Of a stretch of 64,000 nt of DNA, positions 1 to 64,000 are shown in pieces (position 1 is the first letter of the stretch; every line of letters starts with the position of its first letter). Position numbers and translations under genes: made by a program. The stretch comes from Pseudomonas quebecensis (GTDB lineage Bacteria; Pseudomonadota; Gammaproteobacteria; Pseudomonadales; Pseudomonadaceae), in contig NZ_CP112866.1 of NCBI RefSeq assembly GCF_026410085.1, positions 1,364,001-1,428,000 on the forward strand, in the 5' to 3' direction. Below the pieces are notes generated by a model, which did no database searches, was not told the DNA's origin, and saw nothing but the letters and a program-made list of their open reading frames with translations.

Positions 1-807
1 CAGGTAGTCAAACACACGAACTTTGGTTTGTACCTTGATGGTGCGCAAGATGGCGAAATCCTCTTGCCTAATCGGTATATTCCCAAGGATATTCCCAGTG
101 AAGATGAAGACTGGCTTAACGTTTTCATTTATCTGGACAGCGATGACAAACTTATCGCCACTACCGAAAAACCCAAAGTTCAAGTCGGCGAATTCGCCAG
201 TTTGAAAGTGGTGGAAGTTAACAGCATTGGCGTGTTTCTCGATTGGGGGCTGCCTAAGGATCTGTTGCTGCCGTATTCGGAAGAAAAACGTCAATTGAGC
301 GCGGGTGAGTATTGCGTGGTGCACGTCTATCTCGACAAGCACACCAAGCGCATCACTGCCACGGCGCGCCTGGACCGCTACCTGGACAAGACCCCCGCCA
401 ACTATCAGGTGGGTCAGGAAGTCGATCTGCTGGTCGCTGAAGCCACCGATATGGGGTTCAAGGCGATCATCAACAACAAGCATTGGGGCCTGATCCACAA
501 GAACGAAGTGTTCAAGTTTCTGCGTCCTGGCAAGGAAGAGAAGGGCTTTATCAAAGAGATCCGCGCCGATGGCAACATCAGCCTGAGCCTGCAACCGGTC
601 GGCCAGGAAGCGGCGTCCAGCCTGAACTCGAAGATCCTAGCCAAGTTGCGCGACAACAACGGCACCTTGCCGGTCAGCGATAAAAGTGACCCGGCGCTGA
701 TCAGCAACTTGTTCGGGGTGAGCAAAGGCAACTTCAAGAAGGCCATTGGTGCGCTCTACAAGCAGGGGCAGATTGTGATTCATGCCGATCGCATTGAACT
801 AAGCTGA
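1..807 (+). CDS. S1 RNA-binding protein, CvfB/YitL family (5' end outside window)
   Basis: The reading frame is open from base 1 and ends with TGA at 805-807, so the true start lies upstream of the window. The first visible residues (QVVKHTNFGLYLDG) match the first S1 domain of CvfB-type proteins, whose start would be only about a dozen codons further left. About 268 residues are visible. They read as successive S1/OB-fold modules (for example VGEFASLKVVEVNSIGVFLD and VGQEVDLLVAEATDMGFKAI) followed by a C-terminal winged-helix-like segment (GVSKGNFKKAIGALYKQGQI). Family members bind RNA and affect virulence-factor expression in Gram-positives; the role in Pseudomonas is not settled. A hairpin follows the stop. 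Confidence 0.88.
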   Translation, partial: QVVKHTNFGLYLDGAQDGEILLPNRYIPKDIPSEDEDWLNVFIYLDSDDKLIATTEKPKVQVGEFASLKVVEVNSIGVFLDWGLPKDLLLPYSEEKRQLSAGEYCVVHVYLDKHTKRITATARLDRYLDKTPANYQVGQEVDLLVAEATDMGFKAIINNKHWGLIHKNEVFKFLRPGKEEKGFIKEIRADGNISLSLQPVGQEAASSLNSKILAKLRDNNGTLPVSDKSDPALISNLFGVSKGNFKKAIGALYKQGQIVIHADRIELS

Positions 808-824
808 GTGCGGTTTGCTCTTCT

Positions 825-846
825 GTAGGCACCAATCGGTGCCTAC
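825..846 (+). terminator. Hairpin after the CvfB-type gene
   Basis: A perfect 9-bp inverted repeat, GTAGGCACC (825-833) and GGTGCCTAC (838-846), is separated by an AATC loop. It sits 17 bases after the upstream stop and its right arm runs into the GGAG used by the next gene. No T-tract follows, so it could equally be an mRNA structure that affects translation of the next gene. Confidence 0.45.
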
Positions 847-859
847 GGAGGCTGTTTCC

Positions 860-1258
860 ATGACCAAGAAGACCCTGTTTGCCTACCTCGGCACTATGCT
901 CGCGTTTCTGATTCTGGACGGCCTCTGGCTCGGCGTGGTCATGGGCCCCACCTACAAATCCCTGCTGGGCCCGCTGATGCTCGATCAGCCGCGGTTGTTG
1001 CCCGCAGCACTCTTCTATCTCTTATATGTACTCGGATGCGTCGTGTTCGTGGTGCTGCCCAGTGCCAGCTGGCAACGTGCGGCGCGCCTGGGGGCATTGT
1101 TGGGCCTGGTGGCCTATGGCACCTATGACTTGAGCAATTGGGCCACGCTGCAGGGGTGGTCCGCCCAATTGGCAATGATGGATATGGCCTGGGGCACCTT
1201 CCTCACAGCGGCCTGCTGCACGGTGGGTTATGCGTGTGCAGATCGGGTGCACCGATGA
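860..1258 (+). CDS. DUF2177 family small membrane protein
   Basis: A 132-residue protein with four predicted membrane helices. Family features visible are the N-terminal helix with an Asp-Gly-Leu-Trp-Leu-Gly motif (LDGLWLGVV), the P-x-Y-K motif after it, and GLVAYGTYDLSNWATLQGW in the third helix, all typical of DUF2177. I chose ATG 860 because GGAG lies 9 bases upstream; an in-frame start at 815 would add 15 residues that look like read-through of the upstream hairpin. The function of the family is unknown. It lies in the same direction as the upstream S1 gene, but the hairpin between them may separate the transcripts. Confidence 0.85.
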   Translation: MTKKTLFAYLGTMLAFLILDGLWLGVVMGPTYKSLLGPLMLDQPRLLPAALFYLLYVLGCVVFVVLPSASWQRAARLGALLGLVAYGTYDLSNWATLQGWSAQLAMMDMAWGTFLTAACCTVGYACADRVHR

Positions 1259-1356
1259 TTGTGTACAGGATCAACCTGCACCGTTGCTGAGCGAAGTGCC
1301 GTTGGTTAAAGCTTGATGATCGCTTTGCAGCCCCGTGCCACAGGGATTGTGTGCCA

Positions 1357-1373
1357 TTGGCACGTATTCTGCT
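1357..1373 (+). promoter_or_regulatory. Sigma-54 (RpoN) promoter candidate for the NCS1 permease
   Basis: TTGGCACG-TATT-CTGCT places GG at 1359-1360 and GC at 1371-1372, the 12-base register of a -24/-12 promoter. The -24 element is a perfect TGGCACG and the -12 element has one mismatch to TTGCW. The expected start would be near 1384, about 70 bases before the ATG at 1455. RpoN control fits a transporter for a nitrogenous base. The assignment is by pattern only. Confidence 0.55.
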
Positions 1374-1454
1374 GACTCTTCCGTATACAAACTATGCCGC
1401 CTTCCGTATGCACCCGCTACGGCAGCGCAGGCGGGTATGACGAGGAGCCCAGCG

Positions 1455-2897
1455 ATGACCGAGCAATTGCCCAACGGCTACAGCCCACGCCTGTATAACC
1501 AGGACCTGGGACCACTGCCGCAGAAGTGGACTTGGTACAACATTTTTGCCTTCTGGATGAGCGACGTACACAGCGTCGGCGGCTACGTGTTCGCCGCCAG
1601 CCTGTTCGCGCTGGGGCTGGCCAGTTGGCAGGTGTTGATCGCCTTGCTCGCCGGCATTTGTATCGTGCAGTTGATCGCCAATCTGGTGGCCAAGCCCAGC
1701 CAGCAGGCGGCCGTACCTTACCCGGTGATCTGCCGGCTGGCATTCGGGGTGTTCGGTGCGAATATTCCTGCTGTGATTCGCGGCCTGATCGCCGTGGCGT
1801 GGTACGGCATTCAGACCTACTTGGCATCGAGTGCCTTGATCATTGTGGTGCTGCGCTTTTTCCCACAGATGGCGGTGTACGCCGAGCCGCATTTTGCGGG
1901 TCTTTCCTACTTGGGTTGGTTCGGATTCCTCAGCTTATGGGTACTGCAGGCCGCAGTGTTCTGGGCCGGGATGGAGTCCATCCGTCGTTTTATCGATTGG
2001 GCAGGCCCGGTGGTGTACGCCGTGATGTTTATCCTGGCCGGCTGGATCGTGTGGAAGGCCGGCTGGGCGAATATCAGTTTCACCCTGGCGGAGAAATCCC
2101 TCTCGGGTTGGCAGGCGTTCGGCCAGGTAATCGTCGCTACGGCTTTGGTGGTGTCGTACTTTTCCGGGCCTACCCTGAATTTCGGCGATTTCAGCCGCTA
2201 CTGCCGCAGCATGCAGGACGTGCGACGCGGTAATTTCTGGGGCCTGCCGGTGAATTTTCTGGCGTTTTCCCTGGTCACCGTCGTGATCGTTTCAGGCACC
2301 TTGCCGGTGTTTGGCGAGATGCTCCACGACCCGATCGCGACCGTCTCGCGGATCGATAACAGCATGGCCGTTCTGCTCGGCGCCTTCGCGTTCGTGACCG
2401 CCACCATCGGCATCAACATCGTCGCCAACTTCGTGTCCCCGGCGTTCGACTTCGCCAATGTCGCGCCGAGCAAAATCAGCTGGCGTGCCGGTGGCATGAT
2501 CGCTGCGGTGGCCTCGATCTTCATCACCCCGTGGAACCTGTTTAACAACCCGCTGATGATCCACTACACCCTGGATATTCTCGCGGCGTTTATCGGGCCG
2601 TTGTTCGGCATCCTGCTGGTGGACTTCTACCTGATCAAAAAGCAGCGGATCGACGTGGATGCGCTGTTCGACGACAGCCCGAGCGGGCGTTACTACTTCG
2701 ACGGCGGCGTGAACTGGACGGCGGTCAAGGCGCTGGTGCCCGCGACGCTGGTGGGCGTCGCGATCACCTTCACCCCGGCATTGCAGGGGCTGGCCAACTT
2801 CGCATGGTTCACCGGGTGTTTGCTGGGTGGGCTGTTCTTCTTGGTGCTGGCGCGACGCGAGCAGGTTCGCATGCCGGCGCCGTTGGTCGCGAGCTGA
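1455..2897 (+). CDS. NCS1 family nucleobase/hydantoin-type permease
   Basis: A 480-residue inner-membrane permease with about 12 hydrophobic segments. The N-terminal pattern ending in FAFWMSDVHSVGGYVFAAS is close to the first helix of NCS1 carriers of the Mhp1/HyuP type (hydantoin, allantoin, uracil or dihydropyrimidine symporters). GPTLNFGDFSRYCRS and SPAFDFANVAP are further family motifs. Start ATG 1455 is preceded by GAGGAG with good spacing; ATG 1437 and longer starts lack this. No catabolic gene for a pyrimidine or hydantoin is adjacent, so the substrate cannot be narrowed. Its 3' end overlaps the convergent MFS gene by 89 bases. A sigma-54-like promoter lies upstream. Confidence 0.9.
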   Translation: MTEQLPNGYSPRLYNQDLGPLPQKWTWYNIFAFWMSDVHSVGGYVFAASLFALGLASWQVLIALLAGICIVQLIANLVAKPSQQAAVPYPVICRLAFGVFGANIPAVIRGLIAVAWYGIQTYLASSALIIVVLRFFPQMAVYAEPHFAGLSYLGWFGFLSLWVLQAAVFWAGMESIRRFIDWAGPVVYAVMFILAGWIVWKAGWANISFTLAEKSLSGWQAFGQVIVATALVVSYFSGPTLNFGDFSRYCRSMQDVRRGNFWGLPVNFLAFSLVTVVIVSGTLPVFGEMLHDPIATVSRIDNSMAVLLGAFAFVTATIGINIVANFVSPAFDFANVAPSKISWRAGGMIAAVASIFITPWNLFNNPLMIHYTLDILAAFIGPLFGILLVDFYLIKKQRIDVDALFDDSPSGRYYFDGGVNWTAVKALVPATLVGVAITFTPALQGLANFAWFTGCLLGGLFFLVLARREQVRMPAPLVAS

Positions 2898-4014
2898 GTA
2901 CGATCCCGCCCGCCAGTAACAGACCTGCACCGGCCATCACCAGCGCCGGCTGCAGGCCGCCGCTCAAATGGCTGCTGAACGACGCCAGCAAAGGCCCGCT
3001 CAATTGCCCGATGGCGAAGCTGGCGGTGAGCAGGCCGGTGTTGCGCTGGTAGCCGTGGGGCGCGATCTCTCGCAGGCGCGCCATCACCAGCTGCATGCAC
3101 GCCAGGAACGGCCCGCCGCACAACAGCACCCCCAAAGCCAGGCCCCAGACATTGCCCAGCAGGCAGGCGAATACGCCGGCCGCTTGCAGCCATAGGGTCG
3201 TCATCAGCCAGCGGCGTGTGGTGTGCGCATCCTTGCGGCGCAGGCTCGCGGCCACCACGCCGAGAGCCGATGCCAGGCCAAAGCAGGGCCAGAACAGGTC
3301 TGCCTGCCAGGCGCCCTTGAATTGCGCGCTGGCCATCTGCGACAGAAACGTCGCCGGGATGATGTAGCCCACGCCGTACAACGCGTACGTCCAGCACAGA
3401 TGCGTGATGCTGGCGTTGCCGCCGACGCTGGTGTCGACCACCGGGGCGGCCGTTGCGTTGACCGGCGGCAGGAACGGTAGTATCCCCAGCAGCATCACCA
3501 ACGCCACGCCGCCATACACCAGCCACAGCGTTGCGCTGCTTTGCCCAAGCAGGTTGGAGCCCAGCGCCAGCAGGCCGGTCAGCACAATCCCGAACCCCGG
3601 CCCGGCAAACACCAGCGTCCCCGCGCGCGGCCGGCCGGCGGCAATAGCCAGCGGCTGGCTCAGGCTGGTAATCATCACCAACGCCCAGGCGCTCGCCACC
3701 CCCGTGCCGAATCGCAGCAGCAGGTGCGGCCAGAACCCGTGGGCCCAGTACGAGGCCAGGGTCAGCAGCGCACACAGCCACAGCCCGCCGTACAGACGGC
3801 CACGAATGTGGTGATGGCTGCGGGCGAACATCGAATCCACGGCACCGACGAAATAGCCCAGGTAGTTGGCGGCGGCTATCAATCCCGCCCCCGTCAGGTC
3901 GATCTGACCTTCGTTGAGCAAGTGCGGCAGCTGCGGGGTGAGGGCGAAGCGGCCAATGCCCATGGCCATCATCAAGGCGACAAAGCTGGCAAGTAAGCGA
4001 ATCAACGGCGACAT
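2809..4014 (-). CDS. MFS transporter, YbfB/YjiJ family
   Basis: A 401-residue, 12-helix major facilitator. The opening (MAMGIGRFALTPQLPHLL, then AANYLGYFVGAV) is the signature of the YbfB/YjiJ group, formerly DUF1228. It is divergent from the LysR gene at 4117, and the 102-base gap should hold both promoters and the LysR operator, so the LysR protein is its likely regulator. The substrate is unknown. The last 29 codons lie antisense inside the NCS1 gene and encode a Pro/Arg/Ala-rich tail (for example VAPAPRRTAHPANTR) unlike the end of a typical MFS protein. The natural stop was probably lost and the frame ran into its neighbour. Confidence 0.88.
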   Translation of the reverse strand: MSPLIRLLASFVALMMAMGIGRFALTPQLPHLLNEGQIDLTGAGLIAAANYLGYFVGAVDSMFARSHHHIRGRLYGGLWLCALLTLASYWAHGFWPHLLLRFGTGVASAWALVMITSLSQPLAIAAGRPRAGTLVFAGPGFGIVLTGLLALGSNLLGQSSATLWLVYGGVALVMLLGILPFLPPVNATAAPVVDTSVGGNASITHLCWTYALYGVGYIIPATFLSQMASAQFKGAWQADLFWPCFGLASALGVVAASLRRKDAHTTRRWLMTTLWLQAAGVFACLLGNVWGLALGVLLCGGPFLACMQLVMARLREIAPHGYQRNTGLLTASFAIGQLSGPLLASFSSHLSGGLQPALVMAGAGLLLAGGIVLSSRPTAPACEPARVAPAPRRTAHPANTR

Positions 4015-4116
4015 GGTCAGGCTCCGGCGAGAGGCGAATGACGATCAGCCTAAGGTGCATTGACTTTCTGTAAAAATGAATAATAGTGAGCAACTTGTTC
4101 AGCTTTGGAGAAAGGT

Positions 4117-5010
4117 ATGGAGTTCAGTCAATTGCGCATCTTCCAAGCTGTGGCCGAAGAGGGCTCCATCACCCGCGCGGCCGAGCGCCTGCACCGCGTG
4201 CCGTCGAACCTGTCGACTCGCCTCAAGCAGATGGAGGAACAGCTCGGCGTCGAATTGTTCGTGCGCGAACGTCAGCGCTTGCAGCTGTCCCCGGCCGGCA
4301 AAGTCTTGCTGGACTACAGCACGCGGCTATTGGCCTTGCATGACGAAGCCCACGGCGCGGTGCAAGGTGGCCAACCGGCCGGGGATTTTGTGCTGGGCAG
4401 CATGTACAGCACCGCTGCGATTCACTTGCCGACGTTGCTGGCGCGTTATCACAAGGCTTACCCGATGGTGAACCTGCAGGTCCAGTCGGCGCCCAGCGGC
4501 GAATTGCTTGAAGGCCTGATCACCGGACGCCTGGACGCGGCCTTGGTGGACGGCCCGCTGACCATCGCCTCCCTGGACGGGATCCCACTATGTGAGGAGC
4601 GCCTGGTGCTGATCTGTGAAGCGGACCACCCCCCGGTACGCGGGCCGCAGGATGTGGCCGGCCGCTCAGTGTTCACCTTCCGCCGCAGCTGCGCCTACCG
4701 TACGCGTCTGGAAAGCTGGTTTGCCCAGGATCGCGTAGCCATGGGCCGCGCCATCGAGATTGAGTCATATCAGGGCATGCTCGCCTGTGTCATCGCCGGC
4801 TCGGGAGTGGCATTGATGTCCGAATCCATGCTTGCCAGCCTGCCGGGCAGGGACAGCGTGTCCGTTCATCCGCTGATAGGGCAATTTGCCACTGCGACCA
4901 CCTGGTTAATGTGGCGAAAGGGTATGCTCGGCGCTAACCTCAACGCATGGATCGACCTGCAGCAAAAAGGCAAGGCCGAGGTGCTGTCGGACACGCGCGC
5001 GATTGCTTGA
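4117..5010 (+). CDS. LysR family transcriptional regulator
   Basis: A 297-residue LysR regulator. The N-terminal winged helix (residues 1-60) carries the usual FQAVAEEGSITRAAERL helix and SNLSTRLKQMEEQLG recognition region; a periplasmic-binding-like sensor domain follows. ATG 4117 begins the canonical Met-Glu-Phe-x-x-Leu-Arg-Ile-Phe start and has GGAGAAAGG just upstream. The 12-base longer TTG start is less likely. It is divergent from the YbfB-type MFS gene, an arrangement in which the regulator normally controls both. A TTGACT (4060-4065) followed by TAATAG (4081-4086) could be its promoter, though the 15-base spacer is short. The inducer cannot be read from the sequence. Confidence 0.9.
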   Translation: MEFSQLRIFQAVAEEGSITRAAERLHRVPSNLSTRLKQMEEQLGVELFVRERQRLQLSPAGKVLLDYSTRLLALHDEAHGAVQGGQPAGDFVLGSMYSTAAIHLPTLLARYHKAYPMVNLQVQSAPSGELLEGLITGRLDAALVDGPLTIASLDGIPLCEERLVLICEADHPPVRGPQDVAGRSVFTFRRSCAYRTRLESWFAQDRVAMGRAIEIESYQGMLACVIAGSGVALMSESMLASLPGRDSVSVHPLIGQFATATTWLMWRKGMLGANLNAWIDLQQKGKAEVLSDTRAIA

Positions 5011-5169
5011 GCGATCCGTCAGGATTCGGACCGATTCGGTAATAGTTCGTTGTGGTTTGGTTCAAGCAATGCGTAGTACTTAGGGCTATTATCAGTAGGA
5101 AGCGGCGACATTTTATGTAAGGCAATTCAGCTACCGCCGATCCGCATTACCCTCAAAGGGGGCACCACT

Positions 5170-5292
5170 ATGAAAGAGAAAATTCAAACCTGGCTCCATG
5201 ACCTCGGCGTCGCGCTGGGCCTGATCGAGCCGCCGCTGCAACCGGTGCCGATTCGTACGGATGATGAACAGCGTCGCCCACGTCGCCGGTAA
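5170..5292 (+). CDS. PA1414-family small protein
   Basis: A 40-residue protein that starts MKEKIQTWLHDLGVALG and ends with a basic tail (RRPRRR). I recognise it as the PA1414 family of pseudomonads: amphipathic N-terminal helix, then IEPPLQP, then a charged tail. A GGGGG purine run lies 8-12 bases before the ATG. In P. aeruginosa the PA1414 locus is strongly expressed under low oxygen and, as I recall, also gives rise to the small RNA SicX. Neighbouring gbuA-gbuR (PA1421-PA1422 homologues) supports the synteny. No good Anr dyad is present; a TATTAT at 5087-5092 could be a -10. The function of the peptide is unknown. Confidence 0.75.
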   Translation: MKEKIQTWLHDLGVALGLIEPPLQPVPIRTDDEQRRPRRR

Positions 5293-5325
5293 TCCGCGGT
5301 TGATAGGACACTGAGGACCCCACCG

Positions 5326-5360
5326 CGGGAGAGGGCTTGCTGTGGCAAGCTCCCTCGCCA
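5326..5360. repeat. Degenerate REP-like palindrome (GAGGGAGCTTGC core)
   Basis: GAGGGCTTGC (5331-5340) pairs imperfectly with GCAAGCTCCCTC (5345-5356) around a TGTG loop. The right arm read on the minus strand gives TGGCGAGGGAGCTTGC, the core of one SBW25 REP family. The left arm is two bases short, so the element is decayed. It follows the PA1414-like gene and could also act as its transcript end. Confidence 0.6.
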
Positions 5361-5512
5361 ATAAGATACTTATGCTTCCCTGCCTGTCAGACTTTCGTCT
5401 TCAAGCGTCGGAATCAGACTACTTATTTGTCAGAATCGGCTGGCTTAGTTAATTCGAAAAATCAGCGTAGAAAATTCTCCAGCGCCTACTTGAACCTGCT
5501 GGAGATGAGGAC

Positions 5513-7615
5513 ATGACCCTCTCTTGTGTGCCGCCCGTCGTCGCCTCACTGATCGCCACCCTAGACACAGTCTTACACATCGCTCCGGTGTCGAGACGCT
5601 GGCGGGCCGAGGCTCCCGGCAATGTCGTGTTTCTTCCCCCAACCATCCCCCAACAAACGCTGCTGTTGCAGATCGCCCTGTTGCGCCCGTCCACATTGAT
5701 TGTCGCGGACCAAGTCATCGATGCCGACCTCATTGAGCGATGGCGCGTCGCTCACCCGTTTGGCGACCTTTGTCTGATTCGTAGAGGCACCAGCCTGGAT
5801 AAAGTACGGCTGGACCTGTGCGAAGCGAACCATATCCGGGTGATCAATACCCCAGGCGTGAACGCGCCGCATGTGGCGGCGTATGTGGCGCACTGGCTGA
5901 CGCTTTCTAACGATACGATGCCCCTGGATATTTGTGTGCTCGGATACGGAAACGTCGGTAAAGAGCTGGTTAAATTGCTGTTGAAACAAGATTCGGACGC
6001 TCGGATCAGGGTTTTGGAACGAAAAAGTCGAATCCTGAACAATAGAGGGAGCGCTCAACTCGATAATAGAGTTTCATTTTTTGATGATTGGCATGAGGCA
6101 ATGAAGGGGGCCCATGCTGTAGCTATCTGCTTATCGCTGAATGAAGAGTCTGCTCATCGTATTGATCAGACGCTTATACAGTGTCTACACAGTGATGCTC
6201 GCTTGATCTGCGTCGCCAAGCCAGATGTGTTCAGTAGTGAGGCTTTGCGCGCGTTGGCGGTAACTGACGATGTCCAGCTTATTCTGGACTATGGCCCTGC
6301 GACGCTGGAGGCGTTTCGGATTCGCGCAAAGGAGCTCGACTGCGCCATTGCAACTTGGCGCAGACCGCCGATGCTCACTACACATGCGGCTACAACCGAA
6401 AACTGCAATTGCGACTTGGATTACGCGGTCAGTGTTCAATTGAGCTTGACGGCTTTACGTGGGCTTGTAAGGCGTAAGCTTACACAGCCACTGACGATTC
6501 CTTCTCAGCCAGCAAATGCCGGTGCGCCGCAGGTATCTATTATCGGGCGAGGTATCAATGGCCTGCTTCAAGCCGTAATGTTGCGTCTGGCAAATTATCG
6601 TGTGGTGGTATATGGCGGAAACTCACAGAACGATGGTGCCAGTCATAAGCTCGTGAACATGCGCCATATGTCAGCAACAGAGACCATGGCAAAACCACTG
6701 CACAACGACTACTTATTTCCCATAAATCAATATTTGACTGTTGAGTGCAATCGCGCTGGTATCGAGTTGTTTGAGAAGCTACTTGTCGACAATCCGTCAT
6801 TGGCGCCCTTCACGCGATCAAAGATCGTAAGAGCCTATACCGATAATATCAGCGACGTCGACGCAGCGATTGGCGAGCAACGCGATATTGAAAATAGACC
6901 TTGGCCGAGTGGTAAGCCGGGATCTGAACTGAAAGCGCTTACTCAGCAAACATTCAGCGCAGAGTTTGGAGTTCCTGGGGTCGATCAGGCGGTTGAAGTA
7001 TCGGGGTACGATCTGGAGTTTATCCAGCTGATGGCTGAGATAGAGGTACTTTTGCGGCGTGCCGGGGTACAGTTCAGGTCCCGGCACCTGAGTGCGGTCG
7101 AAATTGCCCAGCTCAGTAGAGAGCACATTGTTGTCACTGCCATGGGGATAGAGGAACAAGCAGTGCTCCCAATCATCGGCTGGTTTTTCAAACTGCGCGC
7201 GATGGCTAATGAAGGTGCAAGTATACGTGGGCTTAAGTTGCAGTATGAACTGCCCATCGGCGTCATGAATTGCCGCCTGGACGAAGATTGCATTTTGATC
7301 TCCGGTGGGCAGGTTCCGCCGGGCTCATCACCGGAATACAAAGAGCAAATACTCGCCGCCTGTCTGGCAGCCGTTTCTAGACACTTTCCGACGTCTTATC
7401 GAATGGCTGTTGAGACCGGTGACTTGCACGTTATCGAATGTGCCAGGCCGGGCACCCAGGATGGTTTATCCATCGTGTACTACTGCGCCCACAACCGCAT
7501 CGCCGCCGGCGGAACCTATGCCGCAGGCACCACACAGGGGTTGCTGTGGGCCGCTCTGGTGCAGGAAATTATCCAGGCCAAAGCGCCTATGGTCTTGGCC
7601 ATGAACGCCCACTGA
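5513..7615 (+). CDS. Fused D-2-hydroxyacid-dehydrogenase-like / FAD-dependent oxidoreductase-like protein
   Basis: A 700-residue protein of two enzyme-like halves. Residues 1-325 resemble a D-2-hydroxyacid dehydrogenase: substrate-domain motif IRVINTPGVNAP (108-119), an NAD-type Rossmann turn GYGNVG (144-149), and PMLTTHAATTE around H291, where the family places its catalytic His. The family's catalytic Arg region reads ICVAKPDVF, with Lys236 where Arg is expected. Residues about 340-700 begin with a second dinucleotide turn, GRGING (345-350), of the D-amino-acid-oxidase FAD type, and end AAGGTYAAGTTQGLLWAAL like the FAD-contacting C-terminus of that family. The start has a purine-rich GATGAGGA upstream. 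The central part is visibly less GC-rich than its neighbours, suggesting transfer. It stands alone between the PA1414-like gene and the gbuA operon. Substrate and pathway are unknown to me. Confidence 0.72.
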   Translation: MTLSCVPPVVASLIATLDTVLHIAPVSRRWRAEAPGNVVFLPPTIPQQTLLLQIALLRPSTLIVADQVIDADLIERWRVAHPFGDLCLIRRGTSLDKVRLDLCEANHIRVINTPGVNAPHVAAYVAHWLTLSNDTMPLDICVLGYGNVGKELVKLLLKQDSDARIRVLERKSRILNNRGSAQLDNRVSFFDDWHEAMKGAHAVAICLSLNEESAHRIDQTLIQCLHSDARLICVAKPDVFSSEALRALAVTDDVQLILDYGPATLEAFRIRAKELDCAIATWRRPPMLTTHAATTENCNCDLDYAVSVQLSLTALRGLVRRKLTQPLTIPSQPANAGAPQVSIIGRGINGLLQAVMLRLANYRVVVYGGNSQNDGASHKLVNMRHMSATETMAKPLHNDYLFPINQYLTVECNRAGIELFEKLLVDNPSLAPFTRSKIVRAYTDNISDVDAAIGEQRDIENRPWPSGKPGSELKALTQQTFSAEFGVPGVDQAVEVSGYDLEFIQLMAEIEVLLRRAGVQFRSRHLSAVEIAQLSREHIVVTAMGIEEQAVLPIIGWFFKLRAMANEGASIRGLKLQYELPIGVMNCRLDEDCILISGGQVPPGSSPEYKEQILAACLAAVSRHFPTSYRMAVETGDLHVIECARPGTQDGLSIVYYCAHNRIAAGGTYAAGTTQGLLWAALVQEIIQAKAPMVLAMNAH

Positions 7616-7617
7616 AA

Positions 7618-7648
7618 AACGGGTGCGACCTCCGACGTCGCACCCGTT
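7618..7648 (-). terminator. Terminator between the fusion gene and the symporter
   Basis: A perfect 12-bp stem, AACGGGTGCGAC (7618-7629) and GTCGCACCCGTT (7637-7648), with a 7-base loop. On the minus strand the stem is followed by TTTTTC, so it best serves the symporter operon. It may also limit transcription from the convergent fusion gene. Confidence 0.75.
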
Positions 7649-7665
7649 GAAGAAATTCCCGCGCC

Positions 7666-9048
7666 TCACACCGCGCGCGCAGCCACACCTTGTGGTTTGC
7701 GCGACAGCAGGCTCACCGCCACGAAACTCACCAAGCCCACTGCCAGGCTGTAGTAGATCGGCGTGTTTGCATCCAGCCCGTCCTTGAACATGAACACCAG
7801 CGCCGTCACAAAGCCCAGGGTCATGGAAGCAATGGCACCGGACGTGGTGGCGCGCTTCCAGAAGATCGCCCCCATCAACGGGATCAGCATACCGCCCACC
7901 AGCAGGTTGTAGGCCAGGGTCAGGGCGCTGATGACGTCATTGACCACCAGCGCAATGCCCAGCACTGCGGTGCCGGTCAGTAGGGTGAACAGACGGTTGA
8001 TGCTCAGGCTCGATTGTTTACCGCCACGCAGTCGGGGCAGCAGGTCTTCGGTCAATACCGTGGACGCTGCCAGCAGGCCGGCGCTGGCGGTGGACATCAT
8101 GGCCGCCAGGGCCGCAGCGATCACCAGGCCGCGAATGCCGTCCGGCAGCGACAGTTTCACAATGGCGGCGAAGGCGTTGTTGACGTTGTCCAGGTCCGGG
8201 ATCAGCACATGGGCCGCCATGCCGATCAGCGCACAGGCCAGCCCGTAGAGCACGCAATAGAAGCCGGCGAAGGTCCCGGCGTACTGCGCGACCTTTTCAT
8301 CGCGGGCGGTGAAGACGCGTTGCCAGATGTCCTGGCCAATCAGGATGCCGAAAAAGTAGATCATGAAGTAGGTAATGATCGTGTCCCAGCCTATCGCGGT
8401 GAAGCTGAAACTCGACGCCGGCAGCTTGGCCACCAGTTCGTCCCAGCCACCGACGCGATACAGGCAGATCGGCAGCAGAATAAACATCAGGCCGACGGTC
8501 TTGATCACGAACTGCACGATGTCGGTGAGGGTCAGCGACCACATGCCGCCGATGGTCGAATACACCACCACGACGCCACCGCCCAGCAGCACCGAGACCC
8601 AGAACGGCAGGCCGAACAGCACTTGCAGCACGGTGCCGATGGCCAGGATCGACGTCACGCCGATCATCAGCGCATACGCCAGCATGATCACCGCGCTGGC
8701 CTGGCGTGCCATGGGGTTGTAGCGTTTTTCCAGCACCTGGGTCACGGTGAAGATCTTCAGCTTGAGCAGCGGCTTGGCCAGGAACAGGTTCAGCGCGATG
8801 ATCCCCATGCCCAGCGCAGCGCACAGCCAAAAGCCGGAGATTCCATGCACATAGCCCAGGCGCACCGTGCCGACGGTGGACGCGCCGCCCAGCACCGTGG
8901 CGGCCATGGTGCCCATGTACAGCGACGGGCCCAGGTTGCGGCCGGCCACCAGGTAGTCTTCGTGGGTCTTGGCGCGACGCATGCCGTAATAGCCGAGCAC
9001 GAGCATGCCGGCGGCGTAGATGAGTACGACGAATAAATCCAAAGCCAT
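7666..9048 (-). CDS. Sodium:solute symporter (SSS family)
   Basis: A 460-residue transporter with about 13 hydrophobic segments. DYLVAGRNLGPSLYMGTMAAT at the N-terminus and GGMWSLTLTDIVQFV in the middle are standard SSS motifs. I chose ATG 9048 (MALDLF) rather than the longer frame, because the upstream residues are polar read-through from the preceding gene; GGAG lies about 12 bases upstream. It is the last gene of the gbuA operon and matches PA1418 in the equivalent PAO1 cluster. By context it may import guanidino compounds or a related nitrogen source, but no substrate motif proves this. Confidence 0.87.
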   Translation of the reverse strand: MALDLFVVLIYAAGMLVLGYYGMRRAKTHEDYLVAGRNLGPSLYMGTMAATVLGGASTVGTVRLGYVHGISGFWLCAALGMGIIALNLFLAKPLLKLKIFTVTQVLEKRYNPMARQASAVIMLAYALMIGVTSILAIGTVLQVLFGLPFWVSVLLGGGVVVVYSTIGGMWSLTLTDIVQFVIKTVGLMFILLPICLYRVGGWDELVAKLPASSFSFTAIGWDTIITYFMIYFFGILIGQDIWQRVFTARDEKVAQYAGTFAGFYCVLYGLACALIGMAAHVLIPDLDNVNNAFAAIVKLSLPDGIRGLVIAAALAAMMSTASAGLLAASTVLTEDLLPRLRGGKQSSLSINRLFTLLTGTAVLGIALVVNDVISALTLAYNLLVGGMLIPLMGAIFWKRATTSGAIASMTLGFVTALVFMFKDGLDANTPIYYSLAVGLVSFVAVSLLSRKPQGVAARAV

Positions 9049-9073
9049 GACGGCGAGTCTCCGATTGTTTTTT

Positions 9074-10570
9074 TCAGGCGGTTTGCGCGCGGGTTGTGGC
9101 CAAAGCCCTGGCCGACTTGGTCGGTCCATAAACCGAGGCCGGCTCCGGGAACATTCGCAGTAGCGTCAGGTACACCACCGAGGCCAGCCCCAGGGTCACC
9201 GGCAGGCTGATGTCGATGCCATCGGCCAGATTGCCCAGCGGGCCGACGAACTGCCCCGGCAGGTTGACGAAGCACAGGCCCACCAGCGCGCTCGGGATCC
9301 ATGCCCCCAGTCCGCGCCAGTTCCAGCCATGGCTGAACCAATAGCGCCCGCCGGTCTCGCCACGGGTGAACACCTGCAGGTCATCCGGGCAGTAGAAGCC
9401 GCGGCGCACGATCAGGCCGATGATCATCATCACCATCCACGGCGTGGTGCAGGTGATGATCAGCACGGCGAAGGTCGACACGCTCTGCACCAGATTGGCG
9501 GCGAAACGTCCGATAAAGATGAAGGCAATCGACATCACCCCAATCAGCAACGTCGCCTTGACCCGAGAGAGCAAACGCGGGAACACACTGGACATATCCA
9601 ACCCGGTGCCATACAGCGAGGTGGTGCCGGTGGACATGCCGCCGATCACTGCGATCAGGCACACCGGCAGGAAGAACCACGTCGGCGCCACCGCCAGCAG
9701 ACCGCCGACATAGTTGTTGGCCGCGATGTAGTCCGGTGCCTTGACTGCCACGATGGTCGCGGTGGCCAGCCCGAACAGGAACGGGATCAGCGTGGCGATC
9801 TGCGCCGCAATCACCGCCAGCATGATGCGCAGTTTCGGCGTCTGGCGCGGAATGTAGCGCGACCAGTCGCCCAGGAACGCACCGAAGGAAATCGGGTTGC
9901 TCATGGCCACCAGCGCGGCGCCGATAAAGGCCGCCCAGAAACCGCTCTGGCCGAGGGCCACGCTGCCGGCGAAGTGGCTGTCGAAGGCCGGTGCGAAGGC
10001 GAAGATGCCCAGCAGGAACAGCAGGCTCGCGGCCCACACGGCGATGCGGTTGACCCACAGCATGAAGCGAAAGCCGTAGATGCACACCGTCAGCACCAGC
10101 AAGGCGAACAGGCCGTAGGCCAGGCCCAGTGTCAGGTCGGTTTCCGGCAGGCCGATCAGACGTTTCGCGCCGCCTACGAGTGCGTCACCCGAACTCCACA
10201 CCGACAAGGAGAAGAAGGCAATCGCCGTCAGCAGCGAGAGAAACGAGCCGACAATGCGCCCATGCACGCCAAAATGCGCGCCGGACGATACGGCGTTGTT
10301 GGTGCCATTGATCGGCCCGAACAGGCCCATGGGCGCCAGGATCAGCGCGCCCACCAGCACGCCGAGCACAATCGCCCACACGCCGGCCTGGAACGACAGG
10401 CCGAACAGTACCGGGAAGGAGCCCAGCACGGCGGTGGCAAAGGTATTGGCACCGCCGAAGATCAGTCGGAACAGATCCTTGGGGCTGGCGGTACGCTCGT
10501 GGTCCGGGATCTGTTCGACCCCGTTGGTTTCTATGGTGCGAATACTTTTTTGGTTGTTTTTATTATTCAT
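9074..10570 (-). CDS. Purine/cytosine permease-like transporter (NCS1)
   Basis: A 498-residue integral membrane protein with a 35-residue cytoplasmic N-terminus and about 12 helices. FGGANTFATAVLGSFPVLFG and GAFLGDWSRYIPR match the CodB/purine-cytosine permease branch. ATG 10570 has GGAG six bases upstream. It lies 21 bases after the NTF2-like gene and 25 bases before the symporter, so the four genes gbuA to symporter form one operon. It corresponds to PA1419 in P. aeruginosa. The transported compound in the gbuA context has not been shown as far as I know. Confidence 0.87.
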   Translation of the reverse strand: MNNKNNQKSIRTIETNGVEQIPDHERTASPKDLFRLIFGGANTFATAVLGSFPVLFGLSFQAGVWAIVLGVLVGALILAPMGLFGPINGTNNAVSSGAHFGVHGRIVGSFLSLLTAIAFFSLSVWSSGDALVGGAKRLIGLPETDLTLGLAYGLFALLVLTVCIYGFRFMLWVNRIAVWAASLLFLLGIFAFAPAFDSHFAGSVALGQSGFWAAFIGAALVAMSNPISFGAFLGDWSRYIPRQTPKLRIMLAVIAAQIATLIPFLFGLATATIVAVKAPDYIAANNYVGGLLAVAPTWFFLPVCLIAVIGGMSTGTTSLYGTGLDMSSVFPRLLSRVKATLLIGVMSIAFIFIGRFAANLVQSVSTFAVLIITCTTPWMVMMIIGLIVRRGFYCPDDLQVFTRGETGGRYWFSHGWNWRGLGAWIPSALVGLCFVNLPGQFVGPLGNLADGIDISLPVTLGLASVVYLTLLRMFPEPASVYGPTKSARALATTRAQTA

Positions 10571-10591
10571 GATCAGCTCCGATCACATTGG

Positions 10592-11014
10592 CTAAGGGGG
10601 CGGCAGCCCTTCCGGCATAGCGGACAAATGTTCGTGACAGGCCAGCCACAGGCCTTGTTCTTGTTGTGTGCCAGACCCTTGTCGAATAAACACAATGGTC
10701 TCGCGTTCCTGGCTGAAGCATTGCTCCCCGTGCATGCGCAACGCGGTGGCCACGTCATGCATGAAAATCGCCACATCCCCGTGCAGGCTGACGTGGGCGT
10801 TACTCGACGTGCAGGACAGCACCTCGAATCCATCGTCCCTGCGCCAGCTGTCCCACAACGACTGGTAGGCGTCGCGACTCAGCAGCGGCTGGGTGAGGGT
10901 GTGGAACACAAAGCTGGCATCGGCCGTGAACGCGCCGAAGTAAGCGGCGCGGTCATTGCGGGCGAAGGCTGCCACCAGGTCGGCGGCCGCTTGCAGCACC
11001 TCCTGCGTGCTCAT
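10592..11014 (-). CDS. SnoaL/NTF2-like domain protein
   Basis: A 140-residue soluble protein with the pattern of an alpha+beta NTF2/SnoaL fold: helix LQAAADLVAAFARNDRAAYFGAF, then TADASFVFHT and YQSLWDSWRRDDG, then strands with DVAIFMHDV. The start ATG (11012-11014) overlaps the gbuA stop as ATGA, which indicates translational coupling. It corresponds in position to PA1420. It could bind or modify a guanidino-compound breakdown product, but no catalytic residues can be assigned. The longer frame to 11128 is read-through inside gbuA. Confidence 0.8.
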   Translation of the reverse strand: MSTQEVLQAAADLVAAFARNDRAAYFGAFTADASFVFHTLTQPLLSRDAYQSLWDSWRRDDGFEVLSCTSSNAHVSLHGDVAIFMHDVATALRMHGEQCFSQERETIVFIRQGSGTQQEQGLWLACHEHLSAMPEGLPPP

Positions 11015-11964
11015 CAGCGGTGCGCCACGCCGGGCAGTACACAGAGCATTTCGTACAGCAGATTCGCACCCAGCAGCGAGGTGTTGCCGGTGGTGTCGTA
11101 GGGCGGCGACACTTCCACCAAGTCGCAACCCACCAGGTCAAGCCCCTGGCAGCCGCGGATGATTTCGATCGCCTGGATGGTGGTCAGGCCGCCGATTTCC
11201 GGCGTGCCGGTGCCGGGCGCCCAGGCCGGGTCGATGCCATCGATATCGAAGCTGAGGTAGACCGGGCCACCGCCGACTTTTTCCCGCACTTCGGCCATCA
11301 GCGGCGCAAGGGAGTGGTGCCAGCATTCTTCGGCCTGGACCACGCGAAAGCCCTGTTTGCGGCTCCAGTTGAAGTCCTCGGCGGTATAGCCCTGAGCACG
11401 CAGGCCGATCTGCACCACGCGGTCGCAATCGAGCAGGCCCTCTTCCACGGCGCGGCGGAACGTGGTGCCGTGGGCGATTTTCTCGCCGAACATATGGTCG
11501 TTGACGTCGGCGTGGGCGTCGATGTGCACCAGCCCGACCTTGCCGTATTTCTTGTGGATCGCCCGCAGGATCGGCAGGGTGATGGTGTGGTCGCCGCCCA
11601 GGGTCAGGGGGATCACGTCGTGTTCGAGGATCTGGTGATACGCCTCTTCAATGATGCGCACCGCGTCGAGCAGGTTGAAGGTGTTGATCGCCACGTCGCC
11701 GATGTCCGCCACCGACAGCGAGTCGAACGGTGCGGCGCCGGTGGCCATATTGTAAGGGCGGATCATCACCGATTCGGCGCGAATCTCGCGTGGCCCGAAG
11801 CGGGTGCCGGCGCGCAGTGAAGTGCCGATGTCCAGGGGCACGCCGATAAACGCGGCGTCCAGGCCCTGGGCCGTTTGCAGGTGGGGCAGGCGCATCATGG
11901 TGGCGATGCCGGCAAAGCGCGGCATTTCGTTGCCGCCCAGTGGTTGGTGAAAAATCTTGTCCAC
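11014..11964 (-). CDS. gbuA: Guanidinobutyrase
   Basis: A 316-residue ureohydrolase that hydrolyses 4-guanidinobutyrate to 4-aminobutyrate and urea, a step of arginine breakdown through the dehydrogenase/transaminase route. Binuclear Mn sites are visible: GGDHTI, the DAHADVND loop and SFDIDGIDP. The sequence agrees closely with my memory of P. aeruginosa GbuA (PA1421), including MIRPYNMATGAAPFDSLSVADIGDVAINTFN without the agmatinase-type differences, and it is next to a divergent LysR gene as gbuA-gbuR is in PAO1. It heads a four-gene operon with an NTF2-like protein and two transporters. Confidence 0.92.
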   Translation of the reverse strand: MDKIFHQPLGGNEMPRFAGIATMMRLPHLQTAQGLDAAFIGVPLDIGTSLRAGTRFGPREIRAESVMIRPYNMATGAAPFDSLSVADIGDVAINTFNLLDAVRIIEEAYHQILEHDVIPLTLGGDHTITLPILRAIHKKYGKVGLVHIDAHADVNDHMFGEKIAHGTTFRRAVEEGLLDCDRVVQIGLRAQGYTAEDFNWSRKQGFRVVQAEECWHHSLAPLMAEVREKVGGGPVYLSFDIDGIDPAWAPGTGTPEIGGLTTIQAIEIIRGCQGLDLVGCDLVEVSPPYDTTGNTSLLGANLLYEMLCVLPGVAHR

Positions 11965-12047
11965 GGGAGTGCCTCATCGTTGTTTTGGTTGTTGGGGGCC
12001 GATTCTGCGAAAAGCCTGGAGAGGGAAGAATCGGCTGAGGCAAATAC

Positions 12048-12071
12048 TTAGTTCAGGTTTTTCTAAACTAA
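12048..12071. promoter_or_regulatory. Candidate GbuR operator between gbuA and gbuR
   Basis: TTAGTT (12048-12053) and AACTAA (12066-12071) form a 24-base interrupted dyad in the divergent gbuA/gbuR gap, about 84 bases before gbuA and 42 bases before gbuR. The shape, a T/A-ended dyad with a roughly 12-base centre, fits a LysR-type recognition site. It is the most prominent symmetry in the gap. Confidence 0.55.
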
Positions 12072-12112
12072 AGGGGCGGGTAGACTGCTGCTCTCGACCC
12101 CCGGAGCCGACC

Positions 12113-13006
12113 ATGGCCAACGCCTTGCCCGATCTGAAACTCCTGCGCATCTTCGTCAGTGTCGTGCGGCACCAGGGGTTCGCCAACGCCCAGCACGAAC
12201 TCAACCTGTCCACCTCGGCCATCAGCACCTATATGAGTCAGTTGGAAAGCGCGCTGGGCCTGGTGCTGTGCCATCGCGGGCGGGGCGGGTTCAGCCTGAC
12301 CAGCAAGGGCGAGCTGTTCCACCAGGAAACCTTGCGCCTGCTCGGCGAACTGGAAGGCTTCGAGCAATACGCCGCCGCGCTCAAGGGTGAGCTGCGCGGG
12401 ACGCTCAAGCTCGGTGTGCTGGATTCCACGGTCAGCGACAACGCCCTGCCATTTGCCGAGGTCATCGGTGCCTACAGCCAGGAGCACCCGGCGGTGCACC
12501 TGCACCTGTCGGTCATGAGCCCCTACGAACTGCAGCTGGGCGTGCAGGACAACCGCCTCGACCTGGCCATCGGCGCCTTCTCCAACCGCATGAGTGGGCT
12601 GATGTATATGCCGCTGTACCGCGAACAGCATTGGCTGTATTGCAGCTCGCGGCATCCGTTGTTCAGCGAGCGGCGCATCCCTGAACAGGTGATCACTCAA
12701 CAGCGCATGGTCGGTCGTGGTTACTGGAGCCAGGCGGAACTGGCGCGCCACGGCTTCAAGCACAGCGCCGCCACGGTGGAAAGTATGGAAGCGCAATTGA
12801 TCCTGGTGCTGTCCGGCGCCTATATCGGTTACCTGCCTGAACACTACGCCCAGGCCTGGGCCGACAAAGGTGATCTACGGGTGTTGTTGCCTGCCACCTT
12901 TGGTTATCAGGCACCGTTTTCGATGATCATGCGCCGGGGCCGCAGCCGCGAACCGCTGATCCAGACTTTCCGCGATTTACTTAAAGCCCAGCTCAATCAG
13001 GCCTGA
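12113..13006 (+). CDS. gbuR: LysR regulator of guanidinobutyrate use
   Basis: A 297-residue LysR protein divergent from gbuA, corresponding to GbuR (PA1422), which activates gbuA in response to 4-guanidinobutyrate. The winged helix spans residues about 5-65 (LRIFVSVVRHQGFANAQHEL, then TSAISTYMSQLESALG). The effector domain continues to the C-terminus. ATG 12113 (MANALPDLKLLRIF) has GGAG just upstream; the 52-codon longer frame would run through the operator region and is rejected. The last bases are close to the next gene (13014), but that gene has an unrelated function. Confidence 0.88.
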   Translation: MANALPDLKLLRIFVSVVRHQGFANAQHELNLSTSAISTYMSQLESALGLVLCHRGRGGFSLTSKGELFHQETLRLLGELEGFEQYAAALKGELRGTLKLGVLDSTVSDNALPFAEVIGAYSQEHPAVHLHLSVMSPYELQLGVQDNRLDLAIGAFSNRMSGLMYMPLYREQHWLYCSSRHPLFSERRIPEQVITQQRMVGRGYWSQAELARHGFKHSAATVESMEAQLILVLSGAYIGYLPEHYAQAWADKGDLRVLLPATFGYQAPFSMIMRRGRSREPLIQTFRDLLKAQLNQA

Positions 13007-13013
13007 TACCGCC

Positions 13014-13619
13014 ATGCCCAGACCCCAATGTTCCCGTTGCCTCAGGCCCGCTGCGCATTGCTTGTGCGCACAGATCCCCAGCCTCGACAGCCGCACACGT
13101 GTGCTTGTTTTGCAGCACCCGAGCGAGGTCAACCATGCGCTCAATACCGCACGCCTGGCTGCTTTGGGCCTGAACAATGCGCAGCTGGTGGTGGGCGAGG
13201 TATTCGACGATCTGCAGACCTTGCTGAATCCACCCGGCTATCAGGCACGGTTATTGTTTCCCGCTGACGATGCCCAGCCGCTGCAAGCCTATGGGCCTGT
13301 CGATCAGCCGCTGTTGCTGGTGGTCCCCGACGGCACCTGGCGAAAAGCACGTAAATTGCTGCACCTGAATCCGTTGTTGGCGGCGTTGCCACGGGTGTCG
13401 CTGGCCGAGGGCGGTGTGTCGCGCTATCGGCTGCGCAAGGCACCCGGGCCGGGAGCCTTGTCGACGGTTGAAGCAATTGCGCAGGCGTTGCAGGTGCTGG
13501 AGGCACCCACTTCTTTCGAGCCGCTGCTCAAACCTTTTGAAGCGTTGATCGATGGGCAGATTGCGGCGATGGGGGAGGAGGTTTTCCAGAAAAATCATGG
13601 CGGCGGGCATTGGGAGTAG
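13014..13619 (+). CDS. DTW-domain protein, tRNA-uridine aminocarboxypropyltransferase
   Basis: A 201-residue DTW-domain protein. Cys6, Cys9, Cys16 and Cys18 make the N-terminal metal cluster, and DGTW (106-109) is the family's naming motif. Such enzymes (TapT/YfiP in E. coli, TSR3 relatives) transfer the 3-amino-3-carboxypropyl group of S-adenosylmethionine to uridine, giving acp3U in the tRNA variable loop. The start lies 7 bases after gbuR without a strong Shine-Dalgarno. A REP element follows the stop. The family assignment is firm; the exact tRNA position is inferred. Confidence 0.85.
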   Translation: MPRPQCSRCLRPAAHCLCAQIPSLDSRTRVLVLQHPSEVNHALNTARLAALGLNNAQLVVGEVFDDLQTLLNPPGYQARLLFPADDAQPLQAYGPVDQPLLLVVPDGTWRKARKLLHLNPLLAALPRVSLAEGGVSRYRLRKAPGPGALSTVEAIAQALQVLEAPTSFEPLLKPFEALIDGQIAAMGEEVFQKNHGGGHWE

Positions 13620-13652
13620 GCGGGGGGCGATGCAGCATGAAATGCGCTCGCA

Positions 13653-13680
13653 TGTGGGTGGGGGCTCGCCCCCGATAGGG
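13653..13680. repeat. REP element (GGGGGCTCGCCCCC core)
   Basis: GGGGG (13660-13664) and CCCCC (13669-13673) flank CTCG, inside TGTGGGT...CGATAGGG. The 28-base unit matches the element at 37125-37152 at 26 positions, which marks both as copies of one REP family. It lies between the DTW gene and cysM, 34 bases after the stop. Confidence 0.8.
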
Positions 13681-13804
13681 CCCTCACAGCTGCCCATTTT
13701 CCTTGCTTATTCCCATAAGCCATAAGCACCACACTTTGCGTGATATGGCCCGCCAGCCTTTCCCGGTATGATGTCCGCCCCGCAGTCTGGATTGCGAATA
13801 CGCC

Positions 13805-14707
13805 ATGACCTTGCAGTACCCAACAATCGCCGATTGCGTCGGCAATACACCTCTGGTCCGCTTGCAACGCATGGCGGGTGAAACCAGCAATACCCTGTTG
13901 CTCAAGCTCGAAGGGAACAACCCGGCCGGCTCGGTAAAAGACCGCCCGGCGCTGTCCATGATCACCCGCGCCGAGCTGCGCGGGCAGATCAAGCCGGGCG
14001 ATACCCTGATTGAAGCCACCTCGGGTAACACCGGCATCGCCCTGGCCATGGCCGCCGCGATCAAGGGTTACAAGATGATCCTGATCATGCCTGACAACGG
14101 CAGCGCCGAGCGCAAGGCGGCGATGACCGCCTATGGCGCCCAGTTGGTGCTGGTGACCCAGGAAGACGGCATGGAAGGCGCTCGCGACCTCGCCGAGCGC
14201 ATGGCCGCCGAAGGCCGCGGCCTGGTGCTCGACCAGTTCGCCAATGGGGACAACCCCGAGGCGCACTACGCCAGCACCGGCCCGGAAATCTGGCGCCAGA
14301 CCCAAGGCACCATCACCCATTTCGTCAGTTCCATGGGCACCACCGGCACCATCATGGGCAACTCGCGTTACCTCAAGGAGCAGAACCCGGCGATTCAGAT
14401 CGTCGGCCTGCAGCCGATGGAAGGTGCGGCCATCCCCGGCATTCGCCGCTGGCCCGAAGCGTATCTGCCGAAGATCTACAACGCCTCGCGGGTCGATCGC
14501 ATCATCGACATGGCCCAGCGCGAAGCTGAAGACACCACTCGTCGCCTGGCGCGTGAAGAAGGCATCTTCTGCGGCGTGTCCTCCGGCGGCGCCGTGGCCG
14601 GCATGTTGCGTCTGTCGAAAGAACTGGAAAACGCGGTGATCGTCGCGATCATCTGTGACCGCGGCGACCGTTACCTGTCGACCGGCATTTTCGACGAACC
14701 CAACTGA
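13805..14707 (+). CDS. cysM: Cysteine synthase B
   Basis: A 300-residue PLP enzyme that makes cysteine from O-acetylserine and sulfide (or S-sulfocysteine from thiosulfate). Lys45 in NPAGSVKDR binds [13 protein letters not shown] (70-79) binds substrate carboxylate; GTTGTIMG and [11 protein letters not shown] bind the cofactor phosphate. The shorter length and missing CysK insertion point to the CysM branch. TGA overlaps the ATG of rlmD (14707), so the two are translationally coupled, as in other pseudomonads. Confidence 0.95.
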
Positions 14708-16059
14708 TGGCCAAGCATGAAAGAGGCCTGCGCTTCCAACCGACGGGCGGTAGCCGAGCGCCGCAGATTCCGGTGGGCAAGAAACAACGCCTGACCATCG
14801 AGCGCCTGGCCAACGACGGACGCGGCATCGTGTTTTTCGAAGGCCGCACCTGGTTCGTCAATGGTGCGCTGGCCGGTGAAGAGGTTGAGGCGCGGGTGTT
14901 GGGTGCCCACGGCAAAGTGGTCGAGGCCCGTACCGAACGGGTATTCACGGCCAGTGAACTGCGTCGTCCGGCCCCTTGCGCTCACTTCGGCCGCTGCGGT
15001 GGCTGCAGCGTGCAGCACCTGGCCCATGACGACCAACTGGCCCTGAAACAGCGCATGCTCGCCGAGCAGCTGACCCGCGTGGCCGGCGTCGAACCCCAGG
15101 AATGGGCGGCGCCGTTGAGCGGCGCCGAATTCGGCTACCGTCGCCGGGCTCGCGTGGCCGTGCGCTGGGATGCCAAGGCCAAGACCCTTGAAGTGGGTTT
15201 TCGCGCCGTGGCCAGCCAGGACATTGTCGCCATCGATGAATGCCCGGTACTGGTACAGGCTTTGCAGCCGATCATGCAGCGCTTGCCGAACATGCTGCGT
15301 CGCTTGAGCAAACCTCAAGCCCTGGGGCATGTGGAGTTGTTCAGTGGGTCGTCCATTGCTGTGTTACTGCGGCATATGGCACCGCTGTGCGAAGCGGACC
15401 TGCTGGTGTTGAAAGAGTTCTGCGCGTTCCATGACGCTCAATTATGGCTGCACGGCGAGGGGCCACCGGCACCGGTGGACCCCGATACGGCCCTGGGCTT
15501 TCGCCTGGAGGCGTGGGGTCTGGACCTGGCGTATCGGCCGGGGGATTTTGTCCAGGTCAATGCGGCGGTCAATGACGCGATGGTGGCCCAGGCGCTGGAA
15601 TGGCTGGCGCCGCAACCCGACGAGCGGGTGCTGGATCTGTTTTGCGGTCTGGGCAACTTTGCCTTGCCACTGGCGCGCCAAGTGCGCGAAGTGGTGGCGG
15701 TAGAAGGCGTGCAGACCATGGTGGACCGGGCGGCGCTCAATGCCGTCAGTAACAATTTGCATAATGCGCGGTTTTTTCAGGCCGATTTGTCCCAGCCTTT
15801 GACTGACGCGGAATGGGCCAAACAGGGCTTTTCTGCGGTACTCTTGGACCCACCTCGCGACGGTGCCCAGGAGGTCGTGCGCAAGCTCGCCACCCTGGGT
15901 GCCAAGCGTCTGGTGTATGTGTCCTGCAACCCGGCGACGCTGGCGCGGGATACGGTTGAGTTGGTCAAGCAAGGCTACCGGCTAAAACGTGCCGGGATCC
16001 TCGACATGTTTCCGCAGACAGCGCATGTCGAGGCCATGGCGTTATTTGAGGCGGGCTAG
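14707..16059 (+). CDS. rlmD: 23S rRNA (uracil-1939-C5)-methyltransferase RlmD
   Basis: A 450-residue methyltransferase. A TRAM domain covers residues about 20-80. Cys91, Cys97, Cys100 and Cys179 are the four [4Fe-4S] ligands. The C-terminal SAM fold holds [19 protein letters not shown] and the nucleophile region [12 protein letters not shown]. It methylates U1939 of 23S rRNA. It overlaps the cysM stop by one base and precedes relA, the conserved cysM-rlmD-relA-mazG order of pseudomonads. Confidence 0.95.
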
Positions 16060-16198
16060 GATGCCCGTTTAATCCGACTGGCCTGCATTCTCCAGGGCCA
16101 TGATCCGCCAGGGAATCTGCAGGATGAGCTTTAGCGATAAAGCCGGTCGGCGATGATTTTTGACGCATCGAAGGTGCGTCGTAGGGAAGGTAAGCAAG

Positions 16199-18445
16199 AT
16201 GGTACAGGTGAGAGCACACCAGCCGATCAACACTGACGGCAGTATCAATCTCGAGGCATGGCTGGATCATGCGGTCAGTGTCGATCCGGCATTGGACCGT
16301 GAAGCCTTGAAGGCAGCCTGCGAGTTCGCCCGTGAGTCTGAACAACAGGACAACGCGGCGAAGAATCTGTGGGCCGAAGGCACTTCAAGTTTTCGCACCG
16401 GCCTTGAGATCGCCGAGATCCTCGCCGATCTCAAGCTGGACCAGGATTCGCTGATCGCCGCCGTGCTCTATCGCGGCGTGCGTGAAGGGCATATTCCATT
16501 GCCCACGGTCAGCCAGCGCTTCGGCGCAGTGGTGGCCAAGCTGATCGACGGCGTGCTGCGCATGGCCGCCATCAGCGCCAGCCTCAGTCCGCGCCAGTCG
16601 ATGGTGCTGGGCACCCAGGGCCAGGTCGAGAACCTGCGCAAGATGCTGGTGGCGATGGTCGACGACGTGCGCGTGGCCCTGATCAAACTGGCCGAACGCA
16701 CCTGTGCGATCCGTGCGGTCAAGACCGCCGACGACGAAAAGCGCAATCGCGTCGCCCGCGAGGTCTTCGATATCTACGCGCCCCTGGCGCACCGCCTGGG
16801 TATCGGCCATATCAAATGGGAGTTGGAGGACCTGTCCTTCCGCTACCTCGAACCCGATCAATACAAACAGATCGCCACGCTCCTGCATGAGCGGCGCCTG
16901 GACCGTGAGCGCTTTATCAGTGACGTGATGAGCCAACTGCGCGCCGAACTGCAGGCCACGGGCGTCGATGCCGACATCAGCGGTCGCGCCAAGCACATCT
17001 ATTCCATCTGGCGCAAAATGCAGCGCAAGGGCCTGGCTTTTAGCCAGATCTACGACGTGCGCGCGGTGCGCGTGCTGGTGCCGGAAATGCGCGACTGCTA
17101 CACCGCGCTGGGCATCGTCCACACGCTGTGGCGGCACATTCCCAAAGAGTTCGACGACTACATCGCCAACCCCAAGGAAAACGGCTACCGCTCGCTGCAC
17201 ACCGCGGTGATCGGCCCCGAGGGCAAGGTGCTGGAAGTGCAGATCCGCACCCACGCCATGCACGAAGAGGCAGAGCTGGGGGTGTGCGCGCACTGGCGCT
17301 ACAAGGGCACCGACGTCAAGGCCGGCTCCAACCAGTACGAAGAGAAAATCTCCTGGCTGCGCCAAGTGCTGGAATGGCACGAAGAACTCGGCGACATCGG
17401 CGGCCTGGCCGAACAGCTGCGGGTGGATATCGAACCGGACCGGGTCTATATCTTCACCCCGGACGGCCATGCCATTGACTTGCCCAAGGGCGCCACGCCG
17501 CTGGACTTCGCCTACCGGGTGCACACCGAAATCGGCCACAACTGCCGGGGCGCCAAGATCAACGGGCGCATCGTGCCGCTCAACTACAGCCTGCAGACCG
17601 GTGAACAGGTCGAGATCATCACCAGCAAGCACGGTACGCCGAGCCGCGACTGGCTGAACCCGAACCTGGGCTACATCACCACGTCGCGGGCGCGGGCCAA
17701 GATTGTCCACTGGTTCAAACTGCAGGCCCGCGACCAGAACGTCGCTGCCGGCAAGACCCTGCTCGAACGCGAACTGGCGCGCCTGGGCCTGCCCCAGGTG
17801 GACTTCGACAAGCTGGCCGAAAAGGCCAACATGAAGATCGCCGAAGACATGTTCGCCGCCCTCGGTGCCGGCGACCTGCGCCTGGCGCAGCTGGTCAACC
17901 TGGCCCAGCAGTTGGTCGAGCCGGAACGCGGCAACGAACAACTGGAGCTGATCCCACGCAAAGCCACCGGCTACAAGCCTGGCAAGCGCGGCGATATCCA
18001 GATCCAGGGCGTGGGCAACCTGATGACGCAGATGGCCGGCTGCTGCCAACCGCTGCCGGGCGATGCCATCGTCGGCTATATCACTCAGGGCCGTGGCGTG
18101 AGCATTCACCGCCAGGACTGCGCCTCGGTGCTGCAGTTGGGCGGGCGCGAGCCGGAACGCATCATCCAGGTCAGTTGGGGGCCGGTGCCGGTGCTCACTT
18201 ATCCGGTGGACATCGTGATCCGCGCCTACGACCGTTCGGGCTTGCTGCGCGACGTCTCGCAGGTGCTGCTCAACGAGCGGATCAACGTGCTGGCGGTCAA
18301 CACCCGCTCGAATAAAGAGGACAACACCGCGCTGATGTCCCTGACCATCGAGATTCCCGGGCTGGATGCGCTGGGGCGGTTGCTGGGGCGGATTTCCCAG
18401 TTGCCGAACATCATCGAGACGCGGCGTAATCGCACGCCATCATGA
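16199..18445 (+). CDS. relA: (p)ppGpp synthetase RelA
   Basis: A 748-residue stringent-response enzyme that binds stalled ribosomes and makes (p)ppGpp. Order: pseudo-hydrolase domain (the hydrolase His-Asp pair is replaced in RGVREGHIP, so hydrolysis should be absent); synthetase domain (GRAKHIYSIWRKMQ, YDVRAVRVLV, GYRSLHTAVIGP); TGS domain (VYIFTPDGHAIDLP); zinc-finger/CC region (AGCCQPLPGD); ACT domain at the end. The length and the degenerate hydrolase site separate it from SpoT. ATG 16199 has GGGAAGG upstream; the longer frame adds 13 residues without a ribosome site. The mazG ATG overlaps its stop. Confidence 0.95.
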   Translation: MVQVRAHQPINTDGSINLEAWLDHAVSVDPALDREALKAACEFARESEQQDNAAKNLWAEGTSSFRTGLEIAEILADLKLDQDSLIAAVLYRGVREGHIPLPTVSQRFGAVVAKLIDGVLRMAAISASLSPRQSMVLGTQGQVENLRKMLVAMVDDVRVALIKLAERTCAIRAVKTADDEKRNRVAREVFDIYAPLAHRLGIGHIKWELEDLSFRYLEPDQYKQIATLLHERRLDRERFISDVMSQLRAELQATGVDADISGRAKHIYSIWRKMQRKGLAFSQIYDVRAVRVLVPEMRDCYTALGIVHTLWRHIPKEFDDYIANPKENGYRSLHTAVIGPEGKVLEVQIRTHAMHEEAELGVCAHWRYKGTDVKAGSNQYEEKISWLRQVLEWHEELGDIGGLAEQLRVDIEPDRVYIFTPDGHAIDLPKGATPLDFAYRVHTEIGHNCRGAKINGRIVPLNYSLQTGEQVEIITSKHGTPSRDWLNPNLGYITTSRARAKIVHWFKLQARDQNVAAGKTLLERELARLGLPQVDFDKLAEKANMKIAEDMFAALGAGDLRLAQLVNLAQQLVEPERGNEQLELIPRKATGYKPGKRGDIQIQGVGNLMTQMAGCCQPLPGDAIVGYITQGRGVSIHRQDCASVLQLGGREPERIIQVSWGPVPVLTYPVDIVIRAYDRSGLLRDVSQVLLNERINVLAVNTRSNKEDNTALMSLTIEIPGLDALGRLLGRISQLPNIIETRRNRTPS

Positions 18446-19287
18446 GTAACCCGATGTACAGCCTCGAAGACCTGCTGCACTTGATGAATCGCCTGCGGGA
18501 CCCGCAATACGGGTGCCCGTGGGATATCAAACAAACCTACGCGAGCATCGTCCCGCATACCCTCGAAGAAGCCTACGAAGTGGCCGATGCCATCGAGCGT
18601 GGCGACTTCGATCACCTGCAAGGCGAGCTCGGCGATCTACTGTTCCAGGTCGTGTACTACAGCCAGCTGGCGCGGGAAGAGCGGCGCTTTGAATTTGCCG
18701 GGGTGGTCGACAGCATCACGCGCAAGCTGATTCGGCGTCATCCCCATGTGTTCCCGAGCGGCGACCTGTATGCGCCGCTGGACGTTCCGCGACTCAGCGA
18801 AGACCAGGTCAAGGAGCGTTGGGAGCAGATCAAGGCCGAGGAGCGTGCGGAAAAGTCCGACGCACCGCAGCAGTTGTCGCTGCTCGATGACGTGCCCAAC
18901 GCCTTGCCGTCCCTGTCCCGTGCCGCCAAGTTGCAGAAGCGCGCCAGCCAGGTCGGGTTCGACTGGCCGTCCGCCTTGCCGGTGGTCGACAACGTGCGCG
19001 AAGAGTTGGATGAAGTCCTCGAAGCCATGGCCGATAACGACCCGGCGGCCATTGCCGATGAAGTCGGCGACCTGCTGTTCGCGGCGGTCAACCTGGCCCG
19101 TCACCTCAAGGTCGACCCCGAAACCGCGCTGCGTGGCGCCAACGCCAAGTTCGAACGACGTTTCCGATTTATCGAACAGGCATTGCGCGAGACCCGGCGT
19201 CCCATGGAAGATTGCACCCTCGAAGAGTTGGACGCCCTGTGGGGCGAAGCCAAACGTCAGGAAAAGAACGTGTCCAGCTGCGGTTGA
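18442..19287 (+). CDS. mazG: Nucleoside triphosphate pyrophosphohydrolase MazG
   Basis: A 281-residue protein with two tandem MazG folds. Each has the acidic metal-binding pattern (TLEEAYEVADAIERGD with GELGDLLFQ, and NVREELDEVLEAM with DEVGDLLFA). It cleaves NTPs to NMP and pyrophosphate and in E. coli lowers ppGpp, which fits its place right after relA. The ATGA overlap with relA shows translational coupling. Confidence 0.93.
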   Translation: MSNPMYSLEDLLHLMNRLRDPQYGCPWDIKQTYASIVPHTLEEAYEVADAIERGDFDHLQGELGDLLFQVVYYSQLAREERRFEFAGVVDSITRKLIRRHPHVFPSGDLYAPLDVPRLSEDQVKERWEQIKAEERAEKSDAPQQLSLLDDVPNALPSLSRAAKLQKRASQVGFDWPSALPVVDNVREELDEVLEAMADNDPAAIADEVGDLLFAAVNLARHLKVDPETALRGANAKFERRFRFIEQALRETRRPMEDCTLEELDALWGEAKRQEKNVSSCG

Positions 19288-19312
19288 GCAGTTGCCTAAG
19301 TGAGTAAGCACC

Positions 19313-19858
19313 ATGAGCCTTTCCCTTCGCGACCAGTTGCTTAAAGCAGGTCTGGTCAACCAAAAGCAGGCCAAACAGGTCGGCAAAGAGAAACAGAAGC
19401 AGCAACGCCTGGTCCACAAAGGCCAGGCCGAAGCCGACGACACCCAGGCGCGCCTGGCCCTTGAAGCCAAGGCGGAAAAGGTCAAGCGCGACCAGGAACT
19501 GAACCGTCAGCAGCAGGAAAAAGCCGAAGCCAAGGCCCGCGCGGCCCAGGTCAAGCAACTGATCGAAACCTCGCGCCTGCCCAAGTTGACCACCGAGGAT
19601 TACTACAACTTCGTGGATGACAAGAAGGTCAAGCGCCTGTCGGTCAACACGCTGATGCGCAATAAACTGAGTAACGGCTCCCTGGCGATCGTGCACCACG
19701 GCGGCGGTTACGAAGTGATCCCGCGTGAAGCCGCGCTGAAGATTCAGGAACGCGCACCCGAGCGCATCGTGCAGCTCAATATCCTCACCGAGAGCCAGGT
19801 GCCGGACGAGGATGATCCATACGCGGCTTACCAGATCCCTGACGACCTGATGTGGTAA
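19313..19858 (+). CDS. DUF2058 family protein
   Basis: A 181-residue DUF2058 (YaiL-like) protein. An N-terminal basic and Gln-rich segment of about 100 residues (QAKQVGKEKQKQQRLVHKGQ onwards) is predicted to be helical or coiled. A compact C-terminal domain follows (LSVNTLMRNKLSNGSLAIVH). It is often described as nucleoprotein- or polysome-associated, without a known reaction. It follows mazG by 25 bases and ends in a strong terminator, so it is probably the last gene of the cysM-to-mazG group. Confidence 0.88.
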   Translation: MSLSLRDQLLKAGLVNQKQAKQVGKEKQKQQRLVHKGQAEADDTQARLALEAKAEKVKRDQELNRQQQEKAEAKARAAQVKQLIETSRLPKLTTEDYYNFVDDKKVKRLSVNTLMRNKLSNGSLAIVHHGGGYEVIPREAALKIQERAPERIVQLNILTESQVPDEDDPYAAYQIPDDLMW

Positions 19859-19880
19859 GCGGCGCGTCCCGCTGCAAACA

Positions 19881-19915
19881 ACAAACCCCGCTCAATGGCG
19901 GGGTTTGTTTTTCTT
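19881..19915 (+). terminator. Rho-independent terminator after the DUF2058 gene
   Basis: ACAAACCCCGC (19881-19891) pairs perfectly with GCGGGGTTTGT (19898-19908) around TCAATG, followed by a T-rich run. The A-rich left flank could let it serve the convergent siderophore operon too. Confidence 0.92.
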
Positions 19916-19945
19916 CTTGAAGCGCTTTTACAAGGGGAGTTTCCC

Positions 19946-22066
19946 TCACCAATCCACGGCGTAACTCAAGCTGAACGTGCGCCCCTCTGCGTTCGGATAG
20001 GGCGCGCGCGCATTCGCCTGGGCAAACATGTTCTGGTAGTTGCGATTAGTCAGGTTGTAGACCGCGCCTTCGAGGCGCCCCACCGGCAACCGCACCGATC
20101 CCAGCAGATCGGCCAATGTGTAGCCCTTGATATCGCGACCGTTATTGTCCTTGAACGCGACGTCGTAGTCGGCCAGGCGCATACCTTGCAGGCGCAGGCT
20201 GTAGTCGCCGCGGTCATAGCCGATAAAGGCGGTAGTCTTGGCTGGCGCGATGCGCGTGGCCGGAAGGTCAATCCATTGGCCGTTCTGGCGCGTCTCGCCC
20301 TTGGCGTAGGCGTAGGTTCCGCCGACTGACCACTCATCGGTAACGTTATACGTCAGGCTGGTTTCGATACCGCGCACGCGCTCTTTCTGGCTGACCAGGC
20401 GCAGCACACGGTCGTTGGCGTCGTAGAACTGTGTGACGTCCGAGGTGTTTTCATACGCGGTGACATTGGCCAGCCATTTGTCCCAATTGCCACGCCAGCC
20501 CAGCTCGTAGCTGTCGACTTTCAGCGCCTGGGCGTTGAGGTTCTGGATATCGTATCGACTGCTCACGTCACGCAGGAAACGCTGGATATCCGGCAGGGAA
20601 AACCCCTGGCTGAAATTGACGAACACATCCTGGTTTTCGCTCAGGTGGTACACCGCGCCCAGGTTGTAGAGGGTGTCGTCATACTTGAGGGTGCCCCCCG
20701 GCAGTGTCGCGCGATTGCCGGTCTGCACGATTTCGCCGTAGGCGATGCTGTCGTCCACATCGCTTTCGATCCATTCGCGGCGCACACCACCGCGTAGGGT
20801 CCAGTCATCAATGTCGTAGGACAGCTGCCCGAAGATGGCTTTGGTAGTGGTCTGGATGTCCGGGCCCAACTCGAAGGTAGTGCCGGTCTTGGTGTAGGTC
20901 AGGCCATTGACCCGGTACTGGTCACCGCGTTGGCGGGATGTCTCGTGATCGTAATCCGCGCCCCACACCAGGTTGCCGGTGGCGGGGCCGATGTCCGGCA
21001 TTTGCGTGTCGATGGCGGCGCGTAGGCCGTACACGTCCTGCACGCTGTTATTGTCCGATACCCCGGCGCGGCCTCGAGACAGGTCCGGGAAGAACAGCGC
21101 GTCGGCGCGGCGCCAGTAACTTTCCACCTGCAGGCCCTGACCGTAGAAGTCCAGGTCGGTGTAGTTGAGGTTGACGGCCTGGTTGTGGGTGGACGGCTGG
21201 TCGTCCAGGTCCAGGCCTTTGACCGCAACAGCAGTGCTGGTGATGCGTGGGTTCTTGGTGTAGCGGGTATCCTGTTCGTCCTTGTAGTCCTGCAGCGACA
21301 GGCTGATCTTTTTATCGTCATCCAACTCGTAGCCGAAACGGCCTTGCAGGTCGTAGGTGTCGGTGTCCATGTTGCTGCCCTGGGACGTGTCCTGGGGGAT
21401 GCGCTTGCCGTTGCCGTCGAACTGGTCGTTGCGTTGCACGGTATTGGCGGACAAATACCAGTCCGCCGGGCCCTGGCGGCCGGTGGCGCTCTGGAATGCC
21501 TCGTAGGCAAAGCCTTTATGGTTGAAATTGTTGCCGGAGGTCATGCCGATTTTGCTGCTGAACGCCAGGTCCTCACCTTTGTTGCGCTTGGTGATGATGT
21601 TGATGATGCCGCCGGAGGCCCCCGCACCGTAGACACTGCTGGCGCCGGAAATTACTTCGATACGCTCGATGCTCTCCGGCGCCACGCTGTTGAGCTGGCG
21701 GAAGTTGTCGCGCGTGGCGTTCTGGGACACGCCGTCGATCAGGATCAGTGTATTGCGCCCGCGCAGTGTCTGGCCGAAGTTACTCATTCCGCCGCTGGAA
21801 GGGGCGATGCCCGGCACCAACTGCCCGAGGATGTCCGCGACCCGGCGCCCGGCGCCCGTTTGCTGACGGATCTGCGCTTCGTCGATGACCTGCACCGAGC
21901 CCGGGATCGCCGCGATGCTGGTTTCATTGCGCGTGGCCGAGACCACGGTTGCCTGCAACTGCAGGTTAGTGGGAGCTGCCTGGGTTTGCTCCGCGGTATC
22001 GGCCCAGGCAGCATTGCTGAGTGAGCCGAGGAAGGGCAGTAGAAGTGCCAAGTGTGGTTTATTCAT
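19946..22066 (-). CDS. TonB-dependent siderophore receptor
   Basis: A 706-residue outer-membrane receptor. A signal peptide ends near Ala22 (NAAWA). The plug domain follows (VVSATRNETSIAAIPGSVQVID, GRNTLILIDGVSQN, VISGASSVYGAGASGGIINIITK) and then a 22-strand barrel ending in the aromatic LSYAVDW. The plug resembles receptors for citrate-hydroxamate and carboxylate siderophores (IutA/RhtA type). Its ATG overlaps the exporter stop (ATGA), making it the third gene of a coupled synthetase-exporter-receptor operon. It should re-import the product of the upstream synthetase with TonB energy. The Fur-like site upstream of the operon suggests iron repression. Confidence 0.9.
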   Translation of the reverse strand: MNKPHLALLLPFLGSLSNAAWADTAEQTQAAPTNLQLQATVVSATRNETSIAAIPGSVQVIDEAQIRQQTGAGRRVADILGQLVPGIAPSSGGMSNFGQTLRGRNTLILIDGVSQNATRDNFRQLNSVAPESIERIEVISGASSVYGAGASGGIINIITKRNKGEDLAFSSKIGMTSGNNFNHKGFAYEAFQSATGRQGPADWYLSANTVQRNDQFDGNGKRIPQDTSQGSNMDTDTYDLQGRFGYELDDDKKISLSLQDYKDEQDTRYTKNPRITSTAVAVKGLDLDDQPSTHNQAVNLNYTDLDFYGQGLQVESYWRRADALFFPDLSRGRAGVSDNNSVQDVYGLRAAIDTQMPDIGPATGNLVWGADYDHETSRQRGDQYRVNGLTYTKTGTTFELGPDIQTTTKAIFGQLSYDIDDWTLRGGVRREWIESDVDDSIAYGEIVQTGNRATLPGGTLKYDDTLYNLGAVYHLSENQDVFVNFSQGFSLPDIQRFLRDVSSRYDIQNLNAQALKVDSYELGWRGNWDKWLANVTAYENTSDVTQFYDANDRVLRLVSQKERVRGIETSLTYNVTDEWSVGGTYAYAKGETRQNGQWIDLPATRIAPAKTTAFIGYDRGDYSLRLQGMRLADYDVAFKDNNGRDIKGYTLADLLGSVRLPVGRLEGAVYNLTNRNYQNMFAQANARAPYPNAEGRTFSLSYAVDW

Positions 22067-23289
22067 GACCTTGCCTTTGAGTTATTAGAAGTATTGACAG
22101 AAAAATCGGACGGCTCAGGCGCGCGCGCCAGCCCGCGGATCCCCCGGATGCCCACGGCCGCCACGGCATAGGTGAGCGCGACCAGCCAGAAGCTGTGCGC
22201 CAGGCCCACCATCCCCATGCCGATACCACCGATCAGCGCGCCACACAGCGCGCCGGCCTTGGCGGCGCTATTACCCAGCCCAAGGGCAAACCCTTGCTGG
22301 CTGGGGGGCACGGTGCTGGCGATTAACGTATAAGCGACAGGCAGCAATGCGCCTTGCCATACGCCCCACAGCAGCCGGCTGGCGAGGAACCCCAGCCACT
22401 CGCTGGCCATGGCGGTGAATGCCAGCGTCAGGGCACAGGCCCACGTGACCCATTCGATGGTGCGCAGCGTATGCGCCGGTGGGTGCCGGTCGAACAGGCG
22501 ACCCCACAGCGGCGCGGAAAGCGCCAGGGTGAGCGCGCTGGCGGCATAGCTGGCGCCAATCAACCACGCCGGCGCGTGCAGCACATCGGCCACGTACAGC
22601 GCATAGAACGGCTGCGGCATCATTTTGGCCGCCTGGATCAACACGATGATGCCAAGCATCGCGCCGAGCCAGCCCTTGGGCAGCGCGGCGCGGGTCGCGT
22701 TGCGCGCCGGTCGTGCGCGCGGTGCATCGCTGGGCAGCCACAGGCTTAGCGCTGCGCAGAGCAGGCAGACCGCAGTGGCGCTGTAGCACAGCAGGGCGAA
22801 CCCCGAGACGTCCATCAGCCAGCCGCCCAATACCGGGCCTGCCAGCGAACCCACGGCGGTCGCCGATTGCAGCCGCGCTAGGATGTGCCCGCGTCCGCCG
22901 TCGCCGCAGCACGCCAGGGCGTAGGCCTGGGCCGCTGCGATAAAGCCCGCCAACGCGCCTTGCACGACCCTGATTGCCACCAGCAACCAAGGATCCTGTG
23001 CGATCGCTGCCAGCGCCTGGCACACCGCCAGCGCCAGCAGCGCGCGCAGGATCATCGGCTTGTGACCGGTGCGGTCACCCAGGCGGCCCCACATCGGTGT
23101 CAGGAGCATCGCCGCCATCATCGGCCCGGCGTACACCAGAGATGACAGCAGCCCAGTGTAATGAGCATCGGCAACGCCGAGCAGTTTCTGGATTTGCAAC
23201 GGCCAGAAAGGCCCGCTCATTTCCATGGCGCCCATCGACACCAACTGAATCATCACCAGCAACCGCAACGCCGTACGGTCAGAGCCCAT
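22063..23289 (-). CDS. MFS transporter, probable siderophore exporter
   Basis: A 408-residue, 12-helix major facilitator with the usual loop motif (GRLGDRTGHKPMIL). It is encoded between the NIS synthetase and the receptor, overlapping both genes, so export of the newly made siderophore is the simplest role. I chose ATG 23289; a GTG four codons upstream (23301) is possible and would overlap the synthetase stop by 23 bases. Neither start has a strong ribosome site, and coupling to the upstream gene is likely. It resembles FslB/LbtB-style exporters only in position. Confidence 0.83.
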   Translation of the reverse strand: MGSDRTALRLLVMIQLVSMGAMEMSGPFWPLQIQKLLGVADAHYTGLLSSLVYAGPMMAAMLLTPMWGRLGDRTGHKPMILRALLALAVCQALAAIAQDPWLLVAIRVVQGALAGFIAAAQAYALACCGDGGRGHILARLQSATAVGSLAGPVLGGWLMDVSGFALLCYSATAVCLLCAALSLWLPSDAPRARPARNATRAALPKGWLGAMLGIIVLIQAAKMMPQPFYALYVADVLHAPAWLIGASYAASALTLALSAPLWGRLFDRHPPAHTLRTIEWVTWACALTLAFTAMASEWLGFLASRLLWGVWQGALLPVAYTLIASTVPPSQQGFALGLGNSAAKAGALCGALIGGIGMGMVGLAHSFWLVALTYAVAAVGIRGIRGLARAPEPSDFSVNTSNNSKARS

Positions 23290-25204
23290 TGGCGGCGGCA
23301 CTCAGCGGATTGGGCAGCCGCCCGACAATATCGGCGTGGCTTTCCAACAGGCGCATGCGCATAAACGACTTGGCCGGCCATGCCTGCTCCAGCAGTGCTG
23401 CGCGTTCGGTCCGCCAGCGTTGGGGCTCGACCTGGTCGCGCAGCGCGTCGAAACACTGGCTGACCTGGGCTGACAGTTCATCCCACAGCTGCGCCTCGGG
23501 CATTTCGAAATGACGCGCGCTGAGCAGGACCAGCTCGCCCAAATGACACATGAAAACCGTGTGCAGCAACTTGTCGCGTACGAAGCTGGCGTCGTCGTAC
23601 AAGGTCATTTTCGGGTCGTGCAGCTCAATGTCCAGACCCTGGCCATGCAAGGTCTTGCGGTCGATACGGATATCGCCGAAGTCGCGCAGCAACAGGCGGC
23701 TCAGTTGCCCGTCGTCGCTCATGACCATAAAGGAATTCTGCTGATGGGCCTCGAATGCGACGCCGTAGCGCAGGTACATGCCCAACAGCGCCGGCACCGT
23801 GATCGCGGCGTAATCACGGAAAAACGCGCGCATGCCTTGGGCATCGTCCCGGCCCTGGCTCAGGCGTACCCAGTGTCGCAGCAGCGGTTCGCCGTGCTGG
23901 TCGAGGGCGAACAGGCTGCCGACCGGCACAGCCATTTCCCCCGATTGCAGCTGGCTCAGCGGGTTATCGCGGTACAGCACGGCGAGGTGGCGGGAATGTT
24001 CGTCATTGGCCGGTTGCGGCTTGAAGTGCACGCCGATTCGCTCCGGTACGATGCTGAGCCGCTTGGAGATACCCGGCTCACGGGAAAGAATGCTCAACAA
24101 TAACTCGCTGATACGCGGCCCCATACGCGCCGAACGTGGTGAAACGGTACGCTGCACGCTGGTCAGGCGCAGCGAGACTGGCAGCTTGACCATCGGTGCA
24201 TCGCAGCGGCCGTCCGGCAATACGGTGCGAAAAGACATGGTGGGGTGGGCTGTAAACGCGACAATCTCGGTGAGCACCAGCAGCCGGTCGCTGATCTCAT
24301 TGGCGAACAGCTGTGGCAACTCCTGGCGAGCCTGCCAGGGGTGAGCGGGCAGCGGTAGATAGTCGGCGGGTGCAAGGCCTTGCGCGGTCAGCACGTCGGC
24401 CAATTCCCGGGCGGCCTGGGGAAAATGCTGTTGCCACCACGGCCAGTAATCCGCAGAACCGGCCAGCGTTTCAACGTGTGCGTATTGACGGTGCAAGGCG
24501 CACAGCAACACCGGGAAGCGCGCTTCGAACTCCGGCGAGAACGCGATCACCTGCTCGGTGCTCAAGCCCAGTTTAGTTTTGTAGTTGGGGTGCCAGGGAT
24601 GGCCCAGCGTGCCCCATTGCTCCAACACGCAGGTCGGGTTGGCGACCTGTGGATGCTGCTTGAGATAGCTGAGCAGGTTGCCCGCGTGGGCAGGTGGCAT
24701 GGCGGCCTGAAGCTTCAGCGTCCAATGCGCGTGAAAGGCCAGGCACAGCGTGTCGTTCACGAAGCTGTCGTCAATTTCAGTGTTCAGACGATTCAGTACA
24801 TCCGGCGCGGCAGGGGTTTGAAGCGTACTGTTGAGCAGCGTCAGCAATTGCGAGGGGAATTGCAGTTTGAGCGCCGGCTGACCCTCGCGCACATGCACGA
24901 CGCGCCCGCGCAGGTCCCAGCTGGCCATACGGCCTGGACGCAGATGCTCGAAGCACAGGCGCGACTGGTCCGGCAACACCAGCCAGCAATGGCCATGACC
25001 GTCGTAGGTACAGGTGTCGGGAGCCAGCAGCGCTTCGCGGAACAGTGCCTGGAGCAGCCGTTGAAAGCTACGTTCAGCGGCGGGTTGCAAGGTGCCGGCA
25101 AGGTCTTCGAGGGTGATGTGATTCGCCTGGAAGGTCGAGGTGGCCAGTGCTTCGCTCCACCGTGCGAGCAGGGACGATTCAGGCGTCATGCTGTTTCCGT
25201 ACAT
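23279..25204 (-). CDS. IucA/IucC-type NIS siderophore synthetase
   Basis: A 641-residue NRPS-independent siderophore synthetase. Family motifs are visible: GHPWHPNYKTKLG (201-213; the HPxHPxxK nucleotide-binding pattern), MSFRTVLPD, KLPVSLRLTSVQRT, and the C-terminal FerA-like region (FEAHQQNSFMVM, LLRDFGDI). Such enzymes adenylate a carboxylate (citrate or a related acid) and condense it with an amine or alcohol. It is the only synthetase in the operon, and no decarboxylase, hydroxylase or acetyltransferase gene is nearby, so one enzyme may make the siderophore from common metabolites. ATG 25204 has AAGGA ten bases upstream; ATG 25189 is an alternative. Confidence 0.9.
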   Translation of the reverse strand: MYGNSMTPESSLLARWSEALATSTFQANHITLEDLAGTLQPAAERSFQRLLQALFREALLAPDTCTYDGHGHCWLVLPDQSRLCFEHLRPGRMASWDLRGRVVHVREGQPALKLQFPSQLLTLLNSTLQTPAAPDVLNRLNTEIDDSFVNDTLCLAFHAHWTLKLQAAMPPAHAGNLLSYLKQHPQVANPTCVLEQWGTLGHPWHPNYKTKLGLSTEQVIAFSPEFEARFPVLLCALHRQYAHVETLAGSADYWPWWQQHFPQAARELADVLTAQGLAPADYLPLPAHPWQARQELPQLFANEISDRLLVLTEIVAFTAHPTMSFRTVLPDGRCDAPMVKLPVSLRLTSVQRTVSPRSARMGPRISELLLSILSREPGISKRLSIVPERIGVHFKPQPANDEHSRHLAVLYRDNPLSQLQSGEMAVPVGSLFALDQHGEPLLRHWVRLSQGRDDAQGMRAFFRDYAAITVPALLGMYLRYGVAFEAHQQNSFMVMSDDGQLSRLLLRDFGDIRIDRKTLHGQGLDIELHDPKMTLYDDASFVRDKLLHTVFMCHLGELVLLSARHFEMPEAQLWDELSAQVSQCFDALRDQVEPQRWRTERAALLEQAWPAKSFMRMRLLESHADIVGRLPNPLSAAANGL

Positions 25205-25250
25205 CAAGTCGAATTCCTTATCCTGGGTACTGAGTCGAAGGCGGCGCGAT

Positions 25251-25269
25251 AGTATCGAGAACCATTATC
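25251..25269 (-). promoter_or_regulatory. Fur-box-like site upstream of the siderophore operon
   Basis: The 19 bases match the Fur consensus GATAATGATAATCATTATC at 13 positions, with a perfect CATTATC half (25263-25269). It is 47 bases before the synthetase start, where repression by Fe-Fur would be expected. The 300 bases beyond it to the next terminator hold no convincing gene. Confidence 0.6.
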
Positions 25270-25495
25270 AAATGTCTATTTTTTGTTACTCGAATAGACG
25301 CCCACGTTTATTCGCGCTTGGCTGGGGCGGGGTGTCTCAAGGCAACTGTGTCGCTTTGGAGGCGGGGAGGCGGGCTTGGGAGGCTCTGGAATGGGCCTGT
25401 TCAGGTTTTTTAACGCAGCCCGTAGTACGTAGATGCAATTTTTGTAAGACGTGTCTGGTTTTATACGGTGATTAAAAAGTACCGTCTTGACCACG

Positions 25496-25526
25496 CAAAA
25501 CCCCGCTCGAAGGCGGGGTTTTGTTT
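25496..25526. terminator. Bidirectional terminator
   Basis: CAAAACCCCGC (25496-25506) and GCGGGGTTTTG (25513-25523) form a perfect 11-bp stem with a TCGAAG loop, followed by TTT. A-rich and T-rich flanks make it usable in both directions. The likely client is the small minus-strand gene at 25575. Confidence 0.85.
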
Positions 25527-25574
25527 CGCAGGTGCTCCGTGTCGTGGACGCAGCGCCTGCGCACTTTCAGCGGT

Positions 25575-25763
25575 TCAGGCGTTTTGTGCCTGGCGTCTCA
25601 TCTCAAGGGTTTCGAGCTCGTTCTTGTAGTTCTGAGCGTCGCTCTCGTTGTGAAACATGCCGACCAGCAGGTCTTGTTGGTGTACATCCCAGATGTGAAT
25701 CCCATGGCCCAAGGCTTCGTGGGACATATGTGCATCGTCGCGTTCAGTTACTTTTACAGTCAT
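25575..25763 (-). CDS. Conserved small Pseudomonas protein (62 aa), unknown function
   Basis: A 62-residue soluble protein with an even mix of charged residues (VKVTERDDAHMSHEALGHGI, then IWDVHQQDLLVGMFHNESD). GGAG lies 8 bases before the ATG and a strong terminator follows the stop, which supports a real gene. I do not recognise a family with a known job; the alternating pattern suggests a small alpha/beta fold. It is transcribed alone. Confidence 0.65.
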   Translation of the reverse strand: MTVKVTERDDAHMSHEALGHGIHIWDVHQQDLLVGMFHNESDAQNYKNELETLEMRRQAQNA

Positions 25764-25852
25764 CTGCTTGCTCCAATCTCTGGTGGATCTGCGGCAAGTC
25801 GTCGCAGGCCTTCGTTATATGTTTTGTTAGCTTGCTAAGTAAACCGGTTTTG

Positions 25853-25893
25853 CCTGCAACAATTCATTGCGTCATACGCAACAATGCTGCAGG
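25853..25893. other. Long hairpin upstream of the 62-aa gene
   Basis: Outer arms CCTGCA (25853-25858) and TGCAGG (25888-25893) enclose an inner perfect hairpin TTGCGT-CAT-ACGCAA (25867-25881). It lies in the 275-base gap between the 62-aa gene and the DUF3108 terminator. It could be a 5'-leader structure or part of a small RNA. The rest of the gap holds nothing else I can name. Confidence 0.4.
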
Positions 25894-25994
25894 CCAGATA
25901 AACCAAGGCGTTGCGGTTCAGAGCGCTGGGTTAGATGACGAAAGTTTCATGTGCAAAGGCTTATCGCACGGGTGCGAGCGACAAAACCCAGGCG

Positions 25995-26020
25995 AAAAAA
26001 AGCCCCGCATTTGCGGGGCT
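25995..26020 (-). terminator. Terminator of the DUF3108/purMN operon
   Basis: AGCCCCGC (26001-26008) and GCGGGGCT (26013-26020) around ATTT, with seven T residues after the stem on the minus strand. It lies 19 bases past the DUF3108 stop. Confidence 0.92.
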
Positions 26021-26038
26021 CCTGGTCTTGCGTTTGGA

Positions 26039-26752
26039 TCAGCTGCCTTTGACCTCTTTACCGTCAACTTTGCCGTCCTGCAGCATGATGTTGTATTCCT
26101 TGCCGTCGGTCTCGACCTGGCGCAGGGCAACCAGGATGCCGCCCTGGTCCTTGGCAAACCACATCTGCGTGATGCGCTTGCTTTGCGTCGGATCACGCAC
26201 GCGCTCGACTTTGATCGCGTCGATGGCGCCGACCTTGGTCTGTACTTTTTCCGGGCCGATTACACGGAAGTCATAGGTGTCGACGTCGGTGCCTTCCACC
26301 ACGTTGTAGCTCATGCTCTTTTTGCCGGCGGCGACGTCACGCTGCAGGGCCAACTGGTAGGTCGACTTATCGAGCATGCCGCTTTGCAGGGGCACATTGA
26401 CCGCGTCCTTGTTTTCAAAGCCGGTGACTTTCTTGGTCGCCTGGTCGAAGTCCAGGTTGATTTTCTTGGCCTTGCCCAGGCCGCCGCGTTCGAAGGTGTA
26501 GCTCTTCGGTTGCAGGCTGTCCTTGTCAAACAGGATCACGCTGGTTTCGGTCAGGCTGGCGATCATCATCGAGGCCTTGAAGTTCAAGGTCCACGTGCCG
26601 TCTGGGTTCTTGGTCAGGCTGCGTTCGGCCGAACCACTCATGGGCAACTGTTTCCAGTCAGCGGTATAGCTTACGGAGAAGGGATGAAGGTCTGCCGCTT
26701 GCACGGCAGGCAAGGCGAATAGCGCAAAAGCGAAGAGCAAGGCGCGACGCAT
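26039..26752 (-). CDS. DUF3108 periplasmic protein
   Basis: A 237-residue exported protein. The signal peptide is MRRALLFAFALFALPAVQAA, with cleavage after Ala19 or 20. The mature part is beta-rich and matches DUF3108 (YTADWKQLPMSGSAERSL; FENKDAVNVPLQSGMLDKST; ITQMWFAKDQGGILVALRQVE), a family of periplasmic proteins of unknown function with a lipocalin-like barrel. It is eight bases downstream of purN in the same direction, a Pseudomonas-conserved order (PA0943-PA0945 type), and is the last gene of that operon. Confidence 0.87.
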   Translation of the reverse strand: MRRALLFAFALFALPAVQAADLHPFSVSYTADWKQLPMSGSAERSLTKNPDGTWTLNFKASMMIASLTETSVILFDKDSLQPKSYTFERGGLGKAKKINLDFDQATKKVTGFENKDAVNVPLQSGMLDKSTYQLALQRDVAAGKKSMSYNVVEGTDVDTYDFRVIGPEKVQTKVGAIDAIKVERVRDPTQSKRITQMWFAKDQGGILVALRQVETDGKEYNIMLQDGKVDGKEVKGS

Positions 26753-26760
26753 AAAATCTC

Positions 26761-27411
26761 CTAGGTTCGAATCAAGTGGCCGCTGGCCGCGAGTAACTGA
26801 CCGTCCAATAATGCACCCTGGTCACCGAGAATCAACCGCCCCTCGGCAAACCAGCGAACCGCCAGCGGGTAAATCCTGTGTTCCTGGGTGTGAACCCGTT
26901 GCGCAAGCGTCTGCGCCGAGTCGTCAGACTCTACCGGAACCACTGCCTGTACGACCAGAGGGCCGCCATCGAGTTCCTCGGTGACGAAGTGCACGCTGCA
27001 GCCATGCTCGCGGTCACCGGCGTCGAGGGCACGCTGATGGGTATGCATGCCCTTGTATTTGGGCAGCAGGGAAGGGTGGATATTCAGCAGGCGTCCGGCG
27101 TAATGGCGCACGAAATCGCCGCTGAGGATGCGCATGAAGCCGGCCAGTACCACCAGCTTGGGGTTGAAGGCGTCGATCAGTTCGACCAGGGCGCGGTCGA
27201 AGGCCTCGCGGCCGTCGAACGCCTTGTGATCCAGCGAGCGGGTTTCGATCCCCGCATCCCTGGCGCGTTGCAGGCCGTAGGCGTCGCTGCGGTTGGAAAT
27301 CACCGCAGCGATGCGCACCGGGCTGTCGCCGGTGCGCGTGCTGTCGATCAGGGCCTGCAAGTTACTGCCGGTGCCGGAGAGTAGCACCACGACATCACAG
27401 GTTGCAGGCAT
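26761..27411 (-). CDS. purN: Phosphoribosylglycinamide formyltransferase
   Basis: A 216-residue enzyme that transfers formyl from 10-formyltetrahydrofolate to GAR in purine synthesis. GTGSNLQA (13-20) binds phosphate; Asn110, His112 and Asp148 (NIHPS and ELDGG) are the catalytic trio. HPSLLPKYKG is diagnostic. The ATGA overlap with purM shows coupling. Confidence 0.95.
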   Translation of the reverse strand: MPATCDVVVLLSGTGSNLQALIDSTRTGDSPVRIAAVISNRSDAYGLQRARDAGIETRSLDHKAFDGREAFDRALVELIDAFNPKLVVLAGFMRILSGDFVRHYAGRLLNIHPSLLPKYKGMHTHQRALDAGDREHGCSVHFVTEELDGGPLVVQAVVPVESDDSAQTLAQRVHTQEHRIYPLAVRWFAEGRLILGDQGALLDGQLLAASGHLIRT

Positions 27412-28469
27412 CAGTGCGCCTTAAGGTTCTTCAGTTCAACCTGAGCCGCGCCTTGCGCAGCGGTGGCGATCTGGCCGATGACCCAAGGCTGCTCGCCGGC
27501 TTCGCGCAATACGTTCAGCGCGGTTTCCACATGTTCCTGCGCCACGCAGATGACCATGCCTACGCCGCAGTTCAACACGCGGTGCATTTCGGTCTCGTTG
27601 ACGTTGCCTTTTTCCTGCAGCCAGTCGAACACCGCAGGGCGCTGCCAGCTGGCCACGTCGACGATGGCCTGGGCGCCTTTTGGCAGTACGCGCGGGATGT
27701 TGTCCAGCAGGCCGCCGCCGGTGATGTGGGCCATGGCTTTTACCGCGCCGGTGTCCTTGATCAGCTTGAGCAGTGGCTTGACGTAGATGCGGGTTGGCGC
27801 CATCAGCAGGTCGGTCAGCGGTTTGCCGTCGAGCTGGGTGTTTTCGATGTCGGCACCGGACACTTCGATGATCTTGCGGATCAGCGAGTAGCCGTTGGAG
27901 TGAGGACCGGAGGATGGCAGGGCGAGGAGGGCGTCGCCGGCGGCCACTTTGGAGCCGTCGATGATGTCGGCTTTTTCCACCACGCCGACGCAGAAACCGG
28001 CCAGGTCGTAGTCTTCGCCTTCGTACATGCCCGGCATTTCAGCGGTTTCGCCGCCCACCAGGGAGCAACCCGCCAGCTCGCAGCCGGCGCCGATGCCGGT
28101 GACCACTTGTGCCGCGGTGTCCACGTTCAGCTTACCGGTGGCGTAGTAGTCGAGGAAGAACAGCGGCTCGGCGCCACACACCACCAGGTCGTTGACGCAC
28201 ATGGCTACCAGGTCGATGCCGATGCTGTCGTGCTTGTTCAGGTTCAGGGCCAGACGCAGCTTGGTGCCCACGCCGTCGGTGCCGGACACCAGCACAGGCT
28301 GCTTGTAGCCGGCCGGGATTTCGCAGAGGGCGCCAAAACCGCCCAGGCCGCCCATGACTTCAGGGCGCGCAGTGCGCTTGGCGACGCTCTTGATGCGTTC
28401 GACCAATGCTTCACCGGCGTCGATGTCTACACCGGCGTCCTTGTAGCTCAGGGAGGGTTGCTTGCTCAT
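27411..28469 (-). CDS. purM: Phosphoribosylformylglycinamidine cyclo-ligase
   Basis: A 352-residue AIR synthase that closes the imidazole ring of FGAM with ATP. Visible motifs are [20 protein letters not shown] at the start, [28 protein letters not shown], the glycine-rich [12 protein letters not shown] and [18 protein letters not shown] [11 protein letters not shown]. It heads the purM-purN-DUF3108 operon and is divergent from the DUF2066 gene across a 356-base gap. Confidence 0.96.
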
Positions 28470-28697
28470 GATCCAGGCCTTTAGGGGGGATTTCTGGGTA
28501 ACGACCGGGCGGGCGGGGGCGTTTGAAAAAGAGGCCCAGCCGTTGACGGTCTGCGAAGGCGCGCGATTTTATCAGGCTTGCGGGGCAGCGGCCATCCTCG
28601 GGCCGACGGGCAGGGCCATATCGACTAAAAAAGCGGATTAAAAAATGCTAATCGGCTCGGCTTCAGCGCGTATTAAGGTATAGCCTTGAATCCGCTA

Positions 28698-28712
28698 GTA
28701 CTGTGACAGTAC
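28698..28712. promoter_or_regulatory. Perfect palindrome upstream of the DUF2066 gene
   Basis: GTACTGT-G-ACAGTAC is a perfect 7-1-7 dyad within the 356-base purM/DUF2066 gap (28470-28825), 113 bases before the DUF2066 ATG. The spacing looks like a repressor operator. It shares the CTGT...ACAG ends of LexA sites but is shorter than the usual 16-base LexA box. The rest of the gap holds AT-rich stretches near 28630-28680 that may contain the two promoters. Confidence 0.4.
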
Positions 28713-28825
28713 GAAAACTTACCGAGACCCCGCGAATGTTTCACCGGTTGCCATGGTCACAGCCTGGCGAAACCGAGTTCGCGCGGTTTGTTCCAGCCGC
28801 TAAATCTGTCGTTCGGGAATCTTTC

Positions 28826-29857
28826 ATGCGTCTGTGTAATGTGTTTTTTGTGGGCTGTTTGTCGTTGGTCAGCCTGGCGAGTCATGCCGAAACCCTCAAT
28901 GGTCTTTATCAAGTACTTGAACCGGTCAGCAGCCAGTCGCCCCAGGAGCGCGACCAGGCCACCCAGCGCGCGGTGCAGACGCTGGTGATTCGCCTGACCG
29001 GCGATGCCAAGGCCGCCGAAGGGCCGGGCCTGGCGGCGGTGCGCAAAGACCCGCAGCAAATCATCAGCCAGTACGGCTACGACGCCGGTCCGCCGGAAAG
29101 CCTGCAGGTGGATTTCGACCCGGTGAGTACCGACCGCGCGTTGCGTGACGCGGGCCTGTCGATCTGGGGCAGCAATCGACCTTCGATCCTGGGCTGGTGG
29201 CTGAACGACTCCACCGAAGGCAGCAGCCTGGTCGGCGATGGCCAGGCCGTTGCCCAGGCCCTGCGCCGTGCAGCGCAACACCGCGGCTTGCCGCTGCGTC
29301 TGCCCATGGGCGATCTGGAAGAGCAAGTGGTGGCCACCGCGCCGAATCTGGAAAGCGCCGATGCCACGCCGTTGCGCGCCGCTTCCGAACGCTACGGTGC
29401 CGACGCCTTGCTGGCGGTGCACGCGCGTCAGGAAGGCAATCAATGGCAGGCCAAGTGGCGCCTGTGGTTGGGCGACAAGGCCGAGCAGGGCACCGCCCAA
29501 GGCACAGACACCGCTGCGCTGGCGGATGCGGTGATGCTGGCGGTCAGCCAGAAGCTGGCGCCGCGCTTTGCGGTCAAGCCGGGTGTCAGCACTGAGCAGT
29601 TACTGGAGGTGCAGGGCATGAATCTGGAGCGCTATGCGACCCTGGGGCATCTGCTGGAGCCATTTGGCGCTCAGCCGCTGCTGGTTGATGGCAATCGCAT
29701 TGTGTATCGCGTCAACGGCAACGCCGAGCAGTTGCGCACCCAGTTGAGCCTGGGCAAGTTGCAGGAGATTGCGGCAGGTGAAGCGCAGCCTGTGGGCGAT
29801 GGAACGCCACCGGCCAGCGCATCCGAACCCCAGGCGCAACTGCGGTTTCGCTGGTAA
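28826..29857 (+). CDS. DUF2066 periplasmic protein
   Basis: A 343-residue exported protein. The signal peptide starts MRLCNVFFVGCLSLVSLASHA, cleaved before ETLNGLYQVL. The family hallmark is the early segment around QATQRAVQTLVIRLTGD. I use ATG 28826 because it begins the signal peptide and has GGGAA upstream; the longer frame to 28703 adds 41 polar residues. It lies between purM and an AI-2E-type permease and hda, the conserved order in Pseudomonas. Function unknown. Confidence 0.85.
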   Translation: MRLCNVFFVGCLSLVSLASHAETLNGLYQVLEPVSSQSPQERDQATQRAVQTLVIRLTGDAKAAEGPGLAAVRKDPQQIISQYGYDAGPPESLQVDFDPVSTDRALRDAGLSIWGSNRPSILGWWLNDSTEGSSLVGDGQAVAQALRRAAQHRGLPLRLPMGDLEEQVVATAPNLESADATPLRAASERYGADALLAVHARQEGNQWQAKWRLWLGDKAEQGTAQGTDTAALADAVMLAVSQKLAPRFAVKPGVSTEQLLEVQGMNLERYATLGHLLEPFGAQPLLVDGNRIVYRVNGNAEQLRTQLSLGKLQEIAAGEAQPVGDGTPPASASEPQAQLRFRW

Positions 29858-29901
29858 ATGTTCTTCCTTATATAGATAGAAGCAAATAAATGGAGTGGTT
29901 T

Positions 29902-30975
29902 ATGGCGGATACGCGTCGTTGGGTGTGGCTTGGCGGGATCGTCCTGCTGTGCGTTTTTGTGTTTTTGCTGCATTCGATCCTGACGCCGTTCCTGGTCGCG
30001 TTGCTGTTGGCCTATCTGTTCGATCCGGTGGTGGATCGCCTGGAGAAGGCTGGCCTGTCGCGCACGCTCGGTGTTGTCACGGTGTTCGCGCTGTTCACCT
30101 TGATCATCACGGCTCTGGTGCTGGTGCTGGTGCCGATGCTGGTCAAGCAGTTGTACCGGCTGTACGAACTGGCACCGCAAATGCTCGACTGGCTGCAGCA
30201 CACCGCGATGCCGTGGGCCCAGGCCAAGCTGGGGCTTTCGGATGGCTTCTGGAAGTTCGACAAGGTCAAGGCGGCGATCAGCGAACATATGGGCCAGACC
30301 GGCGACATCGTCGGGGTGGTACTCAGCCAGGCCACGGCGTCCGGCCTCGCATTGATCGGCTGGTTGACCAACCTGGTGCTGATTCCGGTGGTGGCGTTTT
30401 ACCTGCTGCGTGACTGGGACATCATGATGGCCAAGGTCCGCAGCCTGCTGCCGCGTGACCGCGAAGAGCGCATTGTGTCCCTGGCCGAAGAGTGCCATGA
30501 AGTCCTGGGTGCGTTCGTGCGGGGCCAGTTACTGGTGATGCTGGCACTGGGGATTATCTATGCCGCAGGCTTGATGGCTATTGGCCTGGAGCTGGGTCTG
30601 TTGATCGGCCTGATTGCCGGTCTGGCCGCCATCGTGCCGTACATGGGGTTCGTCATCGGGATCGGCGCGGCCCTGGTGGCGGGTCTTTTCCAGTTTGGCG
30701 GTGACCTGTACCCGATGCTGGGCATTGTTGCTGTGTTTATGGTCGGCCAGGCCCTGGAAGGCATGGTGCTCACGCCCCTGCTGGTCGGTGACCGAATCGG
30801 TCTGCACCCGGTGGCGGTAATCTTCGCGATCCTGGCAGGAGGTGAGCTGTTCGGTTTCACCGGTATCCTGCTGGCGCTGCCGGTGGCGGCGGTGATCATG
30901 GTGCTGGTGCGCCATGCGCATGATCTCTACAAGGATTCGGATGTCTATACCGGGGTTGAAGACCCCGACCTGTAG
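29902..30975 (+). CDS. AI-2E family (PerM/YdgG-type) permease
   Basis: A 357-residue inner-membrane protein with about eight helices and a central soluble stretch (residues about 65-150). VVAFYLLRDWD, the PRDREERI loop, and the C-terminal VGDRIGLHPVAVIFAILAGGELFG are standard for the family. Members export small molecules or act as antiporters; the substrate is not predictable. ATG 29902 has GGAG six bases upstream, whereas ATG 29890 has none. It is 44 bases downstream of the DUF2066 gene. Confidence 0.88.
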   Translation: MADTRRWVWLGGIVLLCVFVFLLHSILTPFLVALLLAYLFDPVVDRLEKAGLSRTLGVVTVFALFTLIITALVLVLVPMLVKQLYRLYELAPQMLDWLQHTAMPWAQAKLGLSDGFWKFDKVKAAISEHMGQTGDIVGVVLSQATASGLALIGWLTNLVLIPVVAFYLLRDWDIMMAKVRSLLPRDREERIVSLAEECHEVLGAFVRGQLLVMLALGIIYAAGLMAIGLELGLLIGLIAGLAAIVPYMGFVIGIGAALVAGLFQFGGDLYPMLGIVAVFMVGQALEGMVLTPLLVGDRIGLHPVAVIFAILAGGELFGFTGILLALPVAAVIMVLVRHAHDLYKDSDVYTGVEDPDL

Positions 30976-30986
30976 TCGCTACGACC

Positions 30987-31011
30987 CACACCCGGCGCAA
31001 CGCCGGGTGTG
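30987..31011 (+). terminator. Strong hairpin after the permease gene
   Basis: CACACCCGGCG and CGCCGGGTGTG form a perfect 11-bp stem with a CAA loop, 11 bases past the stop. No T-run follows, so termination would be weak or Rho-assisted. Confidence 0.55.
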
Positions 31012-31179
31012 GCGTTCAGGCAGGCTTGGCGTCAAACAATTCGCGTAAAACCAACGGGTTAACGCAAACCTTTGATTTTGCTTGGGGTCTGCTGCATTGT
31101 GCGCCCGACGTCACGGGTATAAACTTCGCAAACTTTTCACAGAGGCCACTAACGGTTCGATGGGAGCCGTTCAGTCAGC

Positions 31180-31884
31180 ATGAAACCGATTCAGCTGCCC
31201 TTGGGTGTGCGTCTGCGTGACGACGCCACCTTCATCAATTACTACCCAGGCGCCAACGCCGCTGCACTCGGCTATGTCGAGCGGCTCTGCGAAGCCGACG
31301 CCGGGTGGACTGAAAGCCTGATTTATCTGTGGGGCAAGCACGGCGTGGGGCGTACTCATCTGTTGCAGGCCGCGTGCCTGCGTTTCGAACAGATGGGCGA
31401 GCCGGCGGTGTACTTGCCGCTGGCTGAGTTGATGGATCGCGGTATCGGGATTTTCGACCACCTCGAGCAATACGAGCTGGTGTGCCTGGACGACCTGCAG
31501 GCCATCGCCGGCAAAGCGGATTGGGAAGAGGCACTGTTCCATCTGTTCAACCGCCTGCGTGACAGCGGCAGGCGCCTGTTGATTGCGGCTTCGACTTCGC
31601 CGCGGGAATTACCGATAAAACTCGCCGACCTCAAATCGCGCCTGACCCTGGCGCTGATCTTCCAGATGCGCCCTCTGTCCGATGAAGACAAATTGCGCGC
31701 GTTGCAACTACGCGCCTCGCGTCGCGGTCTGCACCTGACCGATGAAGTCGGGCACTTTATTCTGACCCGGGGTACCCGCAGCATGAGCGCGCTGTTCGAT
31801 CTGCTTGAACAGCTCGACCAGGCCTCATTGCAGGCGCAAAGAAAATTGACGATCCCTTTTCTCAAAGAGACGTTGGGTTGGTAA
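31180..31884 (+). CDS. hda: DnaA regulatory inactivator Hda
   Basis: A 234-residue AAA+ protein. QLPLGV (5-10) is the beta-clamp-binding motif, and GKHGVGRT (52-59) is the Walker A region with Arg in place of the usual Lys, as is typical for Hda. It works with the DNA-loaded sliding clamp to trigger ATP hydrolysis by DnaA and so limits re-initiation. Its place after the DUF2066 and permease genes is conserved in Pseudomonas. Confidence 0.93.
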   Translation: MKPIQLPLGVRLRDDATFINYYPGANAAALGYVERLCEADAGWTESLIYLWGKHGVGRTHLLQAACLRFEQMGEPAVYLPLAELMDRGIGIFDHLEQYELVCLDDLQAIAGKADWEEALFHLFNRLRDSGRRLLIAASTSPRELPIKLADLKSRLTLALIFQMRPLSDEDKLRALQLRASRRGLHLTDEVGHFILTRGTRSMSALFDLLEQLDQASLQAQRKLTIPFLKETLGW

Positions 31885-32093
31885 CTCGTTGATTTTCAAT
31901 GTTTCGACATTTTACAGGCGTCAGAAAACCTGCGTTTAAGCCCGGTGAGCTAAGCAATTTTGTCGATAAATGGAATTACGGCTTAGATGTCAGCGTCTAA
32001 TCGCCAAGTCACAAAAGCCACGATTGAATTTGCAAATCGATGTGATAGAGGGCATAGTCGCGGCTTCTTTATCCATCAGCCACGGTCGTGCCC

Positions 32094-32723
32094 ATGCTAA
32101 ATCGCTTCGCACCCCTCGTGCCTCTCGCACTCGTTACCCTGTTGTTTGGTTGCGCGTCCCACCCTCAACAGGTGGCGGAACAGCAGAAACCACAGGTTCA
32201 AAACCAGGCAAAATTCGTCGCAGCCCAGTCCTCCACTGTTTATGAGGAAGAAGTGGCGACCGAAAAGGAACTGGCCGACTTCTCCGGCAACAAGCCTTAC
32301 CAGCTTCCAGTTCTGGCCGACAGCATCCTTGAACGCGGCATGTCCCTGATCGGTACTCGCTACCGTTTCGGCGGCACCTCGGAAGCCGGTTTCGATTGCA
32401 GCGGCTTTATCGGTTATCTGTTCCGTGAAGAGGCCGGCATGAATCTGCCGCGTTCGACGCGTGAAATGATCAACGTTAATGCACCGCTGGTCGCGCGTAA
32501 CAACCTCAAGCCCGGCGATCTGCTTTTCTTCAGTACCAGTGGTCGTGGCCGCGTAAGCCACGCCGGTATCTACCTGGGCGATAACCAGTTTATTCACTCC
32601 AGCAGCCGTCGCAGTGGCGGTGTCCGAGTCGACAGCCTGGGTGACAGCTACTGGAGCAAAACCTTCATCGAGGCCAAGCGTGCCCTGGCGATGGCTCCGA
32701 CCACGGTTACCGCCAGCAAGTAA
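32094..32723 (+). CDS. NlpC/P60 family lipoprotein (first of two)
   Basis: A 209-residue exported lipoprotein with a lipobox ending at Cys20 (LLFGC). The NlpC/P60 peptidase core has Cys102 (FDCSGF), His156 (SHAGIY) and His168 as the likely catalytic residues. Such enzymes cut peptidoglycan peptides at D-Glu-meso-DAP bonds. About 75 residues of low-complexity linker separate the lipid anchor from the catalytic domain. I use ATG 32094 (MLNRFAP); a GTG two codons earlier is possible. A hairpin follows, then a second NlpC/P60 gene. Confidence 0.9.
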   Translation: MLNRFAPLVPLALVTLLFGCASHPQQVAEQQKPQVQNQAKFVAAQSSTVYEEEVATEKELADFSGNKPYQLPVLADSILERGMSLIGTRYRFGGTSEAGFDCSGFIGYLFREEAGMNLPRSTREMINVNAPLVARNNLKPGDLLFFSTSGRGRVSHAGIYLGDNQFIHSSSRRSGGVRVDSLGDSYWSKTFIEAKRALAMAPTTVTASK

Positions 32724-32789
32724 AGTTAAAGTGATACTTGAAGTTTGACGTGTAAGCGCTAGAATCCCTGGACATTGTTGTAATCCGTT

Positions 32790-32810
32790 CGCGCGAGCCT
32801 TGCTCGCGCG
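32790..32810 (+). terminator. Hairpin between the two NlpC/P60 genes
   Basis: CGCGCGAGC (32790-32798) and GCTCGCGCG (32802-32810) form a perfect 9-bp stem with a CTT loop, followed by TTCTGGTTTT. It is 66 bases past the first stop and may terminate or attenuate transcription into the second gene. Confidence 0.6.
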
Positions 32811-32867
32811 TTCTGGTTTTCAACGTTCGGCAGCGAAAGCCGCATCCAGACCAGGATTGTTCTGCAC

Positions 32868-33407
32868 ATGTCGACCTCGGCCCGCCTGATTCTTATCCTC
32901 TGCGCCGCGCTGATCAGCGCCTGCGCCAACCGGCCACCGCCCGCGCCTGTTGCGGTCAAGCCCAAGCCGGTCTTCACCTATACCACCCAGAATGACTCGC
33001 CTGTCGCCGAAGACGTGCTGTTTCGCGCGCTCGGCCTGGTCGGCACGCCTTATCGCTGGGGCGGCAACACACCCGATTCAGGCTTTGATTGCAGCGGCCT
33101 GATCGGCTTCGTGTTCCGCGACGCCGCCGGCATTTCCCTGCCTCGCACTACTCGAGAGCTGATCGGCATGCGTGCGCAGGACGTCAGCGCGCAGAACCTG
33201 CAGACCGGTGATCTGTTGTTCTTTGCCACCGGCGCAGGCTCCCAAGTCAGCCATGCCGGCATCTACGTGGGCGAAGGCCGCTTTGTGCACGCCCCGCAAA
33301 CGGGCGGCACGGTAAAGCTGGACACCTTGTCCAAGGCGTATTGGCAGAATGCTTACTTGAGTGCCAAGCGCGTATTGCCGGCTGAGCATCTGGCGCGCAA
33401 TCCCTGA
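32868..33407 (+). CDS. NlpC/P60 family lipoprotein (second of two)
   Basis: A 179-residue lipoprotein with lipobox Cys19 (LISAC) and a short Pro-rich linker (RPPPAPVAVKPKP). The catalytic residues are Cys75 (FDCSGL), His129 (SHAGIY) and His141. It is close in sequence to the gene before it, so the pair arose by tandem duplication, but its linker is much shorter, placing the enzyme nearer the membrane. The expected substrate is peptidoglycan stem peptide. Confidence 0.9.
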   Translation: MSTSARLILILCAALISACANRPPPAPVAVKPKPVFTYTTQNDSPVAEDVLFRALGLVGTPYRWGGNTPDSGFDCSGLIGFVFRDAAGISLPRTTRELIGMRAQDVSAQNLQTGDLLFFATGAGSQVSHAGIYVGEGRFVHAPQTGGTVKLDTLSKAYWQNAYLSAKRVLPAEHLARNP

Positions 33408-33412
33408 ATCCG

Positions 33413-33445
33413 CTGTGGGAGGGTGCAACGCCCTCCCACAGGTTT
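33413..33445. terminator. Bidirectional hairpin terminator
   Basis: CTGTGGGAGGG (33413-33423) and CCCTCCCACAG (33431-33441) form a perfect 11-bp stem with a TGCAACG loop, followed by GTTTT. It lies between convergent genes. The TGTGGGAGGG arms are also those of the local REP family, so it may be a REP element used as a terminator. Confidence 0.75.
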
Positions 33446-33454
33446 TCACAGCGC

Positions 33455-34768
33455 CTATCGAGCGGCCGACACCCGCCACACCTTATTCCCGACATCATCG
33501 GCCACCAGCAAATCGCCTTGCCGATCAATCACCACGCCCACCGGCCGGCCCATGGCTTTCTCATCTTTATCGAGGAAGCCGGTCAGTACATCCAGCGGTT
33601 GCCCTTTGGGCTGGCCGCCCTCGAATGGCACGAAGATCACTTTGTAGCCGCTGTGGGGTTTGCGGTTCCACGAGCCGTGCTGGCCGATAAAGGCGCCGTT
33701 GCTGTAGGCGGCTGGCAACTTGCTGCCGTCGGCGAAGGTCAGGCCCAAAGAGGCGGTATGTGGCCCTACCGCGTAATCCGGGGCGATGGCCTTGGCCACC
33801 AGGTCCGGGTTCTGCGGCGTGACGCGTTCGTCCACGTGCTGGCCGTAGTAGCTGAAAGGCCAGCCATAGAAAGCGCCGTCCTTGACCGAGGTGATGTAGT
33901 CCGGCACCAGGTCGCTGCCAATTTCGTCGCGCTCATTCACTGCGGTCCACAACTTGCCGCTCTGGGGTTCCCACGCCATGCCGTTGGGGTTGCGCAAGCC
34001 TGAGGCGAAGAGGCGGTGCTGGCCGCTGGCGCGGTCGACTTCCCAGATCGCGGCGCGGCCCTGTTCGGCCTCCAGGCCGTTTTCGCCGACGTTGCTGTTG
34101 GAGCCCACACTCACATACAACTGGTTGCCATCCTTGCTGGCCACCACGTTTTTCGTCCAATGGTGATTCAGCGGGCCGCCCGGCAGGTCCACGACTTTAG
34201 TGCCGGCTTGGTTGATCGCGGTTTCACCTGGCTGGTAGGGGAAACGCAGCAGTTTGTCCGAGTCGGCCACGTACAAGTCATTGCCCACCAGCGTCATGCC
34301 GAACGGCGAATTGAGGTTCTCCAGGAACACCGTACGGGTTTCGGCCACGCCGTCGTGGTCGGCATCGCGCAGCAGGGTGATGCGGTTCGGGCTGGGTACA
34401 CCGGCGCCTGCGCGACTCATGACTTTTTCCATTACCCAGCCACGCACCCCCTTCGAATCGTCCGGCTTGGGCGGCGCATTGGTTTCAGCTACCAGCACGT
34501 CGCCATTGGGCAATACGTACAGCCAGCGCGGGTGGTCCAGGCCTTCGGCAAAAGCACTCACCTGCAGGCCGGGTGCTGCGGTGGGCTTGACGCCCTCGGG
34601 CCAGCCGATGGCAGGGGCGATATTGACGGTGGGGATCAGCGTCTTGTTCGGTTCCGGCAGCTTAGGCGATGGCCCGGTGCCGTCGCTGATCTGCAACGTG
34701 GAGCTTTCGCCACAGGCGGCAAGAGTGCCGGCGAGCATGATCAGTAAGGCGAGTCTGGTTTTATGCAT
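33455..34768 (-). CDS. Sorbosone-dehydrogenase-type (soluble glucose dehydrogenase fold) lipoprotein
   Basis: A 437-residue six-bladed beta-propeller protein of the PQQ sugar/sorbosone dehydrogenase family. The signal peptide ends in a lipobox (LAACGE, Cys19), so it is a lipoprotein facing the periplasm. Family motifs are [61 protein letters not shown] and [16 protein letters not shown]. The H-x-W/N and R-N-P-x-G motifs fit cofactor and calcium binding seen in sGDH folds. The ATG has AAGGAG at good distance. The oxidised sugar or alcohol is unknown. It is divergent from the cobalamin operon. Confidence 0.85.
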
Positions 34769-34841
34769 GGTGTTCTCCTTGATACCTTTAGGGATAGAGG
34801 AGGGCGCGGGTGCGATGGTTCAAGTACAAGGCCGGCTTTAA

Positions 34842-34870
34842 TTGACGCTCCACCCCCAACCCACTAACCT
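34842..34870 (+). promoter_or_regulatory. Promoter of the cobalamin operon
   Basis: TTGACG (34842-34847) and TAACCT (34865-34870) are separated by 17 bases. Transcription would start near 34877, right at the 5' end of the riboswitch. Confidence 0.65.
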
Positions 34871-34879
34871 TCGCGGCTT

Positions 34880-35110
34880 GTTTCAGGTGCTCTGTGACCC
34901 AAGGGTCGACGGAGTGAAACAGGGAAGCCGGTGAGTGAGCGCACTTAGACACAGTGCTGCCGCAATTCCGGCGCTGCCCCCGCAACGGTAAATGAGTCAA
35001 GACGCTGCCTTTGGCCACTGTATCGCATGCGATATGGGAAGGCGCAGCGTGGGTCCGCTCCTGGTTCGCCAGGGTACGGCCACTTATGAGCCCGGAGACC
35101 GGCCTGGACC
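34880..35110 (+). ncRNA. Cobalamin (adenosylcobalamin) riboswitch
   Basis: The leader of the cob operon has the conserved elements of a class-I cobalamin riboswitch in order: an initial paired segment with GGTG at 34887-34890; AGGGAAGCCGGTG near 34921; the B12-box-like GCTGCCCCCGCAACGGTAA (34973-34991); and the closing GAGCCCGGAGACCGGCC (35088-35104). Bound adenosylcobalamin is expected to hide the cobO ribosome site or end transcription. The cobO ATG lies about 90 bases downstream. Confidence 0.93.
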
Positions 35111-35200
35111 ATTCAACAGCATCACGGTGGGCGATGCTTGGCTGTCTGATTGTGTTTTTTCCTGCCCGCCGTTTTTGTCCAGCCCCAACGGAGAGCTGCC

Positions 35201-35812
35201 ATGACCGATTCCCCCGACCGCGACGAACGCCACCTGGCGCGCATGCTGCGCAAAAAAGCCGTGATCGACGAGCGCATCGCCAATTCCCCCAATCAGTGCG
35301 GTTTGCTGCTGGTACTGACCGGCAATGGCAAAGGCAAGAGCAGCTCGGCCTTCGGCATGCTGGCCCGGGCCATGGGCCACGGCATGCAATGCGGCGTGGT
35401 GCAGTTCATCAAGGGCCGCCACAGCACAGGCGAAGAGTTGTTCTTCCGACGCTTCCCCGAACAAGTGCGCTTTCACGTCATGGGCGAAGGCTTCACCTGG
35501 GAAACCCAGGACCGCCAACGCGACATCGCCGCCGCCGAGGCCGCTTGGGCCGTGTCCCGCGCGATGCTGCAAGACCCTGCCATCGGCCTGGTGGTGCTGG
35601 ACGAACTGAACATCGCCCTCAAGCACGGTTATCTCGACCTGGACCAAGTGCTCAGCGACCTGCAAGCCCGCCCTCCGATGCAGCACGTGGTGGTCACCGG
35701 CCGTGGCGCCAAGCCCGAAATGATCGAGATGGGCGACACCGTCACCGAAATGGGCATGCTCAAACATGCCTTCCAGGCCGGTATCAAGGCACAGAAAGGC
35801 GTCGAACTTTGA
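35201..35812 (+). CDS. cobO: Cob(I)yrinic acid a,c-diamide adenosyltransferase
   Basis: A 203-residue CobA/CobO/BtuR-type adenosyltransferase that attaches the 5'-deoxyadenosyl group of ATP to cobalt. GNGKGKSS (41-48) is the modified P-loop; FTWETQDRQRD and VVLDELNIALKHGYL are further family motifs. ATG 35201 has GGAG eight bases upstream; the longer frame to 35150 runs into the leader. It is the first gene after the riboswitch. Its TGA overlaps the TTG start of cobB. Confidence 0.95.
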   Translation: MTDSPDRDERHLARMLRKKAVIDERIANSPNQCGLLLVLTGNGKGKSSSAFGMLARAMGHGMQCGVVQFIKGRHSTGEELFFRRFPEQVRFHVMGEGFTWETQDRQRDIAAAEAAWAVSRAMLQDPAIGLVVLDELNIALKHGYLDLDQVLSDLQARPPMQHVVVTGRGAKPEMIEMGDTVTEMGMLKHAFQAGIKAQKGVEL

Positions 35813-37158
35813 ATCAGCCCCGTCATTGCCCGGCGGTTCTGATCGCCGCACCGGCGTCCGGCCAGGGCAAAACCACGGTCACCGCCGCGCTGGCCCGTTT
35901 GCATCGCAACCTGGGGCGCAAGGTGCGCGTGTTCAAATGCGGCCCGGACTTCCTGGACCCGATGATCCACGAGCGCGCCAGCGGTGCGCCGGTGTACCAA
36001 TTGGACATGTGGATGGTGGGCGAGCAGGAAAGTCGCCGTCTGCTGTGGGAAGCCGCCGGCGAGGCCGACTTGATCCTGATCGAAGGCGTGATGGGCCTGT
36101 TCGACGGCACACCTTCGAGCGCCGACCTGGCCCGGCATTTCGGCGTGCCGGTGCTGGGTGTGATCGACGGCACCGCCATGGCCCAGACCTTCGGCGCCCT
36201 GGCCCTGGGCCTGGCGCGCTACCAGCCGGACCTGCCGTTCGCCGGGGTGCTGGCCAACCGTGTCGGCACCCTGCGCCATGCGCAACTGCTCGAAGGCAGC
36301 CTTACCGAAGGCCTGCGCTGGTACGGCGCGCTGTCCCGCGAAACCGGGATCGAGCTGCCCAGCCGTCACCTGGGGCTGGTGCAGGCCAGCGAACTGAATG
36401 ACCTCGACCTGCGCCTGGACGCTGCCGCCCAAGCCCTGGGCAGCAGTTGCGAAGTCGCGGTGCCGCCGCCGGTCACTTTCGCCGCGCCGACGATCGTGGA
36501 AGCCGAGCCGTTGCTGGCCGGTGTGCGCATCGCCGTGGCCCGCGACGAAGCTTTCGCGTTTACCTACGGCGCCAGCCTCGACCTCCTACGGGCGATGGGC
36601 GCCGAGTTGCACTTCTTCTCGCCGATCCACGACCGCGCACTGCCCGACGCCGACAGTCTCTACCTACCCGGCGGTTACCCGGAGCTGCATCATCAGGCCC
36701 TGGCGCAAAACACCCCGATGCTGGCCGCGATCCGCGCCCACCATGCGGCCGGCAAACCGTTGCTCGCCGAGTGCGGCGGCATGTTATATCTGCTGGACTC
36801 GCTCACCGATGTCGACGGCAATCGAGCCGAACTGGTCGGCCTGCTGCAGGGCGATGCGGTGATGCAGAAAAAACTCGCCGCCCTGGCCCTGCAAAGCGTC
36901 GAATTGCCCGAAGGCGTACTGCGTGGCCATACCTACCATCATTCCCTGACCAGCACGGAGTGGCAGCCGATTGCCCGTGGCCAAAGCCCGAATGGTGGGC
37001 GCGGTGCCGAGGCAGTCTTCCGACAGGGGCGGATGACTGCCTCTTACGTACACTTCTATTTCCCGTCGAATCCGACGGCGGTCGCCGCCTTGTTTGCCCC
37101 GGACCTGGCTGAAACCCCCTCCACTGTGGGAGGGGGCTTGCCCCCGATAGGGTCATGA
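35809..37158 (+). CDS. cobB: Cobyrinate/hydrogenobyrinate a,c-diamide synthase
   Basis: A 449-residue amidotransferase (CobB/CbiA) that amidates the a and c side chains of the corrin with glutamine and ATP. The N-terminal P-loop is APASGQGKTT, with VFKCGPDFLDP nearby. The class-I glutaminase half has YLPGGYPELH and ECGGMLYL. The start is TTG at 35809, overlapping the cobO stop as TTGA; a frame opened further left is read-through. The last ten codons ([10 protein letters not shown]) are encoded by a REP element, so the C-terminal tail is an accident of insertion rather than part of the fold. Confidence 0.93.
   Translation: MNQPRHCPAVLIAAPASGQGKTTVTAALARLHRNLGRKVRVFKCGPDFLDPMIHERASGAPVYQLDMWMVGEQESRRLLWEAAGEADLILIEGVMGLFDGTPSSADLARHFGVPVLGVIDGTAMAQTFGALALGLARYQPDLPFAGVLANRVGTLRHAQLLEGSLTEGLRWYGALSRETGIELPSRHLGLVQASELNDLDLRLDAAAQALGSSCEVAVPPPVTFAAPTIVEAEPLLAGVRIAVARDEAFAFTYGASLDLLRAMGAELHFFSPIHDRALPDADSLYLPGGYPELHHQALAQNTPMLAAIRAHHAAGKPLLAECGGMLYLLDSLTDVDGNRAELVGLLQGDAVMQKKLAALALQSVELPEGVLRGHTYHHSLTSTEWQPIARGQSPNGGRGAEAVFRQGRMTASYVHFYFPSNPTAVAALFAPDLAETPSTVGGGLPPIGS
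37125..37152. repeat. REP element inside the 3' end of cobB
   Basis: TGTGGGAGGGGGCTTGCCCC, continued by CGATAGGG, has the GGGGG-CTTG-CCCCC hairpin of the REP element at 13653-13680 (26 of 28 bases identical). It ends two bases before the bluB ATG, so it supplies both the last codons of cobB and the AGGG before bluB. Confidence 0.85.
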
Positions 37159-37805
37159 CCGACAACGCTTTCCCCCAGGCCGACCGCGACGCCGTCTACC
37201 GCGCCATCGCTGAGCGCCGCGACATGCGCCACTTCACCGGTGGCACCGTCGCTCCCCAATTGCTGCAGCGCCTGCTCCAGGCCGCGCACCAGGCGCCGAG
37301 TGTCGGCCTGATGCAGCCGTGGCGTTTTATCCGCATCAGCGACCGCGTGTTGCGTGGGCAGATTCAACAATTGGTGGAGGAAGAACGCGTGCGCACCGCC
37401 GAAGCGCTCGGCGAGCGTTCTGACGAGTTCATGCAGCTCAAGGTCGAAGGCATCCACGACTGCGCCGAAGTCCTGGTGGCGGCGCTGATGGAGGATCGTG
37501 AGCGGCATATCTTCGGTCGCCGCACCTTGCCGGAAATGGACATGGCTTCCCTGTCCTGTGCGATCCAGAACCTGTGGCTGGCGGCCCGCGTCGAAGGGCT
37601 GGGCATGGGCTGGGTCTCGTTGTTCGAGCCCCAGGCCCTGGCGGATCTTTTGGGGCTGCCCGCCGGTGCCAAGCCGCTTGCGGTGTTATGCCTGGGCCCG
37701 GTGGCCGAGTTTTACCCGGCACCGATGTTGCAGCTCGAAGGCTGGGCCGAGCCTCGACCGCTGAGTGACATGTTGTATGAAAATACGTGGGGAGTGAGTC
37801 GATGA
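37155..37805 (+). CDS. bluB: 5,6-dimethylbenzimidazole synthase
   Basis: A 216-residue nitroreductase-fold flavoenzyme that breaks down FMN with oxygen to the cobalamin lower ligand. [24 protein letters not shown] and [12 protein letters not shown] match BluB and separate it from ordinary nitroreductases. The ATGA overlap with cobB couples their translation. Its presence means the strain can make cobalamin proper when oxygen is available. Confidence 0.94.
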
Positions 37806-38710
37806 GTGTGGCTTTGCTGTGTGTCGCCGCCGTGGCGTTGGATGCGCTGTTGGGCGAGCCCAGGCGTTGGCATCCGCTGGTGGCGTTCGGCAATTTTGCC
37901 GGGCGCATCGAGCAGCGTTTCAACAGCGGCGGGCGCGGCTGGCGCAGCCATGGGGTCACCGCCTGGGTGATCGCGGTGGTGCCGCTGACGCTGCTGGCCA
38001 CGGCGTTGTCGTGGGCGCCTTATATCGGTTGGGTGCTGGAGATCCTCGCGCTGTACTGCGCCCTCGGCATGCGCAGCCTGGGCGAGCATGTGCTGCCCGT
38101 GGCCCAGGCGCTGCGCAGCGATGACCTGGCAGAAGCGCGCACGCGTGTGAGTTATCTGGTCAGCCGCCAGACCAGCGAACTGGACAGCACCGAAGTGGCC
38201 CGCGCCGCTACCGAGTCGGTACTCGAGAACGGCAGCGATGCCGTATTTGCCGCACTGTTCTGGTTTGTGGTGGCCGGGGTGCCTGGCGTGGTGCTGTACC
38301 GACTGAGCAACACCCTGGATGCCATGTGGGGCTATCGCAACGAACGCTTCGAACGGTTCGGCTGGGCGGCGGCAAAAATCGATGACGTGCTCAACTATAT
38401 TCCGGCACGCCTGGTGGCGTTGACCTACGCCGTGCTCGGCAAAACCGGTCTGGCGCTCAAATGCTGGCGCACCCAGGGCCCGACCTGGGACAGCCCCAAC
38501 GCCGGCCCGGTGATGGCGGCAGGCGCCGGTGCATTGGGCGTCGAGTTGGGCGGTGCAGCGATTTATCACGGCCAACTGCACCAACGCCCGCCACTGGGCG
38601 AAGGCCCGGCAGCGGACGCCGACGCCATCGAGCGGGGCTGGCAACTGGTGCAGCGCGGCGTATGGTTGTGGCTGCTGATCCTATGCGCGGGGGCGCAATT
38701 CTATGCTTGA
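37802..38710 (+). CDS. cbiB: Adenosylcobinamide-phosphate synthase (CbiB; CobD in P. denitrificans naming)
   Basis: A 302-residue inner-membrane enzyme that joins the aminopropanol-phosphate arm to adenosylcobyric acid. It opens [20 protein letters not shown], a family signature; [21 protein letters not shown] and [17 protein letters not shown] are further conserved blocks. Four to five hydrophobic segments are visible. ATG 37802 overlaps the bluB stop (ATGA). Confidence 0.94.
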
Positions 38711-39692
38711 ACATGGCGGTCGACTGCGTAAGGCATCCATTCAATACGGGATCGCTGAGGCCAATTGGCTGGACTTGTCCAGCGGCCTCGCGCCCTGGCC
38801 CTGGCCGATCCCCGAAATCCCGCTGCGCGCCTGGGCACGCCTGCCGGAAACCGACGATGGTTTGGAGCAGGCCGCCAGCGCGTACTACGGCGCGGCTCAC
38901 CTGTTGCCGGTGCCCGGTTCCCAGGCGGCGATCCAGTTGCTGCCGCGTCTGCGCCGGGCCGGCAAGGTCGGGGTGGTGTCGCCGTGCTACGCCGAACACG
39001 CTGAGGCCTGGCGTCGCGCCGGTTACGTGGTGCGCGAGGTGCAGGAGCAGGAAGTCGACTTTTTCCTCGACGGTCTCGATGTGCTGGTGGTGGTCAACCC
39101 CAACAACCCCACCGGCCTGAGCCTGAGCCCGCAACGCCTGTTGGATTGGCACGCGCGCCTGGCCCAGCGTGGTGGTTGGCTGGTGGTGGACGAAGCGTTC
39201 ATGGATGTGACGCCGCACTTGAGCCTGGCCGGTCAAACCCATCTTGTCGGTTTGATCGTGCTGCGTTCGTTCGGCAAATTCTTCGGCCTGGCCGGCGTGC
39301 GACTGGGCTTTGTGCTGGCCGAGCGCAAGTTGCTCAAGTTGCTCGCCGAGCAGGTCGGGCCATGGGCGGTCAGCGGCCCTACGCGGGTGGTGGGGCAAAC
39401 CTGCCTGCGCGACACAGAAGGGCAGGCACGCCAGCGCGCGCGCTGCCTGGAGGCCGGCCAGCGCTTGTACGCATTGCTTGAACAACAGGGGTTCGAGCCC
39501 CACGGCGGCTGCGCGTTGTTCCAGTGGCTGATCACCCCGCATGCCGAGCGCATGCATGAATTCATGGCCCAGCGCGGCATCCTGCTGCGCTTGTTTGTTC
39601 ACAACAGCAGCTTGCGCTTCGGCCTGCCCGACACCGAGGCCGACTGGCTGCGCCTCGATGAGGCCCTGGCTGCCTACAAGGCCCTTTCATGA
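38703..39692 (+). CDS. cobD: Threonine-phosphate decarboxylase-like aminotransferase (CobD; CobC in P. denitrificans naming)
   Basis: A 329-residue class I/II PLP enzyme. Lys192 in [11 protein letters not shown] binds [13 protein letters not shown] (130-139) and VVDEAFMD (161-168) are standard contacts. Family members decarboxylate L-threonine phosphate to the aminopropanol-phosphate used by the preceding enzyme. It overlaps cbiB by eight bases and the next gene by four. Confidence 0.92.
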
Positions 39693-41155
39693 GTACGCTG
39701 ATGGTGCAAGGCACCACCTCCGACGCCGGCAAAAGCACGCTGGTGACTGCGCTGTGCCGCTGGCTGATCCGCCAGGGCGTCGCCGTCGCCCCGTTCAAAC
39801 CGCAGAACATGGCGCTCAACAGCGCCGTGACCGCCGAGGGCGGCGAGATCGGCCGCGCCCAGGCCGTGCAGGCCCAGGCCGCGCGCCTGGCGCCCCACAC
39901 CGACATGAACCCGGTGCTGCTCAAACCCAACAGCGATACCGGTTCTCAAGTGATCATCCATGGCCGTGCCGTCACGACGATGAACGCCGTGGCCTATCAC
40001 GATTACAAAGCCATTGCCATGCAGGCCGTACTCGCCTCCCACGCGCGACTCAGCGCGGCTTACCCGGTGGTGATGGTGGAGGGCGCGGGCTCCCCGGCGG
40101 AGATCAACCTGCGCGCCAATGACATCGCCAACATGGGTTTCGCCGAAGCGGTGGACTGCCCGGTGCTGCTGATTGCCGATATCAACCGTGGCGGCGTGTT
40201 CGCGCACCTGGTGGGCACCCTGCAATTGCTCTCGCCCAGCGAACAGGCGCGGGTCAAGGGCTTTATCATCAACCGTTTTCGCGGCGACATCGCACTGTTG
40301 CAGCCCGGCCTCGACTGGCTGGAGGCGCACACCGGCAAACCGGTGGTCGGCGTCCTGCCCTATGTAATGGATCTGCACCTGGAAGCCGAGGACGGCATCG
40401 ATCGGCGCCAGATCGACAAGGCCGCCCAGGTGCTCAAAGTAGTCGTGCCGGTGCTGCCGCGCATCAGCAACCATACCGATTTCGACCCACTGCGCCTGCA
40501 CCCCCAGGTGGACCTGCAATTTATCGGCCCTGGCCAACTGATCCCGGCCGCCGACCTGATCATCCTGCCGGGCTCCAAAAGCGTGCGCGCCGACCTCGCC
40601 TACCTGCGCACCAATGGCTGGGACAATGCCGTGGCGCGACACTTGCGCTACGGCGGCAAGGTGCTGGGCATCTGCGGCGGGCTGCAGATGCTCGGCGAGC
40701 AGGTGCATGACCCGCTGGGCCTGGAAGGGCCGCCCGGTTCCAGCGCCGGCCTGGGGCTGCTGGCGTTCAGCACCACCCTGGAAGAGGACAAGCAGTTGCG
40801 CAACGTGCGCGGGCGCTTGCTGCTGGAAGATGCCGAGGTCAACGGTTATGAGATCCATGCCGGGGTGACGTCCGGCGAAGCCCTGGCAAGCCCCGCCGTG
40901 CGCTTGGACGACGGGCGCCATGATGGCGCACGCAGTGCCGACGGGCAGATCTTCGGCACCTACCTGCATGGTTTGTTCGAAACGCCGGCCGCTTGCGGCG
41001 CATTGCTGCGCTGGGCCGGGCTGGCGCAGGTGCAGGCGGTGGATTATCACGCCCTGCGCGAGCGCGATATCGAGCGCCTGGCGGATCTGGTGGAGCAGCA
41101 TTTGGATACCGATTTATTGCGCACCCTGTGTGGAGTGGCCCCATGCACCAACTGA
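39689..41155 (+). CDS. cobQ: Cobyric acid synthase
   Basis: A 488-residue glutamine amidotransferase that adds four amides (b, d, e, g) to adenosylcobyrinic a,c-diamide. The N-terminal P-loop is [10 protein letters not shown], followed by [10 protein letters not shown]; the class-I glutaminase domain has ILPGSKS and [10 protein letters not shown] with the nucleophilic Cys. [13 protein letters not shown] is a CobQ/CbiP signature. It overlaps the genes on both sides. Confidence 0.95.
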
Positions 41156-41664
41156 TCCTCGGCGGCGCCCGCTCCGGCAAAAGTCGCCTGGCGGAAACGC
41201 TCGCCACCGACAGCGCGTTGCCGGTTATCTATATCGCCACCAGTCAACCGCAGGACGGCGAAATGAACGCACGGGTGGCCTTGCATCGCCAGCGGCGTCC
41301 GGCGCACTGGGGCCTGATCGAAGAACCGATCGAACTGTCGCGGGTGCTGCGCGAGAATGCCGCCACCGACCGCTGTCTGCTGGTGGATTGCCTGACCCTG
41401 TGGCTGACCAACCTGCTGATGCTCGAAGACTCCGAGCGCCTGGCGCTGGAACGCGACCACTTGCTTGAAACCCTGGCCACGCTGCCGGGGGAGATTATTT
41501 TTGTCAGCAACGAGACCGGTCTGGGTGTCGTGCCGCTGGGCGAATTGACTCGCCGCTACGTGGATGAAGCCGGTTGGCTGCATCAAGCCTTGGCCGAGCG
41601 GTGTCAGCGCGTGGTGCTGACGGTCGCCGGACTGCCCCTGACATTGAAAGGTATTGCGTTATGA
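41143..41664 (+). CDS. cobU: Adenosylcobinamide kinase / adenosylcobinamide-phosphate guanylyltransferase
   Basis: A 173-residue bifunctional enzyme (CobU; CobP in P. denitrificans) that phosphorylates adenosylcobinamide and then adds GMP. The P-loop GGARSGKS is at residues 6-13; HRQRRPAHW carries the conserved His guanylylated in catalysis. [12 protein letters not shown] and [11 protein letters not shown] are diagnostic. ATG 41143 has GGAG upstream and overlaps cobQ by 13 bases; the longer frame is read-through. Confidence 0.94.
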
Positions 41665-42716
41665 CTGACACCTGGTGGCTGGATCCCTGTAAGGCAGTCG
41701 ACACCATCGCGTATGAAAACGCCTTGGCACGCCAGCAGCAATTGACCAAGCCCGCCGGCTCTCTCGGCCAGCTCGAAGCGGTGGCGGTGCAATTGGCCGG
41801 CCTGCAAGGCCAGGTCAAGCCGGTGGTGGATCAGCTGTGGATCGCGATCTTTGCCGGCGATCACGGCGTGGTAGCCGAGGGCGTGTCGGCGTTTCCCCAG
41901 GCGGTGACCGCACAAATGCTGCACAACTTTGTCAGCGGCGGCGCAGCCATCAGCGTATTGGCGCGGCAACTGCAGGCACGGTTGGAGGTGGTCGACCTGG
42001 GCACGGTGACACCCGCGCTGAACCTGCCCGGCGTACGTCACCTGAATATCGGCGCGGGTACCGCCAACTTCGTGCATGCCCCGGCGATGAGCGCCGCCCA
42101 AGGCCAGCAGGCGTTGCAGGCCGGACGCGACAGCGCACGGCGCGCGTTGGAACTGGGCACGCAACTGTTCATCGGCGGTGAAATGGGCATCGGCAATACC
42201 ACCGCGGCCAGCGCGCTGGCGTGTGCCTTGCTCGATTGCCGAGTCAGCGACCTGGCCGGGCCGGGCACTGGCTTGAATGCCCAGGGCGTCAGTCACAAGG
42301 TAGCGGTGATTGAACGCGCGTTGGCACGGCATGCTGCCGAGCGCGGCGATGTGTTGCAGACGCTGTTCAACCTCGGCGGCTTTGAAATCGCCGCGTTGGT
42401 GGGCGCTTATCTCGCCTGTGCCCAGGCCGGTATCGCCGTGCTGGTGGACGGGTTCATCTGCAGCGTCGCCGCACTGGTGGCCACGCGCTTGAATCCGGCC
42501 TGCCGCCCATGGCTGCTGTTTGGCCATCGCGGCGCCGAGCCAGGCCACCGCCATGTGCTGCAACAGTTGGACGCGCAACCGTTGCTGGACATGGGCCTGC
42601 GCCTGGGCGAAGGCAGCGGCGCGGCGCTGGCGGTGCCGTTGTTGCGCCTGGCCTGCGCACTGCACGGGCAAATGGCGACCTTCGCCGAAGCCGCCGTGGC
42701 GGATCGCCCCGCATGA
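41661..42716 (+). CDS. cobT: Nicotinate-nucleotide-dimethylbenzimidazole phosphoribosyltransferase
   Basis: A 351-residue enzyme that makes alpha-ribazole phosphate from dimethylbenzimidazole. [39 protein letters not shown] and a Glu near the C-terminus ([11 protein letters not shown]) are the family motifs. The substrate dimethylbenzimidazole comes from bluB in the same operon. ATG 41661 overlaps the cobU stop (ATGA). Confidence 0.95.
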
Positions 42717-43288
42717 CCTTGCATCTGGACCTGCTGCGCCACGGTGAAACCGAACTGGGCGGCGGCCTGCGTGGCAGCCTGGACGACGCGCTCACCGCCA
42801 ACGGCTGGGCGCAGATGCGCGCCGCCGTAGCGCAGCAGGGGCCCTGGGATCGGTTGATCAGTTCACCCCTGCAACGCTGCGCACGGTTTGCCGACGAGCT
42901 GGGGGCCCGGCTCAACGTGCCCGTGAGTCTGGAAAAGGACCTGCAGGAATTGCACTTCGGCGCATGGGAAGGGCAGAGTGCCGCCGCACTGATGCAAACC
43001 GATGCCGACGGGCTCGGACGGTTCTGGGCCGACCCGTACAGCTTCACGCCGCCCGAGGGTGAAGCGGTTGAGGATTTTTCCCAGCGGGTTCTGGGTGCGG
43101 TCGCACGGCTGCATCGCGCGTATGCCGGTGAGCGCGTCCTGTTGATCAGTCATGGCGGGGTGATGCGTCTGCTGCTGGCGCGCGCACGAGGCCTGCCCCG
43201 TGAGCACCTGCTGAATGTCGAAGTCGGTCACGGTGGGTTGTTCAGCCTGCGTGTCGCGGCCGATGGCGTGTTGCGCGAAGGAGACTGA
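42713..43288 (+). CDS. cobC: Alpha-ribazole phosphatase (histidine phosphatase family)
   Basis: A 191-residue histidine phosphatase with RHG motif at LLRHGET (His10 is the phosphorylated residue) and a second His in LLISHGGVM. In the cob operon it should remove phosphate from alpha-ribazole phosphate or adenosylcobalamin phosphate. The ATG overlaps the cobT stop (ATGA). The name is from Salmonella and is not the CobC of P. denitrificans. Confidence 0.88.
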
Positions 43289-43290
43289 CG

Positions 43291-44019
43291 ATGTCGCCGT
43301 TCTGGATTGCCCTGCAGTTTCTGAGCAGCCTGCCGATTCGCCTGCCAGGCATGCCGCAGCCCCAGGAAATGGGACGTTCGCTGTTGTATTACCCGGTGGT
43401 CGGTGGGTTGTTCGGTGTGCTGTTATGGGCGCTGAGCAGCGCATTGGCGGGCGCGCCGTTGCTGCTGCACGCGGCGCTGCTGCTGACTGCCTGGGTGCTG
43501 CTCAGCGGCGCCCTGCACCTGGACGGCCTGGCGGACAGCGCCGATGCCTGGCTGGGTGGCTTCGGCGATCGCGAGCGCACCCTCACCATCATGAAGGACC
43601 CGCGCAGCGGGCCGATTGCCGTGGTCACGCTGGGCCTGGTGCTGCTGCTCAAGTTCGCTGCGCTGGTGGCCTTGATCGAACAGCACAATACCGTCGCATT
43701 GATTCTGGCGCCGCTGATTGGCCGGGCGTCGATGCTCGCGTTATTCCTGACCACGCGGTATGTGCGTGCCGGCGGATTAGGCCAGGCATTGTCAGAGCAT
43801 TTACCGAGGGCTGTCGGCCAACTGGTGCTGGTCCTCAGCGGCCTGGCCTGTGTGCTGATCGGCGGGTTCAGCGGCGCAGTTGCCGTACTGCTGGCCGCCC
43901 TCGGGTTTGTGGCGCTGCGTCAGTTGATGGTCAGGCGCCTCGGCGGCACCACGGGCGACACCGCCGGCGCGTTACTGGAGCTGCTGGAAGTCGTCGTGCT
44001 GGTCGGCCTGGCGCTGTAA
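43291..44019 (+). CDS. cobS: Adenosylcobinamide-GDP ribazoletransferase (cobalamin synthase)
   Basis: A 242-residue inner-membrane enzyme (CobS; CobV in P. denitrificans) that makes the final bond to alpha-ribazole. LHLDGLADSADAWLGG is the Mg-binding signature, followed by RERTLTIMKDPRSGPIA. Six hydrophobic segments are visible. It is two bases after the phosphatase gene and is the last gene of the operon; no clear terminator follows before marR. Confidence 0.94.
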   Translation: MSPFWIALQFLSSLPIRLPGMPQPQEMGRSLLYYPVVGGLFGVLLWALSSALAGAPLLLHAALLLTAWVLLSGALHLDGLADSADAWLGGFGDRERTLTIMKDPRSGPIAVVTLGLVLLLKFAALVALIEQHNTVALILAPLIGRASMLALFLTTRYVRAGGLGQALSEHLPRAVGQLVLVLSGLACVLIGGFSGAVAVLLAALGFVALRQLMVRRLGGTTGDTAGALLELLEVVVLVGLAL

Positions 44020-44026
44020 CACTTTC

Positions 44027-44058
44027 TTGCATTTGTAGAATCGCGGGTATATACACGT
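44027..44058 (+). promoter_or_regulatory. marR promoter overlapped by an operator
   Basis: TTGCAT (44027-44032) and TATACA (44050-44055) are 17 bases apart, which puts the start site at about 44062, the first base of the ATG. GCGGGTATATACACGT (44043-44058) overlaps the -10 and matches 14 of 16 bases of the perfect palindrome before the MFS gene at 44489. Both points suggest autorepression and a leaderless message. Confidence 0.65.
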
Positions 44059-44061
44059 TCC

Positions 44062-44466
44062 ATGCTTGCCTCCCAATGTTTATGCACCAACCTGCGACGC
44101 GCCGCCCGTGGCGTCAGCAGGCACTACGACGGCGCTCTCGACGGCTTCGGGATCAACGTTGCCCAGTATTCTCTGCTGTGCAATCTGCAGCGTCTGGATC
44201 AACCCAGTATCTCCAGTCTGGCCGATGCGATGGGCCTGGATCGCAGTACGCTCGGCCGCAACCTGCGGGTGCTCGAAGGGGAAGGGTTAGTGCAATTGGT
44301 GGAGGGCGACGACCTGCGTAATCGCCTGGTGCAGCTGACCGCAGCCGGTGAAGCACGCCTGGCCGCCGCACTGCCGGCATGGGAAGCGGCGCAGCAGAAG
44401 TTGATCGATAAACTGGGCGCGCAAAAACGCGAGACCCTGTTGGCCTTGCTGGACGAACTCGCCTGA
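44062..44466 (+). CDS. MarR family transcriptional regulator
   Basis: A 134-residue winged-helix regulator. The recognition part is SISSLADAMGLDRSTLGRNLRVLE (residues about 50-73), then a wing around LVEGDDLRNRLVQLT. No ribosome site precedes the ATG; the predicted transcription start coincides with it. It lies 42 bases after cobS but is probably separately controlled. The shared operators point to it repressing itself and the next MFS gene. A PA1283-like gene sits in the same place in P. aeruginosa, as I recall. Confidence 0.88.
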   Translation: MLASQCLCTNLRRAARGVSRHYDGALDGFGINVAQYSLLCNLQRLDQPSISSLADAMGLDRSTLGRNLRVLEGEGLVQLVEGDDLRNRLVQLTAAGEARLAAALPAWEAAQQKLIDKLGAQKRETLLALLDELA

Positions 44467-44488
44467 GCGCGGGTTTGTTCGATGACAA

Positions 44489-44504
44489 GCGGGTATATAC
44501 CCGC
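44489..44504 (+). promoter_or_regulatory. Perfect 16-bp palindrome, operator of the MFS gene
   Basis: GCGGGTATATACCCGC is fully symmetric and 17 bases before the MFS ATG at 44521. A near copy lies before marR at 44043-44058. A Shine-Dalgarno GGAG follows at 44509-44512. MarR proteins bind dyads of this size over -10 regions. Confidence 0.75.
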
Positions 44505-44520
44505 GTACGGAGAATAAGAA

Positions 44521-45729
44521 ATGACCTCGATGTGGCGCACCAGTGGCTGGGTTCTTGTGGGGAGTGCGCTGATCCTGGCGCTGTCGTTGGGCGTGCGTCA
44601 CGGATTCGGCCTGTTTCTCGCGCCGATGAGTTCCGAGTTCGGTTGGGGCCGTGAAACGTTTGCGTTCGCCATTGCCTTGCAAAACCTGATCTGGGGCCTG
44701 GCGCAGCCGTTCACCGGTGCCCTGGCCGACCGTTTCGGCGCGACCAAGGCCGTGTTCGTCGGTGGGGTCTTGTACGCCGCTGGCCTGGTGTTGATGGGCA
44801 TGTCCGATTCGGCGTGGTCGCTGTCGCTGAGCGCAGGCCTGTTGATCGGGATTGGCCTGTCAGGCACCTCGTTCTCGGTGATCCTGGGCGTGGTGGGCCG
44901 CGCCGTGGCGCCGGAGAAGCGCAGCATGGCCATGGGCATCGCCAGCGCAGCCGGGTCTTTTGGTCAGTTCGCCATGGTCCCGGGCACCTTGGGCCTGATC
45001 AGCTGGTTGGGCTGGTCGGCCGCGCTGTTGGCGCTGGGCTTGATGGTGGCGCTGATTCTGCCGCTGGTCGGCATGCTCAAGGATCGGCCGCTGCCGGTCA
45101 CGGCCGGCCAGCAGACCCTGGCTGAGGCGCTCAAGGAAGCCTGCTCCCACTCCGGTTTCTGGCTGCTGGCCTTCGGTTTTTTTGTCTGTGGTTTCCAGGT
45201 GGTGTTTATCGGGGTGCACCTGCCGGCCTACCTGGTGGACCAACACCTGCCGGCCACGGTCGGCACCACGGTGTTGGCGCTGATTGGGCTGTTCAATATC
45301 TTCGGCACCTACACCGCCGGCTGGCTTGGTGGGCGCATGTCCAAGCCGCGCCTGCTGACGGCTTTGTACCTGCTGCGGGCGGTGGTGATCGTGCTGTTTC
45401 TGTGGGCGCCGGTCACAGAGCTCTCGGCTTACCTGTTCGGCATGGCTATGGGCTTTTTGTGGCTGTCCACCGTGCCGCTGACCAACGGCACGGTCGCGAC
45501 GCTGTTTGGTGTACGAAACCTGTCCATGCTCGGCGGGATCGTGTTCCTGTTTCACCAACTCGGTTCATTCCTCGGCGGCTGGTTGGGCGGGGTGGTCTAT
45601 GATCGAACCGGCAACTACGATTTGATCTGGCAGATGGCGATTCTATTGAGCCTGCTCGCCGCGGCCTTGAACTGGCCGGTGCGCGAGCGTCCGGTGGCGC
45701 GCTTGCAGGCGCAGATGGAGGCGGCATGA
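44521..45729 (+). CDS. MFS transporter, monocarboxylate-transporter-like
   Basis: A 402-residue, 12-helix major facilitator. HGFGLFLAPMSSEFGWGRETFAFA and QPFTGALADRFGATK match the bacterial relatives of monocarboxylate carriers. Under likely control of the MarR protein, whose operator lies just upstream. Its TGA overlaps the ATG of a 40-residue membrane protein. The substrate is unknown; position after the cob operon is conserved but does not show a role in cobalamin transport. Confidence 0.87.
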   Translation: MTSMWRTSGWVLVGSALILALSLGVRHGFGLFLAPMSSEFGWGRETFAFAIALQNLIWGLAQPFTGALADRFGATKAVFVGGVLYAAGLVLMGMSDSAWSLSLSAGLLIGIGLSGTSFSVILGVVGRAVAPEKRSMAMGIASAAGSFGQFAMVPGTLGLISWLGWSAALLALGLMVALILPLVGMLKDRPLPVTAGQQTLAEALKEACSHSGFWLLAFGFFVCGFQVVFIGVHLPAYLVDQHLPATVGTTVLALIGLFNIFGTYTAGWLGGRMSKPRLLTALYLLRAVVIVLFLWAPVTELSAYLFGMAMGFLWLSTVPLTNGTVATLFGVRNLSMLGGIVFLFHQLGSFLGGWLGGVVYDRTGNYDLIWQMAILLSLLAAALNWPVRERPVARLQAQMEAA

Positions 45730-45848
45730 GTTCAACCTGGTATTGGCTCGGCGGCGCAGCAGCCATGGCGCTGTTGCTGGCGCTGGCCTGGTGGGGCTGG
45801 CAGCGCGGCGGCCTGGCGTTGATGCAACTGGGCATGTCGATCTGTTAA
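45726..45848 (+). CDS. Small membrane protein (40 aa) coupled to the MFS gene
   Basis: A 40-residue protein beginning MSSTWYWLGGAAAMALLLAL with one clear transmembrane helix (residues about 6-24) and a short tail. The ATG overlaps the MFS stop as ATGA, which strongly suggests translation. It could be an accessory subunit that stabilises or tunes the transporter. I know no named family. Confidence 0.65.
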   Translation: MSSTWYWLGGAAAMALLLALAWWGWQRGGLALMQLGMSIC

Positions 45849-45882
45849 GTTCGATCCCTGAATTCTTAAAAGGACATTTCCC

Positions 45883-46434
45883 ATGCAGATGCGCTGGCTT
45901 GCAGTACCCGTGCTGATGGCTGCCTTTGGCGGCATAGCGTTGGCAGCCGACTGTCCACCCTTGCTGGAAGGCCAATTGCCCAAGTTGCGCGCCAAGGAGT
46001 CCATCGACCTGTGCCAGCGCTTTGCCGGCAAGCCGCTGGTGATCGTCAACACCGCGAGCTTCTGTGGCTTCGCCCCGCAATTCAAAGGTCTTGAGGCGTT
46101 GTACCAGCGTTACAAGGATCAGGGCCTGGAGGTGATTGGCGTGCCTTCCGATGACTTCAAGCAGGAAGCCAAGACGGGTGAAGAGACGGCTAAGGTCTGC
46201 TACGTCAATTACGGCGTGACCTTCACCATGACTGAACCGCAGAAGGTCAAGGGCCCGGACGCGGTGCACTTGTTCAAGGTGCTGGCACAGCAGAGTAATG
46301 CACCGAAATGGAATTTCTATAAATACGTGATCGACCGACAGGGCAAGGTGATCGCCGATTTTTCCAGCCTGACCAAGCCGGACAGCCCGGATCTGATCGA
46401 GGCGGTGGAGAAAGCACTGGCTTCCAAACCCTGA
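45883..46434 (+). CDS. Periplasmic glutathione-peroxidase-like protein
   Basis: A 183-residue GPx-fold protein with a signal peptide ([22 protein letters not shown]). The peroxidatic Cys61 sits in [12 protein letters not shown], and [10 protein letters not shown] carries the conserved Trp-Asn. The usual PxNQFxxQ stretch is [12 protein letters not shown], so the catalytic Gln appears replaced by Asp, which may change activity. It should reduce peroxides in the periplasm with thioredoxin-type donors. AGGA lies 8 bases upstream, and a long terminator follows. Confidence 0.85.
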
Positions 46435-46447
46435 TCGACACCCATTG

Positions 46448-46486
46448 AAAAGCCCCGCCTCCTTTGCAGGAGAGCGGGGCTTTTTT
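46448..46486. terminator. Strong bidirectional terminator
   Basis: AAAAGCCCCGC (46448-46458) pairs with GCGGGGCTTTT (46474-46484), with an inner CTCCT/AGGAG stem, followed by T residues. It lies between the peroxidase and the convergent porin gene. Confidence 0.92.
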
Positions 46487-46500
46487 ACGCCTCGGTGAAA

Positions 46501-47781
46501 TCAGAAGCGATAGGTCATGCCCAGGCCAAAACCATTGGCGCTGTTTTCGTACTTGGCGTTGTAGCTGGCCAGTTGGTTGGAGCGCGCAACCTTGACGTCT
46601 TCTTCCTTCAGGTAGGAGTAGGCCACGTCGATCGTCATGTTCGGCATGACTTCATAGCCCAGGCCCAGGCTGAAGATAGTACGGTCACCGGTAGGAATAC
46701 GCGGCGAACGATCAGTGTTGTTGGTCGGCGATTGGTCGAACGTCAGGCCGGTACGCAGTACCACCTGCTTAGTCAACTGATACGAAGTACCCACGGCGTA
46801 GGCCCAGGTATCGTGCCAGTTCTGTTCTTCCTTGATGGTGCTGACCAGGGACGGGGCGAGCAGGCCGCCGCTCGCGCCACCGACAACGCCTTCGTTCTTG
46901 ACCGTAATGTCCTTCAGGCGGCTCCAGCGGGTCCAGGTTGCACCGGCGTAGAGTTTCCAGGCATCGGTCAGGTCTTGAGTGACCGACAGGTCGTAGGACT
47001 CAGGCGTATCGATCTTCAGGGAGGCGTCATAACGGTTGCTGCGCAACAGGCCCGAAGTCACGGTAGGTGCGCTTACCTCGGTGTGGCCGTCCAGCTTGTA
47101 GCTGACCTTGGAGTGATAGGTCAGACCCACGCGCGTGGTATCGGTGGCTTGTACCAGCACGCCGACGTTAAAGCCCAGCGCGGTGTCGTCACCTTTGATC
47201 TTGATGTTGGTATCGGGCGCCGCCGGGTTGAACGACAGGTCCGATTCCAGGGTACCGGCGATGCGGTTGATGGTCGGGCCAAAACCTACCGAGACGCGAT
47301 CATTGAAGGCGTAGCTGACGGTAGGTTGCAGGGTGATAACCTTGACTTCGCTGTTGCTGCCGAAGCTGCGGCCCTGGAAGCCTCTTTCGTAGTCGGTCAC
47401 CAGGCCGAACGGGGCGTATACGCCAAAACCGACAGCCCACTGATCGTTGAGTTTATTGGTGTAGAAACCGAAAGGCACGGCGGTGAAAGGCACCATGTCG
47501 CCTTTGTTGCTGCCGCGGGAACGGCCGCTGACATCGCTGATATCGGTGGAGGCATCAATGGCTGCTACGCCGCCGGTGATTTGCTGGCCATTCAGGCGCG
47601 CCATACCGGCAGGGTTGCCGTACACAGTGCTTGCATCATCGGCAGAAGAAGAGCGACCTGCGAAACCCGTACCCATCCCGCTGACGCTCTGTTCGTTGAG
47701 TGCGAAACCGCTTGCAAACAGGTGGGAGGATGCCATGGCAACGGCGAGGCTAAGTGTGGTCTTGAGCATTACTTTTTTCAT
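46501..47781 (-). CDS. OmpP1/FadL family outer-membrane transporter
   Basis: A 426-residue long-chain fatty-acid-type channel. The signal peptide ends at SHLFA, and mature SGFALNEQSVSGMGTGFAGRSSSADDASTVYGNPAGMARL is the N-terminal hatch with the family's NPAG motif. The C-terminal strand ends MTYRF, a proper signal for barrel assembly. GGAG lies nine bases before the ATG. It should import hydrophobic compounds such as fatty acids. Position next to the peroxidase recalls the PA1287-PA1288 pair. Confidence 0.9.
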   Translation of the reverse strand: MKKVMLKTTLSLAVAMASSHLFASGFALNEQSVSGMGTGFAGRSSSADDASTVYGNPAGMARLNGQQITGGVAAIDASTDISDVSGRSRGSNKGDMVPFTAVPFGFYTNKLNDQWAVGFGVYAPFGLVTDYERGFQGRSFGSNSEVKVITLQPTVSYAFNDRVSVGFGPTINRIAGTLESDLSFNPAAPDTNIKIKGDDTALGFNVGVLVQATDTTRVGLTYHSKVSYKLDGHTEVSAPTVTSGLLRSNRYDASLKIDTPESYDLSVTQDLTDAWKLYAGATWTRWSRLKDITVKNEGVVGGASGGLLAPSLVSTIKEEQNWHDTWAYAVGTSYQLTKQVVLRTGLTFDQSPTNNTDRSPRIPTGDRTIFSLGLGYEVMPNMTIDVAYSYLKEEDVKVARSNQLASYNAKYENSANGFGLGMTYRF

Positions 47782-47927
47782 TATTAGAACTCCGTGGTGA
47801 TCACCGCTGCGGAAAGTATCAATAAATTTAACATCGCGCTATAGGCTGTAATGCAGGAGATAGAGCGGTTTTGTAGGACAATCCGACCAAAATCGGCAGT
47901 TTTTGGCGAATCTTGCAAATTGCCCGG

Positions 47928-48410
47928 TCAGCAGCTCACGTGATTCTTGGGCGAAACACAGGTTTGCCACGCTTGGCTGAAATCTCGCAGCCTGCCTTGA
48001 GGGTGAAAAATTTCTTTCCAGATACGCGCCATGCCTAACACATCGCCGGTCGCCGGCAGGGTGACGGTGTGCTGTTCCACCAGTAGCCAGGCGATGGCCG
48101 TGGCGTAACGCAGGTTCACCGTGAGCTCAAGCTGGGGCGCGCTGAGGAATGCATGTTGGCTGGCCAGGCCGCGCACCAGGCTGGCACGTTCAGGATCGAG
48201 CGCCAGGTAGTTGTCCCAGAGGGCGCAATGGCGCGGTTTGGTGATGCCATACAGGCCGTGGCCGCGGCGTTCGTGCAGCGCCGAGCCCAGCTCCGACTGG
48301 CTGGCGGCGATGCCCAGCAGCAGGGACTCTGCCGTGGGGCTGTGCTGGCCGAGGTAGGTCAGCGTTGGCCGGATCACATAACGACACAATTCACTGGCCG
48401 CGATACCCAT
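47928..48410 (-). CDS. Conserved Pseudomonas protein resembling a phage-type lysozyme-like domain
   Basis: A 160-residue soluble protein. The segment YVIRPTLTYLGQHSPTAESL, then LLGIAASQSELGSALH, GHGLYGITKPRHCALWDNYLA and LRYATAIAW, resembles a small lysozyme-like domain found in phage proteins (pattern IRPTL...L...AE.LLLGTAA.ES.LG...GLYQM). The family's presumed catalytic Glu after AA-x is Ser here (AASQSELG), with a Glu two residues on. So activity is uncertain. GAGG is six bases before the ATG. No phage genes are near; it may be a domesticated remnant or a regulatory protein. Confidence 0.6.
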   Translation of the reverse strand: MGIAASELCRYVIRPTLTYLGQHSPTAESLLLGIAASQSELGSALHERRGHGLYGITKPRHCALWDNYLALDPERASLVRGLASQHAFLSAPQLELTVNLRYATAIAWLLVEQHTVTLPATGDVLGMARIWKEIFHPQGRLRDFSQAWQTCVSPKNHVSC

Positions 48411-48636
48411 AGACGCCTCAATCGTGAAAAGGGTAGGCGAGTCCTGAGAGAGTCGGGCTTGGCAGCGGTGGATCGGATCTCAGGCTCGCCGTAAGCGGAT
48501 CATGCCGCTTGAGTTGAAGTGTAGTGTCATATTTATGATGTAAAGGATTGTTTTTAAAACGTCTTATCCATTCAGTTATAGCGTTTATATCTATTTGTAC
48601 TTAGGCGCTGGGGCTGTGAAGTAAATTTTTGGCAAT

Positions 48637-48667
48637 AAAAAACCCTGTGTTTCAAACAGGGTTTTTT
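48637..48667. terminator. Bidirectional terminator
   Basis: AAAAAACCCTGT (48637-48648) and ACAGGGTTTTTT (48656-48667) form a perfect 12-bp stem with a GTTTCAA loop. It ends the small gene at 48690 on the minus strand. The stretch 48411-48636 is AT-rich and holds the promoter of the 160-aa gene but no gene I can support. Confidence 0.92.
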
Positions 48668-48689
48668 GTGCTTCGGCGACTCGGGTCGA

Positions 48690-48914
48690 TCAGGCAACCA
48701 GTGCCTGGCGGGTACGCTCGATCACAGCCTGCAGCGGTTCCGCGCTGGAGTATTGATCGGGGTACAGGCGTTCGCTGTGACGCGCGATGCCGTGCTCGTT
48801 GACCAGCGTGAAGCTGAAGCAGCCTTTGCGAGCGGCCATGATCAGGCAGTTCATTGGGGCAAAAGCATTGGTGAGGGTGCGAATGGCATCCTGAGTATGG
48901 ATTTGAGTGGACAT
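48690..48914 (-). CDS. Small conserved protein, possibly DUF3509
   Basis: A 74-residue protein with the pattern of the DUF3509 family of pseudomonads: an N-terminal helix (AIRTLTNAFAP), two strands (LIMAARKGCFSFTLV), a loop with an RHSERL-type motif, and a C-terminal helix (LQAVIERTRQALVA). Function unknown. A terminator follows the stop and a stack of three palindromes lies upstream, so it is probably a single, regulated transcript. Family assignment is tentative. Confidence 0.6.
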   Translation of the reverse strand: MSTQIHTQDAIRTLTNAFAPMNCLIMAARKGCFSFTLVNEHGIARHSERLYPDQYSSAEPLQAVIERTRQALVA

Positions 48915-48938
48915 ATTATTGGTGTTCCTACAAATGAC

Positions 48939-48997
48939 ACGGTTAAGAACCGTGCAACGTTAAAACGTTCCAGTGACGTTGATCACCATTGATCAAA
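48939..48997. promoter_or_regulatory. Three consecutive palindromes upstream of the 74-aa gene
   Basis: ACGGTT-AAG-AACCGT (48939-48953), AACGTT-TAA-AACGTT (48956-48970) and TTGATCA-CCAT-TGATCAA (48980-48997) follow one another with 2- and 9-base gaps. They lie 25 to 83 bases before the ATG on the minus strand. Such spacing fits several operators or a structured leader. Confidence 0.5.
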
Positions 48998-49355
48998 CGA
49001 AGAACCCGACTGGAACAAAGCAGCCAGTTTGAAGCGCTATTCAATAGGCGCGCTTGGGCTGGCAGGTAGGTACTTAGGAGGGCAGGCAACACAACAGGGG
49101 CAAAGGTTCTGGGCCCGGGGTGAAGATCCTGATCAATTTGCAGGTTGGTTCGGTCAGAGTACTGGACTTCGCGACACCCTTTGCTTGTTCAAAGGCCGTG
49201 TCGTCGCAAGTGATACCTGGAAACCATCGAGGTGGTCGATCCCATGTTGTTCAAGGGAGTTGTTCGACCAGAATTGACTTTCAGCTTGGTACTAACGGGG
49301 CGGATAGTAACGGATTGAAACAGCTAAGGGAAGTGTGTTAGCCAAAAAGTTTACA
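48998..49355. other. Gene-poor stretch, nothing identified
   Basis: Roughly 360 bases with short open frames that lack ribosome sites and codon bias. A loose pair TGGTCGA (49233-49239) and TCGACCA (49264-49270) is present, with a 24-base loop. I see no tRNA, terminator or known sRNA motif. A small RNA cannot be ruled out. Confidence 0.3.
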
Positions 49356-49661
49356 TCAGCCGCCGAGCAGGCCGCGATAGACCAGCACCGTCGCGGCCGC
49401 CGCCAGGGAACAGCCAAGCCCGTAGGCGGCAAGCGTCAGGCGCAGCGACTGGCCGGTTTCGACGGCTTTGAGCACATCGCTCATGTCGTTGATGCGGCCT
49501 TCACCCAGTTCGATGCACAGACTAATGGCGGTGAACGCAGCTGCCAGCAGGATCGCAATGGCGAACAAGGCGCCGTCCGGGGGAGGCAGCGCAGCATTGA
49601 TCCCAAGGGAAACGCCGCAGATGGCCAGCAGTAGCACCGCGAACACCAGCATTCCCTTCAT
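49356..49661 (-). CDS. Small integral membrane protein (101 aa), unknown function
   Basis: A 101-residue protein with three hydrophobic segments: GMLVFAVLLLAICGVSLGI at the start, LFAIAILLAAAFTAISLCI in the middle and LAAYGLGCSLAAAATVLVY at the end. A charged loop (ELGEGRINDMSDVLKAVETG) joins the last two. I chose ATG 49661, which has GGGGA eight bases upstream; ATG 49676 and the longer frame to 49769 have no ribosome site. No family name comes to mind. Confidence 0.6.
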   Translation of the reverse strand: MKGMLVFAVLLLAICGVSLGINAALPPPDGALFAIAILLAAAFTAISLCIELGEGRINDMSDVLKAVETGQSLRLTLAAYGLGCSLAAAATVLVYRGLLGG

Positions 49662-49978
49662 CGAGCCATTCCCCATTGCGTTGCAGGTCGGGCAGTGTGG
49701 CCAGCCTGCAATGATTTGAAAAGTCCTTGCAGGACCTGCCGGTAACATTTTTTGCACCGGTCGCTTCAAAAAAGGCCCCGTTTATAACCGCGGGATGTGT
49801 ACTTGTGCACATTAGTTGTGTCGCGTGTAACCAAGCGGACGTTCGCTGCAACGCCCCGCCATTTGCCTGCAATGGAAATTTAAGTCAATGAAAAATCTGG
49901 CTTTTTTTTATTGGTGAAAAAATCGTCAGTTTGACTGCGGGCCACGTTCCATGGGGCTTTGCGAGGGTTCGAAGAGGG

Positions 49979-50013
49979 TTGTCCACTGAGTTATCCACAG
50001 CTTCTGTGGATTG
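49979..50013. promoter_or_regulatory. Cluster of DnaA-box-like sites
   Basis: TTGTCCACT (49979-49987, one mismatch), a perfect TTATCCACA (49991-49999) and an inverted TGTGGATTG (50005-50013, two mismatches) lie 12 and 14 bases apart. ATCCACAG-CTT-CTGTGGAT (49993-50011) is also a hairpin. They lie in the 456-base gap 49662-50117, about 105 bases before the next ATG. The AT-rich piece 49880-49930 sits just to the left. Confidence 0.5.
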
Positions 50014-50117
50014 TCCCAAGCGCTTGCTCTAGAACGGGCGTGCAGGGTTTTTTCAGCTTTACCTGTACGAAAAAAAGAGTAGAGTGGCGCGCCTTCCGTT
50101 CCGTCCCACAGTGCTTT

Positions 50118-50441
50118 ATGAAGTTTCGCTCAGTATCACCTGCTGTTACCGATACCCTCCAGACTGTTACCGCACCCAAGCGGTTTTCCTTGAAAGTCGC
50201 GCTGTGGCTACTCGACAGCCCGCGCCTGGGGCATAACACCAACGTTAAGCACTTCGCCGGGCGCCTGCTCAAGCAGCCGGCCCGTGAAGGTGTGGTCGCG
50301 GCCCAGAGCCGCCTGGGGCAATTGATGTGCCGCGAATGCGGGAGTGCCCGTGACCGTCGCATCGGCCACGACCTGCTGCGCTCGGCCGCCCGCGCCGGCG
50401 ATGTGCAGGCCCGGCGCGAACTGGGTCAGGTCGAAGACTGA
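50118..50441 (+). CDS. Sel1-repeat-like small protein
   Basis: A 107-residue protein. After a basic N-terminus (residues 1-35), the segment AAQSRLGQLMCRECGSARDR plus RIGHDLLRSAARAGDVQARRELGQ reads as one to two Sel1/TPR-like helical repeats. Start ATG 50118 (MKFRSVSPAV) is chosen by that register; the longer frame to 49959 runs through the DnaA-box region and is rejected. There is no signal peptide. Function unknown, perhaps a protein-protein adaptor. Confidence 0.65.
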   Translation: MKFRSVSPAVTDTLQTVTAPKRFSLKVALWLLDSPRLGHNTNVKHFAGRLLKQPAREGVVAAQSRLGQLMCRECGSARDRRIGHDLLRSAARAGDVQARRELGQVED

Positions 50442-50487
50442 GCTGTCCTCGAGCCCCGCGCTTGGTTAACCTTGCTCTTTTTCGGTG

Positions 50488-51981
50488 ATGGCAGACATGG
50501 CTATGGCTTTTGACTGGACCAGTATTGCCCTGGGCCTTGCGGGCGCCGCGCTGCCCTTACTCGCTGTGTGCTGGCAGCTTCAACGGCGTTTGAGCGCGCG
50601 CATGGCCGGCTGGGAGTTGCTCGAAGAGCGCCTGGCCATGGCGCAACTGGCCCAGGAAGGCCTCATTGCCCAACTGGAAGCCAGCCGCGATGAAATCAGC
50701 GATCTGAGCCAGGCCAATGCCGCCAAGCAAGCCGACCTGGCAGCGCTGCGTCGCGAAGTCGAACTGCTGCAGATCGACCGCGACAACGCCCGCGATGCCG
50801 CCCACGCCTGGAACCTCGACCGCAGCGCCAAGGAAACCGAACTGCGTCGCCTTGATGCATTGGCGGCCGCCCTGCGCGCCGAGCTGCGCGAGCAGCAGGA
50901 CAGCCACCAGCAACGCCTTGCCGACCTGCAGGGTTCACGCGATGAGCTGCGCGCCCAGTTCGCCGAACTGGCCGGCAAGATTTTCGATGAGCGCGAGCAG
51001 CGCTTCGCCGAGACCAGCCAGGAGCGCCTGGGCCAGTTGCTCGATCCATTGAAGGAGCGCATCCAGTCTTTCGAAAAGCGTGTGGAAGAGAGCTATCAGA
51101 ACGAGGCGCGCGAGCGTTTTTCCCTGGCCAAGGAACTTGAACGCCTGCAGCAACTGAACCTGCGTCTGTCCGATGAGGCCACCAACCTGACCCGTGCGTT
51201 GAAGGGCCAGAAAACCCAGGGTAACTGGGGTGAGCTGATTCTTGAGCGGGTGCTGGAGCACGCGGGGCTGGAGAAGGGCCGCGAGTACCAGACCCAGGTC
51301 AGCCTCAAGGGGCCGGACGGCGAGCGCTTCCAGCCGGATGTGCTGATCATGCTGCCCGGTGATAAACAGGTGGTGGTGGACTCCAAGGTCAGCCTGACCG
51401 CGTACCAGCAATTCGTCGCCGCGGAGGACGACGTGATCGGCCAGGCGGCCCTGAAGCAGCACGTGCTGTCGCTGCGCAACCATGTCAAAGGCCTGGCCGG
51501 CAAGGACTATAAACGCCTGGAAGGCCTGCACAGCCTGGATTTCGTGCTGTTGTTCGTACCGATCGAAGCGGCGTTTTCCGCCGCGTTGCAAGCTGAGCCC
51601 AACCTGTTCCAGGAAGCCTTTGATCGCCATATCGTCATCGTCAGCCCCACCACGTTGCTGGCGACCCTGCGGGTGATCGACAGCCTGTGGAAACAGGAGC
51701 GCCAAAGCCAGAATGCCCGCGAAATTGCCGAGCGTGCCGGTTGGCTGTACGACAAGTTCGTGCTGTTTATCCAGGATCTGGATGAGGTGGGCAATCGTCT
51801 GCAGCAATTGGATAAAGCCTACAGCGCGGCGCGAAACAAGCTGACAGACGGACGCGGCAATCTGGTCAGCCGTACCGAGCAATTGAGGTTGCTCGGCGCG
51901 CGTGCGAGCAAAAGCCTGCCGACGGATCTGCTGGAGCGTGCGATGAGCGACTCGGATGGCGTGGCGCACCTGCCTGAATGA
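50488..51981 (+). CDS. rmuC: DNA recombination protein RmuC
   Basis: A 497-residue protein. One N-terminal transmembrane helix (residues about 10-30), then a long coiled coil (to about residue 170; LRREVELLQIDRDNARDAAHAW), then the RmuC nuclease-fold domain with GNWGELILERVLEHAGL, QPDVLIMLPGDKQVVVDSKVSL and LDFVLLFVPIEAAF. The PDxxxxxPxxxxVxVDSK pattern is PD-(D/E)XK-like. It limits inversions at short repeats. The start is uncertain: GTG 50485, ATG 50488 and ATG 50497 are all possible and no ribosome site decides. Confidence 0.92.
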   Translation: MADMAMAFDWTSIALGLAGAALPLLAVCWQLQRRLSARMAGWELLEERLAMAQLAQEGLIAQLEASRDEISDLSQANAAKQADLAALRREVELLQIDRDNARDAAHAWNLDRSAKETELRRLDALAAALRAELREQQDSHQQRLADLQGSRDELRAQFAELAGKIFDEREQRFAETSQERLGQLLDPLKERIQSFEKRVEESYQNEARERFSLAKELERLQQLNLRLSDEATNLTRALKGQKTQGNWGELILERVLEHAGLEKGREYQTQVSLKGPDGERFQPDVLIMLPGDKQVVVDSKVSLTAYQQFVAAEDDVIGQAALKQHVLSLRNHVKGLAGKDYKRLEGLHSLDFVLLFVPIEAAFSAALQAEPNLFQEAFDRHIVIVSPTTLLATLRVIDSLWKQERQSQNAREIAERAGWLYDKFVLFIQDLDEVGNRLQQLDKAYSAARNKLTDGRGNLVSRTEQLRLLGARASKSLPTDLLERAMSDSDGVAHLPE

Positions 51982-52002
51982 ACGTCCCGACGCAGACCCG
52001 GC

Positions 52003-55000
52003 CTACAACGGCAAGTGCCGATTTAATAACGCACGCAACGCCGCGGGCTTGACCGGTTTGGCCAGGTAATCCAAACCCGCCGCATGCACTTCGGCCACGC
52101 TCTCCGGACGGCCGTCGGCACTGATGACCACGCCTGGAATCGGCTCGGCCAACTGCGCGCGCAGCCAGCGCATCAACTCGGTGCCGGTTTCACCATGATC
52201 CAGGTGGTAGTCCACCAGCGCCAGTTGCGGGCGCACCCCCTCGGCCAGCAGGGCGGCGCACTCGGCCTGGTCCTTGGCCGTCCATACTTCACATCCCCAG
52301 CGGTTGAGCAGGCTGCGCATGCCAATAAGAATGCTTTCTTCGTTATCCACGCACAGCACCTGCGCGCCGCTCAGTGGCAAACCGTTTTCCAGCGCCGCCT
52401 GGGGCTGCGCGATGGCCTGGTTGCGCGCCAACGGCACGCTTACGCTGAACACGCTGCCTTTGCCCGGCCACGAACGCACGCTCAAGCGATGGCCGAGTAC
52501 GCGGCACAGGCCGTCGGCGATCGCCAGGCCCAGGCCCAGACCTTTTTCCGCGCGGGTCTGGTGGCTGTCCAGGCGCTTGAATTCCTCAAAGATCACGCTC
52601 TGTTTATCCGGCGGGATGCCCGGACCGCGGTCCCATACCTCCAGGCACAATTGGCCCCCGCGCCGGCGTACGCCCAGTAGCACCGGGCCGTCTGCATAAC
52701 GGAAAGCGTTAGTCAGAAAATTCTGCAGGATGCGCCTCAGCAATTTAATGTCACTGTCCACCCGCAGGCGGCTGCCGCGCAGGCGAAAGCGCAGGCCCTG
52801 CTCCTGGGCCAGCGCCTTGAATTCGGCGCCCAGGGTATCGAACAGCTCATTGAGCACGAACGGTTGGCGCTGGGGTGTGATCTTGCCGTTTTCCAGGCGA
52901 GAAATATCCAGCAGGTCGCTGATCAGGTCTTCTGCCGAGCGCAGCGAACTGTCCAGGTGCTGCACCAACTGACGGGCCTCGTCGGAGAGTCCGTCGCTCT
53001 GGTGGGACAGCGCGGCGGAGAACAGGCGCGCGGCGTTCAACGGCTGCATCAAGTCATGGCTTACCGCCGCCAGGAAGCGGGTTTTCGACTGGCTTGCGGT
53101 TTCGGCCACCCCTTTGGCATCGGTCAGTGCCAGGTTGAGTTGGGACAGTTCATGGGTGCGTTCGACCACGCGCTGCTCCAGGCCCTCGTTGGCCTCCGTC
53201 AGCGCCTGTTCGGCTTCGCGGAACGCGGTGATATCGGTAAAACTCATGACAAAGCCGCCACCGGGCATTGGGTTGCCGATCAACTCGATGACGCGGCCGT
53301 TCGGAAACAAGCGTTCGGAAGTGTGCGCGCGGCCCTGGCGCATCCAGTGCAGGCGGCGCGCCACATGCACTTCGGCCTCGCCCGGTCCGCACAGGCCGCG
53401 TTCGGCGTTGTAGCGGATGATATCGGCAATCGGCCGGCCCACGCTGATCAGGCCCTCGGGGTAGTTGAACAGCTCCAGGTAACGCCGGTTCCAGGCCACC
53501 AGCTTGAGCGACTGATCCACCACGCTGATGCCTTGGGTGATGTTCTCGATGGCGCCCTGCAGCAGGGCGCGGTTGAACTGCAAGACTTCCGAGGCTTCGT
53601 CGGCTATTCGCACGACGTCCTCCAGCTGCATGTCCCGACCTTCAATCGCGGCTTTCACCACCGCGCGCGTCGAAGAGGCGCCGAGCACGCCCGCCAGCAG
53701 GCGTTCGGTGTGGGCGATCCATTCATTGTCGGCATTCTGGTTGGGGTTGAAGCCTTTGCCCTGGCGATACGCAAACCGGATAAAGCTCTGCTGGGCACGT
53801 TCCTCACCCACGAACCGCGCGGCCAGGCTGAGCAGGTCGCTGATCTGCACCGAGAGCATCGAACGGGCACTGGCGCGTTGACTGATTTCCTGGCCAATAA
53901 AGCGTCCGGCCTGCCAATGCTCTGACACCCGTGTGCGCGACAGCATCGAAACCCAGACGAACAGCGTGAAGTTACCCGCGAGTGACAGCACGGTGCCCAG
54001 GGTCAGTGAAGTCACGGACAAGCCCAGCGGGTGGGAATGCATCCACGTCAACCCAGGGAAAAGGCTTAAGGACCATCCCAGGCTTTTCGCGGTGACCGGT
54101 AGGACCAAGGTGTAAAACCACAGGAACGTCCCTGCGGCGAGGCCGGCAAATACACCACGCCGGTTCGCCTGCTTCCAGTACAACGCGCCGAGCATGGCCG
54201 GCGCCAATTGAGTCACGGCGGCGAAGGCGATCTGGCCGATGGTCGCCAGACTCGCGGTGGACCCCAGCAGGCGATAACTGACGTACGCCAGTAGCAGGAT
54301 GATCACGATGCTCACCCGGCGTACCGACAGCATCCAGTGGCGGAATACTTCGAACGGCCGCTCGGCGCTGGAGCGGCGCAGCAGCCAGGGCAGCAGCATG
54401 TCGTTGGACACCATGGTCGACAACGCGATGCTCGCCACGATCACCATGCCGGTGGCCGCCGATGCGCCGCCGATAAACGCCAGCACCGCCAGCGCCGGGT
54501 GCGCCTCGGCCAAGGGCAGGCTGATCACGTAGGAGTCCGGCAGCACCGAGGCGGGCAGCAGCATCTTGCCACCGAGGGCGATGGGGATCACGAACAGCGC
54601 GGCCAGCACCAGGTAGGCCGGAAACACCCACTTGGCCAGGCGCAGGTCCTGGGGTTCGATATTTTCCACCACGGTCACGTGAAATTGCCGGGGTAGGCAA
54701 ATGATCGCCATCATTGCCACGCCGGTCTGCACCACCATCGATGGCCAGTTAACGGTCTCCTGCCAGTATTCTTCCAGGCGTGGCGCAAGCATCGCCTGGT
54801 CGACCAGGTCACCGAAACCGTCGTACAGGCCGTAGGTCACGAACGCGCCCACTGCAAGAAAAGCGAACAGCTTGACCAGGGATTCAAAGGCAATGGCCAG
54901 CACCATGCCGCGATGGTGTTCGGTGGCGTCCAGGTTGCGCGTGCCAAACACGATAGTGAACAGCGCCAGCACCAGCGACACCACCAGCGCCGTGTCCTGG

Positions 55001-55473
55001 GCCCGCGTGCCGGTGGTGTCGGCACCGGCGCCGATCAACAGGTTAACGCCCAGCACAATGCCTTTGAGCTGCAAGGCGATATACGGCAGCACGCCCACCA
55101 GACAGATCAGCGCAACCACCACCGCCAGGGATTGGGATTTGCCGTAGCGCGCCGCGATAAAGTCAGCGATGGAGGTGATGTTTTCCTGCTTGCTGATCAG
55201 CACCATCTTTTGCAGCACCCAGGGTGCCAGCACCAGCAACAGCACCGGTCCCAGGTAGATGGGTATAAAAGCCCACAGCTGCTCGGCCGCCTGGCCGACG
55301 GCGCCGAAGAAGGTCCAGCTGGTGCAATAAACGGCCAGCGACAGGCTGTATACCCAGGCACGCATGCGCGGCGGCAAGGGCGCGCGACGACGGTCACCGT
55401 AGAAGGCGATGGCAAACATAATGGCCATATAGGCCAGGGCAACGGCGGCGATCAGCCCGCTGGACAGCGTCAT
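52003..55473 (-). CDS. Hybrid sensor histidine kinase with sodium/solute symporter domain (MxtR-like)
   Basis: A 1,156-residue membrane kinase. An N-terminal SSS transporter-like domain of about 13 helices (to residue about 500) is followed by a PAS domain (ITQGISVVDQSLKLVAWNRR), a HisKA domain with AAVSHDLMQPLNAARLF carrying the phospho-His, a HATPase domain (VWDRGPGIPPD and GLGLGLAIADGL) and a receiver (LALVDYHL with the phospho-Asp, LAKPVKP with the conserved Lys). The build matches MxtR (PA3271) of P. aeruginosa, which works with the CrbR regulator on acetate and small-carbon metabolism; CbrA lacks the receiver. ATG 55473 has GGAG six bases upstream. It is convergent with rmuC. Confidence 0.85.
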   Translation of the reverse strand: MTLSSGLIAAVALAYMAIMFAIAFYGDRRRAPLPPRMRAWVYSLSLAVYCTSWTFFGAVGQAAEQLWAFIPIYLGPVLLLVLAPWVLQKMVLISKQENITSIADFIAARYGKSQSLAVVVALICLVGVLPYIALQLKGIVLGVNLLIGAGADTTGTRAQDTALVVSLVLALFTIVFGTRNLDATEHHRGMVLAIAFESLVKLFAFLAVGAFVTYGLYDGFGDLVDQAMLAPRLEEYWQETVNWPSMVVQTGVAMMAIICLPRQFHVTVVENIEPQDLRLAKWVFPAYLVLAALFVIPIALGGKMLLPASVLPDSYVISLPLAEAHPALAVLAFIGGASAATGMVIVASIALSTMVSNDMLLPWLLRRSSAERPFEVFRHWMLSVRRVSIVIILLLAYVSYRLLGSTASLATIGQIAFAAVTQLAPAMLGALYWKQANRRGVFAGLAAGTFLWFYTLVLPVTAKSLGWSLSLFPGLTWMHSHPLGLSVTSLTLGTVLSLAGNFTLFVWVSMLSRTRVSEHWQAGRFIGQEISQRASARSMLSVQISDLLSLAARFVGEERAQQSFIRFAYRQGKGFNPNQNADNEWIAHTERLLAGVLGASSTRAVVKAAIEGRDMQLEDVVRIADEASEVLQFNRALLQGAIENITQGISVVDQSLKLVAWNRRYLELFNYPEGLISVGRPIADIIRYNAERGLCGPGEAEVHVARRLHWMRQGRAHTSERLFPNGRVIELIGNPMPGGGFVMSFTDITAFREAEQALTEANEGLEQRVVERTHELSQLNLALTDAKGVAETASQSKTRFLAAVSHDLMQPLNAARLFSAALSHQSDGLSDEARQLVQHLDSSLRSAEDLISDLLDISRLENGKITPQRQPFVLNELFDTLGAEFKALAQEQGLRFRLRGSRLRVDSDIKLLRRILQNFLTNAFRYADGPVLLGVRRRGGQLCLEVWDRGPGIPPDKQSVIFEEFKRLDSHQTRAEKGLGLGLAIADGLCRVLGHRLSVRSWPGKGSVFSVSVPLARNQAIAQPQAALENGLPLSGAQVLCVDNEESILIGMRSLLNRWGCEVWTAKDQAECAALLAEGVRPQLALVDYHLDHGETGTELMRWLRAQLAEPIPGVVISADGRPESVAEVHAAGLDYLAKPVKPAALRALLNRHLPL

Positions 55474-55592
55474 GGGAACTCCGAGCAAGGGAACACCCGG
55501 GCATTCCAGGCCCGGTGGGACAGTCTCGCATGATGCCTGGGGTTAGTCAGTGTCGACCAAGGTCGTGTGGGATCTTATGTCGCAGGCGGCGA

Positions 55593-55976
55593 TCAGCGCG
55601 GCGGCAGGGTTTTCTGGCGCAGGATATAGATGCTGACCACCACCGCGCTGGTCAGCATGAAACCGCGTGCCCAGGGCAGCGGCACCAGATAGCAGGAGAG
55701 GCCGATGCTCAGCCACATCAGGCCGATGGCGTAGACCTTGCCTTTGAGCGGTATGCCATTGCCATCCAGGTAGTCACGGATCCACGGGCCCAGGCGCGGG
55801 TGCTCCACCAGCCACTGGTAGAAACGCGGGGAGCTTCGTGCAAAGCAGGCGGCGGCAAGCAAGAGGAATGGGGTGGTCGGTAGCACCGGCAGGAAAATGC
55901 CGATTACGCCCAACGCCACGCTCAGCCAGCCGATGGCCAGCAGCGCGTAGCGCAGGAGCGGCGAGCGCTTGCCCAT
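55593..55976 (-). CDS. DUF454 (YbaN) family inner-membrane protein
   Basis: A 127-residue protein with a paired N-terminal hydrophobic stretch (LLRYALLAIGWLSVALGVIGIFLPVLPTTP) and the family motif LPVLPTTPFLLLAAACFARSS. PWIRDYLDGNGIPLKGKV links to two more helices. Function unknown. The frame is open to TTG 55991 (132 residues), overlapping nothing; none of the possible starts has a good ribosome site. It lies right after the YecA-family gene. Confidence 0.82.
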   Translation of the reverse strand: MGKRSPLLRYALLAIGWLSVALGVIGIFLPVLPTTPFLLLAAACFARSSPRFYQWLVEHPRLGPWIRDYLDGNGIPLKGKVYAIGLMWLSIGLSCYLVPLPWARGFMLTSAVVVSIYILRQKTLPPR

Positions 55977-55996
55977 GGGTGTCACGGGCAAGCGAC

Positions 55997-56584
55997 TCAG
56001 TGGTGACGAGGCTTGAGGATCGCCGGTTTTTCGTCAGGAGCGTTGCACAGCAGGTACAGGGCGGTGAGGGCTTCCGGAATCTGTACGATCATGTCGTCCA
56101 TCAGGTTGGCGTCGGCAGCGATGTCGGAAAATTCCGCCTCTTCTTCGAACAGGCCCGAACCGACCATGATCGGCAGCAGCATCTCGCTGACCTCTTCCTC
56201 GGCGGTTTCGAACCAGGCGGCTTCGCGCAGGAACACCCCTTCCATGAAACCGATGCACCAGCCGCGCAGGTCGGAGTCGTCCGGGTCGTCGCCCAGGTCC
56301 AGCTCGCACGGCAGCTCGAACTCCTCGTCGGACGCCAGTTGGCGACCGATGTGGGCCTTGAGGGCCAGCAGGGTGGATTCGATTTCTTCGCGTTGGGCGG
56401 CATCGGCGTAGTGCGGTTCTTCGGCAAACAGCGCGTCGATCCATTCGCGGTCCGGCACAACCTCGGAACAGATGGACAGGGCGGTCAGGTAGCCGTGGGC
56501 GGCTACATAGTCCAGCGCCTCCTCATGCAGCTCATCGGCGTCGAGGAAGGCTTGCAGGCGGGTTAGTTGCTCAGCGAAGGACAT
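55997..56584 (-). CDS. YecA/UPF0149 family protein
   Basis: A 195-residue acidic protein of the UPF0149 family. CIGFMEGVFLREAAWF and LRGWCIGFMEGV are the family core; ELHEEALDYVAAHGYLTALSI opens the domain. The C-terminal metal-binding SEC-C motif of longer YecA proteins is absent. Its role is unknown. It is just upstream of the DUF454 gene and divergent from recQ. Confidence 0.85.
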   Translation of the reverse strand: MSFAEQLTRLQAFLDADELHEEALDYVAAHGYLTALSICSEVVPDREWIDALFAEEPHYADAAQREEIESTLLALKAHIGRQLASDEEFELPCELDLGDDPDDSDLRGWCIGFMEGVFLREAAWFETAEEEVSEMLLPIMVGSGLFEEEAEFSDIAADANLMDDMIVQIPEALTALYLLCNAPDEKPAILKPRHH

Positions 56585-56858
56585 GAAGGACTACCTTGGG
56601 GATAAACGATGCTGAATTCTAGGCGTTCTTGCGCCCGCAGGCCAGCCGCCATGCATATTTGCCCGGTTTTAAAGACGGGCTGCAATTCGTCAGTGGCGCC
56701 CTTTGGCGGATGACGCTCGGGTATACTGCCGCGTTTTGTGATGCCCCTGCCGGCCTGGTTGCCACCCGAGAAAACTTCGCTTACGGATTATTTCCCGTGA
56801 CACCGGTTTTTTTCGGCCAGCCTGTACAGAGGGTTTCGGTACTTTTTTGGAGTTCTAC

Positions 56859-58985
56859 ATGCTCGAGCAGGCTCAACGCGTCCTCAAGGACATCTTCGGC
56901 TACGACAGTTTTCGTGGCCGTCAGGGTGCGATCATTGAGCGCGTGGCCAGTGGTGGCGATGCCCTGGTCCTGATGCCTACCGGCGGCGGCAAATCGTTGT
57001 GCTTCCAGGTGCCGGCGCTGTTGCGCAACGGGCTGGCGGTGGTGGTGTCGCCGTTGATCGCCTTGATGGACGACCAGGTGGCGACCCTTGAGGAACTCGG
57101 CGTGGCCGCCGCATCCCTGAACTCCACCCTCAGCGCCGAGCAGCAACGCGACCTGGCCGCGCGGATCAAGCGTGGTGAAGTCAAAATGCTCTACCTCGCT
57201 CCTGAGCGCCTGGTGCAGCCGCGCATGCTGGCGTTCCTGCAGAGCCTGGAGATTGCCTTGTTCGCCATTGACGAAGCGCACTGCGTATCGCAATGGGGCC
57301 ACGATTTCCGTCGCGAATATTTGCAGCTGGGTCAGTTGGCGGAGCTGTTCCCCGACGTGCCGCGCATTGCCCTGACGGCCACTGCGGACAAGCGTACCCG
57401 CGAAGAAATCGTCGAGCGCCTGCACTTGCAGAACGCCGAACGCTTCCTGTCGAGCTTCGACCGCCCGAATATCTTCTACCGCATCGTGCCCAAGGAGCAG
57501 CCGCGCAAGCAGTTGCTGGCATTCCTGTCCGAGCGGCGCAGCGATGCGGGCATCGTCTACTGCCTGTCGCGTAAAAAGGTCGATGAAGTTGCTGCCTTCC
57601 TGTGCGAGCAGGGCTACCCGGCATTGCCTTACCACGCCGGCCTGCCAAACGACCTGCGTGCCTATCACCAGAAGCGCTTCCTCAACGAGGAGGGCCTGAT
57701 CATGGTGGCGACCATCGCGTTCGGCATGGGGATCGACAAATCCAACGTGCGCTTCGTGGCCCACATGGACCTGCCCAAGTCGCTCGAGGCCTATTACCAG
57801 GAAACCGGACGTGCCGGCCGAGATGGCCTGCCGGCGGATGCGTGGATGGTCTACGGCCTGCAGGACGTGGTGATGCTCAAGCAGATGCTGCAGAACTCCG
57901 AAGGCGATGAACGCCACAAGCGCCTGGAGCAGCACAAGCTCGACGCCATGCTTTCGCTGTGCGAGGAAACCCGCTGCCGTCGTCAGACCTTGCTGGCCTA
58001 TTTCGACGAAGATATGCCCGAGCCTTGCGGCCATTGCGACAACTGCGTGGACGGCGTGCAGACCTGGGACGCCACCGAGCCGGCGCGCCAGGGCCTGTCG
58101 GCCATTTATCGTACCGGCCAGCGTTATGGCGTGGGTCATCTGGTGGATGTGTTGCTGGGTAAGGACAACGAAAAGATTCGCAGCTTCGGCCATGAAAAAC
58201 TCTCGGTGTACGGCGTCGGCAAAGCGCGCGCAGAAGGCGAGTGGCGCTCGTTGTTCCGGCAGATGGTCGCTCGCGGCCTGGTAGACATCGATCTTGAAGG
58301 GTATGGCGGGCTGCGCCTCAACGACAGTTGCCGGCCGCTGCTCAAGGGCGAAGTGAGCCTGCAATTGCGCCGCGACCTCAAGCCGCAGACCACCGCCAAA
58401 AGCAGCACCAGCCAGGCCAGCCAATTGGTGCGCGGGGAAGAGCGCGAACAGTGGGAAGCCTTGCGCACCCTGCGGCGCAAACTGGCGCAGGAACACAGCG
58501 TGCCGCCCTATGTCATCTTTCCCGACTCCACCTTGCTGGAGATGCTGCGCGAGCAGCCCACCACGCTGGCGGAAATGGCGCGTGTCAGCGGCGTGGGGGC
58601 GCGCAAGCTGGAGCGCTATGGCCAAGCCTTCCTTGAAGTACTCGGTGGCCAGGCCGAAGCGCCCAAGGAAGTGGCCGACATTCGCCATGAATTGATCAGC
58701 CTGGCCCGTGCGGGCATGACCCCTATCCAGATCGCGGGGCAGTTGCAATGCTCGGAAAAAAACGTCTACACCTTGCTGGCCGAATCCATTGGCAAGCAGC
58801 AGCTGTCCCTGGAGCAGGCGCTTGATTTACCGGAAGATTTGCTCGGTGAAATACAGGACGCTTTCCTCGACGGCGAAGGCGAATTGCCACCGGTGACGGA
58901 GATTGCACCGTTGTTTACCGGCCGCGTGCCTGAGGGTGTTCTGTACTGCGTACGCGCCGCTTTGCAGTCGGAATTCGAAATTTAG
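56859..58985 (+). CDS. recQ: ATP-dependent DNA helicase RecQ
   Basis: A 708-residue superfamily-2 helicase. Walker A TGGGKS is at 41-46 and DEAH at 138-141; motifs [42 protein letters not shown] and [12 protein letters not shown] follow. The RecQ zinc cluster is CEETRCRRQ...CGHCDNC, then the winged helix. The HRDC domain spans residues about 520-600, with a further C-terminal extension compared with E. coli RecQ (609 residues). ATG 56859 has GGAG six bases upstream. It unwinds DNA in recombination repair. Confidence 0.95.
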
Positions 58986-59059
58986 TGTGCCAATTACGAC
59001 AATGTAACGAATCAGTACATGGCCACTCTTGCCTATGGGCAAGGCTCATGCTTAGCTGA

Positions 59060-59070
59060 CTAATAATTAG
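59060..59070 (+). promoter_or_regulatory. Short palindrome before the second MarR gene
   Basis: CTAAT-A-ATTAG is a perfect dyad 36 bases before the MarR ATG at 59107, in an AT-rich stretch where the promoter must lie. It is a plausible autoregulatory site but short. Confidence 0.35.
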
Positions 59071-59106
59071 CCACATTTTATTTTCAGTCTAAAACATGAG
59101 TTTTTT

Positions 59107-59541
59107 ATGCCGTTAACCGATCAACACCGTTTTGGCATGCAACTGGCGCAAATGTCCCGAGGTTGGCGCGCCGAACTGGACCGCCGTTTGGCGGGTCTGG
59201 GCCTGTCACAGGCGCGTTGGCTGGTGCTGTTGCACCTGGCCCGTTTCGAGGAAGCCCCCACTCAACGTGAACTGGCGCAAAGCGTCGGGGTGGAAGGGCC
59301 GACCCTTGCACGACTGCTCGACAGCCTCGAAGGCCAGGGCCTGGTGCAACGCCAGGCTGTGCTGGAGGATCGACGTGCCAAGCGCATCCTCCTGTGCGAC
59401 AGCGCGCGGCCGTTGATCGATCAGATTGAAACCATCGCCACCGCCTTGCGCCATGAACTGTTCGTGGGCGTGGATGAGGCGGACCTGCGAGTGTGCATGC
59501 GTGTGCACGGGCATATTCTGGCGAATCTGGAAAAGTCCTGA
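59107..59541 (+). CDS. MarR/SlyA-type transcriptional regulator
   Basis: A 144-residue winged-helix protein. The DNA-binding part is TQRELAQSVGVEGPTLARLLDSLEGQGLVQR (residues about 57-87), followed by the wing ending DRRAKRILL. Its SlyA-like build and place between recQ and the patatin gene match PA3341 of P. aeruginosa. The neighbouring targets are unknown. It is convergent with plpD, 64 bases apart. Confidence 0.88.
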   Translation: MPLTDQHRFGMQLAQMSRGWRAELDRRLAGLGLSQARWLVLLHLARFEEAPTQRELAQSVGVEGPTLARLLDSLEGQGLVQRQAVLEDRRAKRILLCDSARPLIDQIETIATALRHELFVGVDEADLRVCMRVHGHILANLEKS

Positions 59542-59605
59542 GCCTCAGCAGGCCGAGCTTGTTGTGGTGAGCCCGCTCACCACAAATAAATAGCTTGCCG
59601 AGCCC

Positions 59606-61795
59606 TTAAAAGGTCTGCCCCAGGTTCAGGTAAACCGCTCTCTGGTTGTCATCGTTAAACCCGTAACTGAAATTCAGCGGCCCCAACGGCGTGTCGAAGC
59701 CCAGGAAAATGCTGGCTGCGTTGATGTAACCGCTATCAAATTCATTGTCATTGTTCCACGCCCGTCCGCGCTCCAGGGATGCGCCCAGATACAGCGGGAA
59801 ATCCAGCGGCAAGTACGAGCGCGGTGTCAGCCGGCGGTAGTACACCGCGCGCATCAGGCTGATGTTCTGCCCCGAAATCGCGTCCTGGCGAAAGCCTGAG
59901 AGCTGCCGCGCGCCGCCGAGCAGGAAGCTGGAAATCACCACGTCCGAATCGTCCAGAGTGCGTCCGTAGCGCCCGCCCAGCACCAAGGTGTCAGGGCCGT
60001 GGCTCATGGCTTTGTCCAGCTTGAATTCCCATTGGCGGTAGCGCTGGTCCGAACCCAGGCCGGGTTCGAATTCGCGGTAGGCCAGGCCGATGTCCTCCCC
60101 CGTGTGGGGGAAGTACACGTTGTCCAGAGAGTCGAAGGAGTATTTCAGTTCGTAGAAACCCTCGTTGAAGCTCACGCTCGGCAGGTCGCGGTCGCCGATG
60201 CGCACGTCGGCCTGGCCCCAGGCCTCGCCGATGCCGAAGCGGATCTCGCCGCTGTTGCCGATCTGCCGTCCCACATTCAGGCCAAAACCGTAGCGTTCCA
60301 GGCGGTATTCGGAGATCGGGTCGTTGTCCATGATCAGCTCCACGTTCTGCGCCTGGGCACTGATATACGGCGCGACGAAGTACCGCGAGCCAGCGTCCAT
60401 CGGTTGGTAGAACTCGCTGTACAGTTCCTGGCGATCGCCGATCTGCACCCGCGTCAGCCATTCCGCGCCGAGGCGGTTGATACCATTGACGCGGTAGCTG
60501 GCGCCGAGGTTGAAGGCGCTGTCGCCACGCATGTCATCCGACAGGTTAAGCCCCAGGCGCAGGTAGTCGGTGCCGCTGCGTTTGCCGCGCGCGCTGATCA
60601 CCAGGGTGTTGTCCTGGCCTTTCTTGATGACGCGGTACTGCACCTGGTCGAAATAATCCAGGCCATACAAGGTGCCCATGTCGCTTTGCAGGCGCCCTAG
60701 ATTGAGCGGTTCGCCCAAGTCTTGGCGAATGTAATAGCGGATCACATCGTCACTGACTTTCGAGTCGTTTTCCACGCGGATGGCGGTGATCACCGGCGTG
60801 CGCTCACCCGGCGTACGTGCGGCCACCAGTTGCGGGTCAACCGGCGCAGCGGGGCGCAGGTGTGCCAGGCGCACGTCGAGGGCGCGGGTGGCGCGGTAAC
60901 CGGCGTCGATCATGTCCTTGGCGCGACCGAAATCGGTCACCCCGTAGGCAGCCAACGGCGGTTGGATCAACACGTCCCTGGGTTGCAGGGCCTTGAGTTG
61001 TTCTTCGGAATTGCGCCGGGTCATCAGCGTGATGGACTGGTTGAGCACATCCACCACCGTGGCCAGTTGCTTGCGAGCGCGCAGCGGCGTGCCGATGTCC
61101 ACCACGATGGCGATATCCACGCCCATCTCCCGCGCGACATCCAGCGGGATGTTATCGGTCATGCCGCCGTCCACCAGCAACCGACCGTCCAGCTCGACCG
61201 GCGCGAACACCGCCGGGATCGACATACTCGCGCGGATCACCTTGGGCAAATGGCCCTTGCGGAAGACGACTTTTTCGCCGGTGGTGATATCGGTGGCCAC
61301 CGCGCGGAAAGGGATCGGCAGTTTGTCGAAGTCGCGGGTGTCGCTGCTGTGGGCGAACATGCTTTCCAGCAGCAGGGCCAGGTTCTGGCCCTGGATCACC
61401 CCCAGCGGCAGGCCGAGGCTGCCGTCGTCGCGGAAACTGAGCTTCTGCTTGATCAGGAAATCGCGGTCATCCTGCTTGCGGCGAAACGGCACATCTTCGC
61501 GCGGCGGCGCGTCGGACAGCGCCTGTTGCCAATCGATGTTGAGCGCCAGTTTTTCCAGCTCGTCGATCTTGTAGCCGGAGGCATACAGCCCGCCGATCAC
61601 CGCGCCCATGCTGGTGCCGGCGATCGCGTCGATCTGGATACCTTGCTCTTCCAGGGCCTTGAGCACACCGATATGCGCCAAGCCACGGGCGGCGCCGCCG
61701 GACAGCACCAGGCCGACCTTTGGGCGTGGTATGTCGACGGCGTGCGCGAGGAGGGGCAGCAGACACAGGAACAGGCAGGACAACAGGCGGCGCAT
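59606..61795 (-). CDS. plpD: Patatin-like phospholipase autotransporter PlpD (type Vd secretion)
   Basis: A 729-residue protein that carries its own exporter. The signal peptide is MRRLLSCLFLCLLPLLAHA. The patatin domain (residues about 24-215) has the oxyanion loop SGGAARG, catalytic Ser62 in GTSMG and Asp209 in DGG. A POTRA domain follows (TPVITAIRVENDSKVSDDVIRYYI), then a 16-strand Omp85-type barrel ending LNLGQTF. This matches P. aeruginosa PlpD (PA3339), a phospholipase A1. The barrel ends in Phe, as needed for Bam insertion. Confidence 0.93.
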   Translation of the reverse strand: MRRLLSCLFLCLLPLLAHAVDIPRPKVGLVLSGGAARGLAHIGVLKALEEQGIQIDAIAGTSMGAVIGGLYASGYKIDELEKLALNIDWQQALSDAPPREDVPFRRKQDDRDFLIKQKLSFRDDGSLGLPLGVIQGQNLALLLESMFAHSSDTRDFDKLPIPFRAVATDITTGEKVVFRKGHLPKVIRASMSIPAVFAPVELDGRLLVDGGMTDNIPLDVAREMGVDIAIVVDIGTPLRARKQLATVVDVLNQSITLMTRRNSEEQLKALQPRDVLIQPPLAAYGVTDFGRAKDMIDAGYRATRALDVRLAHLRPAAPVDPQLVAARTPGERTPVITAIRVENDSKVSDDVIRYYIRQDLGEPLNLGRLQSDMGTLYGLDYFDQVQYRVIKKGQDNTLVISARGKRSGTDYLRLGLNLSDDMRGDSAFNLGASYRVNGINRLGAEWLTRVQIGDRQELYSEFYQPMDAGSRYFVAPYISAQAQNVELIMDNDPISEYRLERYGFGLNVGRQIGNSGEIRFGIGEAWGQADVRIGDRDLPSVSFNEGFYELKYSFDSLDNVYFPHTGEDIGLAYREFEPGLGSDQRYRQWEFKLDKAMSHGPDTLVLGGRYGRTLDDSDVVISSFLLGGARQLSGFRQDAISGQNISLMRAVYYRRLTPRSYLPLDFPLYLGASLERGRAWNNDNEFDSGYINAASIFLGFDTPLGPLNFSYGFNDDNQRAVYLNLGQTF

Positions 61796-61878
61796 CTTGA
61801 TCTCGGGGCTGGACGATAAAGGCGGCTATTATAGCCACCCGATCCTCCGCGCCCGTCATGCCAGGAACCTGTCAAATT

Positions 61879-62166
61879 ATGTCTTCGATCAAACCCGAGG
61901 TCGTCATCACGTATTGCACCCAATGCCAGTGGTTGCTGCGCGCCGCGTGGCTGGCCCAGGAGCTGTTGAGCACATTTGCCGATGACCTGGGCAAAGTCTC
62001 GCTGGTGCCTGCAACCGGTGGGGCGTTTCAGATCACCTGCGACGGCGTGCAGCTCTGGGAGCGTAAAGCCGATGGCGGTTTTCCCGAAGCCAAGGAGCTT
62101 AAAAAGCGCGTACGTGACCAGATCGACCCGGCGCGCGACCTTGGCCACAACGACCGGACGCAATAA
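61879..62166 (+). CDS. SelT/SelW/SelH-like thioredoxin-fold protein
   Basis: A 95-residue Rdx-family protein. C13-x-x-C16 in YCTQCQW is the redox pair, with Cys in place of the selenocysteine of animal SelW. LVPATGGAFQITCDGVQLWERK and GFPEAKELKKRVRD are family motifs. ATG 61879 is chosen because the sequence then begins directly at the conserved beta strand; AGGAA lies 12 bases upstream. It likely takes part in thiol redox control. It is divergent from plpD. Confidence 0.87.
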   Translation: MSSIKPEVVITYCTQCQWLLRAAWLAQELLSTFADDLGKVSLVPATGGAFQITCDGVQLWERKADGGFPEAKELKKRVRDQIDPARDLGHNDRTQ

Positions 62167-62200
62167 AAACGGTCACCGCAGCGAACGGCACGGCGACCGT
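62162..62200 (-). terminator. Terminator of the glycine-rich membrane protein gene
   Basis: ACGGTCACCG (62169-62178) and CGGCGACCGT (62191-62200) pair with one mismatch; on the minus strand TTTTTATT follows. It starts at the end of the SelW-like gene. Confidence 0.7.
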
Positions 62201-62205
62201 GATTG

Positions 62206-62487
62206 CTATTTGGCGGTCATCTTTTGCTTGATGAAGCCGACCACCCAGGTCAGCACCAGGCCACCGACACCGCCGCCGGCGATGTTGCCGCCGATGGCCG
62301 CGACATCCAGCGGTTCGCCGCCTGAGGTGCCGGTCAGCGCGGCGACGACCTGGCCCAGCAGCAACCCGCCGACGCCACCGAGCAGCGTGTTGAGCCCGGT
62401 CCCCAGGCTCTGTTTGGTCATGCCGGCGATATTGCCGCCAATGATGCCGCTGATGATCTGAACCAATACATTGATGAGCATTTCCAT
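62206..62487 (-). CDS. Glycine-rich small membrane protein (93 aa), unknown function
   Basis: A 93-residue protein with two or three Gly-rich hydrophobic segments (LVQIISGIIGGNIAGM, LLGGVGGLLLGQVVAALTG, IAGGGVGGLVLTWVVGFI). This recalls glycine-zipper membrane proteins. ATG 62487 (MEMLINVL) has AGGA eight bases upstream; the longer frame to 62535 does not. No function can be given. It stands alone between the SelW-like gene and an EamA transporter. Confidence 0.65.
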   Translation of the reverse strand: MEMLINVLVQIISGIIGGNIAGMTKQSLGTGLNTLLGGVGGLLLGQVVAALTGTSGGEPLDVAAIGGNIAGGGVGGLVLTWVVGFIKQKMTAK

Positions 62488-62617
62488 GATCAATTCCTGC
62501 GTAGCGTTAAGGGAGCGACCCCGCGCCGGCAGCAATGGCGGAACATGCCCTGGCTGTCGTCGAGGAATCGATATCCGTTGAACGACGACAGACTGTTGCG
62601 GATGCCAGGAGTATAGA

Positions 62618-63502
62618 TCAGGCGGCTGCGGTGGGCTGTTTTGCCGGGGCGGCGCTGCCCATCAGGCCGGAAATCACGATCGCGACGATGATCAACGCAC
62701 CGCCCAACAGCATGCGCAGGGTCGGGGTTTCGGCAAACAGCAGCCATGCGGCGGTGATGCCGTAGACCGGCTCCATGGCAAACACCACCGACGCCGTGCG
62801 CGCCTTGATGACCGCCAGGCTCGCCACGAACAAACTGTGGGCCAGGCCGGTGCAGAACACCCCGAGCAGGCCGATCCACAACCAATCCAGCGCGCGCACA
62901 TCCGCCAGGCCCGGAGCCGCCACCGGCAACAGGCACACCGCTACCACCAGGTTCTGGCACAGTGCCGCCTGCACCGCCGGGATGCGCCCGGAGCCGGCAC
63001 GGTTGTTCAACGACAACAGGGAAAACAGCAAACCCGAAGCGATGCCCCAGAGCAGACCGCCCGTGGCCTCGCTGGCCAGGTTGAAGTCGGGTGTCACCAG
63101 CACCAGGCCGACTGTGACCAGCACCACGAGCAGCCCTTCGTTGGCGCGGATACGTTCGCGAAAAATCAACCCTTCCAGGATCACGGTGAAGGCCGGGAAC
63201 GCGGTAAAGCCCAGCGTCGCCACCGCTACGCCCGCCACCTTCACCGCGATAAAGAACGTTACCCAGTGGGCCGCCAGCAACACGCCGCTGAGCAGCAGCC
63301 GCCGCCCATCGCGGCGCTCAAGGCGCTTCCATGGGGTGCGGCTGGCGAACCGGGCGAACATCGCCAGGGCAAGCACCGCGAACAGCGCCCGGCCGAATAC
63401 GATGATCGCCGGCGAGGCAGCCGCCAGTTTGCCGAATACGCCGGTGAGGCCAAACATCAATGCGCCGATATGCAGGGCGCCCAGGGCTGTGCGGGGAGTC
63501 AT
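62618..63502 (-). CDS. EamA/DMT family transporter
   Basis: A 294-residue, ten-helix drug/metabolite transporter with two EamA halves. LMFGLTGVFGKLAAASPAII opens the first, GGLLWGIASGLLFSLLSLNNR the second, and AMEPVYGITAAWLLFAE is the family motif near the end. The substrate is unknown. The AraC regulator gene at 63602 is just upstream in the same direction. Confidence 0.9.
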   Translation of the reverse strand: MTPRTALGALHIGALMFGLTGVFGKLAAASPAIIVFGRALFAVLALAMFARFASRTPWKRLERRDGRRLLLSGVLLAAHWVTFFIAVKVAGVAVATLGFTAFPAFTVILEGLIFRERIRANEGLLVVLVTVGLVLVTPDFNLASEATGGLLWGIASGLLFSLLSLNNRAGSGRIPAVQAALCQNLVVAVCLLPVAAPGLADVRALDWLWIGLLGVFCTGLAHSLFVASLAVIKARTASVVFAMEPVYGITAAWLLFAETPTLRMLLGGALIIVAIVISGLMGSAAPAKQPTAAA

Positions 63503-63601
63503 TGCGATCCTTCAAACCACGAGAGTGACAGCTCGCAGTCTAGTGGCTTGGGGTAGCGGGCGTCTGTCGTGGGGCTCGCGCGTTTTAGCGCAGGACTCGC
63601 C

Positions 63602-64000
63602 CTATGACGAGCGCCGCAAGGTTCCGGGAGACGCGCCGAACTCACGCAACATGGCGGCCGCGAATGCGCTTTGCGAGGCATAGCCGACGCGCTCGGCGAT
63701 TTCACCGATGGGCAGCGCCGTGTCCTGCAGCAGGCGCCGTGCCTTGTGCAGGCGACGGCTGCGGATGTAGTCCATGGGCGTCTGACCGCACTCGGCGACA
63801 AATCGCGCATGCAGGCGTGCCACCGACAGGCCGGCGATGCGCGCCAGGTCGGCCACCTGCAGAGGGTGCGACACGTGCCGCTCGATATGCGCATTGAAGG
63901 CTGCATAAGGCAGGCGTCGACCTGGCACGGGCTGGGCCTGCGGATGGTTGAGGCTGGCGAGCAGCAATACCGCGCCTTGCTGCACCATCAGCGGGTCGTC
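63602..64000 (-). CDS. AraC family transcriptional regulator (5' end outside window)
   Basis: At least 132 residues of the C-terminal part are visible; the frame is open to base 64000, so the gene continues to the right. The two helix-turn-helix units are LQVADLARIAGLSVARLHARF and LPIGEIAERVGYASQSAFAAAM, followed by FGASPGTLRR, the AraC/XylS signature. The N-terminal sensor domain is missing from the window, so the effector is unknown. It ends 99 bases before the EamA gene, which it may control. Confidence 0.88.
   Translation of the reverse strand, partial: DDPLMVQQGAVLLLASLNHPQAQPVPGRRLPYAAFNAHIERHVSHPLQVADLARIAGLSVARLHARFVAECGQTPMDYIRSRRLHKARRLLQDTALPIGEIAERVGYASQSAFAAAMLREFGASPGTLRRSS

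Follow-up and report, generated by a model that had tools for sequence, protein, structure and literature searches.

Enzymes of the DAO group consist of a FAD core into which a substrate domain is inserted; FAD oxidases usually carry an acidic residue at the end of the second strand, and in glycine oxidase (ThiO) and DadA the motif RPxxPD binds the carboxylate of the substrate. A two-domain layout with a Rossmann-type N-terminal half followed by a DAO half is found in MnmC, whose N-terminal half is a methyltransferase. Among the D-2-hydroxyacid dehydrogenases (2HADHs), more than 90% conserve Gly73, Arg230, Glu259 and His277 as substrate-binding or substrate-activating residues, with Asn227 and Gly231 surrounding Arg230, according to a published account (PMC6303947). 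The window analysed here, a 64,000-nucleotide stretch of Pseudomonas quebecensis DNA, contains a gene whose product joins a half of the 2HADH fold to a half of the DAO fold. Its principal features are as follows.

5513..7615, plus strand: gene for the long-form fusion protein, 700 aa (open reading frame list, Pfam, AlphaFold2 model)
5513..6517, plus strand: N-terminal half, residues 1-335, 2HADH fold (Pfam 2-Hacid_dh_C, Foldseek)
5942..5959, plus strand: GYGNVG, residues 144-149, nucleotide-binding loop of the first half (three motif glycines checked, present in 26/26 proteins)
6209..6223, plus strand: CVAKP, residues 233-237, at the place of the 2HADH Asn-x-x-Arg-Gly (alignment to 4nfy/4njm)
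6518..7585, plus strand: C-terminal half, residues 336-691, FAD-dependent glycine/sarcosine-oxidase (DAO) fold
6545..6562, plus strand: GRGING, residues 345-350, nucleotide-binding loop of the FAD half (G345 in 78/78 long records)
7445..7465, plus strand: RPGTQDG, residues 645-651, RPxxPD-like (R645 77/78, D650 77/78, G651 78/78)

The reading frame runs through all 700 codons without an internal stop, and AlphaFold2 modelled the product as two complete folds (pLDDT 90.2, pTM 0.89), a 2HADH fold over residues ~1-335 and a DAO fold over residues 336-691. This agrees with the first-pass annotation, which had proposed two dinucleotide folds in one frame and had placed GYGNVG, GRGING and Lys236 at the positions where we find them. 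The domain search that it suggested returned both families above their gathering scores, 2-Hacid_dh_C (PF02826) at residues 138-248 (E 1.8e-7) and DAO (PF01266) at residues 341-683 (E 1.6e-8), with a match to 2-Hacid_dh under its cut-off. When the 26 full-length proteins of one alignment (A1) were scanned singly at E<=0.001, 2-Hacid_dh_C was found in 26, DAO in 25 and 2-Hacid_dh in 19. The two Pfam domains are also seen separately in diverged homologues such as P0094 and P0110 (the DAO match of P0110 being under the cut-off), and each half has Foldseek and VIA matches of its own. No named sequence family spans the full length in Pfam, NCBIfam, the PDB sequences, PHROGs or PADLOC. Neither of the two outcomes that would have spoken against that annotation, a single dinucleotide fold or a named full-length family, turned up. 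A literature search found no report of such a fusion, a weak result given that subscription journals lay mostly outside its reach. The family comprises at least 112 protein records, of which 78 (P0001 included) have at least 620 aa, align end to end and share 40-83% identity with P0001. Because these 78 align over their whole length, the arrangement is not a chance fusion, and we conclude that its product is a genuine oxidoreductase of two domains, conserved as such. The automatic names of the records conflict (amino acid dehydrogenase, NAD(P)-dependent oxidoreductase, erythronate-4-phosphate dehydrogenase).

The first half keeps the 2HADH fold and has lost the active site that goes with it. 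We matched its residues to 2HADH sites through an alignment with 4nfy and counted them on the 78 long records. Ser94 stands at the place of the substrate-binding Gly73 in all 78, Lys236 at that of the catalytic arginine (Arg230 of 5v7n) in 77, with Met in the other, and Thr264, placed by a spacing count from Asp259, at that of the catalytic Glu259 in 77; a conserved acidic residue is absent from residues 260-265. The places of Asn227 and Gly231 are taken by Cys233 (76/78) and Pro237 (78/78). The first-pass annotation had read a histidine as kept at the catalytic position, and this does not hold across the family: residue 291, placed by motif alignment, is His in 5 of 78 records and Gln in 58. 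Its observation of lysine in place of arginine stands, although not as a lone change, since all four conserved 2HADH residues are altered. Arg90 (77/78), Arg91, Arg271, Trp282, Cys298, Asp301 and Asp303 (each 78/78) are kept as well. The substrate site of the first half has thus been swapped for another strongly conserved set, consisting of Arg90, Arg91, Ser94, Lys236, Thr264, Arg271, Trp282, Cys298, Asp301 and Asp303.

The nearest 2HADHs are the SERA (phosphoglycerate dehydrogenase) type IIIK structures of Entamoeba histolytica (4njo, 4njm, 4nfy). Residues ~1-335 match 4njo by Foldseek with a target-normalised TM of 0.70 (rmsd 4.5), and 4nfy is the top profile match among PDB sequences (E 4.8e-14). 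Type IIIK, as described in PMC6303947, resembles the first half in being without the catalytic glutamate. It keeps the arginine and has lysine in place of its histidine, whereas the first half has lysine at the arginine place and a variable residue at the histidine place, has serine for the substrate-binding glycine and is fused to a FAD half. With 2HADHs at large the first half has in common the NAD-binding domain match and the fold. Because the fold is present and the known catalytic site is absent, we do not count it among the working 2HADHs; it is a rebuilt 2HADH fold and not a standard hydroxyacid dehydrogenase. We regard the two-fold architecture and the loss of the standard 2HADH site, taken jointly, as very nearly certain. 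Arg170, just past the second strand, is found in 71 of the 78 long records and suggests that the nicotinamide cofactor of this half is probably NADP(H) rather than NAD.

What the rebuilt half does is more evenly balanced. That it is catalytic with NADP(H) is an even bet. One alternative is that it has no catalytic role and, binding NADP(H), serves as a regulatory or structural half by which the flavin oxidase is controlled. C-terminal-binding proteins are a precedent for a 2HADH fold that serves as a nucleotide sensor, and CtBP1 (6cdr) is itself matched weakly by the profile; the loss of the standard catalytic residues, with retention of Arg170 and the glycines of the nucleotide loop, points the same way. 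We nevertheless consider this unlikely, as the new site is kept as strictly as a catalytic one (Ser94, Lys236, Arg271, Trp282, Cys298 and Asp301 in 77-78 of 78). A second alternative is the bifunctional channelling put forward in the first-pass annotation, in which a 2-keto or imino acid would pass between a standard NAD-dependent hydroxyacid dehydrogenase half and a half that works as a D-amino-acid oxidase. The replacement of the Arg, Glu and His triad and of the substrate-binding Gly makes it improbable, more so than a non-catalytic half.

The C-terminal half lies closest to the glycine/sarcosine-oxidase group of DAO enzymes (CmiS2, the iminodiacetate oxidase IdaA, ThiO, monomeric sarcosine oxidase and D-arginine dehydrogenase), with which it shares the PF01266 match and a complete fold, at identities of 11-17%. 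Its GxGxxG glycines (G345, G347, G350) are present in 26/26 full-length proteins, and further conserved residues are R384-H385 (R384 in 78/78), T391, N398, K575 and R645-P...D650-G651. The RPGxxDG stretch resembles RPxxPD, with R645, in 77 of 78 records, at a putative pocket position. Gly368 stands at the putative end of the second strand in 78/78 long records, in place of the usual acidic residue, which weighs against the amine-oxidising reading given below; FAD binding by this half is predicted from the modelled fold. The FAD half is likely to be an active amine oxidase or dehydrogenase in the long form. MnmC (3sgl) has the same kind of layout and ranks first by Foldseek over 715 alignment columns, but the whole chains fail to superpose (TM 0.35-0.38, rmsd 19.9), and its N-terminal half is a methyltransferase whereas that of the fusion is 2HADH-like; no methyltransferase family was found in the N-terminal half in Pfam up to E 1.

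Our preferred reading, to which we give a probability of roughly 0.6, is that the fusion is a flavoenzyme for amine oxidation whose other half binds NADP(H) and has been repurposed. The FAD half would oxidise a C-N bond of a small amino acid or an N-carboxyalkyl amine to an imine, with Arg645 holding the substrate carboxylate. The N-terminal half would bind NADP(H) through Arg170 and may act on, or respond to, the imine or oxo product or its redox partner, by a chemistry that would differ from the standard His/Glu/Arg hydroxyacid dehydrogenase mechanism. It is rather doubtful that both halves act on a shared substrate. The gene itself is probably a one-gene accessory trait of P. fluorescens-type bacteria, which at a single site has been acquired, truncated and lost and which recombines internally.

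The family is narrow, being confined to some Pseudomonas and a few Burkholderiales. A protein search, with 8000 candidates scored, returned at least 110 proteins, mostly from Pseudomonas at 66-83% identity over near-full length. A few others, at 40-49%, include proteins of Variovorax defluvii and of a Ramlibacter MAG. Two further records came from a profile search. The gene is carried by 23 of 398 Pseudomonas genus genomes and, in a class-wide sample searched with profile A3, by 1 of 369 genomes, the window's own. A short-form query against a sample of relatives matched 10/392 genomes in 1/90 genera, with no carrier beyond those of the genus search. There were no tblastn matches in plasmid and phage collections, none in viral contigs to patterns back-translated from P0001 alone (the reach of which is close relatives), and no family for the protein in PHROGs or PADLOC. 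Searched alone, the FAD half gave at least 46 matches, all to the same family (short forms, fusions and partial pieces), and no complete stand-alone FAD half was among the 46 matches listed; the FAD-only pieces that span the whole domain (P0113, P0115) come from contigs of 1.3-1.6 kb, and three partial ones (P0118, P0122, P0123) from longer contigs. Three entries labelled P. lurida, L024 (Pseudomonas lurida 114A4), P0026 and P0106, comprise one gene identical to that of the window, one at 71% and one short form, and species labels in this group seem unreliable.

At 34 of 38 loci (the window and L024-L060) the gene is flanked by a LysR gene on one side and a convergent sodium:solute symporter gene on the other. 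The four other loci, in P. fragi (L031), P. helleri (L038), P. endophytica (L035) and Pseudomonas sp. (L032), carry full-length long forms, and at three of them a gene for a solute-binding protein follows downstream in the same orientation after 155-171 bp. Pfam matches at the neighbours support an ABC transporter of the amino-acid type, the genes of which we take to be aapJQM. No promoter- or terminator-like site was found in this gap at L038 and L032, which carries little weight with 0.5-0.8 expected by chance. This transporter link, which speaks for the amine-oxidising reading, is missing at the main site, where the neighbouring transporter gene is convergent, and its absence there counts against that reading.

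Several further observations concern the surroundings of the gene. There are no tandem repeats around it, and the repeats in 5000-7760 form two-copy families of 18-21 nt that are likely due to chance. A 15-bp inverted repeat at 7618-7648, with a T run on its minus-strand side, lies in the gap to the convergent symporter gene and is probably the terminator of the latter. Upstream, at 5170-5292 on the plus strand, a 40-codon open reading frame (MKEKIQTWLHDLGVALGLIEPPLQPVPIRTDDEQRRPRRR) is also found in the empty sites L092, L096 and L098. We considered whether it is P. aeruginosa PA1414/sicX and rejected this, PA1414 being described as having no homologue in other Pseudomonas in PMC10247376. Seven non-carriers (L093, L097, L103, L108, L118, L123 and L124) have instead an open reading frame of ~200-204 aa between the LysR and symporter genes. 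The one examined, in L093, is an Amidase_2 (E 2.3e-17) and is followed by a lipoprotein-like frame of 164 aa, the two making a possible effector/immunity pair; L110 has a similar frame of ~141 aa without the amidase. The LysR-symporter site looks like a cargo spot. Elsewhere in the window, a cobalamin riboswitch (34868-35121, plus strand, 101.5 bits) lies just upstream of an open reading frame at 35150, which we take to resemble cob(I)alamin adenosyltransferase and which belongs to an ordinary run of cobalamin-synthesis genes.

To compare the states of the site we used the 57 genus genomes with a LysR gene at least 89% identical. The 23 carriers comprise 14 long and 9 short forms, each genome giving one match at E<=1e-60 (with two candidates scored per genome). 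Of the 34 non-carrier sites, 33 were examined (G234 was left out); 32 are without trace of the gene and one holds a relic (L101). For 30 of these 33 the gap from LysR to symporter gene is <=690 bp in 20, 881-967 bp in 2, ~1550-1580 bp in 7 and 1745 bp in the relic. The short form has ~520 residues and keeps residues 1-430, ~505-550 and ~650-690. The stretches by which the forms differ map to the window as follows.

5912..7462, plus strand: low-GC middle, residues 134-650, which differs from the sister short allele L049 (GC count, base-by-base comparison)
6803..7012, plus strand: first segment missing in short forms, residues ~431-500, with varying borders
7163..7462, plus strand: second segment missing in short forms, residues ~551-650

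In the model of the long form, the missing stretches hold the strands 434-443, 490-501, 552-562, 584-590, 593-601 and 639-647, and the kept ones hold the first beta-alpha-beta unit, the strands 520-522 and 539-542 and the last strands and helix, a division that in the model matches the one between FAD core and substrate domain. The short records accordingly lack much of the FAD half's conserved set (R645 lost in 26/27, R384 kept in 8/27) and mostly keep that of the first half: R90/R91 in 26/26 (those with a letter), K236 in 24/27, D259 in 25/27 and C298, D301 and D303 in 27/27. Because short forms without these FAD-half segments mostly keep the invariant residues of the first half, an obligatory hand-over between the halves is less likely; the halves look separable, which argues further against channelling.

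A single clean origin of the short form was ruled out: borders of the first deletion differ, partly shortened records exist (for example P0071 and P0073), and short records form no single clade in the tail tree. With 31 records labelled short, some of them fragments or partly shortened proteins of 537-617 aa, the label changes 13 times on the tail tree and 22 times on the N-terminal tree. Nor does the form follow the phylogeny of the flanking genes. The tree built from six of these genes has 6792 columns and covers 34 loci, of which 9 are short; on it the form changes 8 times, against a mean of 8.02 for shuffled labels, with 62.9% of shuffles at 8 or fewer, so that long or short form is without phylogenetic signal.

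Base-by-base comparison points to exchange within the gene. In four of six pairs of short and long sisters, identity is at species level towards both ends of the gene and drops over a tract inside it. L034 and L045 are 92-97%, then 70-80%, then 93-100% identical along the gene; L041/L050 and L027/L044 also show the inner tract; and the window gene and L049 are 84-88% identical at the start, 54-69% in the middle and 86-88% at the end (88% from about base 1992 of the gene). The other two pairs, L029/L046 and L042/L047, differ along the whole gene, with no sharp tract. A recent in-frame deletion of the resident long gene was ruled out as the source of the short form, since in the sharp pairs the tail differs at synonymous sites too (for L045/L034, dS is 0.06-0.17 in residues 1-335 and 1.07 in residues 371-555). 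Comparison of 27 short records (one without an N-terminus, several near-duplicates) with long partners gave a similar picture: for 17 of 26 the partner has at least 119/125 N-terminal identities, yet is only 50-76% identical at residues 505-550. The short protein P0087 and the window protein agree at 125/125 N-terminal and 36/36 C-terminal positions and at 101/196 in residues 134-335. The middle of the window gene is less GC-rich, as the first-pass annotation had noticed, with 60.2% for residues 1-133, 50.2% for 134-335, 52.0% for 336-650 and 60.8% for 651-700, against 61.8% for the whole window; the family overall is also low in GC (0.53-0.61). That this low-GC stretch coincides with the stretch differing from L049 fits an imported middle. 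A literature search on cross-species intragenic exchange in P. fluorescens found nothing on this gene.

Patchiness of this kind could also come from a dispensable accessory gene in decay, with gain and loss as its only causes and the short forms as functionless stages of loss. Three of 10 short or relic copies are broken (L047 is frameshifted, L052 lacks residues 69-158 and L101 is the relic), and the varied deletion borders, the partly shortened records and the 32 traceless sites are in keeping with decay. At the same time, an unbroken frame of 513-543 aa is kept at 7 of 9 short loci (among 25 long copies at the site, the start of one, L037, is disturbed), and the short clusters P0098 and P0106 have 104 and 99 member sequences. 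Median dN/dS at the site for residues 1-133, 134-335 and 371-555 is 0.145, 0.189 and 0.160 between long forms and 0.187, 0.233 and 0.284 between short forms, the latter (0.19-0.28) still far under 1. Relaxation of the FAD remnant is seen in one of two short-short pairs: in L048/L051 the ratio is 0.22 (0.16-0.32) in the first half and 0.56 (0.35-0.98) in the remnant, and in L044/L052 it is 0.18 and 0.20, with no rise. The first half tends to stay constrained after damage to the FAD half, although recombination may have renewed it from long genes. On these data we judge functionless decay somewhat doubtful. Less probable again is a structural polymorphism kept across species, in which the FAD half would be present or stripped of its substrate-domain segments, a null state of the site would exist besides, the states would be swapped by intragenic recombination, the NADP(H) half of the short form would work alone, and the tail would be gained and lost under niche-dependent selection.

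Two points stand out, the non-standard active site of the first half and the recombining long, short and absent states at one site. If the N-terminal half is active, it would show that a Lys/Ser/Arg site can be built into a 2HADH fold to serve another reaction, with an amine-oxidising flavin domain tethered to that fold. The three states in close relatives offer a natural comparison of whether the halves need each other. What is new here is a narrow family with long, ~520-residue and absent states at one site in relatives of P. fluorescens, which gives a clear example of how recombination spreads an atrophied domain through a bacterial population. As in the domain atrophy described by Prakash and Bateman (2015, PMC4432964), a domain is deprived of much of its core, and the short forms mostly keep an open frame; the locus differs from the cases set out there in that full, atrophied and absent versions share one site in close relatives and recombine.
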